Origin: a virus
Strand: one strand, 5' to 3'
Length of the DNA stretch: 28,572 bases
IMG/VR virus record: IMGVR_UViG_3300010354_000450
Span: 1 to 28,572 of that record
The translations under genes and the position numbers were made by a program. Positions 1 through 28,572 of the stretch are shown here, in pieces (within the stretch, counting starts at the first letter, position 1; every line of letters begins with the position of its first letter). Under the pieces are notes generated by a model that worked only from the letters and a program-made list of their open reading frames with translations, was not told the DNA's origin and searched no databases.

Positions 1-164
1 ATAATTGTATCATTTTGAGGACTATTGTAGTTTCTTTTATCTACAATCTTTGACTTTCCATTTTCAGATTGCAAGAAAACAATAGTATCTTCCTCACCAT
101 TCTCACCAATTACGGTTATGCGATTATCTTCTACAATAACCGAAACATCTTTAGAATAAGTCAT
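1..164 (-). CDS. Hypothetical protein, C-terminus cut by the window edge
   Basis: A minus-strand frame starts with ATG at 164 and stays open for 54 codons to the window edge, so the C-terminus is missing. The visible part begins MTYSKDVSVIVEDNRITVIG and is rich in Asp, Glu, Asn and Lys with alternating hydrophobic residues, suggesting a small beta-rich domain. No family is recognised. A well-formed Bacteroidota-type promoter lies 34-65 nt upstream on the same strand, giving a leader of roughly 25-30 nt. This supports it being a real gene with its own promoter, not a tail of the glycosyltransferase transcript. Confidence 0.6.
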   Translation of the reverse strand, partial: MTYSKDVSVIVEDNRITVIGENGEEDTIVFLQSENGKSKIVDKRNYNSPQNDTI

Positions 165-197
165 AACTCATCTCTTAATAGTGAATAAACTTCAATA

Positions 198-229
198 CAA
201 ACATAATAAATATTTATATGAAATGCAAA
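198..229 (-). promoter_or_regulatory. Bacteroidota-type housekeeping promoter
   Basis: On the minus strand TTTG (229-226) is followed after exactly 20 nt by TATGTTTG (205-198). This matches the Bacteroidota -33/-7 consensus TTTG, 19-21 nt, TAnnTTTG with no mismatch. It points at the partial gene starting at 164. The spacer also contains TATAAATA (218-211), which is probably chance in such AT-rich DNA. Confidence 0.65.
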
Positions 230-1033
230 TTATGGTTTGATTTTAAGCAAAAAAAGTAAAAGTTCTTCGGTTGATTTATGAGGCATTTCAAGCGGTTTAT
301 AGCCGTGTTTCTCTTTGAAATAAATATCTGCACCTGCTAAACGTTCATTGTAATAAGCATTTTTTTCTATCGTAGTATTTCTAAATTCAGGTCCATCACT
401 AATATAATGATGAGCATTTGCTATATCAGCAAAAAACCAAAATGGAGGGTGCAGTTCTTCTTTAATTATACGAGTTGTAAAATCTACGTGTTCGTGTATA
501 TTGTAAAAACTTTCATCCATATATCCTATTGAATCAATACAATCTTTATGGATATACATAAATGGTCCTGAACACCAATGATAGAAACATATATGAATTT
601 CTTCATAATGAACACAATAGACAGGCGTTGGGTGTTCTATTTTTCCATTTGGATACCTTTTAGCGTTTCCATAACCTTGTAAAGCATAATTAAAATGCTT
701 TATACCTGATTTTCTTGATGCTTCAATATATTTTTCAAACACACTACTATCTTTGATAATAATATCATCTTCAATCAAAAAAAGGTGTTCACATTCTTTA
801 CCGATTAAATATCGCATTGCAGAATTTTTTGCACCCGCAACACCTTTATTTTTTGTATGCTGTATAACATCATACTTATTTCCATAGACAGATGATTCAT
901 ATGGTGTACCATCATTGACAATTACAACATTTTCAATAGTATCAGGAATAGTATCTAAACATGCTTGTAATCTTGTAGGCGAATTATAGGTTACTATACC
1001 TATTCCAATTTTATTCAATGCTATCTGTTCCAT
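230..1033 (-). CDS. Glycosyltransferase, GT-A fold, family 2-like
   Basis: This 267-residue protein opens with the hallmark of a GT-A nucleotide-sugar transferase: IGIGIVTYNSP at about residue 9, then VVIVNDGT (NDGT at 40-43) and FLIEDDII (EDD at 88-90), the likely metal and nucleotide-sugar binding acidic motif. It should move a sugar from an activated donor onto an unknown acceptor in the cytoplasm. No membrane segment or signal peptide is visible. Its ATG overlaps the 3' end of the upstream gene by 23 nt, so it is in the DnaJ operon and translationally linked to its neighbour. It is separate from the glycosyltransferase cluster at 13.5-16.8 kb. Donor and acceptor cannot be told from sequence; virion protein, phage DNA or a host surface glycan are all possible. 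Confidence 0.8.
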   Translation of the reverse strand: MEQIALNKIGIGIVTYNSPTRLQACLDTIPDTIENVVIVNDGTPYESSVYGNKYDVIQHTKNKGVAGAKNSAMRYLIGKECEHLFLIEDDIIIKDSSVFEKYIEASRKSGIKHFNYALQGYGNAKRYPNGKIEHPTPVYCVHYEEIHICFYHWCSGPFMYIHKDCIDSIGYMDESFYNIHEHVDFTTRIIKEELHPPFWFFADIANAHHYISDGPEFRNTTIEKNAYYNERLAGADIYFKEKHGYKPLEMPHKSTEELLLFLLKIKP

Positions 1034-1505
1034 AATAACTTGGATCTATTATTACTATTCCTTTTTTGTGTAGATTGTACACATCAAAATTCTTTGATAG
1101 TAGATAGTGATATACTGAACCTAAATTAGTAATCATATTATCACAATAAATAATATCAAAGTTATGAAATATTTGAATTTTCAAATCTATACTTTCTTCT
1201 GTAACCTCAAAGAAATGTGGTACAAAGTTATGATTTGGCTTGTAATTACCATAACCTATTCGTTCTGTAATTAAATCAACAATAGTGAACAAATCAAGAA
1301 ATGTCAAATGCTGAAATCCTTTCATAATCGGTATGACTTCACTATATGAAATATCAATTTCAGATTTCTTTTCATCTACAATTTTTATTGAATCATTCTC
1401 AACAGATTTAACCTTTGCTAATCCATTTTTTGTAATGACATAGATATTTGGTTTAATTATTAATTTTAATAACTCAATATCTTCTTTGTTTAGTCTTGTA
1501 ATCAT
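1011..1505 (-). CDS. Hypothetical protein between DnaJ and glycosyltransferase
   Basis: This 164-residue protein has no recognised family. The first 60 residues look like a small beta-barrel or SH3/KOW-like segment (NIYVITKNGLAKVKSVEND). The second half has alternating hydrophobic stretches such as FDIIYCDNMITNLGSVYHYLL and KKGIVIIDPSYYG. The ATG follows the DnaJ stop codon directly, and GAGG lies 5 nt upstream of it, a usable Shine-Dalgarno sequence. It is therefore co-translated in the DnaJ operon. No transmembrane segment is seen. The late part could be a Rossmann-like fragment, but that is only an impression. Confidence 0.65.
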   Translation of the reverse strand: MITRLNKEDIELLKLIIKPNIYVITKNGLAKVKSVENDSIKIVDEKKSEIDISYSEVIPIMKGFQHLTFLDLFTIVDLITERIGYGNYKPNHNFVPHFFEVTEESIDLKIQIFHNFDIIYCDNMITNLGSVYHYLLSKNFDVYNLHKKGIVIIDPSYYGTDSIE

Positions 1506-2513
1506 TTAATCCTCACATATTCTTTTGAGAACTGATAATTGTTCTTCGTTAAGATTTTGTTTTGGTATGTATAGTTTAACTCTTACATAAGTCTTTCCAC
1601 TAACAAAAGGTCCATCACAAACTTTGATAATATCATCAGTATCAAACCATTTTGCAATAGTATAGTTGTAGGAAAGATTTTCATCATCAAACAACTTTAG
1701 TGTTTTCGTTGCTCCTGTCACAAAATCGACATAACGGATATGTTGTGTTACAACTATATCATTTCCAACACGCTCATAATCATCTTCTGCTTGTTCAACA
1801 ATTTTAACAATCACATCACCTCTTACTCCTCTTCTTGTGGGAGACTCATGACCAGCATATTTCATTCTATACATTCCAGTTTTATCTATTCCTTTTGGAA
1901 TATCAAAACTTAAAGTTATCTCTTCTAATATGAAACCATCTTGACAAGATGTTGAGCAATTACTTGTTTTTTGTTTAATTGAACCACTACCTTTACAAAC
2001 ATTACACTGAACTCGTTCTTCAACTCTGAAAAAGTCATTTCCTTTGATGTGAACTATGATTCCACTACCTCCACAACTATTACATCTTGAATGAGTATGT
2101 GCACAACCACTACACCAACTCCTACGCTTAAAAGTAATTTGTTTTGTTGTTCCGAAAGCAGCATCTTTAATTGAAGCAAACACTTGAACCTCTAAAGGTT
2201 GAATTGATGGTTCACGCTTTTCAAATATATCTTCTGTGAAACCGAACCCTGAAAACATACCTTCTGTTGAAGTAAAAAAGTCATTCCAAGAAGTATTATG
2301 TCTGCCTCCTGAATTTCTTTGCATATCATATACTCTTTTCTTTTGAGGGTTTGAAAGAGTTTGATATGCCTCATTTATCTCTTTGAATTTTTCAGCACCA
2401 TTAGGGTTCTTATCTGGATGATATTGAAGAGATAAAGTTCTAAATGCTTTTTTAATTTCTTCTTCTGATGCTTGCGGTGTTAATTCAAGAACACCATAAT
2501 AGTCTTTGTTCAT
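1506..2513 (-). CDS. dnaJ: DnaJ-type (Hsp40) co-chaperone with zinc-finger domain
   Basis: This 335-residue protein has the architecture of type-I DnaJ. A J-domain at 3-66 carries the HPD triad (32-34) that stimulates DnaK ATPase. A short Gly/Phe-containing linker follows at about 67-100. The zinc-binding region has eight cysteines (134, 137, 144, 147, 170, 173, 186, 190), including CNSCGGSG and CNVCKGSG. A beta-rich C-terminal substrate-binding region follows. The zinc region is slightly compressed: the first and last motifs lack the full CxxCxGxG form, and the last pair is spaced CxxxC. It is a little shorter than typical bacterial DnaJ of about 370-380 residues. No DnaK or GrpE gene is in the window, so it probably recruits host DnaK, perhaps for capsid folding or replication complexes. 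It is the first gene of a four-gene minus-strand run. Confidence 0.93.
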   Translation of the reverse strand: MNKDYYGVLELTPQASEEEIKKAFRTLSLQYHPDKNPNGAEKFKEINEAYQTLSNPQKKRVYDMQRNSGGRHNTSWNDFFTSTEGMFSGFGFTEDIFEKREPSIQPLEVQVFASIKDAAFGTTKQITFKRRSWCSGCAHTHSRCNSCGGSGIIVHIKGNDFFRVEERVQCNVCKGSGSIKQKTSNCSTSCQDGFILEEITLSFDIPKGIDKTGMYRMKYAGHESPTRRGVRGDVIVKIVEQAEDDYERVGNDIVVTQHIRYVDFVTGATKTLKLFDDENLSYNYTIAKWFDTDDIIKVCDGPFVSGKTYVRVKLYIPKQNLNEEQLSVLKRICED

Positions 2514-2556
2514 AGGAGTATATGTATATGTTTCTTCTTGTATAAAGAAAAAAGAT

Positions 2557-2587
2557 TTTGTTTTTTATTATCTTTTATGTATATTTG
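2557..2587 (+). promoter_or_regulatory. Bacteroidota-type promoter, probably leaderless
   Basis: TTTG (2557-2560), a 19-nt spacer and TATATTTG (2580-2587) match the Bacteroidota consensus exactly. The first sensible ATG is at 2592, only 5 nt after the -7 box, which is about where transcription should begin. The peptidase mRNA may therefore have no 5' leader. Confidence 0.7.
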
Positions 2588-2591
2588 CACT

Positions 2592-3308
2592 ATGAAAGCA
2601 AAAGATACATTTATAGAGTTAGTGAGAACCACCATACCTCATGGGTATGAATCAACACTTTATCATCTCTTTCCTAAATATGAAATGGATGCCTTTGGTA
2701 ACATTTTTGTAAAAGTTGGAGATGAGTCTCCTTCGGTTTTGTTCACTTCACATCTCGATACTTATAGTAAAGGTGAACCTGAAACAATCAAACATAAGGT
2801 TTCTAAAGATTTTATCAAAACAAATGGTAAAACTATTTTAGGTGCAGATGATAAAGCAGGTGTAACAATACTTCTTTCAATGATTAATGCCGAAATACCA
2901 GGTCTCTATTACTTTTTTTCAGCAGAAGAAATTGGTAGAATCGGTTCTCGTTTTGCTCTTGAATCAGATGAATTCAAGAAGAATAGTAGAAAGCTAAAAA
3001 AAGTCATTAGTTTTGACAGAAATGGCTATGATTCAATTATTACTCATCAATGTGGAAAAAGAACTTGTAGCGATCAGTTTGCTGAAAACTTGAAATCAAC
3101 ACTTAATCAATATGGTTTCAGAATGGATTTAGACATTACTGGGGGTTATACAGATTCATATACATTTGTTGATCACAAAAATATAGAAAACTGCACCAAT
3201 ATATCAGTTGGGTATTTTAATCATCATACTACATCGGAAAAACAAGATATATCTTTCTTGGAATCTCTTTGTAAAGCATCTTGTGAAATAGATTGGACTG
3301 AAATGTAA
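2592..3308 (+). CDS. Zinc-dependent peptidase, M20/M28/M42-like
   Basis: This 238-residue protein carries the metal-ligand series of co-catalytic zinc exopeptidases in order: SHLDT (His54, Asp56), GADDKAG (Asp86/87), AEEIG (Glu112/113), FDRNG (Asp142), TDSY (Asp188) and a late HH (211-212). No inserted dimerisation or lid domain is evident, so it is compact. It would act in the cytoplasm on peptides or N-acyl amino acids; the substrate is unknown. I chose ATG 2592 over the in-frame TTG at 2538 because the longer version would begin inside the promoter and add a hydrophobic stretch not typical of the family. It is the only gene on this small plus-strand island and ends at a bidirectional terminator. 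Such enzymes are unusual in phage genomes. Peptide scavenging or inactivating a host peptide signal are speculative roles. Confidence 0.82.
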   Translation: MKAKDTFIELVRTTIPHGYESTLYHLFPKYEMDAFGNIFVKVGDESPSVLFTSHLDTYSKGEPETIKHKVSKDFIKTNGKTILGADDKAGVTILLSMINAEIPGLYYFFSAEEIGRIGSRFALESDEFKKNSRKLKKVISFDRNGYDSIITHQCGKRTCSDQFAENLKSTLNQYGFRMDLDITGGYTDSYTFVDHKNIENCTNISVGYFNHHTTSEKQDISFLESLCKASCEIDWTEM

Positions 3309-3333
3309 AAAACCCGCCTAAAAGACGGGTTTT
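3309..3333. terminator. Bidirectional rho-independent terminator
   Basis: An AAAACCCG / CGGGTTTT stem (3309-3316 with 3326-3333) and a 9-nt loop sit between two convergent genes. A-rich and T-rich flanks give a U-tract in either direction. It should end both the peptidase transcript and the minus-strand pair 4303-3353. Confidence 0.85.
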
Positions 3334-3352
3334 ACTTTTTATGCTAAACATT

Positions 3353-4024
3353 TTATGCCATATCTTCTGTATAATCATCACCCTTCATTTCAGCTTCTTC
3401 GAGAGTATTTTCAAACTTTTCAACCAACACATCAACTCTTTCTGAAAGATCAATAACTCTGCGTCTAAATGAGGATAACCATGCTGTTATCTTATTCCAT
3501 ACTTTTGAATACCAAGGATTCTTTTCAGACATTTCAGATTCTTCCAAAACTTCTTTATCATACTCTACTTTAAGAGATGGACTAACTTTCACAGGAGTTT
3601 TGAATTCAGCTTCAATTTTAAGTTTTTCAATAAACTCTTTTGCACCTTCAACTGACAAAGCAATAATTTCAAGCATTAAGGATTTTGATGGTGGATCCCA
3701 TCTTAATGTTCCCTTTCTGTGTTTCAATATCAATCCAAATGCTTTGTGGAGTGACTTATTCATTGCACCCATACCTACTTTGATATCTTCAAGCAACATC
3801 TCTTGTTTTGACATCAAATCAGTAACACCAAGTTTTGTTTGCAATTCTTCAACTTGTCTTTGAGCTTCTTTTATCATATCCATAGTTTCACGAAGCTCTT
3901 TTACTTTTTCATTAATTTCTGATACATCACCCATCCATTTTTTTGTTCCTTCTGGGCTATTCATATCATCTTTTGATGGAAGATTTTCTTCTCCAAATTC
4001 TTCAAAAAGTTTGAGATATTTCAT
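3353..4024 (-). CDS. Helical virion-type protein with LKLFEEF N-terminal tag
   Basis: This 223-residue protein is highly charged and mostly helical, with a predicted coiled coil at about residues 35-75 and a second helical segment near the C-terminus after an amphipathic aromatic stretch (NPWYSKVWNKITAWLSSFRR, about 168-187). Its first ten residues, MKYLKLFEEF, closely match the starts of the proteins at 25139 (MNKYIKLYEEY) and 28150 (MKHIKLFENY). T4 internal proteins begin with a short tag of similar composition that targets them into the prohead and is removed by the gp21 protease, so a capsid-internal role is inferred. It lies 15 nt after the 4040-4303 gene and ends at the bidirectional terminator. 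Function unknown. Confidence 0.7.
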   Translation of the reverse strand: MKYLKLFEEFGEENLPSKDDMNSPEGTKKWMGDVSEINEKVKELRETMDMIKEAQRQVEELQTKLGVTDLMSKQEMLLEDIKVGMGAMNKSLHKAFGLILKHRKGTLRWDPPSKSLMLEIIALSVEGAKEFIEKLKIEAEFKTPVKVSPSLKVEYDKEVLEESEMSEKNPWYSKVWNKITAWLSSFRRRVIDLSERVDVLVEKFENTLEEAEMKGDDYTEDMA

Positions 4025-4039
4025 ATTATCATTTTATTT

Positions 4040-4303
4040 TTAGTTTCCTTTTATGAGTTTATTAACTTCATCAAGAATAGATTGTTCATAACGCTTTGCT
4101 TCTTCTTCAAGAGTAGCAATCTTCAATGTTAACTCATATTGTTTTGCACGAACATCCATCAAAAAACATTTTTGTTCGTCACTAAGATTATTATACCATT
4201 GAATGTAAATGTGTGGAGTTATTCTTGCTGCTTCATATACCATAATAAATTCTGATATGAATTCAACTAAATCATCATAACCCATAAACTCATTTTCTGA
4301 CAT
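4040..4303 (-). CDS. Small hypothetical protein
   Basis: This 87-residue protein starts MSENEFMGYDDLVEFISEFI and ends in a helical, charged segment (ELTLKIATLEEEAKRYEQSI) likely to form a coiled coil. An upstream in-frame ATG exists at 4327. I preferred 4303 because AAAGG lies upstream of it and the longer form would start almost at the expected transcription start of the GATATATAAA promoter. No family is recognised. It is first in a two-gene unit with the tagged protein 3353-4024. Confidence 0.65.
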   Translation of the reverse strand: MSENEFMGYDDLVEFISEFIMVYEAARITPHIYIQWYNNLSDEQKCFLMDVRAKQYELTLKIATLEEEAKRYEQSILDEVNKLIKGN

Positions 4304-4331
4304 ATACTTACCTTTTGTTAATATCATTTTG

Positions 4332-4341
4332 TTTATATATC
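4332..4341 (-). promoter_or_regulatory. Putative phage promoter (GATATATA motif)
   Basis: The minus-strand sequence GATATATAAA lies in the divergent gap and faces the 4303 gene, about 30 nt upstream of its start. It is a variant of the AGATATATA(C/G) motif that recurs in other gene-free gaps of this window. Confidence 0.45.
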
Positions 4342-4395
4342 AAACTAATAATTTGTTTTATGACTTCAAATTCTTTCTGTTATTTTTTTTTGTTT

Positions 4396-4405
4396 AGATA
4401 TATAC
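4396..4405 (+). promoter_or_regulatory. Putative phage promoter (AGATATATAC motif)
   Basis: AGATATATAC is preceded by TTT and lies 21 nt upstream of the FN3 gene start, in the divergent gap opposite the GATATATAAA site. Identical 10-mers occur at 5864 and 27361. Confidence 0.5.
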
Positions 4406-4426
4406 AACAAAATGATTCAATACTGA

Positions 4427-5146
4427 ATGGATTTTTTACAAAGACCTCCCGATTTTGTTGGTCAATCAGCACTTAATAGTTCTGAAATACAAACAATTCC
4501 AATAGTTGATATTATATTTAATACATCTGACTTTGCTCGTCCAAGAGATTCTAAAAGATTTACTTTTGTTGAAATTAAGGTTTCAGGTAATTTTGTTGAT
4601 GTTTTAGGTGAAAGTTTAGGATTTGAAAACTTTCAAAGCGGAAACTTTATAGCAAAAGGAAATGACATTGTTTTGTTTAATAGCAAAACAAAAAAATCTT
4701 TTACTACACTTATTATCAATTCCACTTATTCGATTGGAGATGATGAAACGACTATTGTTGTAAAAACATTAGATAGTTCTATTTCAAAGATTGAGTCAAA
4801 TAATAATTCGTGGACTGATTGGGTGTTAATTCTATCTTGTGGTCTTGATTGCACACAATCTATTAATGAATGCCCTAGTGCTACTGAATTAAAATCAACA
4901 TTCATTACGAGAAATGGTGTTGTTTTAACTTGGAAATCAGGTCTCGGTGCAGAAATTAATTATATCAGAGTAAAGGCAAGAGACACAGAAAAATGGACAA
5001 TTTATGCTGTTCCAGGTTCAAATACATTTATGAATATAAATGGATTGATACCGAACACAACATATGATTGGCAAATAGCAACAAGTTGTGAAATCAATAA
5101 ACACAATTTATATTCCGATATTCAGACTTTTGAAACACAACCTTAA
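4427..5146 (+). CDS. Structural-type protein with C-terminal fibronectin type III domain
   Basis: This 239-residue protein has a C-terminal fibronectin-III domain at about 149-239. It begins CPSATEL and continues with VVLTWKSG, INYIRVKARD, GLIPNTTYDWQIATSC and a final FET, the pattern typical of Bacteroidota surface proteins. The first 145 residues are beta-rich and unrecognised, with SKRFTFVEIKVSGNFVDVLG and TTIVVKTLDSS. There is no signal peptide, so it is more likely a virion component exposed on the particle (fibre, baseplate or head decoration) than a secreted protein. Immunoglobulin-like domains on phage particles often bind carbohydrates weakly. It has its own AGATATATAC motif upstream and is followed by PhoH after 15 nt. 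Confidence 0.7.
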   Translation: MDFLQRPPDFVGQSALNSSEIQTIPIVDIIFNTSDFARPRDSKRFTFVEIKVSGNFVDVLGESLGFENFQSGNFIAKGNDIVLFNSKTKKSFTTLIINSTYSIGDDETTIVVKTLDSSISKIESNNNSWTDWVLILSCGLDCTQSINECPSATELKSTFITRNGVVLTWKSGLGAEINYIRVKARDTEKWTIYAVPGSNTFMNINGLIPNTTYDWQIATSCEINKHNLYSDIQTFETQP

Positions 5147-5161
5147 AATAAAAATATACTT

Positions 5162-5860
5162 ATGAATGGAAAAAGTCGTAAGCAACGACCTACTAAAAGT
5201 GGCTCAAATGAAGCTCATAGATCAATTCAATTAACCCCTAATCAAAAAAAATTCGCTAAAACAATAGAAGAAAATCAGATAATAGTTTGCACTGGACCTG
5301 CAGGAACAGCAAAGACTTTTGTTACAATGTATTCATCTCTTAAACTTATCTCAAATAGGGAATTCGACAAAATCATAACTACTAAACCTGCTCAAGAGTC
5401 AGGAGAAAAACTTGGATTTTTACCAGGTGATATTGATGAAAAGATTGCTCCTTATATGGAATCTTTTCTAATTACACTTGAAAAGATGATTGGAAAATTA
5501 GAAACAAAGACTATGGTAGATAAAGGGTTCATTGAAGCAAGACCTTTGGCCTATATGAGAGGTTCGACATTTGATCGTTCAATTATGATTTTGGATGAAG
5601 CACAGAATTGTGATTTAAGACAACTTATCTTATTTGTAACTCGTATGGGCGAGACATCAAAAGTGATTATTTGTGGCGATGTTGAACAATATGATATTGC
5701 AAAAAATCAATCAGGACTTAACGATTTCATAAAGATATTACAAGGAATAAAAGGTACAGCCCAATTTAATTTCGAAAGAGATGATATTGTTCGCTCTAAA
5801 ATACTTATTGAATTGACAGACAATTACAATAAATGGAAAGAGAAAAATAATAAGTTGTAA
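5162..5860 (+). CDS. phoH: PhoH-like P-loop ATPase
   Basis: This 232-residue protein is a PhoH family NTPase, common in large myoviruses. The Walker A motif is TGPAGTAKT (45-52 GPAGTAKT, where Ala replaces the usual Gly before Lys). The Walker B motif is MILDEAQN (LDEAQN 144-149) and the sensor region is IICGDVEQYD (172-176). Conserved stretches ITTKPAQESGEKLGFLPGD and the C-terminal FERDDIVRS also fit. The basic, low-complexity N-terminus (KSRKQRPTKSGS) could contact nucleic acid. PhoH proteins are linked to RNA metabolism and ATPase or helicase activity, but the role in phage is not settled. It sits between the FN3 protein and an AGATATATAC promoter-like site. Confidence 0.92.
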   Translation: MNGKSRKQRPTKSGSNEAHRSIQLTPNQKKFAKTIEENQIIVCTGPAGTAKTFVTMYSSLKLISNREFDKIITTKPAQESGEKLGFLPGDIDEKIAPYMESFLITLEKMIGKLETKTMVDKGFIEARPLAYMRGSTFDRSIMILDEAQNCDLRQLILFVTRMGETSKVIICGDVEQYDIAKNQSGLNDFIKILQGIKGTAQFNFERDDIVRSKILIELTDNYNKWKEKNNKL

Positions 5861-5863
5861 TCA

Positions 5864-5873
5864 AGATATATAC
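5864..5873 (+). promoter_or_regulatory. Putative phage promoter (AGATATATAC motif)
   Basis: AGATATATAC begins 4 nt after the PhoH stop codon and 31 nt before the next ATG at 5895. It is identical to the sites at 4396 and 27361. Confidence 0.5.
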
Positions 5874-5894
5874 TTTACAATTTACTATTAAACA

Positions 5895-6731
5895 ATGTTA
5901 CAAGCAACTGAATTAAAAGAAGTTCAATCAACTTTAGATAAAATCATAACCTTCTTTACAACCTTTGGAAGTTTAGGAGGTTTATCTATTATTTTCTTTA
6001 TTTTTCTTATACTCGGTGGCTATAAGTATTTGAATTTTCGTTTGAAACAGAAAGAAAAGCAAACAGAAGAGGATTTACGAAAAGCAAAAGAAAAAATTGA
6101 TTTCTTGAAACAACAAGTCGCTGATACAAAACTCAATTATGAGTTACAAATCAAAGATATATTGAATGAGGAAAAAATTGATGCAGTCAAAGAAGCATCA
6201 AAACTTCGTTCACACCCCTTTTTTCAAGCATGTGAATATTGGATTACAAGAGTAGAACTTTTTCCAATTCGTGACAAATTCAGACATACAATATTTATGG
6301 ACTATGTTAGAATATTTCTCCGTACAGGGAAACATGTTTGGGAAGAACTTATTGATGAAAATCTACCAACGATTGAAGAACTTTCAACAATGGAATTATA
6401 TTCCAAAGTTGTTAAACTTTTGCACAGAAAAAATACTCTCGTTGAGCAAGAATGTAAAGATTTGGGAATACCTGATATATTCCTAGATAAAGTGTCAGAA
6501 GATTGGAATGGACAAGTAGAAAAACTTCTATACATCTGTATTTCATCTGTCTGTAATTCTGATAGATTTGAGTCAAATAGTAATAGATTGGGTGTTATTC
6601 TTAATCTTATGACGGCTTTATATGAAGTTATGGTATTTGAAGCCGAATCTCTTATTGAAGAATTAAATGGTGAACTTGAAGGTGCAACTTACAAAGGAAT
6701 GATATGTTGCGATAAAAAAAATCATAGTTAA
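5895..6731 (+). CDS. Membrane-anchored coiled-coil protein upstream of holin
   Basis: This 278-residue protein has one N-terminal membrane segment (about 22-43, FGSLGGLSIIFFIFLILGGY), then a Lys/Glu-rich coiled coil (about 48-100), then a helical globular domain containing ACEYWITRVELFPIRDKFRHTIFMDYVR and five cysteines. By the positive-inside rule, the basic segment after the membrane helix (RLKQKEKQ) suggests a cytoplasmic C-terminal domain. The family is not recognised. The next gene, 2 nt downstream, encodes a holin-like protein, so the pair could act together at the inner membrane in lysis or its timing. That link rests on adjacency only. Confidence 0.7.
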   Translation: MLQATELKEVQSTLDKIITFFTTFGSLGGLSIIFFIFLILGGYKYLNFRLKQKEKQTEEDLRKAKEKIDFLKQQVADTKLNYELQIKDILNEEKIDAVKEASKLRSHPFFQACEYWITRVELFPIRDKFRHTIFMDYVRIFLRTGKHVWEELIDENLPTIEELSTMELYSKVVKLLHRKNTLVEQECKDLGIPDIFLDKVSEDWNGQVEKLLYICISSVCNSDRFESNSNRLGVILNLMTALYEVMVFEAESLIEELNGELEGATYKGMICCDKKNHS

Positions 6732-6733
6732 GT

Positions 6734-7276
6734 ATGGCAAAAGAGTGTGATAATTTTGGTGAATTTTTTGTTTATAGACTTGAAAATATTCTAACAAAAA
6801 ATTTGAAAAAAGATACAAATAGAGATTTAGTATCAAAAGTCGTCAAGAGAAATGAAGATCTTATTAAGAAAGAATTTAGTTTCTATCTAAATGCTAAAAG
6901 TAAGAATTCCAATCCAACCAATAAATCAAAAGTTTGGACTTATGTATTAGAAAGTTGGAGACCTGTGATGATGTATCTCTTTATGTATATTATAGGTCAA
7001 TACTATATTATTAATCCTATTATTGAATTTACATGGCCATCAATAAAACTTAAAAATTTACCCTCTGAAATGTGGACTCTTTTAACTGTTGCGGTAGGTG
7101 GTTATATTACCTCTCGTGGAGTTGAAAAAGGTATAAAACTTTGGAAAGGTAATGAAACACCTCAAGTTATAGTTGCTGAAAACTTTGATAATAGTTCAAT
7201 TCCTCAACAAACAGAAGAAGATTTCATAGATAATGATGGTATAGATGACTCTCCAAAAGAAGAAGATTTAGCATAA
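6734..7276 (+). CDS. Holin-like membrane protein (3TM-holin type)
   Basis: This 180-residue protein has a soluble charged N-terminal half, then SWRPVMMYLFMYIIGQYYII (helix about 78-98), LPSEMWTLLTVAVGGYITSRGVEK (helix about 112-128) and an acidic tail (DFIDNDGIDDSPKEEDLA). The order Arg-Pro before the first helix, a Trp-containing loop, then GGY-x-x-SRG-x-EK matches, from memory, the pattern of the 3TM holin family found in gene-transfer agents and tailed phages. Holins form inner-membrane lesions that release or activate the endolysin. The GH24 lysozyme is elsewhere, at 12128-13009. The soluble N-terminal region is longer than in minimal holins. A structural membrane protein is the alternative. 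Confidence 0.6.
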   Translation: MAKECDNFGEFFVYRLENILTKNLKKDTNRDLVSKVVKRNEDLIKKEFSFYLNAKSKNSNPTNKSKVWTYVLESWRPVMMYLFMYIIGQYYIINPIIEFTWPSIKLKNLPSEMWTLLTVAVGGYITSRGVEKGIKLWKGNETPQVIVAENFDNSSIPQQTEEDFIDNDGIDDSPKEEDLA

Positions 7277-7281
7277 GAAAG

Positions 7282-7313
7282 TTTTTAGTTTCGGCAAATA
7301 ATAAGTATATTTG
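7282..7313 (+). promoter_or_regulatory. Bacteroidota-type promoter, weak -33
   Basis: TATATTTG (7306-7313) is a perfect -7 box followed by CAC, as in the copy before the peptidase gene. The -33 position has only a T-run (TTTT at about 7282-7286) instead of TTTG. It faces the gene starting at 7350. Confidence 0.5.
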
Positions 7314-7349
7314 CACAAACTACTAATTCATTTACCCAATGAGGTAATT

Positions 7350-8123
7350 ATGCTTTCTATTACAAAATATCTTCTTGGTTGTAGAGATATAGAAACAATT
7401 ATGACAAGAGAAGATTCTAAAATTCTGTATGTTCGTCTTGAAAATGATAAGTCCGATCCTGAACTTTATATCTTAGAAAATCTTGATAGCGAACCCATTT
7501 CAAAGAGTTTTCTTATCATTGAAGATAATAATTCTTTTGATTTTAACACTTTTGATTTGAATTTTATCGGAGAGTATGAGTTTCGAAATGGAGTCCATAA
7601 GTTTTTTCTCTTTGAACTTTTGAATTTTGAAAGTTCAAATATCACATCTTTTACTTATTTCACAACAAATACAGCTATAGACAAAAATGTCAATTATATT
7701 CATCAAGAAGAATATGACATCAATAAGAAATATGCTCGGCTTCCAAAACCTGATTTCAAAAGAGTTTATACAAAAGAAGAATTAGAAGATATGCATCCGC
7801 AAAAGCAATTACGATTTCTTCTTTTGAATAAATATAATGTTCCACGAAATCTAATCAATAAGATATCAGTTAATAATCAGATTGAGTATATTCTCAAAGA
7901 ACAAGATGGATTTGATACGAATCTCGATGATTTTATTGATATAGAAAGAAAAGCATATACAAGAAAAGTTCCTAAAACTCCAAGAAGAAAGTTTATCAAT
8001 GTTCAACCGCTTTTTAACTTCGATGGTAGTTCATCATCATCTACTACTGAATATAAAATAAAAACTAAACCTACTTTGAATACAACTCAAAATACAACAC
8101 AAAAACCTCTGTTTTCTTTTTAA
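7350..8123 (+). CDS. Hypothetical protein
   Basis: This 257-residue protein has no recognised family. The first 130 residues alternate hydrophobic and charged stretches (KILYVRLENDK, PELYILENLD, FLIIEDNNSF, YEFRNGVHKFFLFELLNF), suggesting a beta-rich domain. A helical central part contains MHPQKQLRFLLLNKYNVPRNLINKISV, reminiscent of a small protein- or nucleic-acid-binding helical bundle. The last 60 residues are low-complexity, rich in Ser, Thr, Lys and Asn (GSSSSSTTE, TTQNTTQKP). I chose ATG 7350 over the in-frame TTG at 7311 because GAGG lies 5 nt before it and TTG 7311 is inside the promoter. It ends at a strong bidirectional terminator shared with the capsid operon. Confidence 0.65.
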   Translation: MLSITKYLLGCRDIETIMTREDSKILYVRLENDKSDPELYILENLDSEPISKSFLIIEDNNSFDFNTFDLNFIGEYEFRNGVHKFFLFELLNFESSNITSFTYFTTNTAIDKNVNYIHQEEYDINKKYARLPKPDFKRVYTKEELEDMHPQKQLRFLLLNKYNVPRNLINKISVNNQIEYILKEQDGFDTNLDDFIDIERKAYTRKVPKTPRRKFINVQPLFNFDGSSSSSTTEYKIKTKPTLNTTQNTTQKPLFSF

Positions 8124-8145
8124 GATCCAACTTCATATGTAATAA

Positions 8146-8169
8146 AAAAGGGGCTATAAAGCCCCTTTT
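8146..8169. terminator. Strong bidirectional terminator after the capsid gene
   Basis: AAAAGGGGCT / AGCCCCTTTT forms a 10-bp stem with a 4-nt loop (8146-8155 with 8160-8169), with A-run and T-run flanks. It lies between the convergent genes 7350-8123 and 8192-9925 and should stop transcripts from both sides. Confidence 0.9.
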
Positions 8170-8191
8170 CTTTTTGTCTAAAATCTTTAGA

Positions 8192-9925
8192 TTAAACCAA
8201 AGACTTTGTTGAACCAGCTGCACCAAGATATACAACGAATGTATAATACATTGTTTGTGGAAGCTGACCTGCTTCAACAAGAGCATAACGGCTCTTAACT
8301 GCAATCTTTGGTGACATTGTACCTTCAGAAATTGTCTGAATTGGCTCTGCCATCAAATAAGGCATGAATTTCAAACCTGGTTCTTCATCAGAACCTTTGC
8401 GACCTACGAGAACTCGTGTATCTGTCCATTCCATATTAGGATCAACATATACTGTCATACCTGCAAGTGTACCGATAGGATACAATGAACCGTTATTTTG
8501 GTTAATTGTATTTGCCATAGGAGCAAATGTGAATTGTGCAACATCTGCAAGTGCAGTAGCAACTTGTGCATTTGTTACAACAAAGTTTGCTGGACCACGG
8601 CGGCCACGTGAAGTAATGATGTTACCTGCTGCAAGAATCTTAGAAACTACGCGGCGTTGTACTGTTGAAAGATTTTCAAACAATGTAGTTGCTGCACCAG
8701 CAAGATCAAAGCCATTTACATCCATTGTAGTAGTTGTTCCGTCTTTCAACAAAAATGCTGAAGAAGTTGTAGCAGATGTAGAGTCAATACGGAAGTTAAG
8801 AGTTTCACCCATAACTTGATAGAACTCATAGTTATTTGACCAACCAAGTGCAAATGCACGGCTCAAAATGTGCTTGTTGATAGATTGTGAAATCTCATTA
8901 ACAAGTGCATTCTCAACCATTGCAACAACATCAATACCATACTGACGATTCAAGTCTTGAATTTGTTCAGTTGTGATAGATGCTGCAACTTGATAAGTTG
9001 TTGCTTCTACGAACTTTGTGTATGCTTTCAAGCCCATAACACGATAGTAGGTTGATTCACCAGTACCACGGCTCATTGGCTCATAGTTAGTTGTTCCTGT
9101 AACTAAATCACCTGACCAGTTATCTGCATCTGTTGCACCTGCACCAGAGAAACCATGAATATGATTTTCAAGTGCATTTACCAATTCTGCATTACCTGTG
9201 CAAGCTGCCTGCAAGTTCAATGCAAGTGAAGGAACAGAAGTATTATTTGTTGTGATAACTGCTGTTGTTGGTGAGAATACATCAGAAATAGTTACTGTAT
9301 CATCTGCTGTAACAGCTGCACCACTTCCATCTACTGTATAAGTTGCAATAACACGGAAGATAGGATAACCAGTAATACGTGATTTACCAACGAATTCCAA
9401 CTTAACTCCATAACCTGCATCCAAGTCTGTACCATCACCTGGTTTATCCAAGCCCCAATAAGTAGTACCAACAACATAAGCAGCATCAGGATTACCTGTA
9501 AGACCTGCATTGATTGTGATAACTTCAGGCTTTGTTGCTGAATTGATTTTACCGCCTGCATATACATAGTCAAGATATGTAAGAACGCCTGCTGGACCTG
9601 ACATAGGAACAACATTAACGATGTCAAAACCTACTGTTTTAGCAGCAACTTGAATTGCCAAAGGAAGAAGTGAAGGAAACTTATCACCTGAACCAGTTGT
9701 ACCTGTATAGAAACCAGATGCACCTGAACCAAGTGTTGATCCTGTTGAAACGCCACCCATACCAGGAGTTCCACCAAGTGTTTGATAAGTTGCGGACTCA
9801 TTCAATGTATGATAGTGACAATATTTAGAAAGCCAGTTTAGCTTTTCTCTGTCCTTGATACCTGTCTGTGATTCAATAATCGGTGACCAGGTTTCATGGA
9901 TTTTTGCTTCATTCAAAATTTGCAT
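8192..9925 (-). CDS. Major capsid protein, T4 gp23-like
   Basis: This 577-residue protein matches T4-type major capsid proteins. The N-terminus reads LNEAKIHETWSPIIESQTGIKDREKLNWLSKYCHYHTLNES, the usual leader of this group. A Gly-rich linker (PGMGGVSTGSTLGSGASG) follows, then LPLAIQVAAKTVGFDIVNVVPMSGPAGVLTYLDYVY and, near the C-terminus, YPIGTLAGMTVYVDPNMEWTDTRVLVGRKG and ISEGTMSPKIAVKSRYALVEAG. T4 gp23 is cut by the prohead protease after an L/I-x-E site. Here TLNES (cut after Glu43) would remove a 43-residue propeptide. It lies just downstream of the protease-scaffold gene, the order seen in T4 genes 21-22-23, and ends at a strong terminator. Codon choice is less AT-biased than its neighbours, as expected for a highly expressed protein. 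No Shine-Dalgarno is visible; the leader is A/T-rich. Confidence 0.93.
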   Translation of the reverse strand: MQILNEAKIHETWSPIIESQTGIKDREKLNWLSKYCHYHTLNESATYQTLGGTPGMGGVSTGSTLGSGASGFYTGTTGSGDKFPSLLPLAIQVAAKTVGFDIVNVVPMSGPAGVLTYLDYVYAGGKINSATKPEVITINAGLTGNPDAAYVVGTTYWGLDKPGDGTDLDAGYGVKLEFVGKSRITGYPIFRVIATYTVDGSGAAVTADDTVTISDVFSPTTAVITTNNTSVPSLALNLQAACTGNAELVNALENHIHGFSGAGATDADNWSGDLVTGTTNYEPMSRGTGESTYYRVMGLKAYTKFVEATTYQVAASITTEQIQDLNRQYGIDVVAMVENALVNEISQSINKHILSRAFALGWSNNYEFYQVMGETLNFRIDSTSATTSSAFLLKDGTTTTMDVNGFDLAGAATTLFENLSTVQRRVVSKILAAGNIITSRGRRGPANFVVTNAQVATALADVAQFTFAPMANTINQNNGSLYPIGTLAGMTVYVDPNMEWTDTRVLVGRKGSDEEPGLKFMPYLMAEPIQTISEGTMSPKIAVKSRYALVEAGQLPQTMYYTFVVYLGAAGSTKSLV

Positions 9926-9952
9926 ATTACAATTTTTTATTTTTTCAATTTT

Positions 9953-11953
9953 TTAGCGATTAAAACGACTCGCTAGTTGATTTGCGATATTATCTACAAA
10001 AGATGTATCATATCCCAAATCATTTGATGCTACACTCATATTAAATACCGACTTTGATTCATTAAGATTGTCTGATTTTTTTGCATTTTCAAGACCCCTT
10101 GTTGACCAAAAATTCTTAATCTGATATGATGTGTCTAAACGATACATTTTGGATTGTGCAACAATACGATTCTTTTCATCTGTATTCAATGATTCCCATA
10201 TTTGAGAATATTCAACAGGCATTTCTCTAATCCACTTCGGTGCAGAAGAGTCATACTTAGAAAGAGCATTGTTCCAAATACGGATGACATCGCTTTCTCC
10301 GAACCAAACACTTTCATTCAATGCCTTTACGACTTTTTGTTTTGCAGTCTCATCAAGTGCAAGGAAATCATTTTGTTTTGATTCACTCAAGATTCCCATA
10401 AACTGATAATTGTTCTTTTTGGTAACATTCTCTACCTTTTGTTTTCTGATAGATTCCAAAATAGAGTCAATCTTTTGGCTTATAGGAGCATTTTCATTAT
10501 ATGATGATAAAATAGATGTTTCTTCATTCAAAGATTCATTTACATGACTATTAGGTGAAGATGTATCACCTACATTTTCAGCAACATATTCAGTATAACG
10601 AATCGTGTTGTCCAAATGCTCAGACAAATAATCATTGTGCTGAATGCTTTGGTCAAGTGTTTCTGCCAAATAGTTTGTATACTTCTGTGTGTTATTCACA
10701 TTTTCAGCAATATAGTCTGCATATTGCAATCCTGTGTCTAACTTTTCAGCAATATAGTTTGAATAACATATATTCTTGTCAAGATTTTCGGCAAGATAAT
10801 CTGCATATACTTGTGTCTTATTGACATTTTCTGCCAAATAGTTAGAATACTGAATACCTTTATCAAGATTTTCTGCAACATATTCAGAATATCTGATTGC
10901 TTCATTGATTTTCTTTGCTTGATTCTCAACTTCTTCGCCAACATGTTCAGTATATTGAATACTCTTATCCAAACCTTCTGCAAGATAGTTTGTATAGTGT
11001 TGTGTTTTGTGAACATGTTCAGCGATATGTTCTGAATAGTTAATTGAATTATTCAAATTTTCAGCAACATAACTTGTATAGTCACGAACACTTTGAGTGT
11101 TTTCTGCCAAATAATTTGAGTATTCAATAACTTGATCAAGTTTCTCTGCCAAATAATTTACATATTTAGCCATACGCTCAAATTCATTGATGAAAGTTGT
11201 CGAACCGCTCGTAGAAGAGTTTTCTGACCTCATTTCATCAAGACGCTTTGAAAAACGCTCAAACTCTTTGCGAATTTCCTTTGAGTAGTCATTTAAGACT
11301 TCCTCCGTCACATATTGGTCCATTTTAGAGGGTTGATTTTTAATTTGCGGGTCGAGAACTTCTATTGCATCTTCTACACTCGCATACTTTGAACTCATAT
11401 CATAAATATTAACTGATTCATTTGTACCGAAGCCCAATGACTCATTCAATCTCGTTAATTGTGCATTTGCAAAACCTGGATCAGCAACCAAATCGTAAGT
11501 AAAAATTCTTTTGATTTTAACTGACTTATCTGATTCTACAACACCAGCAGCTCTTGAAGAAATGGAAAGTTGAACTCCATCATCAATCAATGCTCTTGCA
11601 TCTTTACCTGCTCTTGTTGATAAAAGACGAACTTTTCCAACAACTTGACGTGTATTCTGATCATATTCAAGATTTTCAATAAGGTGAGATGCTTGTGATA
11701 AGCGAACTTCAAAATCTTGAGGATGGTCTAGTTGTCCAGTAAGATTACCCAACTTGATTTTTTCATGTAGATAATCCAAATGAGGCAAATACTCACGCTC
11801 TTCATAAATACGGCGATTATTGTTTTCTACTCCAAATTGGCAGAAAACACCCTCCAAGATATAACGATCATTGTTTTTATCTTTAACTTGGAGTTTATGA
11901 TTACTGTTTTCAACAATAAGGACAACTTTTTGTCCATCAAGTGTCATATCCAT
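9953..11953 (-). CDS. Prohead protease fused to repeat scaffold (gp21-gp22 type)
   Basis: Residue numbers below count from the GTG at 11965. I prefer ATG 11953 as start because AGGTGA lies 8 nt upstream of it. Residues about 12-175 are a T4 gp21-type prohead protease: GNLTGQLDHP (His81) and VQLSISSRAAG (Ser136/137) are the likely catalytic His and Ser, followed by YDLVADPGFANAQL. Residues 185-265 are charged and helical. Residues 268-470 hold 14 tandem 14-residue units of the form Y-[ST]-x-Y-[LVI]-A-E. The last 200 residues are Ser/Asn/Glu-rich with LNES motifs. In T4 protease and scaffold are separate genes (21 and 22); here they appear to be one polypeptide. It would fill the prohead, then cut itself, the scaffold and the capsid protein. 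It is transcribed just ahead of the capsid gene. Confidence 0.85.
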   Translation of the reverse strand: MDMTLDGQKVVLIVENSNHKLQVKDKNNDRYILEGVFCQFGVENNNRRIYEEREYLPHLDYLHEKIKLGNLTGQLDHPQDFEVRLSQASHLIENLEYDQNTRQVVGKVRLLSTRAGKDARALIDDGVQLSISSRAAGVVESDKSVKIKRIFTYDLVADPGFANAQLTRLNESLGFGTNESVNIYDMSSKYASVEDAIEVLDPQIKNQPSKMDQYVTEEVLNDYSKEIRKEFERFSKRLDEMRSENSSTSGSTTFINEFERMAKYVNYLAEKLDQVIEYSNYLAENTQSVRDYTSYVAENLNNSINYSEHIAEHVHKTQHYTNYLAEGLDKSIQYTEHVGEEVENQAKKINEAIRYSEYVAENLDKGIQYSNYLAENVNKTQVYADYLAENLDKNICYSNYIAEKLDTGLQYADYIAENVNNTQKYTNYLAETLDQSIQHNDYLSEHLDNTIRYTEYVAENVGDTSSPNSHVNESLNEETSILSSYNENAPISQKIDSILESIRKQKVENVTKKNNYQFMGILSESKQNDFLALDETAKQKVVKALNESVWFGESDVIRIWNNALSKYDSSAPKWIREMPVEYSQIWESLNTDEKNRIVAQSKMYRLDTSYQIKNFWSTRGLENAKKSDNLNESKSVFNMSVASNDLGYDTSFVDNIANQLASRFNR
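10556..11164 (-). repeat. Fourteen tandem 42-bp (14-residue) repeats in scaffold
   Basis: The unit starts (Tyr, or His in one) fall at residues 268, 282, 296, 310, 324, 338, 359, 373, 387, 401, 415, 429, 443 and 457. Spacing is exactly 14 except for one 21-residue unit, which is three heptads, so the heptad phase is kept. Twelve units contain [LVI]AE; unit 6 has VGE and unit 13 has LSE. DNA copies are diverged, so this is an old, selected repeat. Confidence 0.9.
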
Positions 11954-12037
11954 ATTATGACTCACCTATAATTTTACACCCTTGAAAAGGGAAAAGAGGT
12001 AAATGCGGTAATTTCCCTCTATTTTTATCTATATATG
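11954..12037 (-). promoter_or_regulatory. Leader and putative promoter of the capsid operon
   Basis: The minus strand carries TCATATATAGATAA (CATATATAG at 12037-12029), a one-base variant of AGATATATAG. It is followed by a leader with inverted repeats: GGGAAA (12017-12012 on the minus strand) can pair with TTTCCC (11994-11989), and CCCTT/AAGGG (11979-11991) forms a small hairpin. The leader ends with AGGTGA before ATG 11953. The 12040-12127 remainder of this gap is T-rich and shows nothing else clear. Confidence 0.4.
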
Positions 12038-12127
12038 ATAACAATTATTCATTTTTTGCAAAAAAATAGCGTTTTGGAAGGTTTTGGGTAAAAAATTGCA
12101 TATTTTTTTACGCATTTTTTTCATTTT

Positions 12128-13009
12128 CTATGCATTTTTATCAATTTTACCCAAAAAAAGTTCGGATTCCCTTTGTCTTCTTCTCCTTAATCCCTTTTCA
12201 TATTTCGTTCCCAATCTGATTTTTTCAGTTTTCAAAGTTTCAGCAGCTTCATTATATTTCTTCTCATTAATCAAACTTGCAGTATTTGATTTACGGAAAC
12301 CCGATGCACCACAATTATATGCAAATGAAACTAATGCTGCATACATATCAAGAGTAAGAGGAACATTGATTGCCTCTTTTACTGCTTTCTCAAAACGACT
12401 TTTATCTGCTATAAAGAGTTCTTCTATCTTTTCATCGCTAATCTGTTCTCCAAATTCAAACTGACTTTTAAGCATATGTCCATATCCAATAGCCCAATGG
12501 CTAACATCCCAAAATGGTTTATTTCTTGGTCTTCCCTCAATTTTCTTTAGCATTTTTACATTTTCATCAGTTAAATACCACTTGTCTTTTGGAAGAAATA
12601 CTCCACCCATCTGTTGAGGTGTTTCTTTTTTTTCAATCTCTCTTACCCACTTATCAACAACAGATATTTTTATATGAGGATAGATTGCTTCAATATCTTT
12701 GGCTAATTGATTTAATTTCTGAACATCCTCTTTTCTTTTGACAATACTTTCAGATATTTCTATAAATGTTATTGCTTGTATAGACTGAACACCTCTAATA
12801 GTTTTCAATTCAGTTACACTTAATGTCAATCTAACTTCATTTTCTGAATTTAGAATATGACTACCATCTTTTATTTTACCATTGACTATTGCCTCAATTA
12901 GCATAATAGGAAAACCATTAATAAGTATTTCTTCAAGCAAACCTAATGGTAAGAAAAGGCGAATTGTCTGCTCTATTCCTGATTCACTTTCTAAAGTTAA
13001 ATATCTCAT
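12128..13009 (-). CDS. GH24 lysozyme (T4 lysozyme-like) with extra N-terminal domain
   Basis: This 293-residue protein has a C-terminal GH24 lysozyme domain at about 148-289 that would cleave the peptidoglycan glycan backbone. Visible motifs are IEGR (catalytic Glu158), FWDVSHWAIGYGH (Asp168, His178), VPLTLDMYAALVSFAYNCG and the closing GLRRRRQRESELFL. The Thr of the usual TIG(Y/I)GH is Ala173 here, so one of the classic E-D-T active-site residues is replaced. The first 145 residues are beta-rich and unrecognised (TIRLFLPLGLLEEILINGFP, VRLTLSVTELKTIRG). T4 gp5, the tail-spike lysozyme, also has a domain before its lysozyme, so this could be a tail lysozyme instead of the lysis endolysin. There is no signal peptide. 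The gene has its own promoter-like motif just upstream. Confidence 0.85.
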   Translation of the reverse strand: MRYLTLESESGIEQTIRLFLPLGLLEEILINGFPIMLIEAIVNGKIKDGSHILNSENEVRLTLSVTELKTIRGVQSIQAITFIEISESIVKRKEDVQKLNQLAKDIEAIYPHIKISVVDKWVREIEKKETPQQMGGVFLPKDKWYLTDENVKMLKKIEGRPRNKPFWDVSHWAIGYGHMLKSQFEFGEQISDEKIEELFIADKSRFEKAVKEAINVPLTLDMYAALVSFAYNCGASGFRKSNTASLINEKKYNEAAETLKTEKIRLGTKYEKGLRRRRQRESELFLGKIDKNA

Positions 13010-13035
13010 AGAATTATTGTTTTGAATGTATGCCT

Positions 13036-13045
13036 CTATATATCT
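13036..13045 (-). promoter_or_regulatory. Putative phage promoter (AGATATATAG motif)
   Basis: AAGATATATAGAGG on the minus strand lies 27 nt upstream of the lysozyme start and 29 nt after the terminator of the preceding gene, the expected place for a new transcription unit. Confidence 0.55.
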
Positions 13046-13073
13046 TAAAAATTCAATAGATACTACATATTTA

Positions 13074-13103
13074 CAAAAAAACCCCCAGAAAATTCTGAGG
13101 GTT
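13074..13103 (-). terminator. Rho-independent terminator after the long minus operon
   Basis: Read on the minus strand, AACCCTCAGAA pairs with TTCTGGGGGTT with one mismatch, followed by a T-run. It ends the transcript of the small membrane protein gene (13132-13428) and probably the 21 kb to 13 kb operon. Confidence 0.85.
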
Positions 13104-13131
13104 ATTATCCATTTTTGAAAGAATGAGAAAA

Positions 13132-13428
13132 CTATGAATATAATTTCTCATCTTTCTCCTTAAAACATGATGAATTAAGTCTGTTTGCAAATTTATCAAA
13201 TCGTTGATCAATTTTTTCACAAACTCTTCTAGTGATTTGAGAATTCAAATCCTCGACACTTTTTAAGTGTGTTTCTTTAATACGAGCAATATCGACATGC
13301 AAAGATTCAAACATTGAATTTGTGCGTTTGCTCATTCTTTGAACCTTAACAAAAGTAAATACGACAACGCTTATTAGAAATAGCATTATCACACTCACAA
13401 TTCCTAAAGCAAAAGATTGTAAATCCAT
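13132..13428 (-). CDS. Small single-pass membrane protein with coiled coil
   Basis: This 98-residue protein has one membrane helix at about 8-29 (LGIVSVIMLFLISVVVFTFV) and a charged helical domain after it, with coiled-coil character (DIARIKETHLKSVEDLNSQI). It starts at an ATG 8 nt after a clear AAAGGAG Shine-Dalgarno. The shape, an N-terminal anchor plus a helical domain of about 70 residues, fits an inner-membrane spanin, but many phage membrane proteins look like this. The basic segment after the helix (KVQRMSKR) would favour a cytoplasmic C-terminus, which argues against a spanin. It is near the lysozyme gene but separated from it by a terminator. Function unresolved. Confidence 0.65.
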   Translation of the reverse strand: MDLQSFALGIVSVIMLFLISVVVFTFVKVQRMSKRTNSMFESLHVDIARIKETHLKSVEDLNSQITRRVCEKIDQRFDKFANRLNSSCFKEKDEKLYS

Positions 13429-13492
13429 AGTGGACTCCTTTAATTTATGAATGTTTTGATTTTAGAGTCTTTACTGACTTGTAGCTACATTT

Positions 13493-13523
13493 GCAATATA
13501 AAACTTTGCTTTTTAATTACAAA
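13493..13523 (-). promoter_or_regulatory. Possible Bacteroidota-type promoter, one mismatch
   Basis: On the minus strand TTTG (13523-13520), 19 nt and TATATTGC (13500-13493) resemble the -33/-7 pair, though the last two bases of the -7 box are off. It could give the membrane protein gene at 13428 extra expression with a leader of about 60 nt. Confidence 0.35.
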
Positions 13524-14242
13524 ATTTCTGTTGAATATAACAGATGCTTATCCCACTCTTCTTTAATTCTACAAGGATAGAGATAATTATGTCCCCACTT
13601 TTTTTCTATGTTGATTGAACTCAATCTTTTTTCGTAGAGTTTTCTTCTGTTTTCAAGACGCTTCAAACCACCTATGTTTTTGTAATGAAGCAATTTAAGA
13701 CTTGGGAATTTATCATATACAATTACACCTGCTGGATAACAGGCATGACATCCATGCTTAAAGCCAATATCATCTATTAATTTAGGATCAAAGATTGGTG
13801 TTTTATCATACCAAGTATCTCTTATTCCTTTTGTAATTTCTTCCCATATATTTGCTTTTGGACTCGGTAGAGTTTCTGAACACATTGAAAACCCTTCCGT
13901 TTGAGGAATACTTATCCCCTTTCTTTTACACGAAAGTAAAAATGTTTCTAAATCTTTGTGATAAACAAATTCGTCTAAATCAAGAACACATACCCAATCA
14001 TAATCTCGAAAATCTTTCCAAGCACTATTCTTTATTTGTAAATATACATCATCTCGTATTTGACCTTCAGTTGCATATACCCTTCTTTCTACCAAGGCAT
14101 GTGCATCACATATTTCAGCAGTTCTATCATCCGATTCATTATCATAGACAATAATCTTTTCGCAAAACTTTTCATAATGATTCAAAAATATTGGTAATAG
14201 TTCTTCTTCGTTCCATGCAATCGTAATGCATACCATTCTCAT
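13517..14242 (-). CDS. Glycosyltransferase, GT2-type (PF13704/GT92-like)
   Basis: This 241-residue protein begins MRMVCITIAWNEEELLPIFLNHYEKF and carries DNESDDRT (NESDD 35-39) and VCVLDLDEFVYH (DLDEF 88-92). The late KLLHYKNIGGLKRLENRR is also typical of the family of short glycosyltransferases acting on surface glycans. It is cytoplasmic, with no membrane segment. Its ATG overlaps the TGA of the preceding gene (ATGA), so it is translationally coupled within a run of glycosyltransferases. The acceptor is unknown. Confidence 0.82.
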   Translation of the reverse strand: MRMVCITIAWNEEELLPIFLNHYEKFCEKIIVYDNESDDRTAEICDAHALVERRVYATEGQIRDDVYLQIKNSAWKDFRDYDWVCVLDLDEFVYHKDLETFLLSCKRKGISIPQTEGFSMCSETLPSPKANIWEEITKGIRDTWYDKTPIFDPKLIDDIGFKHGCHACYPAGVIVYDKFPSLKLLHYKNIGGLKRLENRRKLYEKRLSSINIEKKWGHNYLYPCRIKEEWDKHLLYSTEIL

Positions 14243-14736
14243 AAGTTTTTTCCTGTATGCTTAAATATTGTGTAACGAACATATTCTTTTGCATCTCTTT
14301 CATCTCTTACTAAATTTTCCCAAGTCTCCTTGAAATAAAAGGGAATAGGATAGATTCCTATATTAATCCATAAACCTATACACATATTATCTTCTTCTTC
14401 ATCCTGAACACAATCACCGACAGAATAATCTGCTTCCATTTTAGTTAAAACATCAAAAATTAATTCCATAGAACGAGCAATTTGTTCGAAGTTTGCCTCT
14501 TCTTCATCACCATAAAATTGTATGGTTTTAAGTATTCTATGAGCATAATCATCAGGATTAACACCATCTTCAATTATAGCAAGCTCTGCCGTTTTCAAAT
14601 CTATTTCAAATTCTTCAAGTCCTTCAAGAATAACAACAAGAGTTTTATTTCCATCTTCATCTACACTTTTTTCAAAATGACCTTCACCCCAAATATTCCG
14701 TATGCTTTCAATAATATAATCTGATACATCAATCAT
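14239..14736 (-). CDS. Acidic hypothetical protein inside the glycosyltransferase cluster
   Basis: This 165-residue acidic protein starts MIDVSDYIIESIRNIWGEGHF and contains LVVILEGLEEFEIDLKTAELAII and a Glu/Asp-rich loop (VQDEEEDNMCIG). Start 14736 is preferred over the in-frame ATG at 14748 because GGAG lies 6 nt before it and its ATG overlaps the TGA of the upstream gene. No domain is recognised. The tight coupling on both sides suggests it works with the flanking glycosyltransferases, or with expression of one of them. Confidence 0.7.
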   Translation of the reverse strand: MIDVSDYIIESIRNIWGEGHFEKSVDEDGNKTLVVILEGLEEFEIDLKTAELAIIEDGVNPDDYAHRILKTIQFYGDEEEANFEQIARSMELIFDVLTKMEADYSVGDCVQDEEEDNMCIGLWINIGIYPIPFYFKETWENLVRDERDAKEYVRYTIFKHTGKNL

Positions 14737-15434
14737 TGTAATCTCCATTGTAATGTTTCAAGCACTTGATTTCGATTGGCTACATCATTTGATATATGAT
14801 ATACCCACTCCGTTTGTCTTTGTAAATCTGAAGGATACATATAATTCCAACACTCTTCTGCGTATTCAAAAAAAGGATTATCTAAATTAGGAGAAATACA
14901 TCGAGCAGCATAATTAAATAATGCTTGTTCATAAATCGGATTGAATCTATCGTAATTTAATTCAGGTAAAATTGTTCTAACTATATGACATAATCTACGC
15001 AAAGTTGAGACTTCAGACAAAATAAAACCCGTATTGAAATACACATCAGGTCTATGTATCTCTTGAAGCATCTGTTGTTGCTGATTTATTCTCAATAAAT
15101 TATAGGTATGTTGGTTTAATGTATTTTGATAATTCCCTATCCTTTCATTGCCATTTTTTACAGCTCTTATTTTTTCTGGTATGATTAGAGTAAATGGCGT
15201 TGGTGCATCAGAACGTATAATGCAATCAGCATCAAAAAAAACAACTTGGTCATAACCAGTTGCTATGAAATCTAAATATGCTTTGTTAAAAGTGAAACCA
15301 AAAGCATCACCAAAAAAAAGATCTGAAGAAACAACAAAATCAGCACCCCATCGTGATGCTGCAGATTTCATTGACTCTTCTGAGTTTTCTGTTTGGAAAT
15401 TATTGATGTCTATTGTAATCAAAGCTCTTTTCAT
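14733..15434 (-). CDS. Glycosyltransferase, GT8-like (paralogue A)
   Basis: This 233-residue protein has FNKAYLDFIATGYDQVVFFDADCIIRSD, with the DAD metal-binding motif at about 68-70 followed by DAPTPF. It also has DVYFNTGFILS, IYEQALFNYAARC and a late WVYHISNDV. These are the core features of GT8-type (glycogenin or LPS galactosyltransferase-like) retaining enzymes. It is a paralogue of the next gene upstream (15434-16159): both share FFD-x-D, SDAP/IDAPSPF, YEQALFNY and a His near the end, at nearly equal length. I use ATG 15434 because GGAG precedes it and it overlaps the upstream TAA (TAATG). The acceptor is unknown. Confidence 0.8.
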   Translation of the reverse strand: MKRALITIDINNFQTENSEESMKSAASRWGADFVVSSDLFFGDAFGFTFNKAYLDFIATGYDQVVFFDADCIIRSDAPTPFTLIIPEKIRAVKNGNERIGNYQNTLNQHTYNLLRINQQQQMLQEIHRPDVYFNTGFILSEVSTLRRLCHIVRTILPELNYDRFNPIYEQALFNYAARCISPNLDNPFFEYAEECWNYMYPSDLQRQTEWVYHISNDVANRNQVLETLQWRLQ

Positions 15435-16159
15435 TATACTCTCCAATCATAGTTATGAATTGTATGCTTTGATTTCCAAAAGTTATAGCCAGTGAAATGC
15501 CATACATAATCATTCATTTTAGCAGAATCAATAGGAGGTTCTAAACGATTCCACTTTTCTTCTGTCAGAAACAAGTCATCCTTTCTATATGCCTGAACAA
15601 TATAGTTAAATAATGCTTGTTCATAATGGGCAGACCACGCATATTTCTCTCTACCATCATTAAGAGGTAAAGCACTCGTAATTGCTTTGAAAATAGTTTT
15701 ATGATACTTAGGACTCATTACAAAGAATCCTGAATTAAAGAAATTATTTAAGAATCTTTCTTTGGGAACAGACCAACCAAATTGGTCTTCAAATATATGC
15801 CAATAATGTTCCTGAACATTATTTTTTACGGTTATCCATTGCTCACTATTGTGAGCGTGATTTTCAGGATGAATATCAAGAACGGCAACAAATTTAGTCT
15901 TATCTTGAAAGGTATCAAATGGACTTGGAGCATCAATATGAATAAGCATATCAGAATCAAAAAAGACACATCTATCATAGCCATCTATTTTATCAAAAGA
16001 ACAGACCTTTGCAAATGATGGGTATAACCTTTCATCAAACAATGTTCGTATTTCCAAAAAGTCACATTTCCATCTATCAGCAGCATGACTCAATGATTGA
16101 CGAGCATTATCAGAAAAGTGATTATTGATATTTACTGTCCAAACAAGATTCTTACTCAT
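15434..16159 (-). CDS. Glycosyltransferase, GT8-like (paralogue B)
   Basis: This 241-residue protein has the same layout as its downstream neighbour: AKVCSFDKIDGYDRCVFFDSDMLIHID (DSD at 68-70), DAPSPFDTF, FFNSGFFVMSPKYH, HYEQALFNYIVQ and NDYVWHFTGYNFW. It likely transfers a sugar in the same pathway. The differing metal motif (DSD against DAD) and diverged middle suggest the pair handles different acceptors or successive sugars. Its ATG directly follows the stop of the GT2 gene upstream. No membrane segment is present. Confidence 0.8.
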   Translation of the reverse strand: MSKNLVWTVNINNHFSDNARQSLSHAADRWKCDFLEIRTLFDERLYPSFAKVCSFDKIDGYDRCVFFDSDMLIHIDAPSPFDTFQDKTKFVAVLDIHPENHAHNSEQWITVKNNVQEHYWHIFEDQFGWSVPKERFLNNFFNSGFFVMSPKYHKTIFKAITSALPLNDGREKYAWSAHYEQALFNYIVQAYRKDDLFLTEEKWNRLEPPIDSAKMNDYVWHFTGYNFWKSKHTIHNYDWRV

Positions 16160-16777
16160 TCAAATATGAACTCCAAGAACTTTTTCAACTCGTATATGTC
16201 TAAACTCTTTTGAAAGTGCTTCATAGGTATATCCATCAGAATAAAAACCTTTTTCAGCAACCCAACCTACCTTTTCAATAGCTTCTCTCTTTACAACAAC
16301 TTGCAAAGTATCAATACCACCAACAACTATTGGCCAACCTGAAAGAATTTGTGGCGGCTGTCCAACCCATGCTTGTAGTGGTCCTAAATGAACTATTTGA
16401 CAAACTGCAAATCCAACTTCAGGTCCAGTTCCTTCCAATGCTCCTACCATTTCTTCTAAAAATTCAGGAAACATAATATTATCATCATCCAAGAAAGCAA
16501 AATACTTTCCTTTGAGCCAAGGCATTGCTAATTTTCTTACTGATGCTCCGTAGTCTGCATTGTTTTCTTCCAACTCATAAAAGTGACGCTTGGGTTCTTT
16601 TTTTGAGGTAGTAGAAAAATACTCTCGTAGCACTGGATCAGGTCCATCAGAAACTATGACATGCTCCCAATCTTGAAAAGATTGCCAATTTACACAAGTC
16701 ATACAGCGATTAAGCATCTTTATTCCTCTGTTCCATGTAGGAGTTAAAACGCTGACTGTGGGATTGTTTTTACTCAT
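16160..16777 (-). CDS. Glycosyltransferase, family 2
   Basis: This 205-residue protein has the classic family-2 N-terminus PTVSVLTPTWNRGIKMLNRCM, HVIVSDGPD (43-46), the metal-binding FAFLDDDNIM (DDD at 97-99) and a later GWVAEKGFYSDGY with the acidic acceptor-side region. It is shorter than usual and may be a minimal catalytic domain. It is the promoter-proximal member of the run of four glycosyltransferases, lying 45 nt after the methyltransferase homologue. Confidence 0.85.
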   Translation of the reverse strand: MSKNNPTVSVLTPTWNRGIKMLNRCMTCVNWQSFQDWEHVIVSDGPDPVLREYFSTTSKKEPKRHFYELEENNADYGASVRKLAMPWLKGKYFAFLDDDNIMFPEFLEEMVGALEGTGPEVGFAVCQIVHLGPLQAWVGQPPQILSGWPIVVGGIDTLQVVVKREAIEKVGWVAEKGFYSDGYTYEALSKEFRHIRVEKVLGVHI

Positions 16778-16822
16778 TGTTTTTCTATTAAAAGTGAATA
16801 TATAGTTTATAGAATTTATTGA

Positions 16823-18130
16823 TTAGAAGTTTAAGCCCGAATTTATCAAAATTTTTGCTGATTTCTCAATAGTTTTTTCATCAATAGCAGATAATACTGA
16901 ACGAACAACTCTTTGTGCTACATTTACATTCGTTGCCATACCCATAAATTCCCATCGTAAGTTGTATCTATCAGGAATTTGAAACTCTTCAGAAAACCCT
17001 TGCAAACGCAATAATTCTCTTGTAGTAAATCTACGCAATTTCTTCGAATTGACCTCAATTCCATCTTTTAAGATAGATGGATAGTTCTTTTCATCATATA
17101 ATAAATTTCTATCCCAACCTTGACCTCCGAAAGAAATTGATTTTGACTCTCTTTCAGGATCTAATACTATTGAAGAAAACCAATACCCTTTATCTTTATT
17201 TGATTTGTCATTCTGTTCAAGATAAAGTTCATGTTTTCTACTAAAATAATGCTTTGAATCTACTTTGTCTTCTAAAATGTCTTTGAGCTTCCAAGTTCGT
17301 TTTTCAGGTTTTGGCCAATTAAAATTGAGTGCAGAAAGAGGATTTGAAAAAGCTGCAAACCATAATCGCTTTCGCATTTGTGGCACACCATAGTTCAAAG
17401 CATCTAATATAGCAGGATTAGTAGTATAATAACCCGTTGCTTCTTTTAATGTCCTAAAAGCAACAGATGTAGAAGCATCAAATAGTTCATCTCTTTGAGT
17501 TTTATTTGATTCTATTATGATTGCCTTTGGTTGTATTTTATTGACAAACTCAATAAAGGTATACCAATTTGTTTCAATCATACTTTCATATTTAGGTTTC
17601 TTACCCTTATTTAATGGAAGTGATTGTATATCAAGCGAGGTAATAATTACATCTACTTGGGGAAAATTTGTATTTTGTAAAATTTCATTATTGGCATATG
17701 GTATTAAACCAAAATTTGCGGTGTAGGATAGTTTTGTAGTCCTCTTGCTTTCATTATATGAAAAAACACACCTCCCACCCTCTTTCATTAGTCCAAGTGA
17801 TGCTCCACCTACATTACAAAATATATCAGCGAAAGTAAAAGTATAATTCTTTGTTGGAGGAATAGGTATATCATAATCAATAAGACTATTATCTTCAATA
17901 CAACTCAAAAGTAAGTCTTTATCAATTTTCTTACCTTTATAGTTTTTTATCTCATCATATAACCATCTTCCATAAGGAATTTCATCAATAGAAATTATTC
18001 TCGTTAAAAGATGAGAAAGAGTTGATTTATCCTTTGATACATGATAACCTTTAGATCCTAAATGATAAGATTTAATAAATTCAATCTCATTTATTTTAAG
18101 ATCTTTTAGTATGTTCTTATATGAATACAA
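16823..18130 (-). CDS. Cytosine-C5-methyltransferase homologue lacking catalytic Pro-Cys
   Basis: This 435-residue protein has the framework of a DNA cytosine-C5 methyltransferase. Motif I is FADIFCNVGGASLGL (about 99-113) for AdoMet binding. Motif VI is IIIESNK (Glu207), motif VIII is YGVPQMRKRLWF (251-255), and the late target-recognition and C-terminal part is RRFTTRELLRLQGF with FMGMATNVNV. Motif IV should read GGxPCQ, but here reads TSLDIQS (164-170): Pro-Cys is replaced by Asp-Ile. The ENV of motif VI is ESN and the GNAV of motif X is GMATNV. The nucleophilic Cys is thus absent, so ordinary methylation is unlikely. It may be a DNA-binding or decoy protein, a partner, or an altered base-modifying enzyme. 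The start is TTG at 18130, with AAGGTGG 4 nt upstream. No restriction gene is nearby. Confidence 0.82.
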   Translation of the reverse strand: MYSYKNILKDLKINEIEFIKSYHLGSKGYHVSKDKSTLSHLLTRIISIDEIPYGRWLYDEIKNYKGKKIDKDLLLSCIEDNSLIDYDIPIPPTKNYTFTFADIFCNVGGASLGLMKEGGRCVFSYNESKRTTKLSYTANFGLIPYANNEILQNTNFPQVDVIITSLDIQSLPLNKGKKPKYESMIETNWYTFIEFVNKIQPKAIIIESNKTQRDELFDASTSVAFRTLKEATGYYTTNPAILDALNYGVPQMRKRLWFAAFSNPLSALNFNWPKPEKRTWKLKDILEDKVDSKHYFSRKHELYLEQNDKSNKDKGYWFSSIVLDPERESKSISFGGQGWDRNLLYDEKNYPSILKDGIEVNSKKLRRFTTRELLRLQGFSEEFQIPDRYNLRWEFMGMATNVNVAQRVVRSVLSAIDEKTIEKSAKILINSGLNF

Positions 18131-18131
18131 C

Positions 18132-18401
18132 TTACCACCTTGGTTCAGGAAGAGGACAATGAGAAAGGCGAAGTCTTGCCTTCGCTTTTATGAAGCATCC
18201 ACATTTCATACATCGTTCTTTTATAGAATCTCTATACTCGCAAGAATTACAAATTTCTACTCTCTCTAAATAAAGAGTATCTGTATCTGCTAAAATGTGT
18301 TGTTGAAAAGGTTGAGATTTTTCTGTTCCTTCAGAATTAATTGTTTTTGATTCTGTCAGATTTGCAGAGATTGATTGTTTTTTGTTGCAGTTACAACCCA
18401 T
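18132..18401 (-). CDS. Small cysteine-rich zinc-ribbon-like protein
   Basis: This 89-residue protein has MGCNC at the N-terminus and a C-terminal cluster CNSC (51, 54), CMKCGC (64, 67, 69) and HCP (82), followed by a terminal Trp. The pattern CxxC, nine residues, CxxCxC with a late Cys fits a zinc ribbon seen in many small proteins of large phages; its function is not known. I chose ATG 18401 over the in-frame GTG at 18431 because AAGGA lies 8 nt upstream. The gene sits between the collagen-like fibre gene and the methyltransferase homologue, whose TTG start follows its stop by one base. Confidence 0.75.
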   Translation of the reverse strand: MGCNCNKKQSISANLTESKTINSEGTEKSQPFQQHILADTDTLYLERVEICNSCEYRDSIKERCMKCGCFIKAKARLRLSHCPLPEPRW

Positions 18402-18411
18402 AATACATTCC

Positions 18412-19683
18412 TTATAGTAATTGCCAAGCACCTACACCACCATTTGTAGTGTCTGAATAAATTAAACGAGCTGCACCATAAGATGCAACAGTATATGTTC
18501 CCGATCCTGAAGGTAATAAAATGCTATTTGGTCCACTTACAAGACCTGAACCATGAACTATTGTCATCGTTTGGTTTGTTTCATTTGAAATAATAAGTTT
18601 TCTTGTGTCTGTATAGTCTGAATCTATACCAATAAGTTGAAATGTTGAACCAGGTGATCCACCTATTTTTACTAATGTAGTATCATTATTTATCACAAGT
18701 TCCAAATCTGTTGAATTGGATTTTGGAACATTCTGTATCGTATCAGGACAAGGACAACAATCACCTTGTGAACCTTGATTTCCCTGCGAACCATTGTCAC
18801 CTTGATTTCCCTGCGAACCATTGTCACCTTGAAAACCCTGAAAACCTCTTGCTCCATTTGCTCCTTGAGGTCCTACATCACCTTGATTTCCTTGCGGACC
18901 CGATGCACCTTGACCACCACTACCTTGAATGCCTTGTATTCCTTGCGTTCCTTGAACACCTTGAGTCCCCTGTGGTCCTTGACGACCTTGATTACCTTGT
19001 GGTCCGATAATACCTTGAATACCTTGCAAACCTTGTGATCCCTGAACGCCTTGAACACCTTGAACACCTTGCAATCCTTGTGTTCCATCAATACCTTGTG
19101 GTCCAGTTCTTCCTTGATAACCTTGACCACCTAAAATACTTGCAGGAAATCCTATTCCACCTTCATATCTATAAGTTGTCACAGAAGGAGGATTAGCAGA
19201 AGTTACACCTTCAGGTAATCCGTTCAAGAAAGTTAAAACGCCAGAAGCATAATTAAATATCCAATCATTTTGACCTAATGGAATGGGAATCCAAGTTGAT
19301 GAACTTATGTCATATTTCCAAACCTTAGCTTGATAGTCTATACCGAACAATCGTGGAGGAATACAATTTATCAAATCACCCGAACTATCATAAAAAGCAT
19401 TTGCACTACCTTCATCAAAAGTTAAAACTTTCTTATGAAACTTTGTAAATATAAGATCACCTGAATCTTCATAGATTGTTCCATCTCCAAATGTATCTGC
19501 TTTCAAAGGATTTACATTTGGAATTTTATCTGAATCAATCCAAAGTTGATTAGGATTTATAGGAAAGACACTTAAATATGATTCTTCAAAGTTTTCCAAA
19601 TTTACATTTGTTGTGGCTTTGTTAGATTCAAAAGAATTATATGTAAGATGACTTTTTTGGTTTGGCGTTAGTCCTGTGCTCAT
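18412..19683 (-). CDS. Collagen-like tail fibre or decoration protein
   Basis: This 423-residue protein has a globular N-terminal part (1-180) with WIPIPLGQNDWIFNYASG, a collagen-like Gly-x-y region at about 185-308 dominated by GPQG, GVQG and GNQG triplets, a CCPCP break and a beta-rich C-terminal domain (320-423) ending in GVGAWQLL. Collagen triplets form a triple helix, so the protein is likely a trimer, with the N-terminus on the virion and the C-terminal domain exposed. Gln in place of Pro at many y positions is usual for phage collagens. AGGA lies upstream of the ATG. The glycosyltransferase cluster downstream might modify it, but that is an inference. It could also be a head fibre. Confidence 0.85.
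   Translation of the reverse strand: MSTGLTPNQKSHLTYNSFESNKATTNVNLENFEESYLSVFPINPNQLWIDSDKIPNVNPLKADTFGDGTIYEDSGDLIFTKFHKKVLTFDEGSANAFYDSSGDLINCIPPRLFGIDYQAKVWKYDISSSTWIPIPLGQNDWIFNYASGVLTFLNGLPEGVTSANPPSVTTYRYEGGIGFPASILGGQGYQGRTGPQGIDGTQGLQGVQGVQGVQGSQGLQGIQGIIGPQGNQGRQGPQGTQGVQGTQGIQGIQGSGGQGASGPQGNQGDVGPQGANGARGFQGFQGDNGSQGNQGDNGSQGNQGSQGDCCPCPDTIQNVPKSNSTDLELVINNDTTLVKIGGSPGSTFQLIGIDSDYTDTRKLIISNETNQTMTIVHGSGLVSGPNSILLPSGSGTYTVASYGAARLIYSDTTNGGVGAWQLL
18760..19128 (-). repeat. Collagen-like Gly-x-y repeat tract
   Basis: About 41 consecutive Gly-x-y triplets (residues 186-308) are encoded by 9-bp and 18-bp sub-repeats of the form (+ strand) CCTTGaayaCC. Such DNA is prone to length change by slippage. 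Confidence 0.9.
18774..18827 (-). repeat. Perfect 27-bp tandem duplication in the collagen tract
   Basis: Two identical 27-bp copies (18774-18800 and 18801-18827) encode GDNGSQGNQ twice. With no base difference between them, the duplication must be recent, evidence for current expansion of the fibre. Confidence 0.92.
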
Positions 19684-19695
19684 AATTTCCTATAT

Positions 19696-20121
19696 TTACT
19701 TTGTTGCTATAATTTCTAATCTAACTGAAAATGGTCTTATGTTTCTAATATACACCAAATTATCTTCTCCTGTTAATACCATCATTTCACGCAACTTAAA
19801 CCAAGTAGTATTATCCATAGACCATTCGATGTATTTGTTTGCAGATGTAATTGATTCATCACTAGGGTATGTAACAAGAATTAAAAGTGATTTCATATTT
19901 GCTACACCATTTAACAGAGTATCTCCATTTTCCAAAATAGTATCTGTATGTGTAAATTCAGAAATCGGAATAGATATCTTTGATATATCTACTTTGTCTA
20001 ATGTATTAGAACCCTGAATAATACTTGCTCTACCACAAAGAGCAAATGTAAAGAATCGTTGATTGGCTGATGCATCATCGTAACAATCAAGTGGCATATT
20101 TTGAACAAATGTTATCGCCAT
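19696..20121 (-). CDS. Hypothetical protein upstream of collagen fibre
   Basis: This 141-residue protein is beta-rich, with paired strands such as ISKISIPISEFTHTD, SLLILVTYPSDESI, YIEWSMDNTTWFKL and PFSVRLEIIATK. The pattern 'YIEWSMDNTTWFK' resembles a jelly-roll or beta-sandwich structural domain. It is 12 nt ahead of the collagen-like fibre gene, so it may be a fibre-associated virion protein. The start is taken at ATG 20121, not the in-frame TTG two codons earlier. No family is recognised. Confidence 0.65.
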   Translation of the reverse strand: MAITFVQNMPLDCYDDASANQRFFTFALCGRASIIQGSNTLDKVDISKISIPISEFTHTDTILENGDTLLNGVANMKSLLILVTYPSDESITSANKYIEWSMDNTTWFKLREMMVLTGEDNLVYIRNIRPFSVRLEIIATK

Positions 20122-20170
20122 ATTCAATCTATTATTTTAGGTTCATTATGTTTATTATCTGTGGATGAAG

Positions 20171-20196
20171 TAATTGAGTATTTGTATATTCAATTA
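20171..20196. promoter_or_regulatory. 26-bp inverted repeat at the end of the membrane-protein gene
   Basis: TAATTGA (20171-20177) and TCAATTA (20190-20196) are perfect arms, extended by a second small pairing inside. The repeat overlaps the stop codon of the 20194-21171 gene. There is no U-tract, so an operator or mRNA-end structure is more likely than a terminator. Confidence 0.35.
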
Positions 20197-21171
20197 TTGA
20201 CTTTTTTTTTCATCTGTATCTTCATCTGCAATAAAATCATCATGCTCTTCTTCTATGGTAGTATCATCAAAAAAAGATTCATTTGGTTCTTCTTCGTATA
20301 TATCTTCAGAAATTTCATCTTCTTTTTTCTCTTGCTGAACAATTTCTTCATTAACTTCTAGCGTAGTATCTAATTGTTCTTCTACGATTTCTTCCTTTTT
20401 ATCTATAATAGTTTCTTCAATAGATTCGTTGGTATAGATTACTTCTGAATTTTTTGTTTCTTGTACTATCTCTTTTTCATTGTTTCCATCATTTAGAATT
20501 TCAATAGGATTAGAAATTACTTCTTTTTCTAATACTTCAACTTCATCTTTATTTCTTTCCTCAACAACATCGTTAATATCTTTGATTGGTTGAGTATCTT
20601 CTACTATTTCTGTTTCCGTATTTATCTCAACTACATCGATAGGAGTTTTTTCCAATTCATCTTTAGGTTCTTCAACTCTTTCTTGTTTTTTCTCTTTGGT
20701 TTCAGGTTTAAGATAATCTGAAACAGATTTCAAAAATGCCAAAGAAATTATTGGAATAGGAAGACCTATAAGTAGTGAAAGAATGAATTTGGTTGTTCTC
20801 TGTTCTAGTTTTTGCATTGTCATCATTTCTACAAGATCAATAAAAGAATCAATCCATTGAGGATTTGATACCATTGCTTGTGAAATATAGTCATAGGTAT
20901 AATACACATTACCAAGCATTTGCATAGCAACAAGAACAACAAAAATAAACCATACTGCAAAACGATTGATTTTATCAAGAACGGCAAGTGTCATAAGAGA
21001 AGCAATAGAGCCGATTTCAAAAGCCAAAGCAAGTATAATAGCCATCCATGTCATATTTCCTAATCCAAAGAAAGTTATGATATGAATAGTTGAAATTAAT
21101 GATGATAAAGCTGGAACTGCCAAAAATGATCCAACGACCAACTTTCTGAAATCATTAGGTTTAAGTTTCAT
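20194..21171 (-). CDS. Four-helix membrane protein with long acidic tail
   Basis: This 325-residue protein has four membrane helices (about 10-36, 40-66, 71-95, 128-148), then a Glu/Asp-rich tail of 170 residues with Lys, Val and Ile interspersed (for example EEIVEEQLDTTLEVNEEIVQ). The tail is likely disordered and strongly negative, perhaps cytoplasmic and able to bind basic proteins or mimic DNA charge. No enzyme motif is seen. It has its own AGATATATAG motif 26 nt upstream and heads the long minus-strand operon running down to 13132. Roles in superinfection exclusion or membrane remodelling are possible but unsupported. Confidence 0.7.
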   Translation of the reverse strand: MKLKPNDFRKLVVGSFLAVPALSSLISTIHIITFFGLGNMTWMAIILALAFEIGSIASLMTLAVLDKINRFAVWFIFVVLVAMQMLGNVYYTYDYISQAMVSNPQWIDSFIDLVEMMTMQKLEQRTTKFILSLLIGLPIPIISLAFLKSVSDYLKPETKEKKQERVEEPKDELEKTPIDVVEINTETEIVEDTQPIKDINDVVEERNKDEVEVLEKEVISNPIEILNDGNNEKEIVQETKNSEVIYTNESIEETIIDKKEEIVEEQLDTTLEVNEEIVQQEKKEDEISEDIYEEEPNESFFDDTTIEEEHDDFIADEDTDEKKSQ

Positions 21172-21196
21172 TCGTTTGTTAAGTATTTTAGGTTAT

Positions 21197-21206
21197 CTAT
21201 ATATCT
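21197..21206 (-). promoter_or_regulatory. Putative phage promoter (AGATATATAG motif)
   Basis: TTTAGATATATAGATAACC on the minus strand begins one base after the terminator of the preceding gene and lies 26 nt before ATG 21171. Confidence 0.55.
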
Positions 21207-21207
21207 A

Positions 21208-21246
21208 AAAAAAACAAAGCCATCACGCTTTTTTGACATGATGGCT
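21208..21246 (-). terminator. Rho-independent terminator after the small signal-bearing gene
   Basis: On the minus strand AGCCATCA (21246-21239) pairs with TGATGGCT (21225-21218) across a 13-nt loop, followed by TTGTTTTTTTT. It closes the transcript of the gene 21270-21545. Confidence 0.85.
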
Positions 21247-21269
21247 CAAATAATTGCGAAAATCATCAA

Positions 21270-21545
21270 TTATTTTTTGATTACAATATAGTTTGCTTGA
21301 GATTTCTTATTAGCACCACCATACATAGCGGAATCAATCTTTGTCTCAATTTTCTTCATTGACTCTCCATAAGTCTTTACTTGATAAGAGTATTCAATCA
21401 TAAGTGAGTCATTGAATTTCTTTTGACTTTCAACTGCTGATACAGCATTTGAAACTCTTGAGCAAGTCGAACACTGTGAGAATAGTGTAGCCAATGAAAA
21501 GCAAATCGCAATCAATGGCAGATTTTGTTTGATTTTCTCTAACAT
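21270..21545 (-). CDS. Small exported or membrane-anchored protein
   Basis: This 91-residue protein starts MLEKIKQNLPLIAICFSLATLFSQCSTC, a basic start plus hydrophobic segment that looks like a signal peptide ending near Cys25. The residue before Cys is Gln, so it is not a canonical lipobox. The mature part is helical (NAVSAVESQKKFNDSLMIEYSYQVKTYGESMKKIETKI). An outer-membrane spanin or a small periplasmic coiled-coil protein is possible. It forms its own transcription unit, with GATATATAC upstream at 21590-21598 and a terminator at 21208-21246. Confidence 0.65.
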   Translation of the reverse strand: MLEKIKQNLPLIAICFSLATLFSQCSTCSRVSNAVSAVESQKKFNDSLMIEYSYQVKTYGESMKKIETKIDSAMYGGANKKSQANYIVIKK

Positions 21546-21589
21546 TGTGTTGAGTTATTTTTATTCAATAGCAATATGCTATCGGTTAA

Positions 21590-21598
21590 GTATATATC
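21590..21598 (-). promoter_or_regulatory. Putative phage promoter (GATATATAC motif)
   Basis: TTGATATATACTT on the minus strand overlaps the stop codon of the preceding gene and lies 45 nt upstream of ATG 21545. Confidence 0.5.
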
Positions 21599-22166
21599 AA
21601 TTCTGTTCTGATTCTTCTGTGTCATTTGGATTTAGATTATTTTCCAAAGCACCCAATTTGAGTTTCAAATTTTGAAGTGTCTGTGAATCCTTTCTAAACA
21701 AATTAACTGTTTCTGAAATAGGAACGAGCAATTTTTCATAGAAAGTCTTTGCTGATTGAAGTCCCACACCTTCTGCCGATTGAAGCATTTGCAAAATAGG
21801 TTCAATAAAGATACCTGTAATTTCAAATACTTGTGTTTTTCTACACTCTTTGACTGCTTGTTCAATCTCTGCGTGAGCATTTACAACCAAAAAAGCATCG
21901 GTAAAACGCCATTTTACACGATCATGAATGAATTTTTTCAATTCATCGGCAGTATTCAAACCACCTTCAACCACATAGCGTTTTGTTATGGATTCATTCT
22001 CCAAACGCTTGATTTCATGACTAATCAACTCAATTCTCTCTTCAAGAGAGAGAGCTTCATCATCCCAGCTTCCGTTAATGGAAGGTTCATGAGACTCTGA
22101 TGTTGGTATTTGCACCACATCTTCAATGATTGTGGCATCTGTTTCTGGACTGACGACTTTCGGCAT
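21597..22166 (-). CDS. Hypothetical coiled-coil protein
   Basis: This 189-residue protein starts MPKVVSPETDATIIEDVVQI. It contains a coiled coil (SLEERIELISHEIKRLENES), a central compact part (ELKKFIHDRVKWRFTDAFLVVNAHAEIEQAVKECRKTQVFEI) and a C-terminal helix (DSQTLQNLKLKLGALENNL). ATG 22166 is favoured over 22169 and the in-frame TTG at 22178 because GGAG lies 6 nt before it. It is the first minus-strand gene beside the large non-coding region. No family is recognised; phage scaffold-like or chaperone-like helical proteins would look similar. Confidence 0.65.
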   Translation of the reverse strand: MPKVVSPETDATIIEDVVQIPTSESHEPSINGSWDDEALSLEERIELISHEIKRLENESITKRYVVEGGLNTADELKKFIHDRVKWRFTDAFLVVNAHAEIEQAVKECRKTQVFEITGIFIEPILQMLQSAEGVGLQSAKTFYEKLLVPISETVNLFRKDSQTLQNLKLKLGALENNLNPNDTEESEQN

Positions 22167-22310
22167 CATATTCTCCAATTAAATGTAACAAATTATCGAT
22201 AATCGCACACTTTTTCGTGTTGCATACAATTTATACAATTTCTATGACTTTTTGTTCAAATGTTCAAATTTTTCAATTTTTCGGTCAATTTTGTGCTTTT
22301 TTTCAAAAAG

Positions 22311-22319
22311 TTATCCACA
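22311..22319 (+). promoter_or_regulatory. Perfect DnaA box TTATCCACA
   Basis: TTATCCACA matches the strongest bacterial DnaA-box consensus exactly. Only one perfect copy was noticed in this gap, in a strongly AT-rich surrounding. A host-DnaA-assisted origin is possible, but a single box is weak evidence. Confidence 0.45.
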
Positions 22320-22353
22320 CAATGTAACCTTTTGGCGTTTCGTGGATTATATA

Positions 22354-22478
22354 GTTATGGGGGTAACGCAGTTAAGCCTAGCATCTTAACGCTCAACCTC
22401 TTAACTTTGAGAGTAAATTGAGAGTAAACTCTCACTTGGCTACGAGCCAATTTACATCCTTTTTTTTTATTTTTTTAT
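22354..22478 (+). ncRNA. Hairpin array ending in a T-run, candidate small RNA
   Basis: Consecutive hairpins are GTTA/TAAC (22354-22367), GTTAAG/CTTAAC (22371-22390), CTCAA/TTGAG (22392-22411), TGAGAG/CTCTCA with a TAAA loop (22419-22434) and TTGGCT/AGCCAA with an ACG loop (22436-22450). TTTACATCC and a T8-A-T7 run follow. The last hairpin plus T-run could terminate a plus-strand RNA. The inverted repeats could equally be protein-binding sites of an origin. Confidence 0.45.
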
Positions 22479-22501
22479 AGTAATTTATTGGTTGGCTAGG
22501 T

Positions 22502-22667
22502 AAACCTTAAAAGAAATAAAAAAATAGAAGCTAATCTGCAATGTGCTACTCAACAACTAGGCAGAGCAAGGTTCAGCATTTTCAATGCTTACACTTGTTT
22601 AGCAAATTGGGTTGTAAAGCCCGAAAGTGTGCCTACTCTGAAAGAGTATGCTAAATAAAGGTTTTTT
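22502..22667 (+). ncRNA. Candidate structured RNA with pseudoknot
   Basis: Folding by eye gives a closing helix AAACCTT (22502-22508) with AAGGTTT (22658-22664). Inside are TCTGC/GCAGA (22535-22539, 22561-22565), AGCATT/AATGCT (22575-22580, 22584-22589), ACACTT/AAGTGT (22591-22596, 22625-22630), GGGTT/AGCCC closing a GTAA (GNRA) tetraloop (22609-22622) and TACTC/GAGTA (22634-22638, 22644-22648). TTTAGCA (22598-22604), in the internal loop, can pair with TGCTAAA (22649-22655) as a pseudoknot. A T-run ends it (22662-22667). The U-G wobble in GGGTT/AGCCC and the GNRA loop both favour the plus strand. No known RNA class is recognised. Base-pairing was judged by eye only. Confidence 0.6.
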
Positions 22668-22774
22668 CAACAAATCTTGTCCTTTGTAATATAGCCATAC
22701 TCAAAGACTTACCCTTTTATTGTAATTTTTTTTTCAAAAAATTCTTTTTTCTTTTGTTTCTTGCCATAAGTATA

Positions 22775-22784
22775 AGATATATAG
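22775..22784 (+). promoter_or_regulatory. Putative phage promoter (AGATATATAG motif)
   Basis: AGATATATAG faces the plus-strand block starting at 22830, 46 nt downstream, and lies upstream of a second, host-type promoter for the same gene. Confidence 0.5.
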
Positions 22785-22791
22785 AATGAGT

Positions 22792-22825
22792 GTTTATTCT
22801 GAATAAACCATAATATTTATCTTTG
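22792..22825 (+). promoter_or_regulatory. Host-type promoter overlapped by a palindromic operator-like site
   Basis: TATCTTTG (22818-22825) is a -7 box 5 nt before ATG 22830, so the mRNA may be leaderless. The -33 position has TTTA (22793-22796) instead of TTTG. GTTTATTCTGAATAAAC (22792-22808) is a 17-bp palindrome symmetric except at its centre, and covers the -33 region, where a bound repressor would block polymerase. Confidence 0.45.
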
Positions 22826-22829
22826 CTCT

Positions 22830-23249
22830 ATGAGCTATAACTTATTTTTAGATGACAAACGAAATCCTAATGATATATGGAATCATCTCAAAAGCCCTGA
22901 ATATGCTGTCTATAATTGGATTATAGTTAAAGACTATAATTCATTTATTGATACTATTCAAGATAATGGGACACCACTTCGTATTTCTTTTGATCATAAT
23001 TTAAGTGACGAACACCTTTTGGAAACAAATACAAAGAAAATACCTTATGATTCGTACAAGGTTAAAACGGGTTTTCATTGTGCTTTATGGCTAATTGAGT
23101 ATTGTTTGGATTTTGAAATACCTCTACCAAAATATAAGGTTCATGCAGAAAAGGGTATCGGCAAGAAAAATATTGAAAATCTACTCGATAATTTTGATAA
23201 ATACCAAAAGTCCCTACAATCAACAAAACCAACAAATAAAAAAAATTGA
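22830..23249 (+). CDS. cREC-like receiver-fold protein (cyclic-phosphate processing type)
   Basis: This 139-residue protein has the motif order of the cREC receiver-like family (cyclic-phosphate processing Receiver domain): NLFLDDKRNP at 4-13 (Asp pair), ISFDHNLSDE at about 52-61, TGFHCALWLIEYC, then PLPKYKVHAEKGIGKKNIENLL. The usual DHDL is DHNL here and the usual HS is HA. The family has been proposed, from gene-neighbourhood analysis, to process cyclic phosphate ends of RNA, and it appears in phages. This fits an anti-host or RNA-repair role but has not been shown here. The ATG lies 5 nt after a -7 box. It is the first gene of the plus-strand run up to 25555. Confidence 0.7.
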   Translation: MSYNLFLDDKRNPNDIWNHLKSPEYAVYNWIIVKDYNSFIDTIQDNGTPLRISFDHNLSDEHLLETNTKKIPYDSYKVKTGFHCALWLIEYCLDFEIPLPKYKVHAEKGIGKKNIENLLDNFDKYQKSLQSTKPTNKKN

Positions 23250-23250
23250 T

Positions 23251-23796
23251 ATGAGAATTAAACCTATAACAGAAGATTACTTCAAAATGAAACAATTATT
23301 TGAAGAATCATTGGAAACTAAATCTATTCAAGATAAATATAAGGTATATGCTGAAATTGATAAACGCTTTGAACAAGCATACACTGATTGTATTTCTATC
23401 ATAAATAGTCAAAATCCTTTTGCTTACTTAATAACAAATCCGAAAGAATTATATGAAGTTCACCTTTTGTATAAGACATTTAATAAAGTAAGAAATAGTA
23501 TTTCTCAATCATCAACTCAGATTCAAAAGGATTTTGAAAAGTATCTTTTTGAAGCAGAGGAACTTGTTGTTGAGATTAGAAACTTATCCGAATCGCTTGC
23601 CGAAACAGGAATGGAACTTGAAACAATCAATGAGTCCAAAGCAAAAGATATAATTAAATTAATCAAAAAAGAAATTATCAATTTCAAGAAATGGATACAA
23701 AAGAAAGTGAAGAAAATGAATCAACTTTACACAATTCTCAAAGCAGATATTGAAATGATTGAAAAGGAAATTCAAAGAGAATTTTCAAGCAAATAA
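23251..23796 (+). CDS. Helical hypothetical protein
   Basis: This 181-residue protein is almost entirely helical and highly charged, starting MRIKPITEDYFKMKQLFEES and ending MNQLYTILKADIEMIEKEIQREF. A basic amphipathic stretch near residue 135-160 (KDIIKLIKKEIINFKKWIQK) resembles the Trp-containing amphipathic stretch near the C-terminus of the proteins at 3353 and 27392, so the three may be distant relatives. I take ATG 23251, one base after the previous stop, over the upstream in-frame start at 23095 that would overlap the cREC gene. The segment NLSESLAET holds L-x-E sites like those of the prohead protease, but it lies deep inside the protein. Function unknown. Confidence 0.65.
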   Translation: MRIKPITEDYFKMKQLFEESLETKSIQDKYKVYAEIDKRFEQAYTDCISIINSQNPFAYLITNPKELYEVHLLYKTFNKVRNSISQSSTQIQKDFEKYLFEAEELVVEIRNLSESLAETGMELETINESKAKDIIKLIKKEIINFKKWIQKKVKKMNQLYTILKADIEMIEKEIQREFSSK

Positions 23797-23806
23797 AATA
23801 TTTACT

Positions 23807-24487
23807 ATGAAAAACATTTTACCATATACATCAAGCATTAACGAACATAAGTCTTCGTACTCTTACACAATAGATTGGAGTCTTTTTGAAGGAGAGATTG
23901 AATATGACTATATTACTGAAGAACTTAAAATTGTTTTCTCAAAGCATGGTGATGATCAAGCAAGCAATTACAAAATCACTCACGAAGAAATTGAAGAAAT
24001 CATTGGCAGAATCTCAAATATGCTAATCAATGCATATAATAGATATGATGATAATATGGAAAAACCAGTTATCTGCACTATTCGTGATAGATCCAAAAAA
24101 ATACCTTTTGAAATCATTACAATCATTGAGAATGATGTTGAAAAGAAGGTAAAAAAGGAGAATGTTGCAATCACAGGTGAGATGTTTAATTATAGTAAGA
24201 TAAAAAAAATTGAAGATGAAGTAATCAATAAAGGACTTCATAGAGAGCGAATTATAGGTGAAAATGGTATGAAAACTGATAATCCTAAACTTGTGTTTGT
24301 AGATTTATTGAAAAGAAAAGAAAGTGAAGGATTAACTTTGGATTCTAAAGACTATGTCTTCAAAGTCATTACTTGTAGAAGAAAAAAAGATTTCATTCCA
24401 AATAGTGCTGGACAAATAGCATTTGATGTTTTTCCCGATAAAGCAGTCAAAATGAATGGTGATGATTTGCGAACAAGTATGATGTAA
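23807..24487 (+). CDS. Hypothetical protein
   Basis: This 226-residue protein starts MKNILPYTSSINEHKSSYSY and mixes strands and helices: SLFEGEIEYDYITEELKIVFSKHG, EEIEEIIGRISNMLINAYN, PFEIITIIENDVEKKVKKEN and DYVFKVITCRRKKDFIPNSAGQ. The start at 23807 is chosen over the in-frame TTG at 23759, which would overlap the previous gene by 38 nt. No family or membrane segment is recognised. It is part of the tightly spaced plus-strand run downstream of the cREC-like gene. Confidence 0.65.
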   Translation: MKNILPYTSSINEHKSSYSYTIDWSLFEGEIEYDYITEELKIVFSKHGDDQASNYKITHEEIEEIIGRISNMLINAYNRYDDNMEKPVICTIRDRSKKIPFEIITIIENDVEKKVKKENVAITGEMFNYSKIKKIEDEVINKGLHRERIIGENGMKTDNPKLVFVDLLKRKESEGLTLDSKDYVFKVITCRRKKDFIPNSAGQIAFDVFPDKAVKMNGDDLRTSMM

Positions 24488-24502
24488 AAAAAACAAAATC
24501 AA

Positions 24503-24955
24503 ATGAAAGAGTTTAGAGAATATCTTGCTGAATCAGTAGAAACAATGGGTGATTCCCTTGAATACATTATGTCCTTACTTGATGAAAAAGGAATTTCATC
24601 ACGATTGCTTCGCTTTGAAAGAGACTCTATTGGTGATTTAACTTCAATTTCTTTTGATGTCAATGATGTATCACCAAAGAAAAGAGAAAGCATTATAGCA
24701 ACACTTCAAAAGCAAGGTTTCAAAACCGCTAGTATAGAGTTTCATGATTGGAATAAATTGTGGACTATTTCTGTTGATAGAATACGAATCCAAAGAAAGA
24801 GTTCTGCTAATACACTTATCAATTCTGTATTTAATGGGATTGTTGAAAGTCCTTCAAAAAGTATTGACATTCAGAAAGATACTGAAAAGAAAAGTATGCT
24901 TGAAAGGATTATAGGTAAAACTTTTCCTAAAAAAGAACAATCACCGAATGGTTAA
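24503..24955 (+). CDS. Small protein with YLAES prohead-targeting-like N-terminus
   Basis: This 150-residue protein begins MKEFREYLAESVETMG, strikingly like the capsid-targeting leader of T4 internal proteins (MKTYQEFIAE), which is cut by gp21 after the Glu. YLAE here also matches the 14-residue repeats of this phage's scaffold. The remainder has a small alpha/beta domain (LTSISFDVNDVSPKKRESIIATLQ, ASIEFHDWNKLWTISVDRIRI) and a basic C-terminus (KKSMLERIIGKTFPKKEQ). A packaged internal protein bound to DNA is a reasonable inference. It overlaps the next gene by 8 nt. Confidence 0.7.
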   Translation: MKEFREYLAESVETMGDSLEYIMSLLDEKGISSRLLRFERDSIGDLTSISFDVNDVSPKKRESIIATLQKQGFKTASIEFHDWNKLWTISVDRIRIQRKSSANTLINSVFNGIVESPSKSIDIQKDTEKKSMLERIIGKTFPKKEQSPNG

Positions 24956-25142
24956 GGATGAACTAAAGCATCAAGCAGAAAAATACATTGAAGTTTTTGA
25001 TTGTATCAAAAACAATTTGTATGACTCCATTAAAGAGCATAGTTGTTTAGAAAAGCAAAAAGAGTGTTTGCTAAAAATTGATATGTTCAATCAAAGTGCT
25101 GAACTTTTGAAAAATATCTTTAATATAAAAGAGAAAGTATGA
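24948..25142 (+). CDS. Small helical hypothetical protein
   Basis: This 64-residue protein is mainly helical and charged (KDELKHQAEKYIEVFDCIKNNL, ECLLKIDMFNQSAELLKNIF) with three cysteines. Its start overlaps the previous gene by 8 nt and its TGA overlaps the next ATG (ATGA), so three genes are translationally coupled. That coupling is the main evidence that such a short frame is a real gene. No family is recognised. Confidence 0.6.
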   Translation: MVKDELKHQAEKYIEVFDCIKNNLYDSIKEHSCLEKQKECLLKIDMFNQSAELLKNIFNIKEKV

Positions 25143-25555
25143 ATAAATACATCAAACTCTATGAAGAATATGTAGAAAATGTTGAAATTTCTTTACAAAG
25201 GGAAATTGATGTAACTATTCGATTTCTTGTAAGAGAAAATGTAAAGACAGAAACTTTGCAAAGAAAGATAGAACAGAGATTTATTGAGAGTATTAAACCC
25301 CCTTTCACCTATTCAGATATAACTTTTTATTCTTTTGACATCGATCATATATCAGATATACCTCTTGGTCAAAATAGATTTGCGTCTGAATATGGAATAA
25401 AAGCTAAATTAGTATTTAATGATGTTGAACTTGATGACTTAACCATAGATAAAATGATCAAAAGAGGAATTACTAGCTTTCTGAAATTAGAGGAAGACTC
25501 ATATTTTCTTGATGATATTGAAAGTTCTACAATCGTTAGTTTGGATTATATTTAA
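25139..25555 (+). CDS. Hypothetical protein with IKLYEEY N-terminal tag
   Basis: This 138-residue protein starts MNKYIKLYEEYVENVE, the third protein in the window with this kind of tag beside those at 3353 and 28150. The rest is alpha/beta: EIDVTIRFLVRENVKTE, FTYSDITFYSFDIDHI and KAKLVFNDVELDDLTIDKM. It is the last gene of its operon. Its TAA overlaps the TAA of the convergent terminase gene within a shared TTAA, so no terminator separates them. A virion-packaged protein is inferred only from the tag. Confidence 0.65.
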   Translation: MNKYIKLYEEYVENVEISLQREIDVTIRFLVRENVKTETLQRKIEQRFIESIKPPFTYSDITFYSFDIDHISDIPLGQNRFASEYGIKAKLVFNDVELDDLTIDKMIKRGITSFLKLEEDSYFLDDIESSTIVSLDYI

Positions 25556-27333
25556 GAACGCATCATTTTGTAAATATCACCCATATTCTTCATACTCATA
25601 GGATTATCGCTCATCATATTTTCAAGTTTATTGTTAATCTCTTTTTTGTATCGTTCTTGAACACCATCATCCCATATATCACTTACACAATCAGGAAAAA
25701 CAGCAGACTTAAAAAACGCCATCAGATTTACACAACTCATAGCACAATCATCATGACCTCTTTCATTTGAGTATGTCCCAGCTTCATTGACACCGAAAGT
25801 TGTAAATTCAGCAATGGTTGTATCATGAGTTAAAATAATTCTTCTAGCTCTGAAAAAAGGTCTGAAATCTTCACAATATATTCGTTTAAGTTGATTGTTG
25901 AGTTTTATTCCAGGTTTGAAAATTTTATCTTCGGATTTATGTTTTGTTGTAACAAATAGTTCAGAGAAAAACTCTTCATGTTGAGCCATTAACTCCAAGA
26001 AGTAATTTCCATTGTAGTTCATTTCAAGAACTATCTTAACTCTTTCTTCCCCTAAAATGTCATAGATAACTGCGTTAGTGATTTTTACAAAGTCTGAAAT
26101 AGAAACTGTATTGGATCTGAATATTCCAACTTGCTTTAATCCAAAGAAATCTATCTCACCTTGATACATTTTATGTCTTCTCATAGCACCCATACTCATA
26201 GGAACTAATTGAAATATATTTAGAATGGTGTAATCTCTGTTAGCTCCTTCAGCCAAATCGATTGAAACCACAAAAAAGCGTTTTCCTTGTCGAAATCTTC
26301 CATTGTTATCTTTGTAATCAAATTGAAATGTAGTGTCCCAAGTCAAGTCTTTGTAATTTAAGTCCTGATCATGTAGTGTTTCAATTTCTCTAAATTCATA
26401 TTTATGTTCACATCTCTTTGCAAATTGAATAGATTGTCCATCTAAAAGGAATGAAGAACTTGCAACGAACTGATTACCGAACTCTTGATTAAATGCCTCT
26501 TCACTACCTAAATCTTCAATCCATTTTTGTTTCCACGCTTCATCTCTACCTGGAACTTGCCACCAATCAACTCGTAAAGGAGTAAACCCACTTTTCTTCT
26601 TTATAGCGTTATCATAAATCTCGTAGAAAAGATTTAGTCCATTTGCAGTTGATGTAATTAACATCTTTGAGTCTTTGATAGAAGAAAGTGTAGGTAGAAT
26701 AGATTTATAGAATGACCTTGCTATTTTTTCAGGAATATGAGCAAACTCATCAGCAAAGATAACATCAAAGGTAAAACCGATAGCAGGGGTTTCCGTGCAC
26801 GCCTCAGCAAATATTCGGCAACCGTTGTCAAAAGCCATTCGACCTATATTATTGACTTTAACACCTGGTTTCATATAAAAGGGTAAATGACGCAGAATTG
26901 TCTTTGTTTTATCTAATATCTCTTCAGATGTTGCTCGTTTATTTGCAATTACAAGAACATTCTTATCCAAATGAAAACAGATATACCAAGCAAGAAATAT
27001 ACATGTCGTTATAGTTTTTCCGATTTGTCTTGAAGCCAAGAACACGACACGATCATTTTCAGCATATGCTTTGATAACTTGTTCTTGATAGTCACGAAGT
27101 CGTATTTTCTCAACACCATTATCAGTCTTCGAAAAGCAGTAATTGTTGGCAAAATAGAGAATGTCTTTTTGACATCTGACTATTTCTTCAAGTTCAGATT
27201 GGTCATATTCAAATGCTATATTAGCACCTCTCCAATCGGTGTCTCCTTCTGCAAATGGATTTTGTCTTGGCATACTATCACCATTGGTGATACTTTCCAT
27301 TAAATCTATTACTGCTTTTGTGCTCCAAGCCAT
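25552..27333 (-). CDS. Terminase large subunit, T4 gp17-like
   Basis: This 593-residue protein is the ATP-driven DNA-packaging motor and headful nuclease. The N-terminal ATPase has Walker A SRQIGKT (101-107), Walker B VIFADE (191-196) and the coupling motif TSTANG (about 228-232). A preceding RDYQEQVI (80-87) fits the adenine-binding Q motif. The C-terminal RNase H-like nuclease has SIDLAEG (Asp359), VLEMNYNG (Glu437) and GHDDCAMS (Asp528/529), the expected metal ligands. Length agrees with T4 gp17 (610 residues). It is alone on the minus strand between two plus-strand blocks. No small terminase subunit or portal is visible here. It would dock on the portal of the prohead built from the capsid genes at 8-12 kb. 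Confidence 0.95.
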   Translation of the reverse strand: MAWSTKAVIDLMESITNGDSMPRQNPFAEGDTDWRGANIAFEYDQSELEEIVRCQKDILYFANNYCFSKTDNGVEKIRLRDYQEQVIKAYAENDRVVFLASRQIGKTITTCIFLAWYICFHLDKNVLVIANKRATSEEILDKTKTILRHLPFYMKPGVKVNNIGRMAFDNGCRIFAEACTETPAIGFTFDVIFADEFAHIPEKIARSFYKSILPTLSSIKDSKMLITSTANGLNLFYEIYDNAIKKKSGFTPLRVDWWQVPGRDEAWKQKWIEDLGSEEAFNQEFGNQFVASSSFLLDGQSIQFAKRCEHKYEFREIETLHDQDLNYKDLTWDTTFQFDYKDNNGRFRQGKRFFVVSIDLAEGANRDYTILNIFQLVPMSMGAMRRHKMYQGEIDFFGLKQVGIFRSNTVSISDFVKITNAVIYDILGEERVKIVLEMNYNGNYFLELMAQHEEFFSELFVTTKHKSEDKIFKPGIKLNNQLKRIYCEDFRPFFRARRIILTHDTTIAEFTTFGVNEAGTYSNERGHDDCAMSCVNLMAFFKSAVFPDCVSDIWDDGVQERYKKEINNKLENMMSDNPMSMKNMGDIYKMMRS

Positions 27334-27360
27334 AAATATCTGATTTTGTTGAGTATATAG

Positions 27361-27370
27361 AGATATATAC
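27361..27370 (+). promoter_or_regulatory. Putative phage promoter (AGATATATAC motif)
   Basis: AGATATATAC lies 22 nt before ATG 27392. On the other strand CTCTATATACTC (27364-27353), a weaker variant, faces the terminase gene, so the gap may hold divergent promoters. Confidence 0.5.
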
Positions 27371-27391
27371 CATTGAAAAATAATTTGTTCT

Positions 27392-28153
27392 ATGAAAAAG
27401 CATATTCAATCATTCAAATCTCCGCTTCTATCTGTAAATGAAGATGATGCCAAAGCAACGCAATCGAAACTTTTTCTTGATCCAGAAGAAGCTGAAAAAA
27501 TTGCATTGAAGAATAAAGAGATTGTCAAATCTGCGATCGGTGAAAGACTCGAAAAGAAACTTGTTTCTTATTGGGAAACAACAAAGAAGATGGAGCAGAA
27601 TATCTTGTCTTTGAAAAACCTTATGGAAGAAGGATATAAAACGATGCTTAAAGACATAGAAACTGCTATTGAAGAAATGCAAAAGCATGGGATAGAAATT
27701 AAAGCAGGTAATATTGAATTTGACAATATAGTATTGAAGATTTCAGAAAAACAGAAAATGTATAATTTGACTGATGCCGATAAGTTGAAATTGTATGAAA
27801 TGATGGAAGAACTTGAAGAAGCTAAAATGGATGCAATTAGAAGATATGCTCGTTCTTACAATATCATTAATGAATACTTTGAATATGCTGAAATGGGATT
27901 ATTTTTCAAGGTTAGTCCAGGTTCAGAAAGAGCAAAAGAACCATATTTCAGACATATGGAAATTAAATCTGATGTTTCAGAGTCAGTTGATTTAGGCGGA
28001 AAAATTCAGAATGTCATTACCAAAGTAGTTCGTTTTTTGAAAAATGCTTGGGGAAGCGTAAAGAAATATGGTGCTTCATTTGGTATTGAACAAAGTATTT
28101 CTGAATATAAAACAAAACTTGCAGAAGCTAAAACTTTGGTTGATAGTCTATGA
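27392..28153 (+). CDS. Helical hypothetical protein upstream of ankyrin gene
   Basis: This 253-residue protein starts MKKHIQSFKSPLLSVNED and is dominated by long charged helices (coiled coil about 30-150, for example ERLEKKLVSYWETTKKMEQNI and DKLKLYEMMEELEEAKMDAI). A compact piece follows (YFEYAEMGLFFKVSPGSERAK), then an amphipathic basic region (ITKVVRFLKNAWGSVKKYG). The C-terminal layout resembles the proteins at 3353-4024 and 23251-23796, suggesting a virion protein family expanded in this phage. Its TGA overlaps the ATG of the ankyrin gene (ATGA), so they are co-translated. Function unknown. Confidence 0.68.
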   Translation: MKKHIQSFKSPLLSVNEDDAKATQSKLFLDPEEAEKIALKNKEIVKSAIGERLEKKLVSYWETTKKMEQNILSLKNLMEEGYKTMLKDIETAIEEMQKHGIEIKAGNIEFDNIVLKISEKQKMYNLTDADKLKLYEMMEELEEAKMDAIRRYARSYNIINEYFEYAEMGLFFKVSPGSERAKEPYFRHMEIKSDVSESVDLGGKIQNVITKVVRFLKNAWGSVKKYGASFGIEQSISEYKTKLAEAKTLVDSL

Positions 28154-28572
28154 AACATATAAAGTTATTTGAGAACTACTTTGAAGATGAAGAATGGAAT
28201 AGACTTTTGCCTTATTTCACAATGAGTCAGAGTGAGAGGGATGAACTTTTCTTTGATGAAGTAAAGAAAGATGAGCCGAACTTACAAGTGATTGAGGACT
28301 TGCTTGATACACAGCTTGTAGATCCAAATCTGAGGGATGAAGATCAACAAACTCCTTTGCATATGGCGGCACTATGGGATAGCCTAGCCGTTGCTGAGCT
28401 ATTGCTTGATAGAGTAGCAGACTACGAGGCGAGGGATTATATTCAACGAACTCCTTTGCATATGGCGGCACTATGGGATAGCCGAGCCGTTGCAGAACTA
28501 TTGCTTGATAGAGGAGCAAAAATTGATGTGAGAGATGAATATCAACAAACTCCTTTGCATAAGGCGGCATAT
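28150..28572 (+). CDS. Ankyrin-repeat protein with IKLFENY tag, cut by the window edge
   Basis: The frame runs 141 codons from ATG 28150 to the window edge with no stop. Residues 1-9 (MKHIKLFEN) match the tag of the proteins at 3353 and 25139. An acidic helical linker follows (EVKKDEPNLQVIEDLLD), then at least two complete and one partial ankyrin repeats of 33 residues with the signature QQTPLHMAALWDS-x-AVAELLLDRGA. Ankyrin repeats bind proteins. They are common in proteins aimed at host targets but uncommon in tailed phages. The tag plus ankyrin combination suggests a protein carried in the particle and delivered into the cell. It is coupled by ATGA to the helical gene upstream. The C-terminus, and so any effector domain, is outside the window. 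Confidence 0.82.
   Translation, partial: MKHIKLFENYFEDEEWNRLLPYFTMSQSERDELFFDEVKKDEPNLQVIEDLLDTQLVDPNLRDEDQQTPLHMAALWDSLAVAELLLDRVADYEARDYIQRTPLHMAALWDSRAVAELLLDRGAKIDVRDEYQQTPLHKAAY
28345..28572 (+). repeat. 99-bp tandem repeats (ankyrin)
   Basis: Repeat units begin at 28345, 28444 and 28543, exactly 99 bp (33 codons) apart. The first two units are nearly identical through their first ~75 bp and diverge in the rest, so amplification was recent. The base composition is visibly less AT-rich than the surrounding genes, suggesting recent acquisition. Confidence 0.9.

Follow-up and report, generated by a model that had tools for sequence, protein, structure and literature searches.

A conserved hairpin element downstream of an ECF-type promoter at a possible replication origin in a clade of T4-like phages

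The DNA analyzed here (the window) comprises the 28,572 bases of an IMG/VR record and belongs to a T4-like phage, as indicated by its gp23-like capsid protein, prohead protease, large terminase, and PhoH; the phage is a giant one, and its host is probably a member of Bacteroidota. A minus-strand gene at 21597–22178 and a divergent plus-strand gene with a cREC domain (22830–23249) flank a long intergenic region, and a homologous gap occurs in six related contigs. The relevant features are as follows.

22179–22829, no strand assigned: intergenic region of 651 bp between the divergent genes
22311–22319, plus strand: perfect DnaA-box match TTATCCACA, 3 bp upstream of the promoter −35
22323–22354, plus strand: ECF-sigma-type promoter TGTAACC-N15-GATT-ATATAG, unique in the genome
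22358–22667, plus strand: predicted transcript of about 305 nt, from near the GGGGG after ATATAG to the T-run
22460–22480, plus strand: T-rich tract, present in all copies
22507–22526, plus strand: A-rich tract, conserved in all copies
22598–22604, plus strand: 5′ arm of the outer helix
22623–22631, plus strand: lead-in GAAAGTGTG, with GTGTG invariant in 7/7 copies
22631–22651, plus strand: core hairpin of eight pairs with the pentaloop U[G/A]AA[A/C]
22649–22655, plus strand: 3′ arm of the outer helix, whose first 3 nt compete with the last core-hairpin pairs
22662–22667, plus strand: T-run, the likely 3′ end
22776–22784, plus strand: GATATATAG, a common phage promoter serving the next gene, separate from the RNA
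25552–27333: large terminase subunit, about 3 kb from the element and syntenic

Relatives were gathered by a terminase search, which yielded six contigs with shared gene order and the shared gap; because the L009 and L005 sequences are identical, five of these relatives are independent. The comparison set consisted of seven copies of the element, all from one clade and including the window, with L003 contributing two: at 14428–15170 (minus strand) of that contig, the unit is doubled in tandem with a spacing of about 410 bp, and the copies have slightly diverged. Terminase identity to the window was 81–92% inside the clade and at most 48% for the next relatives; the element was absent from those of the latter that were examined, and the distant relatives had no comparable gap upstream of the cREC gene. 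A DNA similarity search against 50,697 phage records gave no match, an exact 21-mer of the 3′ domain had zero matches in viral contigs, and a covariance model (R1) run on 81 loci and then on 20 whole records (including PAU, PTm1, MaF61, and pT24) found nothing convincing outside the clade. One extra contig retrieved with a relaxed hairpin pattern (L021) was a chance match inside an apparent coding region.

The original prediction placed at 22502–22667 an undescribed structured RNA with six helices and a pseudoknot. All seven of its complementary segment pairs are present in the window sequence, as follows.

22502–22508/22658–22664: closing helix
22535–22539/22561–22565: helix
22575–22580/22584–22589: helix
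22591–22596/22625–22630: crossing helix ACACTT/AAGTGT, not conserved
22598–22604/22649–22655: helix TTTAGCA/TGCTAAA, formerly read as the pseudoknot
22609–22613/22618–22622: helix of the GGGTT/AGCCC hairpin
22634–22638/22644–22648: helix, conserved

The plus strand folded with an energy of −41.1 kcal/mol (z = −2.43; 4 of 200 shuffles equally good), and the minus-strand fold was no better than those of shuffles (z = −0.97). When the window was aligned with the six homologous copies, the helix at 22634–22648 held, with 91% of cells paired and compensatory changes; the remaining helices were paired in 40–71% of cells in the same alignment, the outer parts of which align poorly. The closing helix, which had been proposed as a 7-bp long-range feature, the GGGTT/AGCCC hairpin, and the others in this range are therefore either specific to the window or too diverged for alignment. 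Because the crossing ACACTT/AAGTGT helix is not conserved, TTTAGCA/TGCTAAA is best read not as a pseudoknot but as an outer helix nested around the core hairpin. The loop of this hairpin, which had been described as a GNRA cap, is a pentaloop and not a GNRA tetraloop. The proposed fold of six helices and a pseudoknot is mostly not conserved, whereas the T-run is indeed present after the structure; the comparison of homologs, which had been proposed as a check, showed compensatory changes in the core hairpin.

Conservation in this part of the gap centers on 22623–22651, where a lead-in resembling GAAGTGTG precedes a hairpin of 8 bp and a 5-nt loop. Across the seven copies, four of the eight pairs were unvarying and four had changed on both sides, and the covariation score was reached by none of 500 shuffles, in a set of only seven sequences. 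The strand of the core hairpin is ambiguous, as the A-C mismatches on the plus strand correspond to G-U pairs on the minus strand: 89% of cells were paired on the plus strand, and 93% when read on the minus strand. The mean folding z of the 3′ domain was −2.67 on the plus strand versus −2.07 on the minus strand. The outer helix has been rebuilt with different letters among the relatives, from TTTAGCA/TGCTAAA in the window to CATAAATG/CATTTATG in L006, GTGTTTATTGAC/GTCAATAAGCAC in L009, and GAGTTAAAT/ATTTAACTC in L004. Shuffle tests based on the longest helix gave a combined p of 7e−4 for all copies and 5e−4 without L003, and tests of duplex energy gave combined p values of 0.001 and 0.0017; taken individually, L002 and L003 give the outer helix no support. 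One reading frame encodes [K/R]C[V/A]xS[E/K]R[L/V] in all copies, yet a coding reading was rejected because the start, the upstream frame, and the end are unshared and several of the paired changes are non-synonymous. No covariance model in Rfam matched at the gathering score, in agreement with the original prediction, which had named no matching RNA class, and only chance matches appeared at E values up to 10; a search for tRNA and tmRNA found none. Judged by sequence comparison, a conserved structured element without a known family is present at this locus. Nothing in the analysis supports the suggestion that it is a host-RNA decoy or an anti-defense RNA.

The promoter, the DnaA-box match, and the replication-origin signature described below were all absent from the original prediction. 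Upstream of the hairpin, the longest conserved block in the gap is TGTAACCTTTTGSC..TTTCG....ATATAG (22323–22354), for which the clade consensus is TGTAACC-N15-NNNN-ATATAG. It is single-copy in every relative with the element, including one of 200 kb, in which the remaining TGTAACC sites lack the rest of the block. When the pattern was searched against 84,980 bacterial and archaeal genomes, there were two matches (L125 and L126), both in Bacteroidales assemblies and each directly before an ECF sigma gene, with a spacer and −10 (TTTTGGCATTTCGGGTATCATATAG) nearly equal to those of the phage. TGTAACC also occurs ahead of further ECF sigma genes in this phylum, in most cases followed by CGTC at a distance of about 16 nt. 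Since promoters of this type precede host ECF sigma genes, and since the phage −35 lies at ECF spacing from its −10, as in Bacteroidota ECF sigma promoters, the RNA is apparently expressed from a promoter of the ECF type. The −35 heptamer is thus common to phage and host and the −10 form is shared with L125 and L126, whereas most other host ECF promoters have CGTC at −10, unlike the phage. Furthermore, the host promoters drive the sigma operon, whereas the phage copy precedes a putative noncoding transcript.

The 199,927-bp relative (G005) encodes a 158-aa ECF-like sigma factor (31398–31856, minus strand; PF07638 above the cut-off), so the acting sigma factor may be that of the host or of the phage. 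It also has a gp55-like late sigma gene (PHROG 234; about 113602–113739, minus strand), which presumably serves the common phage promoter. The latter differs from the promoter of the RNA: it is GATATATA, 14-fold enriched upstream of genes. In the window, GATATATA(G/C) occurs at 4397, 5865, 22776, and 27362 on the plus strand and at 4341, 13044, 21205, and 21598 on the minus strand, and it looks like the common promoter motif of the clade, replacing TATAAATA of T4. A transcript from the ECF-type promoter would end at the T-run, although the T-rich tract at 22460–22480 may end it early, before the hairpin; a terminator scan of the gap found none on the plus strand.

In G005, the homologous gap (178218–178817) is the longest in the genome (599 bp; the next is 292 bp). 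Cumulative GC skew reaches its global minimum there, where a long minus block meets a plus block. As skew depends on the direction of the genes, it was also tested separately for each gene strand; this was done for G005 and the window, as the other contigs have too few genes in the lagging direction. Among plus-strand genes of G005, the skew at codon position 3 was 0.04 to the left of the gap and 0.21 to the right (permutation p = 5e−5), and the minus-strand genes to the left had a third-position skew of 0.21. For a single change point, the optimum along the entire contig was 178–179 kb, which coincides with the gap and exceeds the worst points by 30 log-likelihood units. The window behaved alike, with third-position skews of 0.191 (left, minus strand), 0.048 (left, plus strand), 0.200 (right, plus strand), and −0.02 (right, minus strand). 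This pattern is as expected of a replication origin, although transcription class, and not replication, could account for part of it.

In T4, oriE, oriF, and oriG are located at points of diverging transcription and shifting compositional bias, and the minimal oriF/oriG comprise a promoter plus an A+T-rich unwinding element at which the transcript forms an R-loop (PMC3016281). The gap, also in a T4-like phage, has the same kind of location, at a switch of transcription direction and of skew. Its promoter is conserved and is followed by A/T-rich tracts, through which a transcript is predicted to run and which are candidates for such an unwinding element; compared with the rest of the genome, however, these tracts showed no exceptional ease of melting. 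T4 oriF/oriG have MotA middle promoters, whereas the element here has a single-copy ECF-type TGTAACC...ATATAG in place of a MotA promoter. Neither a conserved RNA hairpin nor a DnaA box, both of which are seen here, is mentioned in the passages of PMC3016281 consulted. A box of the form TTWTCCACA closely precedes the promoter in four of six sequences (the window, L006, L009, and, in reverse orientation, L004), whereas L002 (one mismatch) and L003 have a degenerate box or none; the entire G005 contains five. A DnaA-box cluster was sought at the gap and just this one box was found, in the four sequences, which is not the pattern of a DnaA-dependent origin. A search for direct-repeat iterons gave no convincing array, just two adjacent 11-mers. 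In another phage, ICP1, bidirectional replication from a single origin has been mapped early in infection (PMC7145576).

Several explanations of the conserved hairpin were weighed. It may belong to a free-standing regulatory RNA whose ECF promoter is active early or under envelope stress during infection and whose GTGTG hairpin binds a protein or an RNA of either the phage or the host; its proximity to the skew switch would then be a coincidence. The promoter-like block of its own, the T-run, and the covarying hairpin with its invariant lead-in fit this well, as do the separate promoter of the next gene at 22776 and the tandem second copy in L003. However, it does not account for the coincidence with the change point of strand-corrected skew, with the DnaA-box match, or with the longest gap in the genome, and no target or partner was found; we consider it possible, though less probable than an origin. 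The origin position would also suit an element acting as DNA, in which a single-stranded hairpin on the displaced or lagging strand is recognized by an initiator, a helicase loader, or a primase in the manner of single-strand initiation hairpins, and transcription merely opens the duplex. The stem pairs on either strand and the folding energies are similar on both, but the T-run after the structure and the upstream promoter suggest a transcript and the 3′ domain folds slightly better on the plus strand (−2.67 versus −2.07), making this unlikely.

Chance pairing arises in AT-rich DNA and the outer parts of the structure vary in sequence, as would be expected of ordinary transcription-end or leader hairpins without a dedicated function. 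Such hairpins would not account for the conserved GTGTG lead-in and loop or for the compensatory changes; moreover, the element is single-copy per genome, except for the tandem pair in L003, and the scan of the gap showed no plus-strand terminator, so we consider this explanation very unlikely. With the large terminase gene 3 kb away in synteny, a packaging RNA or packaging site was also considered; T4-like terminases are not known to require RNA, no Rfam family matched, and the skew favors an origin, which leaves packaging an extremely improbable role.

We give about even chances to the remaining explanation, drawn from the sequence features, that a T4-like replication origin lies here and gives rise to a structured transcript of about 300 nt. 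Transcription would start at the TGTAACC promoter beside the DnaA-box match, by RNA polymerase carrying either a host ECF sigma factor or the ECF-like sigma of the phage, and DnaA would perhaps tune this promoter. The transcript would cross the T-rich and A-rich tracts, carry the conserved GTGTG hairpin and outer helix at its 3′ end, and open the DNA as an R-loop, as in T4 oriF/oriG. It could then prime replication or provide a landing place for the replisome, and the hairpin could define the 3′ end or act as a binding site for a replication protein. The RNA may thus help to start phage DNA replication. A ColE1-type primer transcript is a functional analogy only (an origin transcript priming replication, as ColE1 is described in PMC3016281), and that replicon is of a different type. 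What governs the formation of R-loops at the T4 origins is named among the unanswered questions in PMC3016281.

If the origin explanation is true, an origin-linked conserved RNA with a host ECF-sigma promoter would provide a testable link between host stress signaling and phage replication and would represent a novel family of RNAs among Bacteroidota phages. To our knowledge, the origins of large phages other than T4 are mostly unmapped. A bolder proposal, which we consider rather doubtful, is that the element represents a previously unrecognized class of phage origin RNA. This would be a dedicated, structured transcript made from a stress-sigma promoter that was copied from the host and lies next to a DnaA box, so that the envelope-stress response triggered by infection would start replication. 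GOLLD and ROOL are large, ornate structured noncoding RNAs, some of them phage-borne, with unclear functions; they are much larger than the putative RNA here, which matched no Rfam family.

Other features of the window and its relatives were also observed. A second small hairpin lies at 22783–22811, just after the GATATATAG promoter of the cREC gene; it weakly resembles the core hairpin (E = 0.02), and the relatives seem to have one there too. One relative has a further 841-bp stretch without listed ORFs (L113, 15214–16055). A gene run resembling glycosyltransferases (13517–16777) is followed in the window by a C-5 cytosine DNA methylase (16823–18130), and a collagen-like protein with GPQG/GIQG repeats (18412–19683) adjoins structural genes.
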